Origin: Clostridiaceae bacterium | Lineage (GTDB): Bacteria > Bacillota > Clostridia > Saccharofermentanales > DTU023 | Length of the DNA: 64,000 nt | Assembly: GCA_012841145.1 (NCBI GenBank) | Contig: DUVH01000012.1 | Location: forward strand, 1-64,000 | Direction: 5' to 3' | Shown: one piece after another, positions 1 to 64,000 of the stretch | How the letters are laid out: the number at the start of each line of letters is the position of its first letter | Position numbering within the stretch: the first letter of the stretch is position 1 | The notes under the pieces: model-generated | Database searches by the model: none | The model's input: the letters and a program-made list of their open reading frames with translations, nothing else | What the model was told of the DNA's origin: nothing | Program-made: the position numbers and the translations under genes

Positions 1-3000
1 CCGCAACAGGGATGGTCACTGTACCGTCCTCCCCGACATCAAGAGCGAACTGATCCTCGCCGTCAAAACCGATCACTTGGTTCTGCCCCTCAGCGAAATT
101 GTCCGTGACCATAACCTTGACTGTCTCAGTATTGGCGATGTAAGGTAAGCCGCCGGTGTTGGTCTCGATCGCTGTCTCAGTAAGAGCAAGCGTCGGCTTT
201 GTCTTGTCAATGAGCAGCTTGCCTGTGGCAGTTGTGACATCGGCTTCAAGCCCACCAAAGCCTTTCAAGTTCAGTTTCAATGGCACGCCGTCACCGGCTA
301 CTTCAAGGAGCCAGAGATCGTCAACGGATTCCTGACCATTGACGGTCACGCTCGTCACACCGCCGGCGGTCAAGGCTCCGACGTATCCGTGGTTCGCAGG
401 CAACGCAGCACCGAATGTCTCGATCTCTTCGGCGTTGTACGTGACGAATCCATCCTCCGCGGGTACCAACATGTCGTTTCCGTCTTTATCGAAAGCGAGT
501 TTTGCCACACTCAGCCCAAGTTTCGAACTGTTCAACTGAGTCTCAAGCCCGATCCAATTGCCCGCGTAGTCGGTAATCATGATCGAGACGATCGGATTAA
601 ACAGGCTCGTGTAGTTCGAAGGTTTATCGATGCTGATATACAGATTGCCGTTTTCGTCAAAATAGGCGTCTTGATCCGGGAACACATAAGTCTCCCCCGA
701 CTTCTGCAGCATGGCACCGGAAAATGCCAAGTTGATCCCCGTTCCTGCACCGTCATGAACTTTCCCGCAGTTGATCAAAACATGACCCTCATCCGGGGAG
801 TACTCCACAGTGGTGCCGGGCAAAACAGAATCTGCAACCGGCGCCGTATTGTCAATCTTGACCGGCATGCGGATCGATTGCCATTTGGAATCTTCGTTCA
901 TGCGAGCGCGGACGTTGTAATAGTACTGTCCTTCCTCCGCATCGATGAATTCACCGTTCGATTTGTCGTAGAACTTTCCGTCCCAATGCGTGTTATACAA
1001 AAGCGGGATCGGTCGCCCCTTTTCCACCAAATAACACATCGACGTCTTCTCGATGAAATCGACCCACCCGACTTGTCGAAGCACATTGCCATCCTCGTCC
1101 GTAATGAAACATTCAGCATTTTGAACACCGCGGAATGCACCGACACGCGGCGCAAGCGCCTTGATGTAGCCGTCTTCTTCCTTGTCATCCGGATTCGTAT
1201 TGAACCCGACGGTCATAGGATCGAAAACCTCTCCACCAATCCATTCCAACCAGTTGCCTGCAGGCGACGGATAACCGTACGGTTCAAAATATGGATTCGA
1301 GTACATATAAAGTTGCGTAGCGCTGAGAATCCTATCTGTTTTCGGGAAATCCTCATTTTCCTCCATAAAGAGATCAAAAATACCGTCTCCGTTCGGCCCC
1401 AAACCTTCGACATAGTCGAAGATCGGCAGGTCATTGCCCCAGTGTCCGACGTATCCGAGGAAAGGTATCGACAAATCAGGAACTCCGGCTGCCTCAAACT
1501 CAAGATAGCCCTCAACGTAGTTCTTGTTGACGGTGCCGGCATTGATCGTAAAATCAGCCGATACCGTACCGTTTGCCGGGACCGTAATCGACGTGCTCGC
1601 TGTCGTCACGCTCGCCCCGGGAGCGACAATATCATACACGTCTCCATCATGCACGCCCGTGTAGACGACAGGGGGCTTCAGCGTGAAAGTAACGGCAGAC
1701 GCGCCGTAGTTTTTAAAGTCGAGCGTAAATGTTTTCGAACCGGTAAAATCAAGCAATTCAATATTGCCGCTGCCATGATGCGTAACAGTTACGCGCGAAT
1801 CGATCGCATCTTTGACGTTGATGAGACCCGCGCCGACTTGACGAGGTGAATGGATCACATCTCCGTCCATTAACACGGTAGCCGTATTGCTCAAAATCGT
1901 CTTCAGGTATTTAGTGCGCTCAAGTCCCTTGAGTCCGCTCAAGGCGCTGCTGTCTTTCATCGCCTGCATGATGAGCGCCGAGGCGCCGGCGACGTGAGGA
2001 GCGGCCATCGAAGTTCCCGACTTCGTGCCATATTCGTCATTGTTCAGCGTCGAGTAGACGTTGCCGCCGACACCGGCAACCTCAGGCTTGAAGTTCAGCT
2101 CGGGAGTGGGGCCCCAGCTCGTGAAGAAGGACGGTTCTGCCGTCTCTGATGCAGCTGCCAAGAATGTTGATTCTATTTTCGTTTTGACCTTAACGGAGTT
2201 ACCCCCGCCCATTGCCGCTCGCATGGCTTCGCCGGCATCCAATGTCGTGAAAACAGATGAAATACCGCTCTCCTCAACACCATCCATTTGTGAGGTGGGC
2301 GGCCCGGACTGTGACTGATGGTTATACACAATGATGCCGATCGCGCCTTTCGCTTGAACATTTATTGCCTTTTCTTTGAACGTCAGATCGCCGCGTTTGA
2401 CGAGCGCGTACTTGTCTTTCAGAACTTTATCCGCCACATCCGCCTCTGACCCGAGGCCACAATCTACCAACTCAATCCATTCGTCGTCTTCAAACGTACG
2501 CCCGCCGGCCGGCTCTTGCTGTTCCGCGACAGGGAAGGTAATCGCATCGCCGCCATTGACTTTGTAGGACATAACATCGACGGATATTTTCGTATTATCG
2601 ATTGATGCGACGGAAAGCGCAGCCTCGACGGTAGAGTCCGAACCGACTGAACCGCTATCGACAGCATTAATGTATTGACCCAAATCATTAAACGTTCCGC
2701 CGTAACTGTCATACGCCAAGCCGGCGTTGGCTGCCGATATGACAACGAGTGTTCCCGCTTCGGAAGCAGCCTGAATGGCGCGAACCAGTGCATTGTCGAC
2801 ATTCGAAAACCCGCACGGCAAGCCGATCGACATATTGATCACGTCGGCGCCGAGCTTGACTGAATCCTGAATCGCCATCAACATGTCGTCAGTATAGGCT
2901 CCGCTGGTCTGGATGTTAGAGAAAACCTTCATCGCGAGGAGCTGTGCTTCCGGTGCGATACCGCGAATACCCTTGAAGGCAGCGAGATCATCATCCGTCG

Positions 3001-3850
3001 CATTCGCAGCAGCGATGCCGGCGACGTGCATGCCGTGCATGGAAACCTTTTTTTCGTCTTCCGATCTTCCGGACAAGTGCTTATCAACAATTTCCTGACT
3101 CTTATCGGCATAGTTATAGCCGTAAGGAATCTTTGGCGAGAAGTATTTGCCCGGGAGTCCGTGCTCAGCGATAAGTTCGGCGACATCACCCTGTTCCAGC
3201 TTCACGTCCTCAACCTCAGAGATACGCATATCCTTATGAGAGTCGTCAATGCCCGTATCGATGATCGAGATGAGCATGCCTTCTCCCTTGAATCCAAGTC
3301 CGAGCTGATCCCAAACCGCGGATGCCTCCGTCATGTCGGGCGCATTGAACATCGTCAACTTATAGACAGGGACTTCCACGACGTTCATCACTCCGGGAAG
3401 CTCGCGGATTTTCTGAAAATCGCTGCGCTTTGCCATGCAACTGAAACCGTTGACGAGATAGCCGTAGCCATTGATCACTTCACTGCCCGTAATCTTGCGA
3501 ACTGCGTCGCGCACCGATTTTTGCGACGCAATGACACTGCTCTCAGATTTCCCCGATTCTCTGGCAGCCGGCGCTTTGAGCTCAATCATGATACGAACGC
3601 TCTCGCGCATGTAATCCGTATTCGCAAGTTTATTAAGGAGCTCGCTCAGCTCCGCCGCTTTCGCTTCTCTAAACTGTTTCCTGATGATTGTCTTATCGTA
3701 ATCCGCTGGCAGGAGACTTCGCGTGCTCTGAGTCTCAGCCAATACCGGTGCGGTCATTGAAGGCACCGTCAATGCGGACACGGCCATTGCAGAAAACAAC
3801 AAACCAAGAACAAGCACGAACGAAAGTGCTTTTCTCATATATTTCTTCAT
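1..3850 (-). CDS. Large secreted subtilisin-like serine protease (S8, lactocepin/C5a-peptidase-like), C-terminus beyond left edge
   Basis: Continuous minus-strand frame from ATG at 3850 (GGAG upstream) with signal peptide MKKYMRKALSFVLVLGLLFSAMAVSA; catalytic motifs ISIIDTGIDDSHKD, HGMHVAGIAAA and GTSMAAPHVAGA; PA-like insertion and Fn3-like repeats after the catalytic domain. Missing from the ORF track because no stop lies inside the window. Confidence 0.92.
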   Translation of the reverse strand, partial: MKKYMRKALSFVLVLGLLFSAMAVSALTVPSMTAPVLAETQSTRSLLPADYDKTIIRKQFREAKAAELSELLNKLANTDYMRESVRIMIELKAPAARESGKSESSVIASQKSVRDAVRKITGSEVINGYGYLVNGFSCMAKRSDFQKIRELPGVMNVVEVPVYKLTMFNAPDMTEASAVWDQLGLGFKGEGMLISIIDTGIDDSHKDMRISEVEDVKLEQGDVAELIAEHGLPGKYFSPKIPYGYNYADKSQEIVDKHLSGRSEDEKKVSMHGMHVAGIAAANATDDDLAAFKGIRGIAPEAQLLAMKVFSNIQTSGAYTDDMLMAIQDSVKLGADVINMSIGLPCGFSNVDNALVRAIQAASEAGTLVVISAANAGLAYDSYGGTFNDLGQYINAVDSGSVGSDSTVEAALSVASIDNTKISVDVMSYKVNGGDAITFPVAEQQEPAGGRTFEDDEWIELVDCGLGSEADVADKVLKDKYALVKRGDLTFKEKAINVQAKGAIGIIVYNHQSQSGPPTSQMDGVEESGISSVFTTLDAGEAMRAAMGGGNSVKVKTKIESTFLAAASETAEPSFFTSWGPTPELNFKPEVAGVGGNVYSTLNNDEYGTKSGTSMAAPHVAGASALIMQAMKDSSALSGLKGLERTKYLKTILSNTATVLMDGDVIHSPRQVGAGLINVKDAIDSRVTVTHHGSGNIELLDFTGSKTFTLDFKNYGASAVTFTLKPPVVYTGVHDGDVYDIVAPGASVTTASTSITVPANGTVSADFTINAGTVNKNYVEGYLEFEAAGVPDLSIPFLGYVGHWGNDLPIFDYVEGLGPNGDGIFDLFMEENEDFPKTDRILSATQLYMYSNPYFEPYGYPSPAGNWLEWIGGEVFDPMTVGFNTNPDDKEEDGYIKALAPRVGAFRGVQNAECFITDEDGNVLRQVGWVDFIEKTSMCYLVEKGRPIPLLYNTHWDGKFYDKSNGEFIDAEEGQYYYNVRARMNEDSKWQSIRMPVKIDNTAPVADSVLPGTTVEYSPDEGHVLINCGKVHDGAGTGINLAFSGAMLQKSGETYVFPDQDAYFDENGNLYISIDKPSNYTSLFNPIVSIMITDYAGNWIGLETQLNSSKLGLSVAKLAFDKDGNDMLVPAEDGFVTYNAEEIETFGAALPANHGYVGALTAGGVTSVTVNGQESVDDLWLLEVAGDGVPLKLNLKGFGGLEADVTTATGKLLIDKTKPTLALTETAIETNTGGLPYIANTETVKVMVTDNFAEGQNQVIGFDGEDQFALDVGEDGTVTIPVA

Positions 3851-3877
3851 CTTCTACTCCTCTGCGTTCCGCGAAAA

Positions 3878-3906
3878 AACTCGCCGTTCTTCCGAACAGG
3901 CGAGTT
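3878..3906 (-). terminator. Intrinsic-terminator-like hairpin in the leader of the S8 protease
   Basis: Minus strand AACTCGCC-T-GTTC-GGAA-GAAC-GGCGAGTT followed by a T run, about 30 nt upstream of the start codon. Confidence 0.6.
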
Positions 3907-4248
3907 CAATACGCTCAAAATCTACTAGTAAGTTGATACAGTTTTCTTGATGCATTGCTCAATTTAAACTATCTCCGCAAACGGCATATTAACACCGGCA
4001 AGGGACAGAGCACCTCCATACCAAATATGTAATGGCGCAACCTGCCATCTTATGAAAAAAATCTTACATTGCGTCGGTGCAAAAATGCAAGTAAGAAAAC
4101 CTGTAATTATAATTAAATAATTTGAATTATCCTGTACATGCTTAGGCAAATTAACGCAAATGAAGTCTGAAAAGTTCAGAGACGATAAAACAACCGTTTG
4201 GCCGCCACCGCTGCAGGAACAATCCGTATAAACTTCCAATCGGGGCGT

Positions 4249-4770
4249 TTAACGGTCGGCGATGATCCTGCCCGGGAATCTCCTTCCCGGTCTACCTTTT
4301 GATAAAGGATGGTTGATTGAAATTTCACTGTCGCCTACATCTTCGGCGAGCAGTTCAACGAAATAATGCCAGCTCATCATGTCGGCCGTTCCGATCGACG
4401 GCGCATGAAGCCGTAAAAAGATCACAATTCTCTTGTCAGTTTTGATGACGTCGGAGACTGTCACTATCGTTGAACCTGAACTGGCGCTCACGACGCCTGC
4501 CGCCAGAACGCGGTTCTCAAAAAAGCGCTCATCATAAGCCGCGAACAATTCGTTGAGGGAAACCTCATTCCACTGCCAACCGTAACGCGAACCGTTGATA
4601 AAACGTCGGAGCTGATCAACACCATCGATGATCCTCGGTGCAGACGTGACGCCGATGCCGGCGCCTAGCGGACGCGTAGGAACAATCCGGGAGCGATGAG
4701 CGATCGGATCCCTGCGAAGTAGATTTTGAAAAGGGAAATGCACACCCGTCCTCCCTGTCATATATAACAT
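4249..4770 (-). CDS. Hypothetical protein with a PrcB-like/protease-associated C-terminal motif (start probably an internal GTG near 4747)
   Basis: ORF with FFENRVLAAGVVSASSGSTIVTV...GTADMMSWHYFVEL, resembling a recurrent Clostridial domain; GGGAGG-like RBS before an internal GTG. Confidence 0.55.
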   Translation of the reverse strand: MLYMTGRTGVHFPFQNLLRRDPIAHRSRIVPTRPLGAGIGVTSAPRIIDGVDQLRRFINGSRYGWQWNEVSLNELFAAYDERFFENRVLAAGVVSASSGSTIVTVSDVIKTDKRIVIFLRLHAPSIGTADMMSWHYFVELLAEDVGDSEISINHPLSKGRPGRRFPGRIIADR

Positions 4771-4797
4771 GTCCGGAACGGCGTGACAGCGAGCACG

Positions 4798-4923
4798 CTA
4801 TTTACGCTTTTTCTCGTCCCAGTATTTCTTTTTTTTCTTCTGCAGCTTTTGCATAACGGCGACCATACCGATGGTCGCCGCCGCGACAACAACAATTACA
4901 ATGATGAAACCTAAATCAGGCAT
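4798..4923 (-). CDS. 41-aa small membrane protein overlapping the pepF stop codon
   Basis: ATG overlaps the pepF stop (GATGCCTGA); translation MPDLGFIIVIVVVAAATIGMVAVMQKLQKKKKKYWDEKKRK*: one hydrophobic helix plus a Lys-rich tail. Below the ORF-track length cutoff. Confidence 0.55.
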   Translation of the reverse strand: MPDLGFIIVIVVVAAATIGMVAVMQKLQKKKKKYWDEKKRK

Positions 4924-6775
4924 CGCTTTTTCCTATAAGCGCTTCCATCTCATCGAGAGTGCGCTCAAACGCGTCGAGAGCCCGTACAATCGTCTCAGGC
5001 TGTGTCATGTCGACGCCGGCGCGTTTCAGCACATCAATCGGCCAATCGGATGACCCGGCTTTAAGAAATCCGATAAAGCGATCGACAGCCGGCCGTCCTT
5101 CACTCAGAATCGCCTCCGCGAAAGATGTCGCGGCGGAGAAGCCCGTCGCATACTGGAAGACGTAGTAATTGTAATAGAAGTGCGGGATGCGCGCCCATTC
5201 GTATGCGATCTCCGGGTCGAACGTAAGCCCTTCGCCGTAATATTTCTTGTTGAGCTCACCGTATTTCTCAGTCAGATAATCGGCCGTCAACGCCTCTCCG
5301 GCCTCATCGGCAAGATGAATCATGTGTTCAAATTCGGCAAACTGCGTCTGACGGAAAACGGTCTCTTTGAATCCGTCGAGGTAGTGATTGATGACGGCGG
5401 CACGCATTTTGTCATCGCCAGCCGTCTCAAGTAAATACTGCGTCAACAAGATCTCGTTACACGTAGACGCGATCTCCGCGAGGAAAATCGGGTAACGGCC
5501 GTACTGGAAAGGCTGCGTGTTGCGCGTATAGTAAGAATGGATGCTGTGCCCCAGCTCATGTGCGAGCGTAAAGAGGTTGTCGAGCGTCCCCTGCCAGCTG
5601 ATCAGGATGAACGGGTTCGTGCAGTAGCTGCCGCCGGAATAGGCGCCGGAGCGCTTGCCGATGTTCACCGCCCAGTCGATCCAGCGCTCTTTGAAAGCGC
5701 GCTTTAACAGCCCGACGTATTCATCACCGAGAGGAGCGAGCGCCTTGAACAGGATCTCCTTCGCTTCATCGAACGTATAGTGCAGGTCGACCTCTTCGAC
5801 GAGTGACACATACATGTCGTAAGAGTGAAGCTCATCGACGCCGAGAATGCGTTTGCGAAGCTGAACGTAACGATGCAGGAGCGGAAGGCGTTCATTTACC
5901 GCCTCCAACAAGCTGTCGTAAACTGATTCAGGGATGGCGTTGCTGAACAAAGACGCCTCGCGTCCTGTCGAGAAACCGCGCACGTTTTTATTGTACGTAT
6001 TGACGCGAATCGCGTTCTGCAAGGTAGCGGCGCACGTATTCCTGAACTGACCAAACGTTTTATACATGCTTTTGAAGGCGTCACGGCGCACGCGCGGGTC
6101 ACGGCTCTCAAGATACATACCGAAATGGGCATGCGACATGGGAACCGTCTCACCCTTCTCATTGACAATCGGATCAAAGATCATGTCGGTATCCGACAAG
6201 GTTCCGAAAATCTCATCAGGCGCTCCGAATATCTGAGACGCCTTGGCTAAGAGAGCCTCCTCCGCCTGTGAAAGCTTATATTGCTTTTCTCTGAGAATCA
6301 CCTCAAAGAAATGGCGGTAATCTTCAAGTTCCGGCTTCTCTTTGATGAAACGTTCCAACGTCTCCGCGGGAATCTCGATAAGCTCGGACTCAAACCAGGC
6401 ATCTTCGCCTAAAAACGATGCGAAGACGGAGCCAAGTCGGCCTTTCATTGCGAGAAACAACGGATTCGACGTATCTTCATCTTCACGATGGAAAGCGTAG
6501 GCGCCAAGACTGCTAAGTTCCAGCATTACGTTCTGGCGATTGCGGATCGCCGCATACAGCGCATCGGCGGACTCGGTCAGCCGACCTCTGTACTGTGTCA
6601 ACAGCTCGCGTTTTCCTGTAACAGCCGCAAATGCTTCCTCCCACTTTTCGATGGATGGAAAGACTGTCGTCATATCCCACGTCTGCTCGATCGGCACTTC
6701 GGAGCGATGGAGCTGACCGGGCAATTTCGATTCTTTTACTTCTTCTTGTTCAAATGCTTGAGTAACCGTCCACAT
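4916..6775 (-). CDS. pepF: Oligoendopeptidase F (M3 family)
   Basis: 619-aa ORF; zinc motif HELGHSIHSYYT, M3B-type N-terminus and C-terminal FYNYYVFQYATGFSAA. Confidence 0.95.
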   Translation of the reverse strand: MWTVTQAFEQEEVKESKLPGQLHRSEVPIEQTWDMTTVFPSIEKWEEAFAAVTGKRELLTQYRGRLTESADALYAAIRNRQNVMLELSSLGAYAFHREDEDTSNPLFLAMKGRLGSVFASFLGEDAWFESELIEIPAETLERFIKEKPELEDYRHFFEVILREKQYKLSQAEEALLAKASQIFGAPDEIFGTLSDTDMIFDPIVNEKGETVPMSHAHFGMYLESRDPRVRRDAFKSMYKTFGQFRNTCAATLQNAIRVNTYNKNVRGFSTGREASLFSNAIPESVYDSLLEAVNERLPLLHRYVQLRKRILGVDELHSYDMYVSLVEEVDLHYTFDEAKEILFKALAPLGDEYVGLLKRAFKERWIDWAVNIGKRSGAYSGGSYCTNPFILISWQGTLDNLFTLAHELGHSIHSYYTRNTQPFQYGRYPIFLAEIASTCNEILLTQYLLETAGDDKMRAAVINHYLDGFKETVFRQTQFAEFEHMIHLADEAGEALTADYLTEKYGELNKKYYGEGLTFDPEIAYEWARIPHFYYNYYVFQYATGFSAATSFAEAILSEGRPAVDRFIGFLKAGSSDWPIDVLKRAGVDMTQPETIVRALDAFERTLDEMEALIGKSDA

Positions 6776-6865
6776 AGATAACTCTTCCCCCGTCTCGGTT
6801 CTGTTTATTCTTCCATCTTATGCAATCGGTCTGTATCTGACAAGAGTCTTATTTCACGGCGCGTC

Positions 6866-9490
6866 TTACGAATCGTCTTCAGAAGTGACCTCCGAAGCGG
6901 ATGATTCCTCATCGACTTCCTCGATGAGATATTCGTCATCGTCCATATCTTCCGGAACCCTTCCATTGACCGTTTCATGCTCGCGCTCCTCATCGGGCGA
7001 AACGACCGACATATCAACGACAAGGCCTTCACGGACTTTCATCAGCGTGACACCGGATGTGATACGCCCCATGACAGGAATCTCGCTCGCACGGAAACGG
7101 ATGATGATCCCGTGATCGTTAATGAGAAGCACATCGTCTTCATCGGTCACTTCAGCGATACCGATCAGTTTCCCTGTGCGCTTCGTCGTCCTGTACGTGA
7201 TGAGTCCCACGCCGTGGCGGTTTTGAACGCGGTATTCCGAGAGGGAAGTCCGTTTGCCGAACCCGTTTTCAGTGACAACGAGGAGCGTCCCGTCGCCGTC
7301 CGTCGTGATCATGCCGATCACCTGATCGTCGTCGGACAGCTTGATGCCGTTTACACCCATCGTGTTTCTGCCCGTCGCACGGACGGACGATTCATTGAAA
7401 CGGATCGACAGTCCATTGCGCGTGACAAGCAGGATATCGTCTTCATCGTCCGACAGCCGGACATTGACGAGCCTGTCTCCTTCACGCATCTTGATCGCGA
7501 TCAAGCCGCCTTTGTGTATGTTCCTGTAATCGGAGAGCAATGTCTTCTTGACGAGACCGTCGGCAGTCGCCATGACGAGATTGCCGCCCTGATCGTATGA
7601 ATCGATGCGAATCAGTGTACGTACTTTTTCATCGGGATCGAGGTGTAGGAGATTGACGATCGCGATACCGCGTGCGGTACGACTGAATTCGGGCACTTGG
7701 TATCCTTTAAGCTCGTATACTTTCCCGAAATCGGTAAAGAACAAAAGAGTCTGGTGCGTCGACGTGATAATGATCGTATCGACGAAATCGTCCTCCCGCG
7801 TCTGCATCGCCGTGATGCCGCGCCCGCCTCGATGTTGAGCGCTGTACACATCGACAGGCATCCGCTTGATGTAACCCGCTTTCGACATCGCGACGACGAC
7901 CTGCTCCTCCTCGATCAACTCTTCGTCATCGATTTCATACTCGCCGGCTGGCAGTATTTCAGTCCGCCTGTCGTCACCATATTTGTTGGCGATCGCCTGA
8001 AGCTCCTTCTTCATCACATCGTGGAGGAGTGACTCGTCGCCAAGAATCGTCTTAAACCCCTTGATTTTCTCCGTCAAATCGACGTTCTCCGCCATCAGTT
8101 TCTCGCGTTCAAGTCCCGAGAGGCGACCGAGGCGCATATCGACGACGTGCTGAGACTGTTTCTCAGTGAGCCCGAATCGCTCGCTGAGGCGCGTTTTCGC
8201 CGTCTCCTCATCGGCTGACTGGCGAATGATCGTGATGACCTCATCGATGTAATCGATAGCGAGCTGCAAACCTTCGACGAGATGGAGCCTCGCCTCGGCG
8301 CGCGCCAAGTCGAAATTAATGCGGCGCGTGACAACCTCCTCCTGATGCTTGATAAAATGCTCGAGCATATCTTTCAAGCTGAGAAGCACAGGGACATACT
8401 TGCCGTCCTCCGACACGAGCGCAAGCATCGTCACGCCGAATGTGTCCTGTAACTGCGTATGCCTGTAAAGCTGATTCAACACGACCATCGGGGTCGCGTC
8501 GCGGCGCAGTTCGACGACGACGCGAATATCGTCGTGGCGATCCGATTCATCGCGCACATCGGAGACACCTTCGATACGCTTATCCTTGACCAAATCGGCG
8601 ATGCGTTCGATCAGGCGCGCTTTATTGACCATATAAGGAAGTGATTTGATGATGATGCGATAACGGTTGTTCGCCATTTCCTCAATTTCCGCATGACCGC
8701 GCACGACGATGCGGCCGCGACCGCGCCTGTAGGCAGCACGCGTCCCCGAAACACCCATGATTTGGGCGCCCGTCGGAAAGTCGGGAGCCGGAATGAACTC
8801 CATCAGCTCATCAACCGTCGCGTCAGGGTTGTCGATCAGGAAGATCGTACCTGCGACCACCTCGCGAAGATTATGAGGCGGGATATTCGTCACCATCCCG
8901 ACGGCAATTCCCGTTGACCCCGAGACGAGCAAGTTGGGAAATCCTGCAGGAAGCACGACAGGCTCTTCAAAACGATCGTCGTAGTTAGGCTTGAAGTCAA
9001 CCGTATCCTTGTTCAAGTCGGCCATCATCTCGCCCGCGAGGCGTGTCAGACGCGCTTCCGTATAGCGATACGCGGCGGGAGGGTCTCCGTCTCGCGAGCC
9101 GAAGTTACCGTGTCCGTCGACGAGCGGGTAGCGCATCGAAAAGTCCTGCGCCAGACGGACGAGCGCATCGTAGACACTTTGATCGCCGTGCGGGTGAAAG
9201 CGTCCGAGCACGTCACCGATCGTCGTCGCGCTTTTGCGATGGGGTTTATCTGACGTAAACCCTTGCGTATACATGGAATAAAGTATTCTCCGGTGTACGG
9301 GTTTGAGTCCGTCACGGACATCGGGAAGTGCACGATCCGAAATAACGCTCATAGCGTAATCAATAAAAGACTTTTTCATCTCCTGATCGAGATCGACCGG
9401 AATGACGACGTTATCGGGATTCTGAAACGCCGCGTCGACGGCTTCTTCGCGCTGCTTATAATCGTTTTTATTGTTTGGCTCCGATGCCAT
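6866..9490 (-). CDS. gyrA: DNA gyrase subunit A
   Basis: 874 aa; SFIDYAMSVISDRALPDVRDGLKPVHRRIL, catalytic Tyr region AAYRYTEARL, C-terminal beta-propeller repeats. Confidence 0.96.
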   Translation of the reverse strand: MASEPNNKNDYKQREEAVDAAFQNPDNVVIPVDLDQEMKKSFIDYAMSVISDRALPDVRDGLKPVHRRILYSMYTQGFTSDKPHRKSATTIGDVLGRFHPHGDQSVYDALVRLAQDFSMRYPLVDGHGNFGSRDGDPPAAYRYTEARLTRLAGEMMADLNKDTVDFKPNYDDRFEEPVVLPAGFPNLLVSGSTGIAVGMVTNIPPHNLREVVAGTIFLIDNPDATVDELMEFIPAPDFPTGAQIMGVSGTRAAYRRGRGRIVVRGHAEIEEMANNRYRIIIKSLPYMVNKARLIERIADLVKDKRIEGVSDVRDESDRHDDIRVVVELRRDATPMVVLNQLYRHTQLQDTFGVTMLALVSEDGKYVPVLLSLKDMLEHFIKHQEEVVTRRINFDLARAEARLHLVEGLQLAIDYIDEVITIIRQSADEETAKTRLSERFGLTEKQSQHVVDMRLGRLSGLEREKLMAENVDLTEKIKGFKTILGDESLLHDVMKKELQAIANKYGDDRRTEILPAGEYEIDDEELIEEEQVVVAMSKAGYIKRMPVDVYSAQHRGGRGITAMQTREDDFVDTIIITSTHQTLLFFTDFGKVYELKGYQVPEFSRTARGIAIVNLLHLDPDEKVRTLIRIDSYDQGGNLVMATADGLVKKTLLSDYRNIHKGGLIAIKMREGDRLVNVRLSDDEDDILLVTRNGLSIRFNESSVRATGRNTMGVNGIKLSDDDQVIGMITTDGDGTLLVVTENGFGKRTSLSEYRVQNRHGVGLITYRTTKRTGKLIGIAEVTDEDDVLLINDHGIIIRFRASEIPVMGRITSGVTLMKVREGLVVDMSVVSPDEEREHETVNGRVPEDMDDDEYLIEEVDEESSASEVTSEDDS

Positions 9491-9673
9491 AGATTCCTCC
9501 CTTTTCTGTATGGAAAAACAATGTAAAAAAGAGCTTGTTTTCGAGCTGTTTTATTGCTTATATTTTACCATATTTACCGTTGAAGAACCTCGAAAAAAGT
9601 ACACAAAACTGCTCAATTAAAGCGCTCCAAAGGCGCTGTCCGCCGTGCATCAGTACGTTTTTTGAAACACTGT

Positions 9674-10396
9674 CTAGAGGGGATTTTTCTTTATGGCTGC
9701 CATGCGCCGCGGATACCGAGAGGGAGTCGGGAGGAGCTTTCTGACGATAACGAACGAACGCGCATGATCGGTGTCCGGAAGTTCGTAGCTGACGACTTCC
9801 TCAAGCCTCCCTTTCAGCTGTTCGAGGGCGCGAACCGATTCTGGCGTTTCGTCGTCTCGCCCTTTCATCGCGATCAAAAGACCACCCGGTTTGACAAGCG
9901 GAAGTGCCAATTCAAGGAGCGTAGGCAACGCCGTTACGGCGCGCGCGACGGCGATATCGAAATGATCGCGGTATGAGTAATCCCTGCCAAGCTCTTCGGC
10001 GCGGCCGTGAATTGCGCGGGCGTGACGAAGATCGAGCAGCGCAATCGCGCTCTCCAAAAAATCAGTCTTCTTGCGGACGGAGTCGAGCAGCGTGACGTCG
10101 AGGTCGGGACGAATGATCTTGAGCGCGAGCCCGGGAAATCCCGCGCCGGATCCGACATCGATCATTGTCGAACGCTCAGGGATGTAGGGATGGAGCATCC
10201 AGCTGTCCTGGAGGTGACGCGTTCCGATTGTCTCATCATCCGTTATCGCCGTTAAATTGACTGTCTCATTGACTTTCTTTAGATAGTCGACGAAAAGAAT
10301 CGTCCGGCGAACGATCTCCGGAGAAACTTCGACACAGGCGCGCTCAAGCGCTTTGACGACCACCCGCCTCTCCACGAATCGCCCTAACCGTTCCAC
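9674..10396 (-). CDS. rsmG: 16S rRNA (guanine527-N7)-methyltransferase
   Basis: MIDVGSGAGFPGLALKI motif; next to mnmG. Confidence 0.93.
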   Translation of the reverse strand: MERLGRFVERRVVVKALERACVEVSPEIVRRTILFVDYLKKVNETVNLTAITDDETIGTRHLQDSWMLHPYIPERSTMIDVGSGAGFPGLALKIIRPDLDVTLLDSVRKKTDFLESAIALLDLRHARAIHGRAEELGRDYSYRDHFDIAVARAVTALPTLLELALPLVKPGGLLIAMKGRDDETPESVRALEQLKGRLEEVVSYELPDTDHARSFVIVRKLLPTPSRYPRRMAAIKKNPL

Positions 10397-12312
10397 TGCT
10401 CCATATAGACGAGCAAAACTTGAATATCTGCAGGCGAGACACCCGATATGCGGCTTGCCTGGCCGATTGATTGAGGTCGCCGCTCACTGAGTTTCTGTCG
10501 CGCTTCGAGACGAAGTCCCCGGATGCGTTCATAGTCGATCCCGCTCGGAAGACACTTGTGCTCCAGCTTCTTAAATCTTTCTACGCGGTCTCTCTCCATC
10601 CTGAGATAACCTTCATAGCGGATCTGTATCTCAACCGATTCTCGCACCGACGGCGGCAACTCTTGACGCTCGGGATCGAGCGGCGCCAGCATCTCGTAAT
10701 TGAGTTCCGGTCTCTTGAGAAGGTCATACATACGCGCCGTCGTCTTAAGCGGTGTGCTCCCGGCATCCTGCAGGATTCGATCAGACAGCTCGGACTTGCG
10801 GACGCGAACAGCGCTCAAGCGTTCTTTCTCGTGCTCGATCGCCCGCTGTTTTTTTAGAAAGCGTTGCCAGCGTTCTTCCGAGAGAAGGCCGATTTCGTAT
10901 CCGATCGGCGACAGCCTTGCGTCAGCGTTATCCTGACGGAGGAGCAAGCGATATTCGGCGCGCGATGTCATCAGACGATACGGCTCATTCGTGCCCTTCG
11001 TCACGAGATCATCGATCAGGACGCCGATATATCCTTCGGATCGGTCGATGATAAGCGGGTCCTTATCTTGCTGTCTGCGAACCGCGTTGATACCCGCTAT
11101 GAGTCCCTGAGCAGCCGCCTCCTCGTAACCTGAAGAACCGTTAATTTGACCGGCGAGAAAAAGCCCCTCAATGCCTTTCACCTCAAGGGACAATTCGAGG
11201 ACGGTCGGATCGACGCAGAGGTATTCAATGGCGTATGCAGGACGCATCATCTCAGCCTGTTCCATTCCCGGAACCGTCTTGAGCATGGCCCGCTGAATCT
11301 CTTCCGGCATCGATGTCGAGAGTCCCGAGGCATACATTTCGTGTGTGTCTAAACCTGTAGGCTCAAGAAAAACGTGATGGCGGGCATGGTTGGGGAACTT
11401 GACAATTTTGTCTTCAATCGACGGACAATAACGCGGGCCGATCCCTTCAATGACGCCGGAATAGAGCGGCGACCTGTCCATGTTGTCAGACAGGAGTTTT
11501 TTCGTCTCATCCGTCGTCCACGTGATGTAACAGGGAAGCTCCGCCGCGGGGCGCCATGACGGGTCATCTTCGTTTTCAAACGAAAAAGGCTTTGCTTCGC
11601 GATCGGCCGGTTGCAGTTCCATCTGCTCGAGATCGACACTGCGCCGATGAAATCTTCCGGGTGTCCCCGTCTTAAAGCGCCGCGTCGGCAGACCGAGCGC
11701 CGTCAACGCATCACCAAGACCGCATGCCGGTGCGAGCTGATCGGGCCCCGAGCTGCGCACTGAGTCGCCGATAATAACACGCGCATCGAGAAACGTTCCG
11801 GGACAGAGGATAACGTCACTTGCGATGTAAAGGGATCCCGTCGCCGCGATGACGCCCTCCACTTTTCTGTCACCTGTTTCGCCGGCAACAAGCAGTCCCG
11901 TAATCTCCTGCTGAATCAAGGTGAGAAGAGGCTCCGATTCGAGTACTTGTTTCATTCCGCGCTGGTAGCCGGTGCGATCCATCTGCGCACGCGGCGACAT
12001 GACGGCAGGCCCCTTCGTCGCGTTCAGCATACGGTACTGAATCATATGGAGATCGGCCAAGCGCCCCATCTCGCCGCCGAGCGCATCGATTTCCCTGACC
12101 ATCTGTCCCTTAGCCGTACCGCCGATATTCGGATTGCACGGCAAGTTGGCGAGACTGTCGAGTGTCATCGTAAACAGGATGACGCGTCGCCCGAGACGTG
12201 CCGCCGCGAGTGCCGCCTCGCATCCGGCATGACCGGCGCCGACGACAATGATGTCCGCCTCACCGGCGACAAAGGCGTTTTCTTTACTGCGTGCTTCAGC
12301 AAGTGACGGCAT
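10384..12312 (-). CDS. mnmG: tRNA uridine-5-carboxymethylaminomethyl modification enzyme MnmG/GidA
   Basis: FAD motif VVGAGHAGCEAALAAARLG; NPNIGGTAKGQMVREIDALGG; TSRAEYRLLLRQDNAD. Confidence 0.96.
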   Translation of the reverse strand: MPSLAEARSKENAFVAGEADIIVVGAGHAGCEAALAAARLGRRVILFTMTLDSLANLPCNPNIGGTAKGQMVREIDALGGEMGRLADLHMIQYRMLNATKGPAVMSPRAQMDRTGYQRGMKQVLESEPLLTLIQQEITGLLVAGETGDRKVEGVIAATGSLYIASDVILCPGTFLDARVIIGDSVRSSGPDQLAPACGLGDALTALGLPTRRFKTGTPGRFHRRSVDLEQMELQPADREAKPFSFENEDDPSWRPAAELPCYITWTTDETKKLLSDNMDRSPLYSGVIEGIGPRYCPSIEDKIVKFPNHARHHVFLEPTGLDTHEMYASGLSTSMPEEIQRAMLKTVPGMEQAEMMRPAYAIEYLCVDPTVLELSLEVKGIEGLFLAGQINGSSGYEEAAAQGLIAGINAVRRQQDKDPLIIDRSEGYIGVLIDDLVTKGTNEPYRLMTSRAEYRLLLRQDNADARLSPIGYEIGLLSEERWQRFLKKQRAIEHEKERLSAVRVRKSELSDRILQDAGSTPLKTTARMYDLLKRPELNYEMLAPLDPERQELPPSVRESVEIQIRYEGYLRMERDRVERFKKLEHKCLPSGIDYERIRGLRLEARQKLSERRPQSIGQASRISGVSPADIQVLLVYMEQWNG

Positions 12313-12314
12313 CG

Positions 12315-13796
12315 CTATTTACCGATACAGAAACGACTGAAAATCTTATCGATCAACGTTTCGGAGACATCTTCGCCCGTAATCGTCGAAAGCTCCGTCA
12401 ACGCTTCTTTCAAAGAGATCGCGACAAGATCGAATGAGAGACCTGCCTGAAGATCGGCCCTCGCCTTCTTAACAAGTTCAACGGCGCGGTCGACGGCGGT
12501 CTTATGGCGCGCGTGTGTCAAAAGGCCGTGGCTTTGTCCTTCGCCGTGCGATTTCACCTGATCATGCGCAGCGATTTCAGAACCTTCGACGGGTGACATG
12601 AGGGAGCCGCTTTCAATGAAACGTACAAGCGTCTCCTTCAAGCGTTGAAGATCGTCTTCAGAACGGTCAGACCACGTCATCGAAGGCAAATCGGGGTAGC
12701 GCTCGACTGCGTAATGCGCGGGATCTTTTTCCGCCGAAAGTGTAAGGCGCAGATCGTCCTTGCCCAATACGAACAGGATTTCTTTCCCCTCCGCGAGGCA
12801 TCGGTCAATCCTGACTTCCTCCTCACGGCGCTCATCCTCGGGAGGCAACGGCGGTGAAAGGACCCATAAAATGAGATCTGCCGTACGGAGCGCGTTTTCG
12901 GCACGCACGATTCCCTCGCGCTCAATGGGGTCGTCGCTGTCAATCGCAAGACCCGCCGTATCGGTTAGATGGACGAGATATCCATCAAGCGTCAGATCGA
13001 CCTCGACCGTATCGCGTGTCGTACCGGGGATATTGCTGACGATCGCACGGTCACGCCCAGAGAGGGCGTTGAGAAGCGTCGATTTGCCGACGTTGGGACT
13101 GCCTGCGATTACAACTGCGAGCCCCTCGCGAATGATACGCCCACCGGCAAAACTGTCGGCCAAGAGCCGTAACTCTCTCTCCGCATACTCCAGCTCACAT
13201 ACGAGCAACTCGCGATCCTCAGGGCGCTCTTCCTCTTCGTCCCAGTCCAACAGCATTTCCAGCCGGGCGAGCGCACCGTAGAGATGATCGGTTCTCTCAT
13301 GTATGACGCGCGACACGCCGCCTGTCAACTGCCGGTAGGCCGCTTGCGCCTGCTTTTCAGCTTGCGCCCCGATCATATCCATCACGGCTTCCGCTGCCGT
13401 GAGATCCATTTTGCCGTTAAAAAACGCGCGCCTGCTAAATTCCCCCGGGCCGGCGGGACGTGCGCCAGCGGCGAGCACGCTGTCGAGAACGGCCTGGCGA
13501 ATAGCCTGTCCGCCATGGCAGGAAATCTCGTAGACATCTTCACCCGTATACGAATGAGGAGCTCGAAAACAGGCGAGCACCACCTCATCTATTTTGCCCC
13601 AATACCCATGGGCAAGCGTATAGCCCACCATTGCGGACGGCTTTGCAAATCGCGAGGACGAGGGAACGAACAGGCGGTCGCAAATCGACGCCGCATGAGA
13701 TCCGGAAATGCGAAGCACCGCCAGGCCGCTTTCGCCCGGCGGTGTTGAGAAGGCCGCAATCGTGTCCATGTCCATGTTTATCATGATCTCAGTCAA
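12315..13796 (-). CDS. mnmE: tRNA modification GTPase MnmE/TrmE
   Basis: G1 GSPNVGKSTLLNAL, IPGTTRDTVE, C-terminal FCIGK. Confidence 0.96.
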   Translation of the reverse strand: MTEIMINMDMDTIAAFSTPPGESGLAVLRISGSHAASICDRLFVPSSSRFAKPSAMVGYTLAHGYWGKIDEVVLACFRAPHSYTGEDVYEISCHGGQAIRQAVLDSVLAAGARPAGPGEFSRRAFFNGKMDLTAAEAVMDMIGAQAEKQAQAAYRQLTGGVSRVIHERTDHLYGALARLEMLLDWDEEEERPEDRELLVCELEYAERELRLLADSFAGGRIIREGLAVVIAGSPNVGKSTLLNALSGRDRAIVSNIPGTTRDTVEVDLTLDGYLVHLTDTAGLAIDSDDPIEREGIVRAENALRTADLILWVLSPPLPPEDERREEEVRIDRCLAEGKEILFVLGKDDLRLTLSAEKDPAHYAVERYPDLPSMTWSDRSEDDLQRLKETLVRFIESGSLMSPVEGSEIAAHDQVKSHGEGQSHGLLTHARHKTAVDRAVELVKKARADLQAGLSFDLVAISLKEALTELSTITGEDVSETLIDKIFSRFCIGK

Positions 13797-14610
13797 TAAT
13801 CTCCAAACCCGCAGTCGGAGCGATCACGACGTAACGGCGCGGTTCTGACCCCTCACTGTATGTCGTAATACCCTCAGTCTCACGCAGCGTGATATGAACA
13901 ATACGCCTCTCGGCGGGTGACATAGGCTTCATCTTCGATGCACGCCCTCTGTCGAGAACGCGCGAGGCTATTTTTCTGGCAGTCTGCTGAATGCGCTGTT
14001 CACGGCGGCGACGATAATCGCCGACATCGATAACGACTCTCAGATACTCGTCGATCCAGCGATTCGTCACAATGTTTGTCAGATATTGAATCGCGTCGAG
14101 CGTCTCTCCGTGACGACCGATCGCAACGCCGCCGTCGCTGCTGATGATGTCGATGTGGAGCGTATTGTCTCCCTCAAGGTACGACTCTATACGGCCGTGA
14201 ATACCGATTCCGGACAGGACATCTTGGACATAGTCGAGCGCGGCGTTTTCAGCGGCGAGAAGGCCGCGCTGATCCGCAGGCACACGCCATCCGTCCTCAT
14301 CGGACGGCTCCAAATCCAGATCCTCGTCGTCAAGATCGACGCGCTCATAATCGCCATCTTCTTCGTCGTCATCCTCGAGATCAAGTTCATCTTCATCGTC
14401 GAGAATTGTCACACGCACACGAGCCGGACGACGCCCGAAACCGAGCAGTCCGCCCGTCTCTCCTTCATCCAGCACATCAATCAGTACCATGTCTTCGCTG
14501 ACGGCCAATTCTCTTAATGCTTGCCTGACAGCCTGATCGACTGTCTTGCCTGTAAATTCAATGGTGCGTTCCATCCGGGTATCCTCCTCACGCACATCAC
14601 AAAGCTTCAT
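13789..14610 (-). CDS. jag: Jag/KhpB family RNA-binding protein (Jag-N, KH, R3H)
   Basis: EFTGKTVDQAVRQAL N-domain; GRHGETLDAIQYL KH; R3H RIVHITL; long acidic linker; syntenic position. Start probably internal at MERTIEF. Confidence 0.92.
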   Translation of the reverse strand: MKLCDVREEDTRMERTIEFTGKTVDQAVRQALRELAVSEDMVLIDVLDEGETGGLLGFGRRPARVRVTILDDEDELDLEDDDEEDGDYERVDLDDEDLDLEPSDEDGWRVPADQRGLLAAENAALDYVQDVLSGIGIHGRIESYLEGDNTLHIDIISSDGGVAIGRHGETLDAIQYLTNIVTNRWIDEYLRVVIDVGDYRRRREQRIQQTARKIASRVLDRGRASKMKPMSPAERRIVHITLRETEGITTYSEGSEPRRYVVIAPTAGLEIID

Positions 14611-14714
14611 AAAGCGGCGGCACGTATCGCCTTCATCATGTCATGCGGTGCGCCGTTGCTTTGTATCGCTTTCGTCTATTCTATGCGCGTCTCTGACGCG
14701 CGATATTTCAATGA

Positions 14715-15815
14715 TCATTCCGGCTTGTTTCGATTTTTCAGCTTTGATACAAAATTCTTAAAAAAGCCTTCTTTTTCTTCTTCTCCGGAAGACGAAACCG
14801 TCCCTCTCCTCCGCGAGCGCTCAAACGACGCCTGCTCTTCCGCATGGGCAAGACGCAGCGGCTGAACGTAAAACTTGTATCCGAGCGCTGATTGAATCAA
14901 GTACATAACGTTCTGGAAAAGCCAGTATAAGCACATCGCCGAAGGCATGCTGAACATCGTAAACAGCATGAGGATCGGCATGAACAGATTCATCGTCTTC
15001 ATCATGCCTGCCGTCTGATCGGGGTTCTGGCCGCGCTTCGCGGGATTCGCTTTTTCGCGCGCCTTTTCTTCTTTCGTCTTCTCTGGACGCGCCGTGCTCA
15101 TCCGCATGATACGCATTTGCATCCAGTACGTGAACATGGTGATCAGGATCAGGAGCACGAGCGGCAACTGCACTCGCCAATCCGCGCCGAACCATTCCCA
15201 CGGCTTGAAAGAAGGCGTCATTCCGAGATCGATGCCGAGAAAATTCGTATTGATCAGCTGCGGCAGACGAATCCACCCCTCCTGAACAGATTGCTGAAGA
15301 GCGGAGCCTGAATCGCGCAACCCGTTCAGAATCGGAATATCCATGATGGCGATATTCTTTACCTGAGCCTCCGTCATCAAACCCTGTCCCTGCAACACTT
15401 CTCCGATCTTCGTCAAGTTATGAACAGGAACTGCCGTAATGAACCGGAGAGGCGCACGGAAAATGTAAATAATCGGCCAGATAACCGCCAGCTGCAAGAT
15501 AGAGGGCAGGCATCCCGATGTCATCGAAATACCGTTCTCCTTATAAAGTTGCTGTGTGAGCGTTTGAACTTTCTGCGCATCGTTAGGGTAACGGCGCTTG
15601 ATCTCATTAACCTCGGATTGCAGCATCTGTTGACGCAATGAGCTTCGCTGGCTTCTAAGACCGAGCGGCAACAGCAACGCGCGAATAATCACGGTAAAAA
15701 GGATGATAACGAGACCGTAATTATTTAACCACGAGTAAAGTCCGCCAAGAACCCACCCGAACAACGAGTATAACGGGTCCAACAAGCCGAGCTGGACCGT
15801 AACAAATGATGTCAT
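14715..15815 (-). CDS. yidC: Membrane protein insertase YidC/OxaI
   Basis: [20 protein letters not shown]; multiple TM helices; synteny. Confidence 0.94.
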
Positions 15816-16195
15816 GTCGCCTCTTTTCTCACCTTCCGCCCGGCATCGTCGTGAACGTTTGAAAAGCCGTAAACGGATTGGTCTTTTGTTTTTTTGTCCG
15901 GAACAGGGTCGTACCCGCCCTTACAAAACGGATTGCATCGCAAAATTCGCCATAGAGCAAGTCCCCCGCCTTTCAGCGCTCCGTGTCGACGAACGGCTTC
16001 GGCGGCATAGGCTGAGCAGGTGGGGTCAAATCGACATCTTCCGGGAAATCCTGCAGATATATAACGTTGATAAAATCTGATCAGGTACAACATGCAGGAA
16101 GCCGCGACGGAAGGTCTTCGCATTTTTTCACACGCCGCAACCGGCGCGCCCGCGCCGCGATCATGTATCTTACGATTGTTCACGCTATTCTGCAT
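15812..16195 (-). CDS. yidD: Membrane protein insertion efficiency factor YidD (start probably internal)
   Basis: [39 protein letters not shown]...GGYDPVP. Confidence 0.93.
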
Positions 16196-16227
16196 GGATC
16201 AGATATTTCTACACTCGACTCGGCGTT

Positions 16228-16602
16228 TCACGCCGGCGGCCGGCCGACACCTGACTCAATCAGGAGTCGATCCATTTCTTCGATCAAAGCGCTCAATGAC
16301 GGCTCGTCCGCGCTTTGCCAACGATTCGTCACGACAAGATCATAACCGGGCAGCAAATCGACATGTCTCAGACGAAAAGATTCGCGCAGCAATCGCTTCA
16401 CTCTGTTCCGTTGAACGGCTCCGCGAACGGAGCGACTCACCGCAAATCCGACACGCGATCCTACTGTCGACCTGACTCTCCGTCTCCTGTTGACGTGAAG
16501 ACTGACCAAGCGACCTCGGCAGCATTTTCCATGTCGATAGACACGAGAAAAGTCACGGTTGTGCTTTAATCGATCAACGCTCGCCGACATCGATCGAATC
16601 AA
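16228..16602 (-). CDS. rnpA: Ribonuclease P protein component
   Basis: RLKHNRDFSRVYRHGK ... RNRVKRLLRESFR; position after rpmH. Confidence 0.93.
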   Translation of the reverse strand: MIRSMSASVDRLKHNRDFSRVYRHGKCCRGRLVSLHVNRRRRVRSTVGSRVGFAVSRSVRGAVQRNRVKRLLRESFRLRHVDLLPGYDLVVTNRWQSADEPSLSALIEEMDRLLIESGVGRPPA

Positions 16603-16737
16603 TTACAGCGAGATCTTTTTGCGACCTTTGAGCCTGCGTCTCTTCAAAATGTTGCGCCCGGCTCTCGTTCGCATTCTTTTTCTAAAACCGTGCTCGCGCG
16701 AGCGTTGCTTGCGCTTCGGTTGATAGGTGCGTTTCAT
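16603..16737 (-). CDS. rpmH: 50S ribosomal protein L34
   Basis: 44 aa [44 protein letters not shown]; below ORF-track cutoff. Confidence 0.97.
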
Positions 16738-16826
16738 ATATTCCCCCTATTTAAGGATAATCTATTCATTTACATACAGCTGCGACGGACAGATGTCCGT
16801 TTGCATGATGTGGGCATAACGTTGAG

Positions 16827-16856
16827 ATTATACTGAATTTTCGCCCTTTGCGTCAA
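16827..16856 (-). promoter_or_regulatory. Sigma-A-type promoter upstream of rpmH
   Basis: Minus strand TTGACG-18 bp-TATAAT about 90 bp upstream of the rpmH ATG. Confidence 0.75.
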
Positions 16857-16870
16857 TATAAGCCCGCTGA

Positions 16871-17725
16871 CTATACCGATAAAGCCCTTTCAGCGGCCTC
16901 AACGACGTGCTGCATCAGGATCGTCGTCGTCACCGACCCGACGCCGCGCGGCACGGGAGTGATATTGGCTACGACAGGTTCGACCTCATCAAACGCGACA
17001 TCGCCGACAAGACGCCCGTCCTCAGTGAAATTGATGCCGACGTCAATAATGGTCTGGCCGGGTTTCACAAAATCGGCTTTCACCATCTCAGCGGCGCCCG
17101 CACACGCGATGATGATATCACCTTCGCGAGCTACTCCCGGCAAGTCAACCGTACGCGTATGACAAATGGTCACCGTCGCATTCTCTTTGAGGAGCATCAT
17201 GGCAACAGGCTTCCCGATCACGAGACTGCGTCCGATCACGATGGCTCGCGCCCCTTTAATCGGAATATCATTATGTTTCAACATCGCCATCGCCGCTTCC
17301 GCCGTGCAGGGCGCAAATCCGGTGTCGACGCCCATAAAAATGCCTGCCATTGAAGCCGATGTGATACCGTCGACGTCTTTCTCCGGACGCAGCGTATCGC
17401 AGACCTTCTTTTCATTGAGATGCTTCGGAAGAGGACGGAAAAGAAGACACCCGTGAATCGACGTGTCGTGATTGATCATCTCGAGTTCTTTCTCGATGGC
17501 CGCTTGAGAAATATCGATCGGAAGAGCGCGGACGTCAACCTTGACTCCCACTCTCTCCGCACGTTTTAAGGCGCCGCGTTCGTATGAAAGGTCATCCTCA
17601 CTCGCCCCGACGCGGACGATCGCCAATGTCGGTTCAATACCCTTCTCTTTCAACTGTGCCACACGCTCAATCAACAACTCGGTCGCTTTATCCGCAACTG
17701 TTTTACCTAGCAATACATTCGCCAT
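16871..17725 (-). CDS. folD: Bifunctional methylenetetrahydrofolate dehydrogenase/cyclohydrolase
   Basis: KDVDGITSASMAGIF, GRSLVIGKPVAMMLL, DVGINF motifs. Confidence 0.95.
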   Translation of the reverse strand: MANVLLGKTVADKATELLIERVAQLKEKGIEPTLAIVRVGASEDDLSYERGALKRAERVGVKVDVRALPIDISQAAIEKELEMINHDTSIHGCLLFRPLPKHLNEKKVCDTLRPEKDVDGITSASMAGIFMGVDTGFAPCTAEAAMAMLKHNDIPIKGARAIVIGRSLVIGKPVAMMLLKENATVTICHTRTVDLPGVAREGDIIIACAGAAEMVKADFVKPGQTIIDVGINFTEDGRLVGDVAFDEVEPVVANITPVPRGVGSVTTTILMQHVVEAAERALSV

Positions 17726-17801
17726 GTCTTTCTCCTTGTTATGAAATCAAATTCCGGTGGTGACCTTATCTTAGCATGAATCAAGAACAACTGACGACCG
17801 G

Positions 17802-18761
17802 TTACTCGGTACTGCAAAGGATATAAGCGACTTCGAGAAACGGACACGTGCTGAACGAATAGGGACAGGGATCATCCTCATCGCTCGACTGTTGACGATT
17901 CTCATGACACACGTGAGAGGGTCGATCTTTTTCTGAGATCGGCCTCAGTGAAGAAGGGCGCAGTGCGTTGCGCCTGACAATCGGATCTTCCGACAAACAA
18001 CATCGCAAACGATCGGCAAATGACGGAGTCAGTTTCTTCAACACTCCCTTAAAGGAGGCGCGATCCAGAGTCGTTGCCGGTTCATCGCACAACACGGAGA
18101 AAATAGACATCGCCAATGCATACAAGTCGCTTTCCGGCAAAAGATCTCCCACGAAAATTTCCGGTGCAGCGTAACCTTCTTTGAAAATGCGCGAAGTTCC
18201 GGGTGTTTGGGCATTTCCGTCAAGTATGCGCGCGCCGGCAAAATCGATCAGCAAGGCATCTCCCGAATCTGTGATGATGATGTTATCGGGGGAAATATCG
18301 AGATGAGCGACAGGCTCGCCGGCGCATTGGCTGAACCATGACAAACCGTCGAGAATATCATCGAACCATCGTTCGAGTAGAGATGATGACAGCTCTTTTC
18401 CGCCGATCTCGCGCATCGGTCTCCCGTTCACCCATTCAAAAATGAATGAAGGCGTTTCAGGAATGGGATGACACTCGATAAAGGGCAGATGCTTGCTCTC
18501 TTCATAGTGGCGGGAGTCAAAGTTTTTGTGCTCGACAACCACCGACGTTCGCTCATCCGTTCGGTCGCCGCTATCTCCTGTGTAAAAGTGCGATCGTCCG
18601 AGACATCTTGTCAAATACGGCGATCGAATGTCATGGAGCAACAGAGCCGTGCGCAGATCTGTCCAGCCATCGATGGGCTTTATGGCGACGCGTCGCCCGT
18701 CATGCGTCACTACCGCATGCTTATCTTTTTTCCCGGTCTCATCCGCCATGCTCGTCATCAC
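17802..18761 (-). CDS. Ser/Thr protein-kinase-like protein with Cys-rich C-terminal tail
   Basis: HLDISPDNIIITDSGDALLIDFAGAR (catalytic loop and DFG-like DFA), GYAAPEIF (APE), YALAMSIFSVL; tail DPCPYSFSTCPFLEVAYILC. Confidence 0.8.
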   Translation of the reverse strand: MMTSMADETGKKDKHAVVTHDGRRVAIKPIDGWTDLRTALLLHDIRSPYLTRCLGRSHFYTGDSGDRTDERTSVVVEHKNFDSRHYEESKHLPFIECHPIPETPSFIFEWVNGRPMREIGGKELSSSLLERWFDDILDGLSWFSQCAGEPVAHLDISPDNIIITDSGDALLIDFAGARILDGNAQTPGTSRIFKEGYAAPEIFVGDLLPESDLYALAMSIFSVLCDEPATTLDRASFKGVLKKLTPSFADRLRCCLSEDPIVRRNALRPSSLRPISEKDRPSHVCHENRQQSSDEDDPCPYSFSTCPFLEVAYILCSTE

Positions 18762-18811
18762 TTTCTACAGGAGATTGCATACGGCGACATGGTACGGCTC
18801 GTCTCAAAGGA

Positions 18812-18834
18812 AAAGCCGGTGATTCCCCGGCTTT
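18812..18834 (-). terminator. Intrinsic terminator between clpX and the kinase-like gene
   Basis: Minus strand AAAGCCGG-GGAATCA-CCGGCTTTTCCTTT. Confidence 0.65.
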
Positions 18835-18873
18835 ATTCGTCATTATCGGTCAATTCCGATGTTTTACACCATC

Positions 18874-20169
18874 TCAGGCGTTGACGACCTCACGTTCATC
18901 GGGCAGTTCGGTGAAAACGAGTTTTGGCCGCTCCAGACCTTTCACGCTCGCTTTCGTGACAATAACTTGCCGGACATCACCGCGTGAGGGTACTTCGTAC
19001 ATGATATCGAGCATCAAGCGCTCGAGAATCGTCCTCAACCCCCTTGCGCCCGTTTTCAACGCGATCGCCTCCTCGGCGATCGCTCGGATCGCATCGTCTT
19101 CGAAGATAAGTTCCACGTCATCAAAGCTCATCAATTTTTTGTATTGTTTCAGCAAAGCGTTTTTCGGTTCCAGCAAGATACGAACAAGAGCCTCGCAGTC
19201 GAGATCCTCCAAGGCAACTACAACGGGAACACGGCCGATAAACTCAGGAATCAGCCCGAATTTCAGCAAATCTTCGGGCAGCAAATGCGAAAAAAGCTCC
19301 TTGTTGCCCATCTTGTTAGACCCTTCAATTTCTGCACCGAAGCCGATCGATTTCTGCCCTATTCTGTCGCGAACGATCTTGTCGATGCCGTCGAAGGCTC
19401 CGCCCAAAATAAACAAAATGTTCGTCGTATCGATCTGAATAAACTCCTGATGCGGATGTTTGCGACCGCCTTGCGGCGGAACGTTCGCCACGGTACCCTC
19501 AAGGATCTTGAGCAGAGCCTGCTGGACACCTTCTCCGCTGACATCACGCGTGATCGACGGATTGTCGGAACGGCGCGTAATCTTGTCGATTTCATCGATG
19601 TAAATGATGCCGCGTTCAGCGATACCGATGTCGTAATCGGCATTTTGGATAAGGCGCAGGAGGATATTCTCAACGTCTTCTCCGACATACCCCGCCTCCG
19701 TGAGGGCCGTCGCGTCGGCGATGGCAAAGGGGACGTGAAGGATGCGCGCGAGCGTTTGTGCCAAAAGCGTTTTCCCGGAACCGGTCGGCCCCAGAAACAT
19801 GATGTTGCTCTTCGCCAAGTCGACACCGTCGTCTTCGTCTTCAATGTAGTCGGCGTAGACGCGCTTGTAGTGATTGTAAACGGAGACAGCGAGCGTTTTC
19901 TTCGCTTCGTCCTGACCGATCACGTATTCGTCGAGCCGTTCTTTGATCTGCTGTGGCGTCAACAGATTGACCTCTTCCCTTCGACTCACATGCGAGCTCG
20001 AAGGGTGGAGCATCGGACTTTCGCCAAGCATCGCGTCGCAGAGCATAACACACTCATTGCAAATACAGACGCCGGGACCGGCGATCATCTGTTCGACCTG
20101 ATCCTCCGTCTTGCCGCAAAAAGAACAGTGCAACGTGCCGGATCTGTCGTTATCTTTTCTATCGGACAT
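18874..20169 (-). CDS. clpX: ATP-dependent Clp protease ATP-binding subunit ClpX
   Basis: Zinc finger [26 protein letters not shown]; Walker [24 protein letters not shown]. Confidence 0.97.
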
Positions 20170-20213
20170 TCAAATCTCCTCCGAGCATAGCTATGGACGC
20201 TGACACGCAAGGC

Positions 20214-20864
20214 TTACTCGCGCTTGTTCATAATCTTGTCGATCAGTCCGTATTCAATCGCCTGTTCCGCTGAAAGCCACGTATCGCGATCCGTATCGCG
20301 CTCGATCACCTCGATCGGCTGTCCCGTATGTTCGGAGAGAATACGGTTGAGTCTCTGTTTCAGCTTGAGAATATACTCCGCAGCGATCGTGATGTCTGTC
20401 GCCTGACCTTGAGCGCCTCCTGACGGCTGATGGATCATCAAGTCGGCGTTGGGAAGCGCAAATCGCTTGCCTTTCGCCCCGGCCGCCACAAGAAAAGCGC
20501 CCATACTCGCCGCCATACCCATGCAAATCGTCTGGACGTCAGGCTTGATATACTGCATCGTATCGTAGATCATGAGTCCCGCCGACACTTCACCGCCTGG
20601 GCTGTTAATGTAAAACTGTATATCCTTATTCGGGTCTTCCGCTTCGAGGAACAAGAGTTGCGCGACGATGAGATTTGCCGTCACATTGTTGACGGTATCG
20701 CTCAGAATAACAATGCGCTCCTTCAACAACCTCGAAAAAATGTCATACGAACGCTCGCCGCGGTTTGTCTGCTCGACGACCATCGGAACAAGGTTCATGT
20801 CAATCGGATCGTATTGATCAAAAGTAATCATTTCGTTGTGACCTCCGATGTCAAAAGTAGTCAT
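20214..20864 (-). CDS. clpP: ATP-dependent Clp protease proteolytic subunit
   Basis: [35 protein letters not shown]. Confidence 0.97.
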
Positions 20865-20952
20865 TCAGTCATTCCTTCCGGTATTCCATTGTCTCTTCGG
20901 TCTCCGTATACAAAATACAACATAGCTACAAAACAAGCGCTTAAGGCGTAAC

Positions 20953-22326
20953 TTAAGCATCACCGTTTCCTTCCGATTCTTCCGACTCTTCCGGCTCCGT
21001 CTCCTCCTCAAACTCCGGCTCCACGTCAGTCGGCACGCTGACGTCGCGCAGCCAGCTGAGCAGCTTCTTCATCTCAAGATCGTGACGGAAGCGATCACGG
21101 TCAAGATCCGTCTTGAGGTACTGACTCTCGTAAAGCTCCAGAGCGACGCCGGCGCTATCCGCCGCTTCTTTGACGCCCTCTTCGAACTCATCATCCGTCA
21201 CTTCGATCCGCTCCTGCTCGCTCTCACGCACGGCGTTCAGGATCCATGACCCTTCGAGCATACGGCGCGCCGTGATCGCCTGTGAGCTCTTATAATCCTC
21301 GATCGTTTGCCCGGAATATTGTAAAAAGTCCGTAAAATTGAGCCCGTACATGGAGAACTGCCTCTGCTGCTGCTCAATCCTGCTCTCAACCTCATCATCC
21401 ACCATGAGCTCCGACAGCTCGATCTTCGAATTTTTAACGATGGCCTCGATGATGCTGTCGTCGTAGACGCGATCGGCTTGATCTGCCATCTTTTTTCCCA
21501 ATTGTTCCCTGATCTCCTCACGATACTCCTCGACGGTGTCACTCGTTTCGCTTACGTCGCAGACAAAGTCGTCGTCGAGCTCAGGAACCTTCTTCTCAAG
21601 CGCTTCGTGAATCGTGACGTAAAAGACAACGTCTTCGCCGGCGAGATCTTCCGCGTGGTACTCTTCGGGAAACGTGAGAGAAAGCTCAACATCTTCGCCT
21701 ACCGTCCGGCCGACTAAACCGTCCTCAAATCCGGGAATAAAGGAGTTAGAGCCTATCTCCAGCTTGTACCCCTCAGCCGTTCCTCCTTCAAAGGGAACAT
21801 CGTCTTTCACCCCTTTGTAGTCGATGGTAACGTGATCGCCATTTTGGATCGCCCGATCTCCGATCGGCACGAGGCGCGCGACGCGCATCCGCGCCGCCTC
21901 AATCTCTTCCTCGATATCCTCTTCATCCACTTCAACGGACGGGCGATACGCTTCGAGCCCTTCGTATTGACCGAGTTCTACGAGGGGTTTTAACGCGATG
22001 CTGACATCGAACTTTAACCCGACATTGCCACCGATTTCCCGAATATTAAATCTCGGATCTGAATAGGGGGTGATGTCATGCTCGTTGAGCACCTCCTCGT
22101 ACGCTTTCGGAAGCGCGAGTTCCAGCGCATCGTCGTAAAAGACGCTCTCACCATAATGGTTGACCACGATCGGATACGGAACCTTTCCTTTCCTGAATCC
22201 CGGAACTTGGAAATGTTTTGCCAATTTCCGATGGGCGGCCCGGAGCGATTCTCTAAATTCATCCGCCGGCACTTCGACCGCTAATTTGATCGTTCTATTT
22301 TCCTCTTGAACCTTCTGTGACGCCAT
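20953..22326 (-). CDS. tig: Trigger factor
   Basis: N-terminal VPGFRKGKVPYPIV ribosome-binding signature, PPIase-like middle domain; upstream of clpPX. Confidence 0.94.
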   Translation of the reverse strand: MASQKVQEENRTIKLAVEVPADEFRESLRAAHRKLAKHFQVPGFRKGKVPYPIVVNHYGESVFYDDALELALPKAYEEVLNEHDITPYSDPRFNIREIGGNVGLKFDVSIALKPLVELGQYEGLEAYRPSVEVDEEDIEEEIEAARMRVARLVPIGDRAIQNGDHVTIDYKGVKDDVPFEGGTAEGYKLEIGSNSFIPGFEDGLVGRTVGEDVELSLTFPEEYHAEDLAGEDVVFYVTIHEALEKKVPELDDDFVCDVSETSDTVEEYREEIREQLGKKMADQADRVYDDSIIEAIVKNSKIELSELMVDDEVESRIEQQQRQFSMYGLNFTDFLQYSGQTIEDYKSSQAITARRMLEGSWILNAVRESEQERIEVTDDEFEEGVKEAADSAGVALELYESQYLKTDLDRDRFRHDLEMKKLLSWLRDVSVPTDVEPEFEEETEPEESEESEGNGDA

Positions 22327-22615
22327 ATTCGTCCTCCCACGGTAATAATCCTGTATGCATTAAAGCTAAAGTATTCTACCACACTTCACCTCCCTCTCGT
22401 CACAAGCCGGCGAAAGCGGATACACTCACACGCGATCAGCTTGCCGATTTGTGAGTTGTTGAAATCACAACGTTTCCCAAAGAATTATCTTTTCATAAGG
22501 AAATCTTTTGTCCATTGTTCGCAATGCAACGACACGCTGTTCAGGCTATACTGTTTGGAAGAGCTGTTAACCGGCTTAAATTCTTAAGAAAGTCACCGTT
22601 AGAGGCAAGCTAGTT

Positions 22616-24223
22616 TTGATTGCAAACATTTTAATATTCATAGGTATTATTGTCTTGGTTAGCGTCTTCCTCGGCGAAGTCTCCGATAAATTCGGAATTC
22701 CCATGCTGCTCATCTTTATACTGTTCGGTGTTATTGTTGGCAGTTCAGGACTTTTGAAATCATTCGACAATTTTGATTTCGCCAATATTGTCTGCTCGAT
22801 CGCCCTGATTTTTATCATGTTTTACGGCGGATTCGGAACGAGATGGAGCGCAGCTAAACCGGTCGCGGGAAGGGCCATCACGCTCGCCTCGCTTGGCGTC
22901 TTTTTCACTGCTGCTATTACCGGTGTTTTTGTTCATATTGCTCTCGGTTTTCCTCTTCTAGAATCTTTATTGCTCGGCAGTGTCATCGGTTCGACAGATG
23001 CCGCTTCCGTCTTCTCCATTCTGAGGAGACGCAAATTATCTCTCAGAGATAATACAGACTCGCTGCTTGAACTCGAATCGGGTTCGAACGACCCGTTTTC
23101 ATATATCCTTACCGTCGTCTGTCTCTCTTTGATGCTCGAAGGCATCAAGGCGGGGGAAGCTTTCCTGATGCTGTTTTTACAGGTCGCTGTCGGTGTCGCC
23201 GTTGGCGGAGCTATTGCGATTCTCTTCGTCTTTCTGCTCCGCAAGAACATTGCCTTTAAAGGCGGCGGCAATGAGGTGTTCACAATAGCCATCGCGTTGC
23301 TTGGGTATGCTCTTGCCGAGATCTTAAGCGGAAACGGCTACTTGAGCGTCTATATAATCGGTATCGTGCTGGGAAATCAGGAGTTCCCTTCAAAGCGTTC
23401 TCTCGTGGCGTTTTTCGATGGGATCAATATGCTCGCGCAGATCCTGATCTTCTTTGTCCTGGGGCTGTTGTCCAATGTTCAGGGAATCGTGAAGGCGTTT
23501 CCCTATGCGTTGGCTATTATGCTTTTCATGACCTTCGTCTCGAGACCAGTCAGTGTGATCGGCCTGATGTCTCTGTCGAAGCGATCCTATTGGCAGCAAA
23601 AACTCGTCGTCTCGTGGGCGGGGATTCGCGGCGCCGCGAGTATTGTCTTCGCGATCGTTGCCGTCAGCAGCGGCGTCACACTGCAAAACGACTTGTTTCA
23701 TATCATCTTTACGATTGTCTTGTTGTCACTTGCCTTCCAAGGCGGTCTCATGCCGCTTGTCGCAATTAAAACGAAAATGTACGACCCTCACGGCGACGTC
23801 ATGAAAACATTTACCGACTACGAGGAGGAGAGAAAGCTTCACTTTGTTATGTCGGAGATCTACGAGGATCATCCGTGGATCGGCAGCATGTTGCAAGACG
23901 TATTTTTGCCGAAGGATATACGCGTGGTGATTGTTGAGAGGGACGGCAAGCAATTTATGCCGAACGGTCAAACGGTTTTCGAAGAAGGTGATTGCCTGAC
24001 ACTCAGCGCACTTCACTACGATCCGGCGCTTAACCAAATCGAGCTGACCGAACGTACTGTCAAAGAAGATGACCGATTCGCCGGACGATTCATCCGTGAT
24101 CTGAAGCTTCACGCCAATGAGCGAATCGTCCTTCTGGAACGCGACGGAGAAGTTATTATCCCGACAGGCGATACGCAAATTATGGTTGATGACGTGATCG
24201 TCATCAACTGGATGACGACATAA
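22616..24223 (+). CDS. Cation:proton antiporter (CPA1/NhaP2-like) with C-terminal TrkA-C-like domain
   Basis: Multi-[38 protein letters not shown]; cytosolic tail. TTG start. Confidence 0.85.
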
Positions 24224-24276
24224 GAAATGAGAATGCGTCGAACGGCTCCAAGAACACAGGTCGGAAGGATGGAAAA

Positions 24277-26847
24277 ATGACAGAAAAAGATAAAGAATTA
24301 CATGACATCTTTTCTGCAAGCGATATCACCGCGAACGATGAGGAAATCGAGCAAGACTCGAATGTCTCTGCGAGCCAAAATGAGAACGGAGAGAATAACG
24401 CTTCAGAAAATAACGGTGAAAATGACATAAAGCGTCAGAATAAACGGTCGGCGCGCTCTTCAAAACGTCTCTTTCGTTATCCGCAGCGGACGACGGGCGG
24501 CGTATTGCCGCTTATCCCCATGCGCGGCATGGTGATCTATCCCGGCGTCTTGCTTTCGTTTGATGTCGGAAGGGAGCAGTCGGTAGAGGCGCTGAGATAC
24601 GCAATGGACGGTCGACATGAGATCATCCTCGCAAGCCAGATGACGCTCGACGCTTTTTGGCCCGACCCTGATCAAATCTACCGAATCGGGACGCGCGTTT
24701 TCATTCGTCAGGTTTTGGAACTCCCGGACGACACATTGAAAGTGCTCGCCTACGGACTGGAGCGCGTCGCGATTGAAGCGTTCGTCACGGAAGACGCGCA
24801 CTACATGGTCCGCTTTACGTCGCTTACATCGACAGCTCCCGACAAGACACCCATCCTCGACGCGTCGATGCGCATGATGGGCGATTTATTCCAGCGTTAC
24901 TCCGCTATTTCAGATCGCGTTACACCTGAAGCCGTCATGCTCGTCCGCAACGAGACGGATCCGGGGCACGCCGCGGATGTCATCGCAGGCCAGCTCCCGA
25001 TACGCTTTGACGAACAGCAGCAAATTCTGGAGACGATTTCCGTAGTCGATCGCGTTCAGATGATCTTGAAAATCCTCCATCGCGAGATCCAACTTGCCGA
25101 GCTTGAGCAGAAGATCGCGACGCAGGTACAGACGCAGCTGGAAAAAAACCAGAAAGATTATTATTTGCGCGAGCAGATACGCGTCATCCAGGAAGAACTC
25201 GGCGAACAAGGCGATGCAGATGATGACATAGCTCTGCTCCGCGAACAGCTCAAGGCTTCCTTGATCCCTGACGAACATAAGCCGAAAATTGAAAAGGAAA
25301 TCGATCGTCTTGAGAGATTGCCTTCACATTTCCCTGAATACGCGACGCAAAGAACATGGGTGGAAACTCTGCTCGAACTCCCCTTCGGACGCACGACTCC
25401 GGAACAACACGACTTGACGAGGGCGCGCCGAATTCTCGAACGCGACCATTTCGGCATGGTAAAAGTCAAACAGCGCATCATGGAATACCTCGCCGTTCGC
25501 AAGCTGCTCGTTGAAGCCGAGGGAGATTCATCGCTGAAAGGGCCGATCCTCTGTTTTGTCGGACCTCCGGGAACGGGCAAGACATCGATCGCAAAAGCAA
25601 TCGCCGAATCACTGGGGCGGCGTTACCATCGCCTCTCGCTCGGTGGTATACGTGACGAAGCCGAAATCCGCGGCCATCGCAGAACGTATGTCGGTTCCAT
25701 GCCGGGGCGCATCATTCAGGCCATCCGCCACGTCAATACGGATAACCCGCTGATTTTACTCGATGAGATCGACAAACTGGGAAGCGATTTTCGCGGAGAC
25801 CCGTCATCGGCATTGCTTGAAGTGCTCGACCCGGAACAAAACAACTCTTTCCGCGACCACTACATCGAAATCCCGTATGATCTCTCCAAAGTGCTCTTTA
25901 TCACGACGGCGAACACGGTTGATACGATCCCGACCGCACTTTATGACCGCATGGAAGTGATTGAAGTGTCAGGTTACACGGAGGCGGAGAAAGTAGAAAT
26001 CGCTTCTAAGCATCTCTTGCCGCGCGGACGTAAACAACACGGCCTGACAGGAGCTGACATGCAAGTGACGCGTGCCGCTCTCGCGAAAATCATCCAAGGC
26101 TACACGGCGGAAGCCGGTGTTCGACAGCTCGAAAGGGAAATCGCCAGACTTTGCCGCCGTGCCGCCATCGTCATAGCGGAAGCGGCGGAAGAGGGCGTCA
26201 GGAAAGTTCTGCGCGTCACGCCGAACAACCTCATCGATCTTCTGGAAAAACCGCGCTACTCATTCGACATGGCCGACAAAGAAGATCAAGTCGGCGTTGC
26301 CACAGGCCTCGCTTGGACATGGGCGGGCGGCGATACGCTCGCCATCGAAGTGAACGTGATGCCGGGAACGGGCAAGCTCATCCTGACCGGACAGCTTGGC
26401 GACGTCATGAAAGAGTCGGCACAAGCCGCACTCACATACACGACGAGCCGCTCGGAGACTCTTGGCCTTAACCCCGAGCTCATGAAAGAACGCGATATCC
26501 ACGTGCACGTTCCCGCAGGAGCCATCCCGAAAGACGGCCCCTCGGCGGGTATCACGCTGGCGACAGCACTTGCGTCGGCCTTGACGGGGCGACCCGTCCG
26601 GCACGAAATCGCCATGACAGGCGAGGTGACGCTGCGCGGACGCGTCCTGCCAATAGGCGGTCTCAAAGAAAAAGCCGTCGCCGCTCACCGAGCGGGTATC
26701 CGCACCGTCCTGATACCGAAGGACAACGAGCGTGACATTGAAGATATCCCTGATACCGTCAGGGAAGCGCTCACATTCAAGACCGTTTCCAACATGGACG
26801 AAGTCCTCGAGCTTGCGCTCGTCAAAAAAAGCGAAGACGCGGAATAG
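24277..26847 (+). CDS. lon: ATP-dependent protease Lon
   Basis: [20 protein letters not shown]; catalytic [16 protein letters not shown]; ~75-aa low-complexity N-terminal extension. Confidence 0.96.
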
Positions 26848-26908
26848 AGCTTTAAACGTCTTAATTTCGTTGTCCACAAAAGGCTACATGGCGTGGTAAT
26901 ATAAATCC

Positions 26909-28153
26909 ATGAAACTGAAGCTGGAATCATACAAGCTATTCGTGATCAGGATGATCATCCTTGCCGGGTTGATCGCGCTTATAGTTGTCCGTTCCGAACG
27001 GCTATTGTCCGGAACGGGAAAGCTTCTTTCTGCTCTGTCGCCTTTAATCGCGGGTGCCATTCTGGCATTCATCCTGACAATGCTCGTCAACTCGTTCGAG
27101 CACATGCTCTTTCCGAAGACGGAGAAGACTATATTAAAAAAAATGAGAACGCCTCTCGCGCTGTTTATCTCCATCGCCGTCGTGCTGCTTCTCATTGCGT
27201 TGCTCCTCTATCTCATCATCCCGCAGTTAATTGAAACCGGCAGTCTTCTCGTCAAACAATTGCCGCAGACATATCGCACAGTAATTGATTTTCTCAAGAA
27301 AAACACAGAGAATGTTCCGTGGCTCGGAGACATCATCAGGGACGCGAGCTCTAATGATTCGCCCACCATGCGCAAATTGGTTGATCTCGTCTCCGATTTC
27401 GGCAGCACAGCTTTCACGATTACGGAATCTGTATTGAGCGCACTCGTTTCCGTTATCTTTACCGTCATCTTTGCAATCTACCTTGTACTCAACAGAAAAA
27501 CGTTAAGCAATCAATTTGGCAGGCTCTTCACCGCTTTCCTGAATCCCGTCACGAAGCGTCGCCTGTACCATGTTCTTGCCGTCGCTCGTGATACATTTGC
27601 AGGATTTTTTGCGGGTCAGCTGCTGCAGGCATTGATCGTAGGCGCATTAGTCACCGCGGGGATGTTGATCTTCGGATTCCCGTACGCACCTATGGTCGGA
27701 TCAGCCGTCGGCTTTTTCGCGCTGCTTCCGATGATCGGTTCTTTCATCGGCGGAGCAGTCGGCTTCATCATGATCGCTCCGCTTAATATTAATCAGGCAC
27801 TCCTTTTCCTCCTGTTCCTCATTATTCTTCTGCAATTAGTGGCCAATTTCATCTATCCCAGAGTCCTCGGTCGTTCGATCGGCATGCCCGGCATCTGGGT
27901 CTTCGCCGCCGTGATCGTCGGTGCGGGTATGGGTGGAATCGGCGGCATTCTTCTCGGTGTACCTTTTACCGCCACCTGCTACAAATTGTTGCGCGAGCAG
28001 GTTAACAAGCGCAACGCAACAAACAAGGAAACGTCAGATACGAACGAAGAGAACTCGGAAGCGTCCTCGAATGAGAATGATTCTGATGAAGCGGTCGAGC
28101 AGAGCGAGATTTGTATAGGCGAACAGCATCAATCTGAACGTGATGATGCTTGA
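26909..28153 (+). CDS. AI-2E/PerM-family permease
   Basis: Multi-TM; YPRVLGRSIGMPGIWVFAAVIVGAGMGGIGGILLGVPF signature. Confidence 0.85.
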   Translation: MKLKLESYKLFVIRMIILAGLIALIVVRSERLLSGTGKLLSALSPLIAGAILAFILTMLVNSFEHMLFPKTEKTILKKMRTPLALFISIAVVLLLIALLLYLIIPQLIETGSLLVKQLPQTYRTVIDFLKKNTENVPWLGDIIRDASSNDSPTMRKLVDLVSDFGSTAFTITESVLSALVSVIFTVIFAIYLVLNRKTLSNQFGRLFTAFLNPVTKRRLYHVLAVARDTFAGFFAGQLLQALIVGALVTAGMLIFGFPYAPMVGSAVGFFALLPMIGSFIGGAVGFIMIAPLNINQALLFLLFLIILLQLVANFIYPRVLGRSIGMPGIWVFAAVIVGAGMGGIGGILLGVPFTATCYKLLREQVNKRNATNKETSDTNEENSEASSNENDSDEAVEQSEICIGEQHQSERDDA

Positions 28154-28301
28154 GTTTCAATACGCGATACGCGAATGTGCAATCGAAAAACGGTAAAGAC
28201 TTAGCGCGGCGGCTGAAGTCATGAATAGGTCAGTTTGCATTTGAGCAGCTTGTCGTCCATCAGTGACTCGACAACTCGAACGGGAGGAGGTGCTAAGATC
28301 A

Positions 28302-29447
28302 ATGCGTAATCACTATCTAAAAAATGCAAACACATACATGGACGGAGAATTCATCAAGGCCGACATTGCGGTAATTGACGGCAGCATCGTCTCCATCAAT
28401 GAGCCGAATGTCAATCAGCTTCCGGAACTCGACCTCACCGATCTATTATTGATCCCCGGATTTATCGACACACATACGCACGGCGGATACGGCGTTGACT
28501 GCAGCAGAGCGACCGTCTCCGATTTAGCGAAGCTTTGCGATGCTTTTGCGAAGAGAGGTACGACGAGCTGGCTCTGCTCCATTTCAGCCGATTCACAGGA
28601 GCGGACGATTGCCGCTCTACGTGTGGCTGCAGAAGCGATCGCAACCGCCGACAGCGGCGCCGAGCTTCTGGGTGTCCATCTTGAGGGGCCGTTCCTCGCC
28701 CCCGAATACAGTGCGTCATTTGACAGAGAGAACATCTGTCCCGCTGATCGCGAATTGCTCCGGCTTTACCAAAAAGAAGCGGAAGGCCATATCCGTTCCA
28801 TCACGATCGCGCCGGAAATCCCGGGCGCTATTGAATTGATCGACACATGTCACGAGCTCGATATCTCCGTCATGCTCGGCCATTCCGGCGCAACATGGCA
28901 GGAAACGGTTGACGCGGCGGAGGCCGGAGCCATGGGCGTTACACATCTCGGAAATGCGATGCGCCCTCTTCATCATCGGGAACCGGGCATACTGGGTGCC
29001 GCCCTCGATCTTGATATCTATGCGGAATTAATCTGCGACGGCGTTCACTTGCATCCGGCATTCATCCGTCTCGCCTTCGAGACGAAGGGCAGTGACGGAC
29101 TCCTGCTCATAACCGATTCCATGATGGCGACAGGACTGCAGGACGGTTCCTATTCTCTCGGCACATGCAAGGTGGAAGTCCAAAACGGAATCACCAGAAG
29201 AAGCGACGGCGCTCTGGCTGGCAGTACGTTGTCAATGGAAAATGCTTTTCGGAATTTCGCACTCTTCACCGAGGCTCCTTTGGAGGACATCATCCCTTGT
29301 TGCAGCCTGAATCCGGCGCAACTTCTCGATCTCGAAACGCGCAAAGGCTCGATCGACGTCGGTTTTGACGCAGATCTGCTCGTCATGGGAAATGACTTGG
29401 AGATATACGAGATCTTCTGTCGGGGACAAAGAATCTCACGACAATAA
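28302..29447 (+). CDS. nagA: N-acetylglucosamine-6-phosphate deacetylase
   Basis: DTHTHGGYGVD, LGVHLEGPFL, GHSGATWQ, THLGNAMRPLHHREPG, LITDSMMATG. Confidence 0.9.
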   Translation: MRNHYLKNANTYMDGEFIKADIAVIDGSIVSINEPNVNQLPELDLTDLLLIPGFIDTHTHGGYGVDCSRATVSDLAKLCDAFAKRGTTSWLCSISADSQERTIAALRVAAEAIATADSGAELLGVHLEGPFLAPEYSASFDRENICPADRELLRLYQKEAEGHIRSITIAPEIPGAIELIDTCHELDISVMLGHSGATWQETVDAAEAGAMGVTHLGNAMRPLHHREPGILGAALDLDIYAELICDGVHLHPAFIRLAFETKGSDGLLLITDSMMATGLQDGSYSLGTCKVEVQNGITRRSDGALAGSTLSMENAFRNFALFTEAPLEDIIPCCSLNPAQLLDLETRKGSIDVGFDADLLVMGNDLEIYEIFCRGQRISRQ

Positions 29448-29473
29448 CCCTCCCTGATCAATAACGGGGAGGG
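29448..29473. terminator. Possible bidirectional hairpin between convergent nagA and trkA-type genes
   Basis: CCCTCCC-12 nt-GGGAGGG inverted repeat between the convergent stops; no strong T run. Confidence 0.35.
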
Positions 29474-29485
29474 CGCGACGGCGCA

Positions 29486-30148
29486 CTACCTCAGTTCTTT
29501 CGAGAGACGCGTAAGCGCCTTGTTGTCGCCTAGCGCAAACAGGTGATCTCTTTCTTCAAAGACTTCATCAGCGTGCGGACTGATCATGTATTGTCCATTG
29601 CGGATAATCCCGATGATCGTCACGCCGTATTTCGGCCTGACCTCAAGATCCTTAAGGCTCTTCCCTACCCACGACGCGGGACACGTTATATCCATGACGG
29701 AATGCGACGATGAAAGCTCGATGATCTCCGACATATTGTTCGACACGAGCGAGAGCGCAAGCCTCGTCGCCTGATCGCGTTCGGGAATAACGACTTGTGT
29801 CGCGCCGATTTTGCGCAAAACTTTGGCGACCGACTCATTCTTCGCCTTGGCGATAATCAACGGAATACCCAGCTCCTTGCACGCGAGCGTCGCCATAATA
29901 GTCGCTTCTGAACGCTCACCGATACCAACCACGGCGACATCACAGTTGCCAACCCCTATCTCTGCGAGGACATTTTCCTGCGTAACGTCGGCGCAAACGG
30001 CATACGTCACTTCGTTGGACAGTTTGTTGACGAGCTCCTCCTGTGCATCGATCGCGATAACGTCGACACCTACTTGCGACAGAGTGATCGCTACCTGATA
30101 TCCGAATCTGCCGCATCCAATTACTGCGACATCTTTAATTTTTCTCAT
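29486..30148 (-). CDS. Potassium uptake regulatory subunit, TrkA/KtrA family
   Basis: MRKIKDVAVIGCGRFGYQVAITLSQVGVDVIAIDAQEE (RCK-N) plus RCK-C; start set at MRKIKDV. Confidence 0.92.
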   Translation of the reverse strand: MRKIKDVAVIGCGRFGYQVAITLSQVGVDVIAIDAQEELVNKLSNEVTYAVCADVTQENVLAEIGVGNCDVAVVGIGERSEATIMATLACKELGIPLIIAKAKNESVAKVLRKIGATQVVIPERDQATRLALSLVSNNMSEIIELSSSHSVMDITCPASWVGKSLKDLEVRPKYGVTIIGIIRNGQYMISPHADEVFEERDHLFALGDNKALTRLSKELR

Positions 30149-30287
30149 AATTCCAGCCTCTTGTCTATTGTCTTTGAAGCCTGCGAGATGTATCGCTCCG
30201 GCTTCCACTATCGTAAAAAACGTTTGTTTCAGCGTTCCTTTATTATCTTTTATCCCTGCCGGTACTCTTTTTGAGCGCAAGGATAAC

Positions 30288-31745
30288 CTAACCTATCATG
30301 ATATGTTCTTCAGCCTGTTTAAACTCCGAGTCAAAACGCTGCTTCGTCACAAGCGCATAGAGCACTGTCAGCGGCCCCAGTTTGCCAAACAACATCGTTA
30401 CGATCAAGACAAGCTGACCGCAGACACTGAAAATCGCCGTGTTCGCGCGCGAAAGCCCGACCGTTCCGAATGCCGACATGACTTCAAATGAAACATCGAG
30501 AAAATCTACATTCGGGTCGGTCACGGTAATAACGAAACATGCCGCAAGACACCAAAGAACGGACAAAAGCACGATCGTTGCCGCGCGACGCGCGATCTCG
30601 GCGGGAAGCCTCCTGTTGAAGATGGTCGTCTCTTTTCTGCGAATCGCTTCCGCCCTCGTATTAACGAGCAACGAGACGAGCGTCGTCGTTTTAACACCGC
30701 CGGCCGTCCCGACAGGCGATCCGCCTATAAACATCAACATTATCGCAAGAAGCGACGATGCATGTGTCAGTGCCCCTTGAGGTATACTGGCGAAGCCTGC
30801 CGTACGCGTTGTCGTCGATTGCAGAAATGCGTTGAGCCACTGAATGCCCACCGGCTTACTGCCAAGCGTTGCGGGGTTTTCGCGTTCGAGAATCCAGAAT
30901 AAAAACGCCCCACCGATGAGCAGCACGGCCGTTGTCGCGAGAACGATTTTCGTGTGAAGACGGAACTTCTTCCAGCGTCGTCCGCTGATGATGTCGCGAT
31001 AAACGGGATACCCGATGCCGCCCAATATGATGAGAAATGCGATGGCGAGAATGACGACAATATCTGACGACCACGTCACCAAGGAACTATCGCCTAAAAT
31101 ATCGATACCGGCATTGCAGTATGCCGAGATGGAGTGAAAAACAGAATACCAGATGCCTGTCTTCCAGCCGAATGCCGGAACGAATCTCGTTGCGAGAATG
31201 GCGGCGCCCGCAAGTTCGATCGTGAACGTCGCACCCAGAACAAATCGTATGAGTCGCGCCATGCCGCCCGGTGTCACGGCATTTTTCTCCGCAGCGATCG
31301 CGAGACGGCTTCTCATCGTGATCCTCATATTGAGCGTCATCGCGATGCCTGCCGCTGCCGTCACGATCCCGAGACCGCCGATCTGAATAAGCAGTAAAAT
31401 AACGATTTTGCCGAACAGCGACCAGTAAGTTGCCGTTGTCACCGTCACGAGTCCGGTGACACAGAGTGATGTCGTCGCCGTAAAGAGCGCCTCCATCAGG
31501 CTTGCTCCCTCGCCCGACGCCGTCGCGAACGGCAAGCTGAGAAACGCCGTTCCGAGAGCTTCGACGAGGAGGTAGAGAAGCGTCATCAAAAGCGGCGGAT
31601 TCCGCAACAGCGCCTTAAACGGTGAACTGTTCTTTATGTTTAATCTGTTTATGCAGCAATCCTTCCTTGCTTTAACAACAATAATTAGTTTCAGCAGATC
31701 GGCCCGCCCAACCGGAGCAAACCGTCTGCCTCGGCTCGCGCCCAT
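30288..31745 (-). CDS. Potassium uptake transmembrane subunit, TrkH/KtrB family (N-terminal start uncertain)
   Basis: SLCVTGLVTV, FHSISAYCNAGIDI, GGSPVGTAGGVKTTT, MSAFGTVGLS pore motifs; next to the RCK subunit. Confidence 0.92.
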   Translation of the reverse strand: MGASRGRRFAPVGRADLLKLIIVVKARKDCCINRLNIKNSSPFKALLRNPPLLMTLLYLLVEALGTAFLSLPFATASGEGASLMEALFTATTSLCVTGLVTVTTATYWSLFGKIVILLLIQIGGLGIVTAAAGIAMTLNMRITMRSRLAIAAEKNAVTPGGMARLIRFVLGATFTIELAGAAILATRFVPAFGWKTGIWYSVFHSISAYCNAGIDILGDSSLVTWSSDIVVILAIAFLIILGGIGYPVYRDIISGRRWKKFRLHTKIVLATTAVLLIGGAFLFWILERENPATLGSKPVGIQWLNAFLQSTTTRTAGFASIPQGALTHASSLLAIMLMFIGGSPVGTAGGVKTTTLVSLLVNTRAEAIRRKETTIFNRRLPAEIARRAATIVLLSVLWCLAACFVITVTDPNVDFLDVSFEVMSAFGTVGLSRANTAIFSVCGQLVLIVTMLFGKLGPLTVLYALVTKQRFDSEFKQAEEHIMIG

Positions 31746-31846
31746 TATACACCCGCGAGCGCTTCATCGATCATACTCAAATGAGACATCTATTCACAGT
31801 CTTTCGAGCGATTTCCTATGGTATATTTTCAAAAGGGGTGATCGCC

Positions 31847-33247
31847 ATGGATGAAAAACGCCGCAATGTTAAAAACCGCTGGTTCTACGGTCTGGGAACG
31901 GTCGGTCGAGACTTCTACTACACGATGGTCAGCATGTACCTCATGTTCTATTTGACCGATATCTTGGAACTCGATGCGACTACGATGTGGTATGTCACGG
32001 GGGCCATGACCCTGACACGGGTCTTCGATGCCTTCAATGACCCTTTCATGGGTGTCATCGTCGACAACACGCGCAGCCGCTTCGGCCGGTTCAAGCCGTG
32101 GATCGTCGTCGGCATGATTTTCAGCTGTATTTTTTACATTTTCCTTTTCGTCGATTACGGCGTTCGAGGCATTTCTTTCGCGCTCATCTTCCTCGTTATC
32201 TACATCCTGTGGGAGATCGGCTATACGGCTAACGATATCGCTTACTGGTCGATGATTCCCTCGCTGTCGGATGATCAGAAAGAAAGAGAAAAAGCCGGAT
32301 CAATCGCCCGCATCTGCGCCAACGTCGGAATGTTCGCCATGGTCGTCGGCATCGTCCCGATCACGAACGCCCTCGGTGAGGCAACAGGCAGCATGAAAAA
32401 AGGCTATTTCATCCTCGCCTTGATCGCGATGGGCGCATTCCTGTTCACGCAGAGTATCACCGTCATCGGCGTCAAAGAAGATCGAGGCATCCGCTCGCAG
32501 ACGGCAAAGACAACGCCTAGAGAGATGTTCCGCGTCATTTTTCAAAATGATCAGCTCCTCTGGACGACGGTCGCGATGACGCTCTTTATGATCGGGTATG
32601 TCACGACAACTTCTTTCGGGCAGTACTACTTTAAATACTATTACGGCAACGAGGAGACATACGCCGTTTTCGCCCTCATCCTCGGCGTCTCGCAGATTAC
32701 AGCGCTCGCTGTCTTTCCGTTTTTGCGAAAGTATATGAAGCGCCAACACATTTATACGTTGTCGACTATTCTGATCGTCATCGGCTACATTCTCTTCTTC
32801 ATCGCCCCTCCGGGGACTATAGCCATCATCGCCGTCGCCGGGATCCTCATCTTCGTAGGCGAAGGCTGGATCCAAGTGCTCATGCTGATGTTCATCGCCG
32901 ATTGTGTCGAGTACGGCGAATGGAAACTCGGACGACGCAACGATTCCGTCACGCTCTCTCTCCAGCCATTTATCAACAAGCTCGGTGCCGCCGTCGCAAG
33001 CGGTATTGTCGGCGCGACCGTCATACTTTCCGGCATGAAAGAAGCGAAAGGTCCGGCCGACATGACGCCGTCAGGGTTCATGCTGTTCAAATCGTCGATG
33101 ATGATTCTGCCTCTCGTGCTGATCGCCCTCAGCTATATCATCTATCGTCGTTTCTACAAGATCGATGAAATATTCTTCGATCGCATCGTGAACGAGCTTG
33201 CCGTTCGCAAACAGGGCAAGGAGCAGCTCAATGACACAGTTGAATAA
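31847..33247 (+). CDS. GPH/MFS-type sugar:cation symporter
   Basis: YGLGTVGRDFYYTMVSMYLMFYLTD ... DAFNDPFMGVIVDNTRSRFGRFKPWI; start at MDEKRR with GGGGTG RBS. Confidence 0.85.
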   Translation: MDEKRRNVKNRWFYGLGTVGRDFYYTMVSMYLMFYLTDILELDATTMWYVTGAMTLTRVFDAFNDPFMGVIVDNTRSRFGRFKPWIVVGMIFSCIFYIFLFVDYGVRGISFALIFLVIYILWEIGYTANDIAYWSMIPSLSDDQKEREKAGSIARICANVGMFAMVVGIVPITNALGEATGSMKKGYFILALIAMGAFLFTQSITVIGVKEDRGIRSQTAKTTPREMFRVIFQNDQLLWTTVAMTLFMIGYVTTTSFGQYYFKYYYGNEETYAVFALILGVSQITALAVFPFLRKYMKRQHIYTLSTILIVIGYILFFIAPPGTIAIIAVAGILIFVGEGWIQVLMLMFIADCVEYGEWKLGRRNDSVTLSLQPFINKLGAAVASGIVGATVILSGMKEAKGPADMTPSGFMLFKSSMMILPLVLIALSYIIYRRFYKIDEIFFDRIVNELAVRKQGKEQLNDTVE

Positions 33248-35168
33248 AAACAGCCGATTAGGCGATATTATCGATCACCCCGTCGGGCACGATATGTGTT
33301 ATCGGCTTCTGCTGATGCTGGGGCTGAATCCTCTTCTCCTGAAAAACAAACTTCTCCGTCGCATTCGCTTCCGGACACTCGCAAAATTCTCGGGCGGGCA
33401 ACTTGACGACGCCTTTATGGAGAGTTTCTTTCGTCTGCTCAACATCGAGAAGGATCGGCCCGTCAACAAGACGGGAGAACCGACGCCCGCATGGTGGAAA
33501 GAGGCGACGATTTACCAGATCTACCCGCGATCTTTTTGCGACTCGAACGCTGACGGGATCGGCGATCTCCGAGGGATCATCCATAAACTTGACGACTTGA
33601 AAGCGCTAGGCGTCGACGCCCTGTGGCTTTCTCCTATCTACCGGTCGCCGGACGACGACAACGGATATGACATCTCCGACTATTACGATATTCATGAGGA
33701 TTTCGGCACGATGGCCGATTTCGATGAGCTGATCGCCGAGCTCGAAAAGCGCGACATGCGCCTGATCATGGACATGGTGCTGAACCACACGTCGGACGAG
33801 CACGTATGGTTTCAGGAGGCCTTGCGAGACCCGCAATCTCCTAAACGCGATTATTACTTCCTTCGCGATGCCGATCCCGCAAAGGGAATGAATGTCAAGA
33901 ATTCTTCTGCTAAGGATCTTGACGAACTCTCGCCGCCCAACAACTGGACATCGTTTTTTAGAGGGTCAGCTTGGCGCTATTTTCCTGAAGAGGAACTCTG
34001 GGGACTTCATTTGTTCAGCGCCAAGCAAATGGATCTCAATTGGGAATCGGAAACGCTTCGCGACGATATTATGGAAATCATCCGTTTCTGGCTGAAAAAA
34101 GGCGTTTCGGGCTTCCGTCTCGACGTGATCAACTACATTTCAAAAGCCGAAGGTCTTCCGGAAGGCAACGAAACAATCGGCGCGATGCTCAGTTTCTACG
34201 GTATCGAGCACTACGTTTTCGGCGCCAAACTCCATGAATATCTGCGAGAAATGCAGACGAGGGCCTTCACGCCTTACCAAGCTTTTACGGTCGGAGAATG
34301 TCCGGGAGTCGGCCGCGAAATGAGCAAGCTGCTTGCCGGCGAGGAACGAGGCGAGATGGATCTCGTCTTTTCGTTCGATCATTTAGAGAATCCGGGATAT
34401 ACGCGATGGGATGATTACCGCTACGACCTCGATTACTACAAACACTACATGATCAACGAACAGGAAGCGCTCGGGAGCAACCATTGGATGAGTCTCTTCT
34501 TCGAGAATCACGACAACCCGCGCATGATTTCCAAAGTCAATCCCGACCCGAGCGTCCGTGAGCAGCTCGGGAAGTTGTTGGCTCTGCTCCTCTTCTCGAT
34601 GCGCGGAACTGTGTTCCTCTATCAGGGGCAGGAGCTCGGGCTCGTGAACGAAGACTTCCGTTCTATGGACGATATCCGCGATGTAGAGAGCATCAATTAC
34701 TACAGGGAAAAAGCTGCTGAAGGTAAAAAGGAGCAAGGATGGCGCGATGTCATCGCAGGAAGCCGCGACCACGCTCGAACGCCGTACCCTTGGGACGACC
34801 GGCCCAATGCCGGTTTCAGCACCGTTACGCCTTGGATCGAGTCGTCAGCCTACAACCGTTCGAATCACCTGAAATCACAGCAAGCGAACGAAAACTCGAT
34901 CTGGCACTTTTATCGAAAACTTATCGAAATCAGACGCTCACACAAAGGACTCGTCTACGGCGATGTCGAATTCGTGAAAAAGAAAAAACGCAATTACTGG
35001 GCGTGTTATCGTACATACAAAGGCAAACGCTACTTTGTCGAAGCGAACTTATCGGATAAACCGATCAAGCGTCCGACCGGAACACCGGAGAGACGCCTGA
35101 TTATCAGTACACACAACAGCGAAAAGAATTTGCTTCAGCCGTACGAAGCGGCGATTTACGAGCTTTAA
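33231..35168 (+). CDS. GH13 alpha-glucosidase/oligo-1,6-glucosidase-like with N-terminal helical extension
   Basis: IYQIYPRSFCDSNADGIGDLRGI, MDMVLNHTSDEH, GFRLDVINYI, FENHDNPRMIS. ATG overlaps the end of the symporter ORF. Confidence 0.88.
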   Translation: MTQLNKNSRLGDIIDHPVGHDMCYRLLLMLGLNPLLLKNKLLRRIRFRTLAKFSGGQLDDAFMESFFRLLNIEKDRPVNKTGEPTPAWWKEATIYQIYPRSFCDSNADGIGDLRGIIHKLDDLKALGVDALWLSPIYRSPDDDNGYDISDYYDIHEDFGTMADFDELIAELEKRDMRLIMDMVLNHTSDEHVWFQEALRDPQSPKRDYYFLRDADPAKGMNVKNSSAKDLDELSPPNNWTSFFRGSAWRYFPEEELWGLHLFSAKQMDLNWESETLRDDIMEIIRFWLKKGVSGFRLDVINYISKAEGLPEGNETIGAMLSFYGIEHYVFGAKLHEYLREMQTRAFTPYQAFTVGECPGVGREMSKLLAGEERGEMDLVFSFDHLENPGYTRWDDYRYDLDYYKHYMINEQEALGSNHWMSLFFENHDNPRMISKVNPDPSVREQLGKLLALLLFSMRGTVFLYQGQELGLVNEDFRSMDDIRDVESINYYREKAAEGKKEQGWRDVIAGSRDHARTPYPWDDRPNAGFSTVTPWIESSAYNRSNHLKSQQANENSIWHFYRKLIEIRRSHKGLVYGDVEFVKKKKRNYWACYRTYKGKRYFVEANLSDKPIKRPTGTPERRLIISTHNSEKNLLQPYEAAIYEL

Positions 35169-35204
35169 TCACACATTATCGTCTTGCCGGCCGACGGCTC
35201 ATCA

Positions 35205-36539
35205 TCAGCTTGCCAGCGGATTGTTAATAACTCCGACAAAGAGCGGCACTCCCGCGTCATCGCTGATGACGTAGATAAAGGGGCGGTCAAAGATCATCTC
35301 TACCGGATCGTCCTGAAAAGGTATACACGTTTCCTTTATGTCGATCTGCGTATAGGCGGCGGCTTCAACGCCCTGCTCATTCAAATCGATAAAAGCTTCC
35401 TGCGTGATTTTGCTGACCATGGCCTCCGAGTTCGGTAACATCACCGAAAGATCGGGATTGTTCTGCAACATATCCTTGAGACCTAACGCTTCCATTTTTT
35501 CGAAAACATCGATCTTGCTGCGGTATGAAAACTTCGGGATGCTGAACGCGATATCTGCCGTCTGTCTCTTCCCTTCGTAAACTGACTTCAGAAAATCGGG
35601 ATTCGCAAGGAGCGTCTCCGGCGATACCCCTTCATTCGGGAGAATAAAATCGATTTTACCGTTATTAAGTTTAATGGCGCTCGCACGGAACAAATCCCCT
35701 ACGAGATATTCCTGACTAAAGTGAGTGGCGTTCATAAACGTCACATCGGCGAGTTTGCCGGACGGCGCATAAAAGAAATCTTTCCGATTGTTGTGTTCCT
35801 CGAACGCCGCCACCCAGTCCGCTTTAAAGTAGAGCGTATTCATCAGGATCATATCGGCGACCGAGAGATCAATCTCAGGCTTGATCTTGCCTCGCGTCTG
35901 TTCTTCAACCCACTTGCTCATCTTCTCCGCTGTCGCTTCATCGTTGAAATCAACTTTGAAGGCGGAGGCATAAAAACGGTTCGCCAGCTTATCAAGCCAA
36001 TCCTGACCGACACGATCGCCGAGCTCCGGACGCATCCAGACGGCGTTGGCGATCAGCTCCTCGCTTGCGCCCTCGTGAAGCATCAAACTGTATAACGTCT
36101 GAAGTTCCTTGCCGGCATCTGTCCCCTCCGACATCTCCAAAAATGCGCGGAGTTCGTCTTTCGTCCGTCCTCCCGCTCCCGCCTCAACCATGGCGAGCGC
36201 GTAGTACAGGCTGATCGGTGAATAGAGAGCGTTGTCGCCCTCCTTGACAGAAAGAGCCGACCCGGATGTTTTAAAGGCAAATTCCCAGAGCGCTTTTTTG
36301 AACGATTCGGATAATCCGCCGTATTGAGTACTCGGTTTGACTTTTGCGGGCTTTGCAAGCGTATCTGCGCTCACCGGTAACTTTCTCGGCTCACAGCCTG
36401 CGACGGCCGTCACCAATACTACAAGGCAGACGATAAACGCAACAATGCGAAGATATCTTCTCTTCGCGAGTATCGCTGATTCATTTTTCATTGTCATGCT
36501 ATGACCCTCCGTATCGGTATTGTGCCCCATGAAGGGCAC
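35205..36539 (-). CDS. Serpin family lipoprotein (serine/cysteine protease inhibitor)
   Basis: Lipobox VTAVAGC; serpin fold motifs NALYSPISLYYALAMVEAGAGGRTKDEL, NTLYFKADW, hinge LNEQGVEAAAYTQ, DRPFIYVISDD. Confidence 0.93.
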   Translation of the reverse strand: MPFMGHNTDTEGHSMTMKNESAILAKRRYLRIVAFIVCLVVLVTAVAGCEPRKLPVSADTLAKPAKVKPSTQYGGLSESFKKALWEFAFKTSGSALSVKEGDNALYSPISLYYALAMVEAGAGGRTKDELRAFLEMSEGTDAGKELQTLYSLMLHEGASEELIANAVWMRPELGDRVGQDWLDKLANRFYASAFKVDFNDEATAEKMSKWVEEQTRGKIKPEIDLSVADMILMNTLYFKADWVAAFEEHNNRKDFFYAPSGKLADVTFMNATHFSQEYLVGDLFRASAIKLNNGKIDFILPNEGVSPETLLANPDFLKSVYEGKRQTADIAFSIPKFSYRSKIDVFEKMEALGLKDMLQNNPDLSVMLPNSEAMVSKITQEAFIDLNEQGVEAAAYTQIDIKETCIPFQDDPVEMIFDRPFIYVISDDAGVPLFVGVINNPLAS

Positions 36540-36794
36540 TTGTCATTCAGGAGCTTTCCCGACGACCGCAAACGAGAGAAATCGTGACGATTCATCGGTA
36601 CACTCACTCTATAGGACGACAAAAATGACTCGCGGTTACGTGAAATGAAAATATACAATTTTTGACTTTCCCGTCATTCGCGCAATTGTGATGTATCATG
36701 GAACGAGAATCGTTTTTCGACTTGTCTTAGCATAATTTTATGAGACAATTAATGCATCGATTTAGAACTATAAAATGGGAGAGTATCAAAGGCT

Positions 36795-37319
36795 ATGGTC
36801 AGTCACTTAAATCACGAAGAACGACAAAGGGAGATTGCCGCTTTCGAAAGAGACCTTGAGCGCATTAAGGACGGACGAGGCATGTTGATGCATGCGCTCC
36901 ATTTGGCGCAGAACAGATTCGGCTATGTCCCCTCCGATGTCCAACAAATTATCGCAGATACGTTAAAAGTACCGCTGTCAACCGTGTACGGTGTCATCAC
37001 TTTTTACTCGAGATTTACGCTCGTTCCGAAAGGACGCTGCGATCTTTCAATCTGCATGGGAACGGCTTGCTACATTCAAGGCGCCGAGGAATTACTGAAA
37101 GAAACGGAAGAAGCGCTCGGGATCAAGAACGGAGAGACTTCGCCCGACGGAAATTTCTCCCTGTCGTCGACGCGCTGTGTCGGCGCATGCAGTCTCGCCC
37201 CTGTCGTCACCGTCAATGGAGAAGTCCATGGGCGGATGACGGTACAAGAAATGAGAAAACTTCTGGCCGAACTGAAAAAAGAGTATGCGTCACAGCCGGA
37301 ATCAGACGAAGAAAAATAA
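36795..37319 (+). CDS. NuoE/HndA-like [2Fe-2S] NADH dehydrogenase subunit
   Basis: Thioredoxin-like 2Fe-2S protein: CMGTACYIQGAEELL ... RCVGACSLAPVVTVNGEVHGRM. Confidence 0.9.
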   Translation: MVSHLNHEERQREIAAFERDLERIKDGRGMLMHALHLAQNRFGYVPSDVQQIIADTLKVPLSTVYGVITFYSRFTLVPKGRCDLSICMGTACYIQGAEELLKETEEALGIKNGETSPDGNFSLSSTRCVGACSLAPVVTVNGEVHGRMTVQEMRKLLAELKKEYASQPESDEEK

Positions 37320-37332
37320 GGGAGAACGCGCG

Positions 37333-39210
37333 ATGAGTATGACATTTGAAAAACTGAAAGAGATTCGTGAAGAGACCCTTCAACACATGAATCTGAGAGG
37401 TCTGCCGACTGACAGACCGAACGCTCCCTACCGGTGGTCCGTTGCCATCTGTATGGAGACGAGCTGCATGTCCTCGAAAGCACGAGAGATCAAACAGCGC
37501 CTCCTTGAACTGATTGAGCGAGACGGAAAAGGAGATGAAATAGAAGTTGTCGGAACGGGCTGTTTCGGGCTCTGCGAGGCGGGACCCATCGTCATCGTCC
37601 GCCCGGGCGAAACATTTTACTATCATCTCAATGTGGAAGATATCGACCTTATCTACGAGCAACATCTCCTCGGCGGAGAACCGGTCAGGGATCTCATCTA
37701 CCCGGAATCTATCACGGAGGACGGCTATCTCTCATACTTTGATATTCCTTTCATGGAGCACCAGGAGCGCATCGCGCTGCGAAGCTCCGGACATATCGAT
37801 CCGGAAGATATTCGCGAGTATATCGCCTTCGGAGGATACGAGGCGCTCTACAAAGCTCTCGTTGAAATGACGCCTGATGAAGTCATCGACGTTATTACAG
37901 AGTCGGGACTTCGCGGACGCGGCGGCGGGGGATTCCTTGCCGGACGCAAGTGGCGCGCGACGCAAGCTTCGCCGGGAGATGAAAAATTCATCATATGTAA
38001 TGCCGACGAAGGCGATCCGGGAGCCTTCATGGATCGCAGCATTCTCGAAGGCGATCCGCACTCCGTGATCGAGGCGATGGCCATCGCGGGATATGCGATC
38101 GGTTCAGATCAAGGGTACGTCTACGTACGTGCAGAATACCCCATCGCCGTAGAAAGACTGGAAAATGCGATCGGTCAGGCGAATGATCTCGGCTTGTTGG
38201 GAGAAAACATCTTCGGAACAGATTTTTCATTCGATTTGGAGATTCGTCTCGGTGCCGGCGCTTTTGTCTGCGGAGAGACAACGGCGTTAACGGCTTCGAT
38301 CGAAGGACGCCGCGGCACACCGAGAAGCAGGCCGCCCTATTCAGCCGACAAAGGCTTGTGGGGCAAACCGACCATGATTAACAACGTTGAGACGTTCGCG
38401 AACATCCCCTACATCTTGTTGAACGGACCCGAAGCGTTCAAGAAAATCGGCACCGAAAAATCGCCCGGTACGAAAGTCTTCGCGCTCAGCGGAAAGATCA
38501 AGAACGTCGGACTCGTCGAGATCCCGATGGGAACAACGCTTCGTCAGGTCGTCGAGGAAATCGGCGGCGGCATCCCGAACGGCAAAGCGTTCAAGGCCGT
38601 TCAGACAGGCGGTCCCTCAGGCGGGTGTATCGGCCCCGAGCATCTCGACACGCCCATCGATTTTGACAGCTTGACGGAAGTCGGCTCGATGATGGGTTCG
38701 GGCGGTATGATCATCATGGATGAGGACAACTGCGCCGTTGACGTCGCTCGCTTTTATATGGATTTCATCGCGGATGAATCGTGCGGCAAATGTACGCCGT
38801 GTCGTGAAGGGACGAAGCGTATGCTTGAGATCTTGATCGACATCACGGAAGGACGAGGCGACGAGACGAGCATCCCGCGCCTTGAGCGACTGGCAAAGAC
38901 GACGGAACTCGCCTCACTGTGCGCGCTCGGACAGACAGCGGCGAACCCGATCCTCTCAACGCTCAAGACGTTCCGCGACGAGTATGAGGCGCACATCAAA
39001 GAAAAACGATGCCCCGCCGGCGTCTGCAAAGCGCTCACGAACTATTTCATCACGGACAAATGTATCGGCTGCGGGCTGTGCGCGCGCCAATGCCCCGTCT
39101 CATGCATCAAAGGCGAGAGGAAAGAACTGCACGTCATCGATACGGAGCAATGCATCAAGTGCGGTCTCTGTTTCGAGAAGTGCCCCGTCAAGGCGATTGT
39201 GAAGAAGTGA
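37333..39210 (+). CDS. NuoF/HndC-like NADH-binding FMN/Fe-S flavoprotein with C-terminal 2x[4Fe-4S] domain
   Basis: GRGGGGFLAGRKW, CNADEGDPGAFMDRSILEGDPH, ESCGKCTPCREG, C-terminal CIGCGLCARQCP and CIKCGLCFEKCP; start at MSMTFEKL. Confidence 0.92.
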   Translation: MSMTFEKLKEIREETLQHMNLRGLPTDRPNAPYRWSVAICMETSCMSSKAREIKQRLLELIERDGKGDEIEVVGTGCFGLCEAGPIVIVRPGETFYYHLNVEDIDLIYEQHLLGGEPVRDLIYPESITEDGYLSYFDIPFMEHQERIALRSSGHIDPEDIREYIAFGGYEALYKALVEMTPDEVIDVITESGLRGRGGGGFLAGRKWRATQASPGDEKFIICNADEGDPGAFMDRSILEGDPHSVIEAMAIAGYAIGSDQGYVYVRAEYPIAVERLENAIGQANDLGLLGENIFGTDFSFDLEIRLGAGAFVCGETTALTASIEGRRGTPRSRPPYSADKGLWGKPTMINNVETFANIPYILLNGPEAFKKIGTEKSPGTKVFALSGKIKNVGLVEIPMGTTLRQVVEEIGGGIPNGKAFKAVQTGGPSGGCIGPEHLDTPIDFDSLTEVGSMMGSGGMIIMDEDNCAVDVARFYMDFIADESCGKCTPCREGTKRMLEILIDITEGRGDETSIPRLERLAKTTELASLCALGQTAANPILSTLKTFRDEYEAHIKEKRCPAGVCKALTNYFITDKCIGCGLCARQCPVSCIKGERKELHVIDTEQCIKCGLCFEKCPVKAIVKK

Positions 39211-39240
39211 TGCGCAAAGCGCTCGGAATGGGAATTATTT

Positions 39241-40200
39241 ATGATTAAGTTAACGATTAACGGTCAAAAAGTTACTGCGGAAGAAGGAATGTCGATTCTC
39301 GACGCGGCGCTCGCTCATGGCATCGAGATTCCCGCCCTCTGCCATGACCCCGATTTGAAACCGGAAAGCTCCTGTCGGCTGTGCCTCGTCGAAGTCGACG
39401 GGCGCCGTTGGCCGCGTGTCGCGTGCGGAACGCCCGTAAGAGACGGTATGGTCGTCGAAACGGAGACGCCTGAAATTCGCGCGACACGCCGCGAGATTTT
39501 ACAATTGCTGCTCGACAATCACCCGAACGATTGCCTCACCTGCCAGAAGGCAGGCGAATGTCTGTTGCAAAAGTACGCTTACGAATACGGTGTCACATTC
39601 AGAACGCATGACGGCGCGAGGCGAGGCGGTGAAAGGGCGCGCTTTACCGACACATCGAGTCCGTACATTCTCCGCGATGAGAGCAAGTGCATTCTCTGCG
39701 GCAAATGCATCAGCACATGTGCCGTTCTAAACGAGCGCTCGGTACTGTCTTTCGCAGGCCGCGGTTTCGAAACGAAAGTTGCCGCCGATCGTGATGAAAC
39801 GCTCGAGGCTTCCACATGCGTCTCCTGCAGCCGCTGTGTCGCCGTCTGTCCCGTCGGCGCGCTGATCGATCGCCGCGTGCGTGAGAAAAAGATTCGACCG
39901 TGGGAGGCTGATCGTCAGACGATTCAGTGTAAAGCGTGCGAATACGGCTGCGAATATGAAGTGCTCGAAAAGGGAGACGAACGCGTCATTCGCCCGTTAG
40001 CGCCTTCGGAAGGCCGTCCGCTCTGCTTAAAGGGACGCCTCTATGTAGAGGCGGAGGTATCCTCCGACCTCAGAACGCCCTTTAAGAAAGAAGAAACGGA
40101 AAAGGGACGCAAGTTTGTCCGAACGACATGGATTGAAGCGCTGGAACTTGACAGGATTCTCGACCGGATCACATCCACGGAGTCCGAGTCGACCAAGTGA
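39241..40200 (+). CDS. NuoG/FdhA N-terminal-like Fe-S protein lacking a catalytic domain
   Basis: [2Fe-2S] CHDPDLKPESSCRLCLVE, HxxxC-type HPNDCLTCQKAGEC, 2x[4Fe-4S] CILCGKCISTC/CVSCSRCVAVCP, FdhA-like CKACEYGCEYEV...CLKGR; ends at WIEALEL... Confidence 0.85.
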   Translation: MIKLTINGQKVTAEEGMSILDAALAHGIEIPALCHDPDLKPESSCRLCLVEVDGRRWPRVACGTPVRDGMVVETETPEIRATRREILQLLLDNHPNDCLTCQKAGECLLQKYAYEYGVTFRTHDGARRGGERARFTDTSSPYILRDESKCILCGKCISTCAVLNERSVLSFAGRGFETKVAADRDETLEASTCVSCSRCVAVCPVGALIDRRVREKKIRPWEADRQTIQCKACEYGCEYEVLEKGDERVIRPLAPSEGRPLCLKGRLYVEAEVSSDLRTPFKKEETEKGRKFVRTTWIEALELDRILDRITSTESESTK

Positions 40201-40204
40201 CGAG

Positions 40205-41056
40205 TTAGACGGCGTTCATTTTTGCGATCGTTTCGCCTTGTAAAACAGGTATCTCCTGTTCGAAAGCGGTCGCACATGCGCCAAGAAGACTGATTGTCCC
40301 GCGCTTGATGAGCCATACGATCGTCGATCCGCCAAAACAGAAATATCCTTTTTCATCACCTCGGCGAAATTCGTCTACTTTGTGGTTGACGATTCTGCCG
40401 ACCAGCATGGCGCCGATCTCCATTTGCACGACATCACCCAGATGATCGAAATGGAGCACACGCCATTCGCGCGCATTTTCCTGCAAGACAGAAGTAGAAC
40501 TCAGACCGATCGGATGAACGGTGTGGTAACGACCCTTAATGCGATGGGGTGGAGAAGCATGCCCACTATCAGAAAACATGTACCGGTGATAGTGATGCAC
40601 CTCCAAGCGAAAGATCAGCGCGAGACCGCCGGCGTATGACGACGCCACACGCTCATCGCGCAGCAGAGTGGCAAGTGTATAGGGCTGTCCCTTTAGAGTA
40701 AGCGTCATTTCCGGCGATATTTCAACTGCCGATAGTAGTCCGTCGCAAGGGCTGATGACATCCTCAGAGGCATTAGAAAAGGGACGGGCGCCTTTCTTTA
40801 CTTTACGAATAAAAAAATCATTGAACGATCGAAACGGGCCCTCCTCATAGGAAGACATATCAATTCGATTCGCGCGTATGAACGGCTCAATCCTGCCTTT
40901 CGACCATCGAGAACGTATCGGCAGAGAAACGAGCGCTGAGACCCACTTGCGCGAGATAAAGGCATTGACGATTGCACGACCGAAAGCAGTCCCGTAAAGG
41001 CGGTGGAGAAGACGCTCCTGCGCTGTACCCTTACGGTTTCCGCAGGATAAGGACAT
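40205..41056 (-). CDS. psd: Phosphatidylserine decarboxylase
   Basis: SFNDFFIRKVKKGARPF; FGGSTIVWLI processing motif; next to pssA. Confidence 0.92.
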   Translation of the reverse strand: MSLSCGNRKGTAQERLLHRLYGTAFGRAIVNAFISRKWVSALVSLPIRSRWSKGRIEPFIRANRIDMSSYEEGPFRSFNDFFIRKVKKGARPFSNASEDVISPCDGLLSAVEISPEMTLTLKGQPYTLATLLRDERVASSYAGGLALIFRLEVHHYHRYMFSDSGHASPPHRIKGRYHTVHPIGLSSTSVLQENAREWRVLHFDHLGDVVQMEIGAMLVGRIVNHKVDEFRRGDEKGYFCFGGSTIVWLIKRGTISLLGACATAFEQEIPVLQGETIAKMNAV

Positions 41057-41693
41057 AAGCGATCACCAACACCACGATGAAGAGCAAAATGAGAGGATAG
41101 TATCTCTTCCTGACTTTAGGGATACGAACGGGACTGACGAAAAGAATCGCCATGATGAACATCACAGATGCCAACAGCGCTTTTGCATAGACAACGGGCA
41201 ATGATCGGGCAATCAGCCAAAACAGAGGGAAAACGCCCGCCGCACTCGTAATAGGTACGCCGACATAGTGGCCAAGCGACTCGGAGTCGTCTACAGAACG
41301 AAGCGCCATGACGTTGAAGTACGCCAACCGAATAATTCCCGCCAATAGGTAGAGCATGAAGATGGGAATGAAATACCATTCGTCAAGACCGCTTGCAAAA
41401 AGCATCACGGGCGGTACAAATCCAAAATTGATGACGTCGGACAAGGAGTCAAGTTCAATGCCGAAGCGCTTCTCATCATCGACACGCCCCTTCTTGCCGC
41501 GCGCAATCGGACCGTCGAACATATCGAAAATGCCCGCCATCATAAGGCAGATCATCCCGGCATCGACACGGCCGCACAGCGAAAGCCACATCCCAAGAAG
41601 ACCGCACGTAACGGCGGCAAATGTGACCGGCATCGCACGATTAGCATATCCGAAAATAGGTAGTTTCTTTCTCACGGAGTAACTATACCGCAT
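41031..41693 (-). CDS. pssA: CDP-diacylglycerol--serine O-phosphatidyltransferase
   Basis: GMICLMMAGIFDMFDGPIARGKKGRVDDEKRFGIELDSLSDVINFG (CDP-alcohol phosphatidyltransferase motif). Confidence 0.92.
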   Translation of the reverse strand: MRYSYSVRKKLPIFGYANRAMPVTFAAVTCGLLGMWLSLCGRVDAGMICLMMAGIFDMFDGPIARGKKGRVDDEKRFGIELDSLSDVINFGFVPPVMLFASGLDEWYFIPIFMLYLLAGIIRLAYFNVMALRSVDDSESLGHYVGVPITSAAGVFPLFWLIARSLPVVYAKALLASVMFIMAILFVSPVRIPKVRKRYYPLILLFIVVLVIAYVLILRKP

Positions 41694-41789
41694 AATATAA
41701 TTTTTACCAACATATTACAGAAAAATCCCAGCCTTACTTATTTAAATCATTTTAAGAATTCACATTTTGCGGCTGCACAATCGTTCAAT

Positions 41790-41818
41790 TTGAAGGCTCT
41801 TTCAAATCGTGCTATCAT
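41790..41818 (+). promoter_or_regulatory. Sigma-A-type promoter of the candidate ncRNA/cysS leader
   Basis: TTGAAG-17 bp-TATCAT; predicted +1 at ~41825, exactly at the base of the RNA helix. Confidence 0.6.
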
Positions 41819-41824
41819 GAAACC

Positions 41825-41987
41825 ACCTGAAATGCGCGGCGCTCTCGTTTTTGGACCACCATTCTTTGAAGGGGAGTCCGGGTCGAAGTGGAATACGAAC
41901 AGGCCTTTTGGAGGAAGTTCCAAGACCACCGCAGGGCACCCACCTGGCGTGAGGCTGGGTATCAAAAAGGGAGTCCGCCATTTCGGG
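41825..41987 (+). ncRNA. Candidate structured RNA (~162 nt), 6S-RNA-like topology or an uncharacterised cysS leader
   Basis: Ends pair: CCTGAAATG/CATTTCGGG, GCGG/CCGC, CTCTC/GGGAG, TTTTTG/CAAAAA, GACC/GG-T-T (28 bp with small bulges), followed by an asymmetric internal region and a terminal hairpin UUGGA..UCCAA; promoter immediately upstream. Confidence 0.55.
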
Positions 41988-42035
41988 TTTCCTATGCTCA
42001 GAAATTGTTGTTACAAGCACGTACCGGAGGACATT

Positions 42036-43448
42036 ATGCGAATCTACAACTCTATGACGAGACAAAAAGAAGAGTTGACGCCTCTTGAAGATAATCATTA
42101 CAAAATCTACGTCTGCGGGCCGACTGTCTATGATCTGTTTCATATCGGCAACGCGCGCCCTTTTGTCACATTTGACACGTTGAGAAGATATTTGATCTGG
42201 CTCGGCAATAAAGTTTCCTACATTCAAAATTTCACGGATATCGACGATAAAGTAATCATCCGAGCGCAAGCGGAAGGTATCACACCGAAAGAACTTGCAG
42301 AAGAGATGATTGACGAGTACTTCAAGGATGCCGACGGGCTGAACATCATGCGCGCGACGAAACATCCTCGCGCGACCGAGTCGATCGATGACATCATTCA
42401 TTTGATCTCACTATTGTATGACAAGGGATTTGCGTACATGACCGATGACGGCGTTTATTTCTCCATTGATCAATACCCGAATTACGGCAAGCTCTCGGGA
42501 CACCGACTGGATGACTTGATCGCCGGCGCGAGCGAACGTGTGTCGGAACTCGAAGGAAAGCGCAACCCTCTCGATTTCGCTCTCTGGAAGTTCAAAAAAG
42601 AAGGTGAGCCGTTCTGGCCGAGTCCCTGGGGAGACGGCCGACCGGGCTGGCACATCGAGTGCTCCGCCATGAGCCTTGCAAACCTCGGCGAGACGGTCGA
42701 CATACACGCGGGCGGCGTCGACCTGCAGTTTCCGCACCATGAAAATGAAATCGCGCAAAGCGAGGCAGCGACGGGGAAAACGTTCGTCCGCTATTGGGTG
42801 CATAACGGTTTTGTCAATGTCAACTACGAAAAAATGTCAAAGTCACTAGGTAACTTTTTCACCGTTCGCGACCTCGTCGAGCATTACCCGTACCACATCT
42901 TACGGTTCTTCATCCTGCAGGCGCATTACCGTATGCCGATCAACTTTTCCGACGACCTGCTCGATGCGGCCGTCACGAGCTGGCAGCGCATCGTCTCATG
43001 TGTCGATCTCCTCGCATTCGTCGCAAATGCGCCCGATAAAACCAAAATCGATCCCATAAAGGATAAGGAATTAGAGGAAGAGATCGCCGCCTGCCGCTTT
43101 AACTGGCAGAAAGCGATGGACGACGATCTGAATACGGCTGACGCGATCGCAGCGATCTTCGAGCTCGTCCGCGCCGCGAATACGGCCGCCGCATCGGGCG
43201 CCGTGTCGCCCGAAACGCTGTTATCGGCGCGCAATACAATGATAGAGCTTCTCGACGTTCTCGGACTTGATCCGACCGCAGAGAAAAAAGACACGATCCC
43301 CGACGACATCCTCGCGATGGTTGAAGAGCGGACAAAAGCGAAAAGCGAGCGCGACTTTGCCACAGCCGACAGAATCCGTGACGAGATTCTGGAGCGGGGA
43401 TATAAGGTTGAAGACACGCCTCAAGGCGCGCGCGTCGTACCCGTGTGA
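42036..43448 (+). CDS. cysS: Cysteinyl-tRNA synthetase
   Basis: [40 protein letters not shown]; true start MRIYNSM with GGAGG RBS at 42026. Confidence 0.96.
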
Positions 43449-43466
43449 GCGCCCCAGCACTGATTC

Positions 43467-43925
43467 ATGGAAAGTCTTTCAGATAAGGAACTGCTATCCT
43501 ATTCCATCTCGACACTCGCTTGGGTCGGCGATGCCGTCTTTGAGCTGCTCATTCGGTCGCGACTTGCAAGGCGATTCTCGTCTCCTTCAGGCAAACTCCA
43601 CCATATAGCGACATCGTTCGTCAGCGCAAGAGGACAAGCGGCGCTCTTCGAGACGCTGGATAACGATGGAAGCGGCTTTGCTCTTTCGGAACAGGAAGTC
43701 AATCTGCTAAGGAGAGCGAAAAATTATCACTGTCACAGCGCGCCCAGAGATGTCGATCTCAACGAATACCGACGGGCGACCGCTTTCGAGGCGCTGATCG
43801 GTTGGCTTTGGCTTAACGGACAGCGTGAACGTGTCGGTGAACTCGTCGACTATGTCCTGAGACAGTCGAGCGCGGCAGAGACGATCGAACTCTACCACGA
43901 GCACCATGACAATGACGGAGAATAG
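43467..43925 (+). CDS. mrnC: Mini-ribonuclease III
   Basis: LAWVGDAVFELLIRSRLA ... YRRATAFEALIGWLWLNG. Confidence 0.92.
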   Translation: MESLSDKELLSYSISTLAWVGDAVFELLIRSRLARRFSSPSGKLHHIATSFVSARGQAALFETLDNDGSGFALSEQEVNLLRRAKNYHCHSAPRDVDLNEYRRATAFEALIGWLWLNGQRERVGELVDYVLRQSSAAETIELYHEHHDNDGE

Positions 43926-43928
43926 AAC

Positions 43929-44693
43929 ATGACACGGGACGAACGCGAACTTTGCCGGCTTGAAGGTCGGAATCCGATTGCGGAGGCCTTGGAAGCCGGT
44001 CGATCCATTAACAAAGTCTACGCGCTTCAAAGCGCGCGCAACACGCGTTCCGACACTTCTCTCGCACGCCTTGTCGCCGAATGCAAAGAAAGAGGCGCCG
44101 TTATCACATATGTCGGCCGCACCGCGCTCGACGCCATGGCGACTTCGGGAGCGCATCAGGGAATCATCGCTGAGGTCGCGCCGTATGAATATGCCGATTT
44201 AACGGAGATACTTTTCCAATATGAACGTCTCGGTATCGATCCGTTCCTGATTTTGCTCGATCATATTCAGGACGCCCACAATCTCGGATCCATCTTGCGC
44301 ATTGCTGACGGGGCAGGCGTCGATGCCGTCGTCATTCCGCAACGTCGCTCCGTCGCTCTTAATGCCGCCGTCGCGAAAGCTTCGGCAGGAGCCGTCGAGC
44401 ATATCCCCCTCTGTCGCGTCGTCAATCTCTCTAAGACAATTCTCGATTTGAAAAAGGAAGGATTTTGGATTTACGGCACAGCTGCCGATGGAGAAACACC
44501 GTATGACAAAGCAGATTACTCCGGAAAAATTGCGCTTGTAATCGGAAGCGAAGGCGAAGGGATCTCGCAAAAACTTCTTGAACATTGTGATTTCCTGCTC
44601 ACGATCCCGCTTTACGGAAAAGTTAATTCCCTCAACGCCGCCGTTGCGAGCGGTATCATCGCATTTGCGGCGGCTCGACAGCGCAGACAATGA
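43929..44693 (+). CDS. rlmB: 23S rRNA (guanosine-2'-O-)-methyltransferase RlmB/TrmH (SpoU) family
   Basis: LDHIQDAHNLGSILRIADGAGVDAVVIP, LVIGSEGEGIS, IPLYGKVNSLNAAVASGI. Confidence 0.93.
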   Translation: MTRDERELCRLEGRNPIAEALEAGRSINKVYALQSARNTRSDTSLARLVAECKERGAVITYVGRTALDAMATSGAHQGIIAEVAPYEYADLTEILFQYERLGIDPFLILLDHIQDAHNLGSILRIADGAGVDAVVIPQRRSVALNAAVAKASAGAVEHIPLCRVVNLSKTILDLKKEGFWIYGTAADGETPYDKADYSGKIALVIGSEGEGISQKLLEHCDFLLTIPLYGKVNSLNAAVASGIIAFAAARQRRQ

Positions 44694-44755
44694 TCACGAT
44701 GTGCTTGAACGCACCGATCATTTCATGCACAATTAATTCATTGTAAGATAAATCT

Positions 44756-46102
44756 ATGACAGGCGGCTTTTCTTTGAAAAAATATTTGAAACAGCTTATC
44801 GGATCGAAACGTCTTTCCCGGATCGGCGCTGTTTCGCTCGTCCTTTCAATCTCTTTATTTCTCGTCTCGTGTGACATCATGGAAACCGAATCAACGCCAA
44901 GCGAAACGAATGCCGTGGTCAATCTTGTCATCAAAGCTGAAGACGATCATTTTTTCAGGGAAGATGAATGGATCCGGATGCTGACCTTAGCCATTTCAAA
45001 TCTTGATGATCGCTCAACACTGTGGTCATCAATACCGACAGCACAGCGCTCCGAAATTACTCTCTCCGATTTCATCATGTACACCGACTTTCTAAGCGCT
45101 TCAATCCACGGCGCCGTCAAATCGTACTCAAGAGCGACGGAAGATGAGACGGAAACGATACTCGGTCATGTGATAAAAACTGATCCGGCACTAAACCCTT
45201 CTGCTCTTGACGCGTCTGTTTGGTGGCTCCATTCGGAAACGACGGATCGGCACGTATTTCGGTTTGCGATCCCCGTAACGCTGAACGAGCAAGGCATCCC
45301 CTATTTTTCAAAATCGTGGCTGCAGAAGCAATCGATGTTATATCAGTACATCGTCCTCTACCTTGAGGCAGTCGAGATGCGCAATGAACCGGCCCTAAAA
45401 TCGTTGATCAGGCAAAATTCATCCATTAAGTCCACAAGCCATGACGAATCGCTCAACCGGCGAGTGTCTTCCTTAATCGAGCTGTACCCTCGCTACGTTA
45501 TCTCCGGAAAAGGATCTTACAGGATCATCGAGATGGTGCCGGGGTTCGCCGCTGTTGAACAGCAAGGTCTTCCGCCCAACGGGCAGACACAACTGAATCG
45601 CACAGTCACGTTTGTTGAGTCGGAAGGCGTGATTGCGGTCAATGAAAAGTTTCCGCAGTGGTTAGCGCCGGAAGATGCGATCTTGTATCATGATGATCGG
45701 CCGCTCTTCGGATCCGGACAGACTAACCCCCGCATTGAATCGGAGCGCGAGATTCCGATTCTGGGCGTACCCCTCGATCTTGTCGTCCTCGATGACTCCG
45801 ACAAAGACGCCCGGCTTTTTCGAGTCGTCTGGCCCGGCTTAACGGTAGAAGCGGTTGGAACATGTGATGTCGCTTCGCTGACATTCAGCGGCAAAGTCCG
45901 TCAGGTATCAGCAACGTATACTCAGTTCAGAACGGGATCCGGTCTGAAACCGGGTGCCTCCATCCATGAGCTTTACAAGCGTTATCCGTTCATCCGCGAG
46001 CAAGGTTATATCATTTCGCGAGGAGAGATCGTCAAGAAAACGCTCTCCGTCCAAGTCGAGACAGATTTCATCACGCGGTTGACCATCACGATCGAATCGT
46101 AA
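44756..46102 (+). CDS. Hypothetical lipoprotein
   Basis: 448-aa ORF with signal peptide and lipobox LFLVSC; no recognised catalytic motif. Confidence 0.7.
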   Translation: MTGGFSLKKYLKQLIGSKRLSRIGAVSLVLSISLFLVSCDIMETESTPSETNAVVNLVIKAEDDHFFREDEWIRMLTLAISNLDDRSTLWSSIPTAQRSEITLSDFIMYTDFLSASIHGAVKSYSRATEDETETILGHVIKTDPALNPSALDASVWWLHSETTDRHVFRFAIPVTLNEQGIPYFSKSWLQKQSMLYQYIVLYLEAVEMRNEPALKSLIRQNSSIKSTSHDESLNRRVSSLIELYPRYVISGKGSYRIIEMVPGFAAVEQQGLPPNGQTQLNRTVTFVESEGVIAVNEKFPQWLAPEDAILYHDDRPLFGSGQTNPRIESEREIPILGVPLDLVVLDDSDKDARLFRVVWPGLTVEAVGTCDVASLTFSGKVRQVSATYTQFRTGSGLKPGASIHELYKRYPFIREQGYIISRGEIVKKTLSVQVETDFITRLTITIES

Positions 46103-46317
46103 CTTTTCCCAAATTAACAACGATCCTCGTCGCCCTGTTCGGCGGTATTGTTTGCCGGGCAAACGGGCAACTTTGTTCAGGCTAGTATAGTCCTGTTTGG
46201 TGGAAATGGCAGGAAAAATACTATATTCTTAATAGCAATACGTTAGCAATAGGAGGGGGTTCATCTTGTCCTGACTGCTGACGACTATAAAAGTATAAAA
46301 GATGGAAGGGTGGAAGA

Positions 46318-47133
46318 ATGTTAATTCGCAAAGTATCAGAAAGCATCAGTCAAATTCGCAAGTTTACCGACAAAGAAGTGGAAATCGGCCTGATTCTGGG
46401 CAGCGGTCTGGCACCGATAGCTGATCGTCTGGAAAATAAGGTCGTCATTCCCTACAGTGAGATCCCGCACTTTAAGGAGTCGACGGCACCCGGCCACGAG
46501 GGCCGTTTCATCTTTGGCGACCTCGGCGGTGTCCCTATCCTCTGCATGCAAGGAAGATTACACTACTACGAAGGGTACAGCATGCAAGAGCTGACCTATC
46601 CCATCAGGGTAATGGCCAAGCTTGGCATCAAGAATCTGATTATAACGAACGCCTGCGGCGGCCTTGATCCGAACGGCAAGCCGGGCGACCTCATGCTCAT
46701 TACAGACCACATTAATTATATGGGCGACAACCCTCTGATCGGCGCCAATGAGGACGACTTCGGCCCGCGCTTTCCAGACATGACAAAAGCCTACGACCCT
46801 GATTTGAGGAGCTTGGCCCTGAAAGTGGCTGCGGATCTCGATATCTCCCTCGGCCAAGGCGTTTACATCGGTTACAGCGGACCCAGCTTTGAGACACCGG
46901 CGGAAATTCGCTGGATGCAGACTTGGGGAGCCCATGCCGTAGGCATGTCCACCGTACCCGAGGTCATCGTGGCTGTACACTCCGGACTCAAGGTACTGGG
47001 CATCTCTTGCATTACCAACTTGGCCGCCGGCATCCTCGACGAGCCCCTGTCATCGGAAGAAGTCATTGTGGCCGCAGGTGAGGCCAGCGCTAAATTCGTC
47101 CGTCTGATCTCCGAGATCATCGGCAGGATGTAG
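46318..47133 (+). CDS. Purine nucleoside phosphorylase (PunA/MTAP family)
   Basis: LILGSGLAPIAD, GRLHYYEGYSMQELTYPIRVMAKLG, ITNACGGL, YSGPSFETPAEIRW. Confidence 0.92.
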   Translation: MLIRKVSESISQIRKFTDKEVEIGLILGSGLAPIADRLENKVVIPYSEIPHFKESTAPGHEGRFIFGDLGGVPILCMQGRLHYYEGYSMQELTYPIRVMAKLGIKNLIITNACGGLDPNGKPGDLMLITDHINYMGDNPLIGANEDDFGPRFPDMTKAYDPDLRSLALKVAADLDISLGQGVYIGYSGPSFETPAEIRWMQTWGAHAVGMSTVPEVIVAVHSGLKVLGISCITNLAAGILDEPLSSEEVIVAAGEASAKFVRLISEIIGRM

Positions 47134-47142
47134 GAGGCAGGC

Positions 47143-48207
47143 ATGAGCAAGCGTGAAATCAAGCATCTGGAAAATGTAAAACTCAGCGATCGGGGTGACT
47201 CCGTCGTCATCATCGATCAGACCCTGCTGCCAAACGAAACAGTCTACCTTGATTTGAAAGAGGCGGCGGATCTTTACGAAGCCATCCATCAGCTGAGAGT
47301 AAGAGGGGCGCCGGCAATCGGTATCTTCGCCGGATATGCCCTCTACTGCTTGGCTCTTCAGATCCTAGCGGAAGACTATGACGCCTTCATGGAAGACCTT
47401 AAAGAGCAGGCTGCCTACCTCAACTCATCGCGCCCGACAGCCGTCAACCTGTCTTGGGCCCTAAACCGCATGGTAGCCAAAGCTGAGACTGCTGCGGGCA
47501 AATCAAAAGCAGAAGTCTTGAAAGACCTGAAGGAAGAATGCATCGCCATTCACGATGAAGATATCGCCATGTGCAAAGCCATCTCCGAATATGGGCTGAC
47601 ACTTATCAAGGACGGTGACGGTATCCTCACACACTGCAATGCCGGCCCCTTGGCCACTTCGCGTTACGGTACGGCACTGGGACCCTTGCTGCTGGGCTAT
47701 GAACGCGGCATGGACTTTCGTGTCTTCGCCGACGAGACAAGACCCCTGCTTCAGGGCGCTCGCCTGACCTCTTATGAGTTAGAAAAAGCGGGGATCGATG
47801 TAACGCTGATCTGCGACAACATGGCTTCCATAGTCATGAAAAACGGTTGGGTGCAGGCCTGCTTCGTCGGTTGCGACCGCGTCGCCGCCAACGGAGACGC
47901 GGCGAACAAAATCGGCACCAGCGGTGTCGCCATCTTGGCCAAGTATTACGGCATTCCTTTCTACGTGCTTGGCCCTACTTCGACGATCGACCTGAATACG
48001 CCAACCGGTGAAGACATTGAGATTGAGCTTCGGGATCCCGACGAAATCAGATCAAAATGGTACGAAAAGCCAATGGCTCTGGAGGAGACCCGCTGCTATA
48101 ACCCGGCATTTGACGTAACGCCCAACGAGCTCATCGACGCTATCGTGACGGATCGCGGGATCTGCCGCGCACCCTATACGGAAAGCCTTAAAGCGTTATT
48201 TGAATAG
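47143..48207 (+). CDS. mtnA: S-methyl-5-thioribose-1-phosphate isomerase
   Basis: [65 protein letters not shown]. Confidence 0.94.
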
Positions 48208-48241
48208 GCTGTTCCTGTACAGAAAGAGAAGGAGTGATCAT

Positions 48242-49480
48242 ATGGCAATTATTCGCGACATCGCTTTGAAGGATGAAGGACACCAGCGCATTGCCTGGGT
48301 TGCCAAGCACATGCCCGTCCTCAATCAAATTGGCGAGAAATACGAGAAGACGCAACCCTTCAAAGGACTCAAAATCTCCCTCAGCATTCACTTGGAGGCT
48401 AAAACGGCCTATCTGGCCAAGACGCTGGCGAGGTGCGGCGCTGAAATGCATGTCACCGGCTCCAACCCTCTCTCGACACAGGACGCCATCTGTGCGGCTC
48501 TGGTAGATGACGGCATCGAGGTCTACGCGATTCACGGAAGCGACAGTGAACAAACCCTCGACCTCTGGAAGGAGACCATAGCTTGTAAGCCTCACATCGT
48601 CATCGACGACGGCTCCGACCTGATCAACCTGCTCCTTACAGATTGCAAGGATTACGCAGTCAATCTCATCGGAGGATGCGAGGAGACGACCTCCGGCGTG
48701 CAGCGCCTCAGAGGCTGGGAAGCAAGCGGCTTACTGCACTTCCCCGTCATGGCCATCAACGACGCACGCTGCAAATCCTTCTTTGACAACACCTACGGCA
48801 CGGGACAGTCGTCATGGGACGGCATCATGCGGACGACAAACATGCAAGTTAACGGTCAGGTTGTCGTTGTCGCGGGCTACGGCTATTGCGGCAGAGGCAT
48901 CGCCAAAGTCGCGAAGGGCTTGGGAGCGCGAGTCATCGTGACAGAAATCGACCCCGTTAAATCAATTCTTGCCATCATGGACGGCTTTGAGGCTAAGAAC
49001 ATGGCCGAGGCAGCTCCCTTGGGTGACATCTTCATCACGGCCACATCCTGTTGCAATGTCATTCGTCCCGAGCACTTCAACGTGATGAAGGACGGCGCCA
49101 TTGTCTGCAACGCGGGGCACTTCAACATTGAAATTGACTTGGCCGGGCTGAATGAAATGGCCGTATCCAAGGAAGAAGTCCGAAAGAACATTGACGCTTA
49201 TTTATTGGAAAATGGCAGGACGATCAACGTCATCGCTGACGGCGCCCTCGTAAACATCGCGGCTGCTGACGGCCATCCCATCGAAATCATGGATATATCC
49301 TTTTCCTTGCAGGCGCTTGGAGCCCTCTATATCCTCGAACACCAAGGTCAACTTGCGCCCGGAGTTCACGCCATACCGGATGAAGTCGACAGAGCCGTCG
49401 CCGAGATGAAGTTAAAAGCCTTCGGCGGCAGTTTCGACATACTCCTGCCGGAACAGATCGCCTATATGGAATCACACTGA
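48242..49480 (+). CDS. ahcY: S-adenosylhomocysteinase (short-type; possibly S-inosylhomocysteine hydrolase)
   Basis: GCEETTSGVQRL, VVVAGYGYCGRGIAKVAKGLGARVIVTEIDP, CNAGHFNIEID; ~412 aa; start MAIIRDI. Confidence 0.9.
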   Translation: MAIIRDIALKDEGHQRIAWVAKHMPVLNQIGEKYEKTQPFKGLKISLSIHLEAKTAYLAKTLARCGAEMHVTGSNPLSTQDAICAALVDDGIEVYAIHGSDSEQTLDLWKETIACKPHIVIDDGSDLINLLLTDCKDYAVNLIGGCEETTSGVQRLRGWEASGLLHFPVMAINDARCKSFFDNTYGTGQSSWDGIMRTTNMQVNGQVVVVAGYGYCGRGIAKVAKGLGARVIVTEIDPVKSILAIMDGFEAKNMAEAAPLGDIFITATSCCNVIRPEHFNVMKDGAIVCNAGHFNIEIDLAGLNEMAVSKEEVRKNIDAYLLENGRTINVIADGALVNIAAADGHPIEIMDISFSLQALGALYILEHQGQLAPGVHAIPDEVDRAVAEMKLKAFGGSFDILLPEQIAYMESH

Positions 49481-49563
49481 CAAGTCGCCTTAATGGTTGT
49501 TACAACTGAGACGCTCAGCCATGACTTATGTGTGAAAAGTATCAAACTGAACCAAAGTTCCGG

Positions 49564-49592
49564 TTGAAGTTGAGTCGATTTGTCAGTAATAT
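49564..49592 (+). promoter_or_regulatory. Sigma-A-type promoter upstream of the BMP lipoprotein
   Basis: TTGAAG-17 bp-TAATAT about 55 bp upstream of the start codon. Confidence 0.55.
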
Positions 49593-49646
49593 GTATAAGC
49601 AAACCTAATTTAGGAAAAAGCATTTATTGCAGTTAAGGAGGCAAAG

Positions 49647-50801
49647 ATGAAAAAAACTAAAACATTATTAGCTCTAATGCTAGTCCTAGCCTTAGCCTTT
49701 ACGGCTCTGGCATGTGGCGGCGGCACAACGGATCCGTCAGACTCAAAAAAACCTGACGACGGCGGCGACGGCAAGAAACTGCACGTCGGCATTCTGACGA
49801 CATCGGGCGTTGATGATGGCTCCTTCGGTCAGGCATGTTACGAAGGTATCACGGCTTTTGTGGAAGCTAATCCCGGTGCGTCGGTCAACGACGTCAAGGA
49901 AGACGACTTCGGCCGTGTCGTTCAGGCGGTGGCCGACATTATCGCTGACTACGACGTTATGGTCATGCCCGGCTTCCAGTTTTCAGGCGCCGGTGCAGTC
50001 GCAGATGAGAACCCTGAAAAGAAGTTTATCTTGGTTGACTCTTATCCCAAGGTCAGTGAAGAAGGCGGAGAGGTTGAACTTGACAACGTCTACGCCATGA
50101 TGTTTAAGGAAGACGAATCCGGCTTCTTCGCCGGTGTCGCGGCGGCTCTTCACACGAAGACAAATAAAGTTGCCGTCGTCAACGGCATCGCCTTCCCGTC
50201 AAACGTTAACTACCAGTACGGCTTTATGTCCGGCGTAAACTATGCCAATAAGCACTACGGCACCTCAGCAGATATCATCGAGCTGCCCGCCTATGCCGGC
50301 ACAGATACCGCCGGTGCGAACGTCGGCGGCAACTACGTCGGCGCCTTTGCAGATCAGGCAAGAGGCAAGGTTGTTGGAGAGGCTCTGCTGGCAGAGGGTG
50401 TAGACATCATGCTGGTAGCCGCCGGTGACTCCGGTAACGGCGTCTTCGCCGCCGTTAAAGAGTCGGCGGAAGGCAACTACGTCATCGGCTGTGACGTCGA
50501 CCAGTTCGACGACGGCGCCACAGGTTCAAGGAATATCGTCCTGACCTCGGCGCTGAAGAACATGACGCCGATCGTTAAAGATCAACTGCAGAAGATCTAT
50601 GACGGCACCTTCAAGGGCGAAAATGCCCTCTTGGGCGCTGCGGAAGGCGGAACGGGCTACGTCAGTGAAGACGGCAGACATCAGCTGTCGGAAGACGCTC
50701 TGGCCAAGCTGGCCGAAGTCTATGAGCTGGTCAAGAACGGCACGATCGAGCCGGCCTCCAGCTACAACGGCCACGCTCCGGACAACTTCCCGGGACTCTA
50801 A
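49647..50801 (+). CDS. BMP-family (nucleoside) ABC transporter substrate-binding lipoprotein
   Basis: Lipobox ALAC; VGILTTSGVDDGSFGQACYEGI; VGCDVDQF-like motif IGCDVDQFDDGA. Confidence 0.93.
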   Translation: MKKTKTLLALMLVLALAFTALACGGGTTDPSDSKKPDDGGDGKKLHVGILTTSGVDDGSFGQACYEGITAFVEANPGASVNDVKEDDFGRVVQAVADIIADYDVMVMPGFQFSGAGAVADENPEKKFILVDSYPKVSEEGGEVELDNVYAMMFKEDESGFFAGVAAALHTKTNKVAVVNGIAFPSNVNYQYGFMSGVNYANKHYGTSADIIELPAYAGTDTAGANVGGNYVGAFADQARGKVVGEALLAEGVDIMLVAAGDSGNGVFAAVKESAEGNYVIGCDVDQFDDGATGSRNIVLTSALKNMTPIVKDQLQKIYDGTFKGENALLGAAEGGTGYVSEDGRHQLSEDALAKLAEVYELVKNGTIEPASSYNGHAPDNFPGL

Positions 50802-50821
50802 GACGAATCGATTCAGAAGAA

Positions 50822-50843
50822 GAGGGCAGCCTAGGCTGCCCTC
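50822..50843 (+). terminator. Perfect-palindrome terminator/attenuator between the BMP gene and deoD
   Basis: GAGGGCAGCCTAGGCTGCCCTC (perfect 22-bp palindrome) followed by GTTTTTA. Confidence 0.7.
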
Positions 50844-50867
50844 GTTTTTATTCAGAAAGGAGACAAA

Positions 50868-51590
50868 ATGTCAGTACCAACTCCACACATTGCGGCACAG
50901 AAAGATGACATTGCCAAGGTCGTTCTGATGCCCGGGGATCCTCTCCGCGCAAAGTATATTGCGGAAACATATCTGGAGGATTTGAAGCAGGTTACCGCAG
51001 TGCGCAATATGCTTGGCTTCACAGGCATCTACAAGGGTAAGCGCATATCGGTCATGGGCAGCGGGATGGGGGTGCCTTCCTTTAGTCTCTACGCCTCAGA
51101 ACTGTTTAACCTCTATGATGTAGACGCTATTCTACGGGTCGGTTCGGCAGGCGGCACGATGGATCACGTTAAGATGCGCGATATCGTCATCGCCATGTCC
51201 GCTTCGACGGACTCATCCTTTGCCAGACCCATGGATTTCCCCGGCATTCTGGCCCCCTCCGCGGACTACAGCTTGGTAGCTCAGGCCGTTCAGGCGGCTA
51301 AAGATTTGGGTATCTTTGAGAAGGTGCATGTAGGCCGGATCTTTACGTCGGACTATTTCTACACCCTTTACAATACCCATGAGATCCTGCGTCGGACCGG
51401 CCACCTTTGTACGGAGATGGAGACGGCCGGGCTTTACCTGACTGCCCAGCGCTATAACAAGAAAGCTCTAAGTATTCTGACGATTTCCGATCACCTGTTC
51501 ACGAAAGAGGAGCTGACAGTGGAAGAGCGGCAGTCAACCTTTAACGAAATGATGGAAATTGCCCTGGAAACGGCATGGCATAACGCCTAG
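50868..51590 (+). CDS. deoD: Purine-nucleoside phosphorylase DeoD type
   Basis: MPGDPLRAKYIAETYLED, GSGMGVPSFSLYASELF, RVGSAGG, TEMETAGLY. Confidence 0.94.
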   Translation: MSVPTPHIAAQKDDIAKVVLMPGDPLRAKYIAETYLEDLKQVTAVRNMLGFTGIYKGKRISVMGSGMGVPSFSLYASELFNLYDVDAILRVGSAGGTMDHVKMRDIVIAMSASTDSSFARPMDFPGILAPSADYSLVAQAVQAAKDLGIFEKVHVGRIFTSDYFYTLYNTHEILRRTGHLCTEMETAGLYLTAQRYNKKALSILTISDHLFTKEELTVEERQSTFNEMMEIALETAWHNA

Positions 51591-51677
51591 CCCGAAACGG
51601 TCATTTTCATAAGCGAACTGCTCCGGCAGTTACTTGGCTGGCGGCCAAGAAAAAAATAAGCCTTTAGTGAGGAACCT

Positions 51678-53204
51678 ATGGCAGAACCGATTGTCGAACT
51701 GAGAAATATTACGAAGAGGTTCCCCGGTATTGTTGCCAACGATAACGTTACACTCGACATCAAGAAGGGAGAAATATTTGCCCTGCTTGGAGAAAACGGC
51801 GCCGGCAAATCTACCCTGATGAGTATCCTCTTCGGCATGTACGAGCCCGATGAAGGCCAGATCTTTGTGCGAGGTAAGGAAGTACACCTGACCTCGTCGA
51901 AAGATGCGGCAGCATTAAACATCGGGATGGTCCACCAGCACTTTAAGCTGGTTTCAAATTACACGATAACTGAAAACATCGTCCTTGGAGATGAGCCTCT
52001 AAAGCGTTTCGGCCCCTTTTCCTGGGTTGATTTGAAGGGCGCGTCTGAAAAGATCCGTGCGCTCTCGCTGGAGTATGGCTTGGAAGTAAATCCCAATGAC
52101 AAGATTCAGGATTTGCAAGTGTCAACCCAGCAGAGGGTTGAGATCTTGAAAATGCTGTACCGCGATGCGGAGATCTTGATCTTTGACGAACCCACTTCAG
52201 TACTGACGCCACAGGAAATAGAGTACCTGTTGGATATCATGGAAGAGCTGCGTCGGGGCGGTAAAACGATTATCCTTATCACCCATAAGCTTGAGGAGAT
52301 CAAGCGGGTCGCCGACCGTTGCGGCATTCTGCTCCGAGGCAAGTTGGTAGGGATCTATGACGTCGCCACCACGACGACGCAGCGCATGGCCAACCTCATG
52401 GTGGGTAAGGAAGTAGACTTCAGCGTCGACAAACCCGATCATGAGTTCGGTGAAGTGGTCTTGGATGTTTCCAATGTGACGGTGTACAACGATCTGAAAG
52501 TCAAGGTTGTCGATGACGTATCCTTGGAAGTAAGAAAAGGTGAAATCCTGGCCATAGCCGGTGTTTCGGGTAACGGGCAGGTGGACATAGCCGATGCAAT
52601 CGCCGGTCTGCAAAACATCAGCGAAGGATCCATCACCTTGAACGGTGAAGAGATTTCTAACCTGAGCATCAAGGAACGTATTGCGAAAGGCATTTCCTAT
52701 ATACCTGAAGACAGGCAGAAGGAAGGCCTGGTCATGGATCTCAATCTGCGAGACAACTTGGCCATCAAGACCTTCGACCGTGAGCCCTTTTCCAAGAAAG
52801 GCGTCTTGCAGCCGAATGCCTTCGAGGATCAGGCGGTGGATCTGATTGATCGCTACGACATCCGCAGCGGTCAGGGCAGCCAGACGATAACGCGCTCCAT
52901 GAGCGGCGGCAACCAACAAAAGGCCATCATCGCCCGCGAAGTGGAGCTTGACTCCGACCTCCTGATCTTTGTGCAGCCTACGCGAGGATTGGACGTTGGC
53001 GCCATCGCCAACATTCACCAACAGATCTTGGATCAGCGCGCGTTGGGCAAGGCCATCCTTCTCGTCTCCTTGGAGCTTGATGAAGTGATGGCGCTGGCAG
53101 ATACCATCAGTGTTGTTTTCCGCGGCCAAATCCTAAAGACAGATGATGCCCGCAACCTCTCCAAAGAGGAAGTAGGCCAGTACATGATGGGGGTAACAAA
53201 ATGA
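51678..53204 (+). CDS. Nucleoside ABC transporter ATP-binding protein (two ABC domains)
   Basis: LLGENGAGKSTLMSILFGMY, second domain GVSGNGQVDIADAIAG, MSGGNQQKAIIARE. Confidence 0.93.
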   Translation: MAEPIVELRNITKRFPGIVANDNVTLDIKKGEIFALLGENGAGKSTLMSILFGMYEPDEGQIFVRGKEVHLTSSKDAAALNIGMVHQHFKLVSNYTITENIVLGDEPLKRFGPFSWVDLKGASEKIRALSLEYGLEVNPNDKIQDLQVSTQQRVEILKMLYRDAEILIFDEPTSVLTPQEIEYLLDIMEELRRGGKTIILITHKLEEIKRVADRCGILLRGKLVGIYDVATTTTQRMANLMVGKEVDFSVDKPDHEFGEVVLDVSNVTVYNDLKVKVVDDVSLEVRKGEILAIAGVSGNGQVDIADAIAGLQNISEGSITLNGEEISNLSIKERIAKGISYIPEDRQKEGLVMDLNLRDNLAIKTFDREPFSKKGVLQPNAFEDQAVDLIDRYDIRSGQGSQTITRSMSGGNQQKAIIAREVELDSDLLIFVQPTRGLDVGAIANIHQQILDQRALGKAILLVSLELDEVMALADTISVVFRGQILKTDDARNLSKEEVGQYMMGVTK

Positions 53205-54340
53205 AAAAAGTAAGTAATAGGGTTAAATCTTCCCTGTCAGGCCTGTTAGTACCCTTCATTTCTATCGTCCTGACCTTGATCGTTGCCTCAATCATCGTCC
53301 TTCTCTTGGGTAAGAATCCTATCGAGGTCTTTTTAGGCTTCCTGCGCGGTTCCGGCATGGCGCTTAAACCGCGCTACGGCGGCGGCCAAGGCATGCTGAC
53401 CGACTTCTTCTCTTACCTGTCGATTTTGACCCCGATGATCTTCGCCTCTCTTGGCGTCATGCTGGGTATGCGGGCCGGCCTGTTTAACATCGGAGTGGCG
53501 GGGCAGATGCTCCTGCCGGGTTTCCTGGCAAGTGTCATCGTCGGCTATTCCGACCTTCCTTCGTATCTGGCCTGGCCTCTTATTATCATCATCGGTCTGG
53601 TGGTCGGCGGCGCCTTGGGAGCCCTGATAGGCTTTTTCAAGCACCGCTTTAACATCCATGAGGTCGTAACCTCCATCATGTTAAATTACATCATCAGCTA
53701 CATCACGGGGTTCTTTATCAATACATACTTCGCCGATACCGTAACGCGGAACTCGCGTCCGGTCAAGGAAGCCAGCCGTCTATTGATTGCCGGACAGACG
53801 GGAGGAGGTATTCGCTTTGACTTCCCGGTCGGCCTGATCGTGGCATTGATTGCTGTCTTTCTCATGCGTTTCCTCTTGGAGCGTATGACAGTAGGCTTCC
53901 GTATTAATGCCGTAGGTCTGAACAAATACTGTGCGCGTTATGCAGGTATTAATGTAGGTGGAAACGTCGTTCTCGCCATGGCGATGTCAGGTACTCTGGC
54001 GGGTCTTGCCGGTGTTACCTACTACTTGGGCTTTGCCAATAACATGGTGCCCAAGGTTCTGGTTTCCCTAGGTTACGACTCAATTGCCGTAGCGGTTCTT
54101 GGAAACGTTGCGCCGGTAGGCTGTCTCTTTGCCTCCATTCTGGTCACCATCTTCCAAAAGGGAAGCATCTACATGAGCTCGAACGTCGGCGTACCGCAGG
54201 ACATCGCTTCGGTCATCACCGGTATCCTGCTCATGTTCTCAGCCAGCGGCCAATACATTGAAGAAACGCTACAGCGTCTGGGTAGAGCCTCCCGCTCTAA
54301 GCGCGGTTCCAAGACCGACCCGGACCAAGCGAAAGCATAA
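53201..54340 (+). CDS. Nucleoside ABC transporter permease (NupP type)
   Basis: Multi-TM; FNIGVAGQMLLPG; next to the ABC ATPase. Confidence 0.92.
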   Translation: MKKVSNRVKSSLSGLLVPFISIVLTLIVASIIVLLLGKNPIEVFLGFLRGSGMALKPRYGGGQGMLTDFFSYLSILTPMIFASLGVMLGMRAGLFNIGVAGQMLLPGFLASVIVGYSDLPSYLAWPLIIIIGLVVGGALGALIGFFKHRFNIHEVVTSIMLNYIISYITGFFINTYFADTVTRNSRPVKEASRLLIAGQTGGGIRFDFPVGLIVALIAVFLMRFLLERMTVGFRINAVGLNKYCARYAGINVGGNVVLAMAMSGTLAGLAGVTYYLGFANNMVPKVLVSLGYDSIAVAVLGNVAPVGCLFASILVTIFQKGSIYMSSNVGVPQDIASVITGILLMFSASGQYIEETLQRLGRASRSKRGSKTDPDQAKA

Positions 54341-54352
54341 GGAGGAGTAGAT

Positions 54353-55315
54353 ATGAATATAGATAAGATTATGACAGATGGCCTAGCGTTTGCCCTGCCT
54401 CTCTTTATCATGGCCATCGGCGGCATCTACTCCGAACGCTCCGGCGTCACCATGCTGTCGATTGAAGGTTTTCAAGGCTTCGGCGCTTTTGTGGGCGCTA
54501 TCACGGTCGTGATACTGCGGACGGCCATGGGGGCGTCGCCGGACTGGCTGATTTACATCGCCACACTGGCCGCTGTATTGGGCGGTATGCTTCTGGCACT
54601 GCTTAATGCACTCATGGTCATCAAGCTGAAGTCAAAAATGACGATCGCCGGCGTGGTTATCAATATTTTGGCTGTCGCTCTGACTTCCTTCTTGTCCAGC
54701 GTCATAACCGGCGCCGTTACGGGTCAGGCGACCACCAAGATTCAGTTGAGCGTGGCTCCGAGATATACCATACCCGGCCTATCGAAGATACCCGTGATCG
54801 GCGGTCTCTTCCAGAACATCTACCCCTTCGCCTTCATCATCATCGTGGTAGCCGCGCTGGCCTGGTACGTTCTGTACAAGACCAGATACGGCCTCCGCCT
54901 GAGGGCCGGCGGCGACAATCCCCACAGCTTGGATGCCGCGGGCGTCGATGTCAATAAGCTCCGCTTTTCGGCTGTAGTACTTGCCGGCGGCTTTGCCGGC
55001 TTGGGCGGTATGGCTTTCACCTATACGGTGGCAAACTTCTCTCCCGCCAGCTACGTCGGTTACGGATACCTGTCGATTGCCGCCCTGATCTTCGGCAACT
55101 GGAATATCAGTACAACGTTCTGGACCTCTATGTTCTTCGGTTTCAGCCGATCCTTCAGCGATCAGCTGGTAAACGAGCTGGGCCTGTCCAGTAACTATTC
55201 GGACCTCTTCTCCGTCATGCCTTACGTGCTGACCCTCATCGTCCTGATCTTCTTCTCGAAGCACAACAGGCCGCCTCGTGCGCTGGGTGAGCACTTTGAC
55301 AAGGGCAAGAGATAG
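54353..55315 (+). CDS. Nucleoside ABC transporter permease (NupQ type)
   Basis: Multi-TM; GGIYSERSGVTMLSIEGFQGFGAF; YGLRLRAGGDNPHSLDAAGVDV. Confidence 0.92.
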   Translation: MNIDKIMTDGLAFALPLFIMAIGGIYSERSGVTMLSIEGFQGFGAFVGAITVVILRTAMGASPDWLIYIATLAAVLGGMLLALLNALMVIKLKSKMTIAGVVINILAVALTSFLSSVITGAVTGQATTKIQLSVAPRYTIPGLSKIPVIGGLFQNIYPFAFIIIVVAALAWYVLYKTRYGLRLRAGGDNPHSLDAAGVDVNKLRFSAVVLAGGFAGLGGMAFTYTVANFSPASYVGYGYLSIAALIFGNWNISTTFWTSMFFGFSRSFSDQLVNELGLSSNYSDLFSVMPYVLTLIVLIFFSKHNRPPRALGEHFDKGKR

Positions 55316-55395
55316 CGGTTGGAAAATCTGCTTAACTTGAGTTAGGGCAAAAAGTCCTGCGTATGACTTAAGCGGAACAAACACTTCAGAGAGAT

Positions 55396-55432
55396 AAACC
55401 CCTGTGACCTTAGAGCCGCAGGGGTTTTCTTG
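55396..55432 (+). terminator. Intrinsic terminator of the ABC transporter operon
   Basis: AAACCCCTG...CAGGGGTTTTCTTGT hairpin with T-rich tail. Confidence 0.65.
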
Positions 55433-55509
<77 letters not shown>

Positions 55510-55630
55510 ATAACAGCTTTCCTATACTAACGCCGAAAAGCGGAGTTTGTCAAGTGCTCGATTCCCCTACTTGTAGTTGCCGTTAATTGCAAAAGTAAGA
55601 GTTTCTTTTTTATAACCGTAAGCGCTGCAA

Positions 55631-55939
55631 TTAACCCGGCTTATACTCTCTATTTTTGACTCGTCGATAAGGCTCCGGTGTCGGCGCCGGTAGAGGTTCG
55701 CCCTTGCCGTCCATCCACCAGCACCCCGTCAACGCAGAAAAATATAACGGGACGTCTTTCCCCTCGATGCGGCAGATCCAGCACTCACCGGAACCGGCGG
55801 ATCGCGCCTTTCGGAAGCCGACATACCGTGAAGTCGTAATCTCATAACGCGTGCCGTCCTCCCACGTAATCGCAAGCGGCTTCCGCACGCCCGACGAGCG
55901 CATCTCCAACAAAACGGCAACGGGAACGGGTCTGCTCAT
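55631..55939 (-). CDS. Small conserved hypothetical protein, polymerase-cassette accessory (downstream paralogue)
   Basis: 102 aa ending in the YFSALTGCWWMD region; start overlaps the Y-family polymerase stop; visibly similar to the 57336..57608 product. Confidence 0.75.
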   Translation of the reverse strand: MSRPVPVAVLLEMRSSGVRKPLAITWEDGTRYEITTSRYVGFRKARSAGSGECWICRIEGKDVPLYFSALTGCWWMDGKGEPLPAPTPEPYRRVKNREYKPG

Positions 55940-57207
55940 GGCCCGAAAAACCCGACCGGATGGATAACATTTTCACGCTTGATGTCGTGTTCCGTCAGCG
56001 TTCGGTCGACAAGCGAGATGCCGCGCCGTACGGAAAGTCCCCCGTATCGACCTCTCAGATCGTCAATCGTCTCCTCGAGGCGGAGCATCGCCTCGCGCTT
56101 TACTTCCCGTGCGAGATAGGACTGCTGTTTCAGGCGGGAGATCGGTATGAGATTGCAGGCGCGGACGCCGAGACTTCGAATCTTCTGACCGCGCTCGAAA
56201 TGTTCCAAGATGAGTTCTGTCGCCGCGGGCGCGATCTCGGAACACAGCTGCGTCGGGAACGGAAGGGGCGCCTGTCGCTCAAAATTGTACAGCTGATAGT
56301 CGCGCATGCTGATCTGAATCGTCCGTGCGGCCATGCCGGCGTCGCGCAGGCGACTTGTCACCGACTCGGACAACATATAAGTGACGGCTTTGATCTCCTG
56401 TTCCGTGTAAAGATCGTGGTGCGTGGTGAGAGAATTGCCGACTGACTTTACGGTGTTCTCCCGCTCCGTCTCCGCGACGGGCGTTTCATCGAGACCGGTT
56501 GCGAACGCATGAAGATTCAAACCGACAACGCCGAAAACGGAGCGAAGATATGTCGGCCCCAAGGCGGCAAGCTGACCGATGGTGCGAACGCCGATACGGC
56601 GCAATTTATGCGCCGTCGCCCGACCGACATAAATAAGATCCTCAACGGGAAGCGGATAGACGACATCGAGATAATTATCGCGCGTAATGGCGGTGACGGC
56701 GTCCGGCTTTCTCAGATCGCTTCCGAGTTTTGCGTAGATCTTGTTCCAGCTGACACCGATGCTGACGGTCAGTCCGAGTTCCTCTTTGACTCGCCGGCGC
56801 AATTCTTCGGCAACGTCGAGGCCGTCATCGCGAGGACAGCCGGTGAGATCGAGCCAACACTCATCGATGCCGAAAGGTTCAACACGATCGGTGTATTCGC
56901 AGTACATTTTACGTGCCAGACGGCTGTAATAAAGATAACGGGCATAATCGGGCGGAACAAGGATCAAATCGGGACACTTCTGCTTCGCCTCCCAAATCGT
57001 TTCAGCCGTTTTGACGCCCGCATTTTTTGCGATGTGGTTCTTCGCCAGAATGATCCCGTGACGATTTACAGGATCGCCGGCAACGGCACACGGAACATCT
57101 CTCAGCGCCGGATATCGCAACATCTCCACGCTGGCGTAAAAAGAATTCTGATCCACATGTAAAATAACACGATCCGCCACCGCGCACACTCCTCCTCTCA
57201 CCCACAT
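55936..57207 (-). CDS. Y-family DNA polymerase (DinB/UmuC type)
   Basis: LHVDQNSFYASVEM, EPFGIDECWLDLTG, SIGVSWNKIYAKLGSDLRKPDA. Confidence 0.93.
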   Translation of the reverse strand: MWVRGGVCAVADRVILHVDQNSFYASVEMLRYPALRDVPCAVAGDPVNRHGIILAKNHIAKNAGVKTAETIWEAKQKCPDLILVPPDYARYLYYSRLARKMYCEYTDRVEPFGIDECWLDLTGCPRDDGLDVAEELRRRVKEELGLTVSIGVSWNKIYAKLGSDLRKPDAVTAITRDNYLDVVYPLPVEDLIYVGRATAHKLRRIGVRTIGQLAALGPTYLRSVFGVVGLNLHAFATGLDETPVAETERENTVKSVGNSLTTHHDLYTEQEIKAVTYMLSESVTSRLRDAGMAARTIQISMRDYQLYNFERQAPLPFPTQLCSEIAPAATELILEHFERGQKIRSLGVRACNLIPISRLKQQSYLAREVKREAMLRLEETIDDLRGRYGGLSVRRGISLVDRTLTEHDIKRENVIHPVGFFGP

Positions 57208-57335
57208 CGAATCACGATTACTCCCGAAGGCAAGCCTGAATGATCTTTCAGTTTCCTTCTTTCACCCACATCCGAACACCGACTGTTTCCGAAATCGAGC
57301 TTGACGATCTTGCGCTTCCTTACTCATCTATCTCA

Positions 57336-57608
57336 TCAAGCGGCCGGTTCACACCACCAGCGATAGGACGACGCGTCGTAGAACAGCTTCATCGGCATGC
57401 CTTCGACCATGCAGAGAAAACGCCAAGCGTCCGATCCGTCTTTTGCGAGATTGTAGAGCGGCGTCACGAGCCGGCGATCGACGGGAATGGCCATCCCGTC
57501 GTCAAGGCGGATCTCAACGGGGAACAAATCTCCCTCCGGACTGAACTCCGCGATTACCGTGATGTAAAGTCGCTTTGTGTTGTATTCAAACATCCGTCTT
57601 ACCTCCAA
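57336..57608 (-). CDS. Small conserved hypothetical protein, polymerase-cassette accessory (upstream paralogue)
   Basis: 90 aa MEVRRMFEYNTKRLYITVIAEFSPEGDLFPVEIRLDDGMAIPV...WRFLCMVEGMPMKLFYDASSYRWWCEPAA; upstream of the Y-family polymerase on the same strand; LexA-like box just upstream. Confidence 0.75.
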   Translation of the reverse strand: MEVRRMFEYNTKRLYITVIAEFSPEGDLFPVEIRLDDGMAIPVDRRLVTPLYNLAKDGSDAWRFLCMVEGMPMKLFYDASSYRWWCEPAA

Positions 57609-57611
57609 GCA

Positions 57612-57623
57612 GAACGATTGTTC
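57612..57623. promoter_or_regulatory. LexA/SOS-box-like site 1
   Basis: GAACGATTGTTC (GAAC-N4-GTTC). Confidence 0.7.
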
Positions 57624-57638
57624 TATTTAAGAGTATCA

Positions 57639-57652
57639 CGAACGTTTGTTCG
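57639..57652. promoter_or_regulatory. LexA/SOS-box-like site 2
   Basis: CGAACGTTTGTTCG (CGAAC-N4-GTTCG, full match to the Gram-positive SOS box). Confidence 0.85.
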
Positions 57653-57943
57653 TTACAAGCACAAAAAAATAGCGCAACATGACGTTCGCTTGACAAACAG
57701 ATGACAGGTGAGCGGACGAGACTCCGCCAAGACGCCGATCACCTGCTCAATCACAACGCGTTCGTCATCGGACAACGGTTTGAAATCGCGCATCGTCCGG
57801 ATGTTGTCGAGGAGCTGTTCCTCATTGCTCATGCCGCTCAAGACGTAATCAACTTCCGGTTGATCCGTCAGGATTGTATTCAGAACCTCCGCTGAATCAT
57901 GGAAAGAAAGGCCGCTCTCCATAAAAAGATCGACCATTTTCAT
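57653..57943 (-). pseudogene. Aldo/keto reductase remnant with internal deletion
   Basis: N-terminal-like KMVDLFMESGLSFHDSAE joined directly to C-terminal-like EVLNTILTDQPEVDYVLSGMSNEEQLLDNIRTMRDFKPLSDDERVVI; the central barrel is missing. Confidence 0.6.
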
Positions 57944-58026
57944 AAAACGAAATTACCTGCGACAAGACAGCATACATCATCCGTTTATGAGACAATAGTA
58001 ACAATTACTCACGGGGAGTCGAGTCG

Positions 58027-59112
58027 ATGTTAAGGAAAAAGACGTTTCGTACATACGAAGAACAGATCGACTTTTTGAGAAGTCGCGGCATTGTGATTGA
58101 GGATGAAAAGGAAGCTGTCGAGGCGTTGAGCACGTATTCTTACTATTCGCTCGTCAACCTCAACAAGCATCTCTACGGGGGATTGAAGGAGAGACAGTTC
58201 ATCGGCAATCCGTCACTTCTCGATCTGCAGCTCGCTCACATGCTGAACATGAGTTTCTATCAAGTTGTCCTCAAGGGCATCCTTTACATCGAGGCGTCAT
58301 TCAAGACGAAACTTGCGTATTTGATCTCTCGAAAATATGGCGTGATGAGTCGCGATGACATCAGCGATCCGAACAATAATTTTCTGTATCGCGGTTACTA
58401 CATTGACTCTCACCCCGGCTCGACGAATGTATTGCGATCGCTTGCGGGGAAGCTCCGCTATCTCCAGTCCGATAAAGATAATGATTCATACTCACGTCAC
58501 TTTCTGCTCTCCAACCGTCAGCTCCCGCCGTGGATTTTTATCCATGACGTTGAATTCGGGATCGCGATTCAGTGGTATAACATCCTGCGCGAACAGGACA
58601 AAAACGAAATCTGTGAGCAGATGATCTGGGGACAAACCGGCCGCAAGCCCCAAGAAATGTCGATTGAAAAGGCAAAGGTATTTCTTTCGGATGCTTTACA
58701 AATACTGAGAGAGTACAGAAACACGATCGCACACGGTCAACGCGTGTTTGCGAGCGAAATTGAAAGCTCGCTCACCGAAGAGGAGCTGTTCATGCTGCTT
58801 CCAGACGGTGTGTTGACAAAGCAAGAATTCGATGACGGCATCGGAACAAATGACCCCTACGCCTGCCTGCTTTCAATCGTGATGTTGATTCATGACCCCA
58901 TTTTGATGATGAGTTTTCTTACTGAGCTTCAATCGCAGTTAAATTTCGCCCGAATGATGCAATCGTCCGTGTCTTCCGAAACGAAACAACCGTCTGAAAT
59001 TCTCGGAATTCCGCCCTTCACGATGGAACGGCTGATCGATCTGAGCCACCAGCGCTTCGGAGATGTCTCTCGCTACTATTTCGATCTGAACAAACGCGCC
59101 GAATTATCCTAA
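58027..59112 (+). CDS. Abi-family (Abi_2/AbiD-F-like) protein with HEPN-type RNase motif
   Basis: KTFRTYEEQIDFLRSRGIVIEDEKEAVEALSTYSYYSLVNLNKHL N-terminus and REYRNTIAHGQR (R-x4-H). Confidence 0.8.
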   Translation: MLRKKTFRTYEEQIDFLRSRGIVIEDEKEAVEALSTYSYYSLVNLNKHLYGGLKERQFIGNPSLLDLQLAHMLNMSFYQVVLKGILYIEASFKTKLAYLISRKYGVMSRDDISDPNNNFLYRGYYIDSHPGSTNVLRSLAGKLRYLQSDKDNDSYSRHFLLSNRQLPPWIFIHDVEFGIAIQWYNILREQDKNEICEQMIWGQTGRKPQEMSIEKAKVFLSDALQILREYRNTIAHGQRVFASEIESSLTEEELFMLLPDGVLTKQEFDDGIGTNDPYACLLSIVMLIHDPILMMSFLTELQSQLNFARMMQSSVSSETKQPSEILGIPPFTMERLIDLSHQRFGDVSRYYFDLNKRAELS

Positions 59113-59934
59113 TACGATATCCATGACCATCATGATGACGAAACCGATGATCAGGGCGTATGTCGCCGTCCTCTCATTGCCGCCGCTGTGTGTCTCCGGT
59201 ATAACCTCGTCGGCGATGACAAAGAGCATGGCGCCGGCGGCGACAGCTAAAATAAACGGGAGCGCCGGGCTGAACAGCTTGACAAGTCCATACCCTAACA
59301 GCGCACCGGCAGGCTCGATTAAGCCTGTCAGAAACGCAACCCAGTACGCTTTTCCGACGCTGTAGTTTTCACGTAACAGAGAAAAGGCGACGGCAAGTCC
59401 CTCCGGCATATTCTGAAGACCGATACCGACGGCGACAGGGATCCCGTGCGATAGATTCCCCGAACCGAAAGCAACCCCCACAGCCATACCTTCGGGGAAG
59501 TTATGAATCGCGATCGCGATGATGAAAAGCCAGATCTTTTTGAGCGATTCTGTCGGAACGCCCTCATGGTGCTTGTTGATCAAGTGCTCATGCGGGGCGA
59601 ACCGGTCGATTAAATCAATGATCACAGCTCCGACAATAATACCCGCTGCCGTGATCAGGACGGCTTTAATCGTTCCGCCTCCAAATTCAATGCTGGGAAG
59701 GATAAGAGAGAAGCAAGTCGCGGCCAGCATAACGCCCGCCGCAAACCCGAGCATCGCATCGAGCCATTTCCTTGAGACGTCTCTCGTAAAAAGAGCCGGT
59801 ATCGCACCGACACCGGTCATGAGACCGGGCAAAACGAGTCCCGCAGCTATAACCCAAAAGTTCGGCATTTCTTGACACCCCGTATGCAATAGTCGACTTA
59901 TTCTATCACGCAATCTATTGTGAAGCCGCATCAA
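59104..59934 (-). CDS. ZIP-family metal transporter
   Basis: HNFPEGMAVGVAFG, GIGLQNMPEGLAVA, GLIEPAGALLGY motifs. Confidence 0.92.
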   Translation of the reverse strand: MMRLHNRLRDRISRLLHTGCQEMPNFWVIAAGLVLPGLMTGVGAIPALFTRDVSRKWLDAMLGFAAGVMLAATCFSLILPSIEFGGGTIKAVLITAAGIIVGAVIIDLIDRFAPHEHLINKHHEGVPTESLKKIWLFIIAIAIHNFPEGMAVGVAFGSGNLSHGIPVAVGIGLQNMPEGLAVAFSLLRENYSVGKAYWVAFLTGLIEPAGALLGYGLVKLFSPALPFILAVAAGAMLFVIADEVIPETHSGGNERTATYALIIGFVIMMVMDIVLG

Positions 59935-59943
59935 ATCCTTTTG

Positions 59944-60705
59944 TCAGGAAAGTGATGACCAGACGTCAAGAGCCTCGCAAAAACCGCGATACTTCTCCTT
60001 GTCGGACGAGGCGACCAGACAGACGACGTCAATCCCCGCTTTGTCGAGCGGTTTCGCCGCGGCGGAGAGTGTCGCGCCGGTCGTCAACACATCATCGACG
60101 AGAAGCACTTTGCGACCGCGCAGCTCTCCGATCAGGGGCGACCTTTTTCTGAGCTTGAACGCATCGGCAAGATGCCGGTGACGCTCCTGAACCGATCGGC
60201 TTTCGCTTTGGCGATCGGTGTCAACATCTCGGTAGAGCATCACGTCAACGACCGAGACCCCCGCTTCCCTTGCAATCACATCGGCCAGCAGCGCAGCCTG
60301 GTTATAGCCTCTTTCCAGCAATCGCCTCTCGTGTAATGGCACGGGAATAACGGCATCGACTTCTATCCGGTTGCGCACCATCGTCGCATACATGAACGGC
60401 GCAATCGCCTCCGCTCTGTCGATACGTTCGGAAAACTTCATCGAGACCATCATCTTTCGCAAGGGATCGCGATAATAGAACGTCGCGAAGAGGGGCCATG
60501 GATGATCCCATGACAGCCGTTCCCGCTCCATTCGGTATGGAAGAACGGAGAGGCAGTCGCGGCAGACTAAAGGTGACGGTAGCGGCGGTTGAACGGGTCG
60601 ATCACAGACGGCGCAATACGGGTGATAATAAAAATCGATAAACCGTTGACGCAGGTAATCACCGGCTTGTCCGCCCGGAAGTCTGCCCGACCGCCATTTA
60701 CCCAT
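59944..60705 (-). CDS. comF: ComF-family phosphoribosyltransferase-like competence protein
   Basis: CAVCDRP...CRDCL zinc ribbon; VIPVPLHERRLLERGYNQAALLAD; KVLLVDDVLTTGATL. Confidence 0.9.
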   Translation of the reverse strand: MGKWRSGRLPGGQAGDYLRQRFIDFYYHPYCAVCDRPVQPPLPSPLVCRDCLSVLPYRMERERLSWDHPWPLFATFYYRDPLRKMMVSMKFSERIDRAEAIAPFMYATMVRNRIEVDAVIPVPLHERRLLERGYNQAALLADVIAREAGVSVVDVMLYRDVDTDRQSESRSVQERHRHLADAFKLRKRSPLIGELRGRKVLLVDDVLTTGATLSAAAKPLDKAGIDVVCLVASSDKEKYRGFCEALDVWSSLS

Positions 60706-63046
60706 TTACAGGATCACAGAGCCAATGAAGGAGCATACCGCGGCGCTCATTTGCCTCATTGTTCGCGAGCATCATCTCCAGTGTGCGCCGGCGCGTGAGG
60801 AGGAACAGTCGTTCCTTCGCGCGCGTCACGCCCGTATAGAGGAGATTGCGCGTCAGAAAAGCGGGCGCGCCGGCAGGAATGACAAGAATCTCAACAGGAT
60901 ATTCGGAGCCTTGCGATTTATGAATCGTCGTCGCATAGGCGAGGTCGATGTCATTGAGATCCTCGCCCTCGATTGTTGCGATCCTTTCATCTTCGAAAAG
61001 GATCGTTACGCTCTTCCTCGAGAGACTGATAGACTGAACAATACCCATCTCTCCGTTTACGACGCCCTGTCCCTTGATGCCCGTCCGAGGGATCATCCAC
61101 TCGAGGTCGTAGTGATTTCTCGTCTGCATCACTTTATCGCCCGACGTCAAACGATAACCGTGCGCGTCAATTGCAAAGAATTCTTCACCGCGTGAAAGTC
61201 GCTGGAGCGCGCGGTTCAGCTCGATAATACCGGCTTTGCCGCGCCTGATCGCAGACAAGACTTGGACACCGTAAATACCGTCCGTCCCGTAATGATTAGG
61301 CAACACGTCCCGACAGAGTTTCAATACGCCATCGTACATTTCCTGTTCATCAGCGCAATCGATAAAAATGAAATCCGATTCTAACGACTGGTCAAGTACG
61401 AGTTTCTCGCCTCTCAAGATTCGGTGCGCATTCGACACAATGAGCTTGTGCTCCTCCTGACGATAGATCTGAGTCAACCGCGTATGCGGAAGGAACGGAG
61501 CTAAGAGTATATCGCGCAGCACCTGCCCGGGGCCGATCGACGGGAGCTGGTCGGCATCCCCGATCAGCAAGACGCGCATGCCCGGGCGTACAGCGGACAT
61601 GAGGTGTGAAAATAAAAACAAATCGATCATGGAGCACTCGTCGACGATCAGCGTGTCGCCTTCAAGCGCTTCAGCCGTCAGCCAGAACGCGGCGTCAGGG
61701 ATATCCTCGTCTCGAACCTGCAAAGAAAGCAAACGGTGCAATGTCTGCGCGCTCATCCTGCAAACTTCTGCTAATCGCCGTGCGGCGCGTCCCGTCGGCG
61801 CCGCCAACGAGATTTCCTCACCGTGTTCCCTCAAAATCCTAGTCAAAAGTCGTACGATCGTCGTCTTCCCCGTTCCGGGCCCTCCCGTCAGCACCGAAAG
61901 CGGGCTCGTCAGAGCCATAACAATGGCGCGCGTCTGCTCATCGCCCGGTTCGAACCCCTCTTCTTGCGCCACCTGCTGAACGGCACGCTGTGCCCGCTCC
62001 ACGTCCATAAAGCGATCTCCGGGCGGAGTTACGGACGATAGGAAACGGAGACGTTGTGCGAGAGAGCGTTCGATCACCGCCACATCTGAGAGAGAGATGA
62101 GTCCCTCGGGCGAATTTTCTTCTCCTGACAATGGCTGTTCCCGTGTCGAGATGCACACAGTGCTTGCCGCTGCCGATTCCTCCTTCACGCTACGATACGA
62201 ATCACCTAAGACTCTGACGATTTTTCTTTCTTTCAGAAGGGTATCCATTGCATCATGAACTTTTTCTTCGGAGACTTTGAGTCGTTCAGACAGAAAACTC
62301 GCCACACTGTTCTCGCGAATGACCGTATTGCCATTCCGAAAGAGCGATTGGTTCATCGCGAAAAGAACAGCGCCCTTGAGTCTCGCCGGATGATCTCCTC
62401 CGAGCCCCAAGTCACTTGCAAGTCGGTCTGCCGTCTGAAAACCGATGCCCGGAACGCGTTCGGCGAGGATGAAAGGATTTTCCCTGATGAGCATCTCAGC
62501 CGCCATTCCGAAGATCGTATAGATACGGTGAATACGTGCCGGCCCGATACCGTGCGGCAACAAAAACAGCGATAGATCCTGATAGGCGCGGTCAGCCTTG
62601 AGCTGTTTGCTGAAATTCTCGGCTTTTGCCCGCCCGATGCCGCGGATCTTGGCAACGCGATCAGGATGATCGCGCATGATCGTCAGCGTATCATCACCGA
62701 AAGCTTGAACAAGTTTTCGCGCCGTCGCCTCACGTATCCCTTTAACAGCTCCTGAAGCTAAATATTTTTCAATGCGATCACTTTCGCGCGGCTCGTCCCT
62801 GCTGATCTGCTGGACGGCAATCTGCGGTCCATACGTCGGATGATCTCTCCACAATCCTTCTCCCGACACCATATCGCCCGCCATGATGTGCGGCATGACG
62901 CCGGTCACCGTCCACTCTTCGCCTTGTCCTTCAATATCCAGAATGGAATAGCCGTTTTCATCATTGCGGAAAATGACGCGCGTCACGACGCCTGAAAATG
63001 AAACAGGTTCATTATGCTTGAAGATGGACTGTTGCCGATCGCGCAT
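60698..63046 (-). CDS. recD2: RecD-like ATP-dependent DNA helicase (RecD2)
   Basis: LTGGPGTGKTTIVRLLTRIL, DECSMIDLFLFSHLM, GDADQLPSIGPG, TIHKSQGSEYP; HhH-containing N-terminus. Confidence 0.93.
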   Translation of the reverse strand: MRDRQQSIFKHNEPVSFSGVVTRVIFRNDENGYSILDIEGQGEEWTVTGVMPHIMAGDMVSGEGLWRDHPTYGPQIAVQQISRDEPRESDRIEKYLASGAVKGIREATARKLVQAFGDDTLTIMRDHPDRVAKIRGIGRAKAENFSKQLKADRAYQDLSLFLLPHGIGPARIHRIYTIFGMAAEMLIRENPFILAERVPGIGFQTADRLASDLGLGGDHPARLKGAVLFAMNQSLFRNGNTVIRENSVASFLSERLKVSEEKVHDAMDTLLKERKIVRVLGDSYRSVKEESAAASTVCISTREQPLSGEENSPEGLISLSDVAVIERSLAQRLRFLSSVTPPGDRFMDVERAQRAVQQVAQEEGFEPGDEQTRAIVMALTSPLSVLTGGPGTGKTTIVRLLTRILREHGEEISLAAPTGRAARRLAEVCRMSAQTLHRLLSLQVRDEDIPDAAFWLTAEALEGDTLIVDECSMIDLFLFSHLMSAVRPGMRVLLIGDADQLPSIGPGQVLRDILLAPFLPHTRLTQIYRQEEHKLIVSNAHRILRGEKLVLDQSLESDFIFIDCADEQEMYDGVLKLCRDVLPNHYGTDGIYGVQVLSAIRRGKAGIIELNRALQRLSRGEEFFAIDAHGYRLTSGDKVMQTRNHYDLEWMIPRTGIKGQGVVNGEMGIVQSISLSRKSVTILFEDERIATIEGEDLNDIDLAYATTIHKSQGSEYPVEILVIPAGAPAFLTRNLLYTGVTRAKERLFLLTRRRTLEMMLANNEANERRGMLLHWLCDPVNG

Positions 63047-63072
63047 CAGGTCTCAGCCTTTCACTTTCACTC

Positions 63073-64000
63073 TTAGAATAAGTCAACGGCGTCGAGTCGT
63101 TCCCATGGCAAATCGAGCTCCGGACGGCCGAAGTGGCCGTAATTGCTCACTTGCGCATAAATCGGCCGCAACATGTCGAAACGCTCGATGATCGCGTCGG
63201 GGCGAAGATCGAACGTCGACCGCACATGTCGACTCAAAAACTCGTCCGAAAATTTTTCGCACGTGCCATACGTCGTGACGGTCACGGAAACTGGCTGCGC
63301 GACACCGATAATGTACGCCAGCTGAACTTCACACTGCGAACAAATACCCGAGGCCACCATGTTTTTCGCGATATAGCGCGCAGCGTACGAACCCGTGCGG
63401 TCAACTTTCGTAGGGTCTTTGCCGGAAAAGGCTCCGCCTCCGTGATGGCCGAACCCGCCGTACGTATCGCAGATGATCTTGCGCCCGGTAAGGCCGGTAT
63501 CGCCCTGCGGACCGCCGATCACAAAGCGCCCGGTCGGATTGATGTAGATCTTCGTCTGACTGTCGAAAAGATCTCCGGCAAGTATCGGATAAATCACGTG
63601 ATCCTCAACCTCGTCGCGCACCTGCTCAAGCGTCGCTGCCGCATGATGCTGCGTCGAAATGACGACGGCATCGATATGTACGGGGCGATTGCCCTCGTAA
63701 CGAATCGTTACCTGCGATTTACCGTCGGGGCAAAATGACGTGGCGTGGCCGAGCTTTCGCGCTTCGGACAATTTTTGCGTAAGTCTATGCGCCAGGGTAA
63801 TCGGAAGGGGCATGAACTCCGACGTATCCGTATTCGCGAAGCCGAACATCATCCCCTGATCGCCTGCGCCCAAATGATATCCCGTTTCACCGGCTCTCTC
63901 TTCAAAGGAGAAATTAACGCCCATCGCGATATCGGCCGACTGTTCGTCAATCGATGTCAGAACGGCGCACGAGTCCGCGTCGAAGCCGAATTGGCTGCTT
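63073..64000 (-). CDS. metK: S-adenosylmethionine synthetase (N-terminus beyond right edge)
   Basis: [45 protein letters not shown]; frame stays open to the window end ([30 protein letters not shown]). Confidence 0.95.

Follow-up and report, generated by a model that had tools for sequence, protein, structure and literature searches.

A clostridial SOS cassette in which two diverged ImuB-C-like small proteins flank a predicted active Y-family DNA polymerase

Translesion synthesis by Y-family DNA polymerases is well established, as is the control by LexA and RecA of promoter boxes of the kind described below. The closest described systems are standalone ImuB-C proteins (ImuB-C is DUF6504, PF20114, in Pfam), which three papers place beside Y-family polymerases (PMC3765255, PMC6511836, PMC12926913). 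Clostridial YqjH polymerases were already reported in 2019 to be associated with ImuB-C, so the locus that we describe is not a new kind of system. In two of the papers, associations between the polymerase and ImuB-C are predicted and AlphaFold complexes are presented, and docking of the polymerase on RecA through a RecA-NT motif, with ImuB-C as an additional small subunit, is likewise a prediction (PMC6511836, PMC12926913). In what was accessible of the literature on ImuB-C and related polymerases, we did not find the paired, flanking arrangement of small proteins reported here.

The cassette lies in a 64-kb window (the whole stretch of DNA that we analysed) from the draft genome of an uncultured Clostridia bacterium (1.57 Mb, 91% complete, 41 contigs). 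Behind two LexA boxes, the minus strand encodes an upstream small protein (S-up), a Y-family polymerase (PolY) and a downstream small protein (S-dn); together they form a three-gene SOS cassette with these features:

57639 to 57652, LexA box 1, CGAACAAACGTTCG, a perfect CGAAC-N4-GTTCG palindrome
57611 to 57624, LexA box 2, AGAACAATCGTTCT, 28 bp from box 1
57336 to 57593, minus strand, S-up, 85 amino acids, ImuB-C-like core only, with GGAGG 8 nt before the ATG
55936 to 57207, minus strand, PolY, likely true start GTG 57180, active-site motifs intact
56020 to 56109, minus strand, RecA-NT-like motif of PolY, REVKREAMLRLEETIDDLRGRYGGLSVRRG, recognised by eye against the N-terminus of the host's own RecA, DRQAALKSALDRIEKDFGKGAVLTLG (motif definition in PMC6511836)
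55631 to 55939, minus strand, S-dn, 102 amino acids, ImuB-C-like core plus a tail, start overlapping the PolY stop (ATGA)
55637 to 55669, minus strand, basic C-terminal tail of S-dn, YRRVKNREYKP, matching Y[RK]RVK[DN]RxYxP in 9 of 9 orthologues

Most of this layout had been anticipated in the original prediction, made from the DNA alone, and is confirmed here. The two small open reading frames lie on either side of a genuine Y-family polymerase (Pfam IMS, E = 2.5e-41; IMS_C, E = 7e-21), and the 102-codon frame does begin inside the polymerase stop codon. The two LexA-like boxes ahead of the upstream frame (57652–57639 and 57624–57611) have counterparts in relatives, with a spacing of 28 bp in seven of eight and 30 bp in the eighth (L008); box 1, one of two perfect matches within the window, is kept 5′ of the cassette in all eight (L003–L010). 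LexA-like boxes are also present in the same genome at the promoters of recA (AGAACAAAAGTTCT) and lexA (GAACATTTGTTT), in keeping with the proposed SOS-type control. The length of 90 amino acids given for the upstream protein was wrong: that version starts at TTG 57608, which sits 5′ of the ribosome-binding site, so we take S-up to be the 85-residue product of ATG 57593, behind GGAGG. PolY probably starts at GTG 57180, because the polymerases of relatives begin M-[AK]DRVILHVDQ. The gap between S-up and PolY is about 155 bases in the window; in three relatives (L008–L010) the end of S-up and the beginning of PolY overlap or are only a few bases apart, which argues for a single operon, and we infer that the three genes are transcribed as one.

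Upstream of the cassette, a 96-aa reading frame on the minus strand (57653–57943) ends at the LexA box, and its match to aldo/keto reductases is confined to their C-terminal end (PF00248 positions 248–288 of 291, E = 0.015); it is probably a gene remnant. Beyond it and divergent from the cassette is a plus-strand gene (58027–59112) for an AbiD-like abortive-infection protein (PADLOC AbiD, E = 7e-31).

The similarity first noticed by eye between the two small proteins is real. S-up and S-dn match each other by BLASTP (E = 1e-5), a search of the genome with S-dn finds S-up as the only other match, and the profiles of their orthologue groups align with 97.6% probability (E = 4e-12), which identifies them as true paralogues at the sequence level. 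Compared with the four closest relatives, all three genes have dN/dS ratios of about 0.06–0.12 (S-up 0.06–0.12; S-dn 0.06–0.10), so both small proteins are under strong purifying selection. In more distant members of the genus (L007, L009 and L010) S-up has diverged faster, with dN of 0.39–0.46 versus 0.20–0.28 for S-dn, and the invariant basic tail, present in all nine S-dn orthologues, is missing from S-up. The tail and the faster divergence of S-up fit specialised, non-interchangeable subunits. Each protein forms its own monophyletic group, and the tree, built from about 80 columns, is compatible both with a single duplication inside the clade and with older origins (a one-clade origin is not rejected, p-AU = 0.37), so that it does not decide between them.

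Scans with single sequences placed the small proteins in no family of Pfam, NCBIfam, PHROGs or PADLOC. Neither S-up, S-dn nor seven other single members of their family (hereafter the S family) matched PF20114 at Pfam's gathering cut-off, and a scan of the host genome gave no DUF6504 match. Weak Pfam and NCBIfam matches to SPC22, Tudor_2, PrpR and ParE were isolated, below cut-off, and rejected. Profile comparisons by hhalign linked the S family to DUF6504 at 92.6–93.4% (E about 1e-7, score 37–40) and its single-copy members at 94.3%; controls scored at most 16 (100 column shuffles), 15.5 (reversed profile) and 11 (YolD). By subgroup the S-dn group reached 51% and the S-up group alone a weak 13%, the link of the latter running through the wider S family. 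Iterated hmmsearch (inclusion E < 1e-3, 11,186 ORFs) converged on the same set from both directions: starting from S it reached 47 of 48 sequences of the DUF6504 set as well as ImuB-C of Deinococcus deserti, and starting from DUF6504 it recovered 110 S proteins including both window copies (E about 1e-16). Of the 165 sequences that the search from S gathered, every one was S or DUF6504, and none was YolD. By these profile searches S-up and S-dn are a divergent branch of the ImuB-C superfamily, and not the distinct accessory family that had been proposed. They resemble described standalone ImuB-C proteins in homology by profile, in length (80–100 aa), in being beta-rich with an invariant C-terminal tryptophan, and in the position of their genes next to a Y-family polymerase under SOS control, the linkage expected of ImuB-C. 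They differ in being too divergent for the Pfam model, in occurring here as two diverged copies around one polymerase, and in belonging to a cassette that has no LexA, DnaE2 or ImuA gene. Members of the family are called 'hypothetical protein' wherever annotated because they fall below Pfam's DUF6504 model.

That the small proteins are YolD/YqjX-type or UmuD-type subunits is highly improbable. Their genes have the genomic position and role of YolD in Bacillus UvrX/YqjW operons (PMC6511836), but YolD (a profile of 19 proteins) reaches only 0.4% by hhalign, no YolD protein was drawn in by iterated search, PolY falls outside the YolD-partnered polymerases (support 100/99), and neither small protein has a UmuD or S24 peptidase match in Pfam or NCBIfam. 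A search of the host genome for YolD also found none, and the earlier impression that these are not YolD proteins was correct. Like the Bacillus YqjW–YqjX and UvrX–YolD–RecA systems, the cassette combines an SOS-induced Y-family polymerase, a RecA-NT-like motif as judged by eye, and a small partner; unlike them, its small partners are unrelated by profile and its polymerase is on a separate branch.

AlphaFold2 models of both proteins are all-beta, as expected of ImuB-C, with cores near pLDDT 90. S-dn is modelled with six strands and no helix (pLDDT about 90 for residues 1–80), and its tail is probably a flexible peptide because confidence is low there; S-up is a beta-rich model of seven strands and no helix (pLDDT 82). 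Fold searches with the two models found no match in the PDB, and a viral fold library gave one plausible match, an uncharacterised siphovirus protein that stayed below threshold (E = 2.5e-3, TM 0.55). ImuB-C likewise has no close PDB relative, and its barrel is considered distinct from the SH3 barrel of UmuD′/YqjX, according to PMC12926913. The C-terminal tryptophan is invariant (W74 of S-dn, W79 of S-up; alignments A1 and A3), and the invariant and >90% conserved columns of these alignments are G, P, W, V, D, C and L, without K or R; the nature of the conserved residues was part of the description of the original ImuB-C set and does not define membership, so we weighed it without treating it as decisive. 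It also bears on the idea that the S proteins act as binders of damaged DNA that guide the polymerase, rather than docking on RecA and PolY. Gene context led to that proposal when ImuB-C was first described (PMC3765255), and S-dn, with its basic tail, would fit it, but core conservation is mainly of Gly, Pro and Trp and published models put ImuB-C in protein–protein interfaces (PMC12926913), so we think it unlikely.

PolY is a catalytically intact and, from its sequence, predicted active polymerase, with the motifs HVDQNSFYAS and FGIDECWLD and a full-length Pfam IMS match. After its little-finger domain, the RecA-NT-like helix lines up by eye with the N-terminus of the host RecA. It is the only Y-family polymerase of the genome, which has one RecA and one DnaE, with no second RecA/ImuA and no second DnaE; for LexA there is one match over the curated cut-off and one partial match to the C-terminal part. 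The cassette resembles an ImuY/DnaE2 cassette (L199) in SOS control, in having a Y-family protein and in a small ImuB-C gene that overlaps the upstream stop. There, in contrast, ImuY is inactive and DnaE2 synthesises, whereas here PolY is predicted to be active and the genome has a single DnaE. In a tree of polymerases, the S-partnered enzymes group together (100/99), separate from those with YolD or DUF6504 partners; part of the branching among the long DUF6504 lineages is not secure. The clamp-type motif preceding the RecA-NT-like helix is degenerate in the window (56020–56130, minus strand) and in L003–L012 (QQSYL, QESFL) relative to QLxLF in Lachnospiraceae. PolY ends in a tail, HPx[GS][FY][FL], that is absent from 21 of 21 YolD- or DUF6504-partnered polymerases and degraded in two loci that have lost the adjacent S genes (L011/L012); this hints that the tail may bind S, and it stays a hint because four loci without S (L017, L037, L048 and L054) keep it.

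Taken with the linkage described below, the cassette supports the earlier suggestion that the small proteins are probable polymerase accessory factors. Our preferred reading, to which we give a probability of roughly 0.66, is that the cassette encodes an SOS-inducible PolY–RecA mutasome whose two small subunits are diverged, standalone beta barrels of the ImuB-C type. LexA would occupy both boxes in front of S-up until RecA activation frees them; the three genes would then be expressed together, S-dn by translational coupling. PolY is predicted to bind RecA through its RecA-NT-like C-terminal helix, and one or both ImuB-C-like barrels would complete the RecA-bound polymerase, docking as small subunits near the PolY C-terminal region and RecA, which would license the polymerase or set its position on damaged DNA. 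Binding of S-up and S-dn to PolY and RecA, and a division of labour between the copies, would follow from this model.

The two-copy state is characteristic of the host genus. Twelve of its 14 genomes have exactly two S copies and the other two (about 84% complete) have none; both copies flank PolY in all eight close relatives, and L206–L234 show the same order wherever enough sequence was fetched. Among the genomes searched this order is confined to this genus, other genera of the host family having a single PolY–S pair, no S, or, in one genome, three matches. Among 78 PolY relatives we found 8 S–PolY–S, 53 PolY–S and 4 S–PolY loci, so that 65 have a nearby S gene, mostly adjacent; 5 of the 13 others end at a contig end. 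Conversely, 27 of 30 S loci found by family search adjoin a polymerase of the same group. In a class-wide sample the S family is present in 63 of 291 genomes, and in most Clostridia it is single-copy and usually downstream of PolY; a neighbourhood survey therefore did not show the duplicated protein to be the norm. In a sister lineage (L011/L012) PolY directly follows a LexA-like box, with no adjacent S gene, and for L017, L048 and L054, whose polymerases belong to the subgroup considered here, no S gene was detected either nearby or elsewhere in the draft genomes; S may therefore be dispensable.

Could S-up and S-dn then form one heterodimeric subunit, giving a PolY–RecA–(S-up/S-dn) complex with two non-equivalent barrels? 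Its role would be analogous, not homologous, to that of the UmuD′ dimer of Pol V, a system that resembles this one functionally (polymerase, RecA and small subunits) and differs in that the S proteins have no UmuD homology and include no autoproteolytic subunit. Joint retention in all 12 genus genomes that have any copy, similar purifying selection, separate monophyletic groups and the S-dn-only tail are consistent with a heterodimer, but related Clostridia manage with one copy at 53 PolY–S and 4 S–PolY loci, and ImuB carries a single ImuB-C domain; we regard it as a tentative proposal. The tail of S-dn also suggests that the two could be alternative subunits, one serving PolY–RecA and the other recruiting the replicative polymerase, the clamp or DNA through that basic peptide. 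In PMC12926913, ImuB-C of the mycobacterial mutasome is modelled in contact with both ImuA and DnaE2, and the PolY core ends here in a weaker clamp-type motif than in Lachnospiraceae; against this, we saw no clamp motif in S-up or S-dn, and alternative subunits are possible rather than probable. Within the preferred reading of an SOS-inducible mutasome, it is a speculative extension that duplication made the single ImuB-C-like subunit of clostridial PolY into an obligatory, non-equivalent pair, giving this genus a mutasome of four components (PolY, RecA, S-up, S-dn), which, if true, would be a composition not described so far.

The S family also occurs in gut phages and plasmids. Two human gut phages (Ca. 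Heliusvirales; PV036427.1 and PV036438.1, L197 and L195) have an S gene on the opposite strand and within 1–2 kb of a gene annotated as DNA polymerase. Elsewhere (L203/L205; genome G488, contig C42:19397–19982), two S genes stand in tandem on the same strand, with PolY absent from the surrounding 1.5 kb or so; this is another two-copy arrangement, independent of the first. Blautia, Thomasclavelia, Coprococcus, Dorea and Anaerobutyricum (L022, L024–L026, L028, L030 and L039) share identical S proteins whose genes are equally spaced from PolY, which points to a mobile element carrying the pair. Single-copy S proteins of Lachnospiraceae (for example L055:3637–4029 and L076:5396–5746) are extended at the N-terminus by a conserved stretch, MGVYDYHHDSGRSDRP, which the window copies lack and which is possibly a polymerase-binding arm.

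ImuB-C is among the least understood pieces of the bacterial mutagenesis machinery, and a large clostridial branch of it, with members in gut Lachnospiraceae, gut phages and plasmids, has been hidden under the name 'hypothetical protein'. This branch would work beside a polymerase predicted to be active, with neither DnaE2 nor ImuA. With a compact cassette that has two natural paralogues, and with sister genera that carry a single copy or lack it, what ImuB-C does can be tested without the greater complexity of the mycobacterial mutasome.
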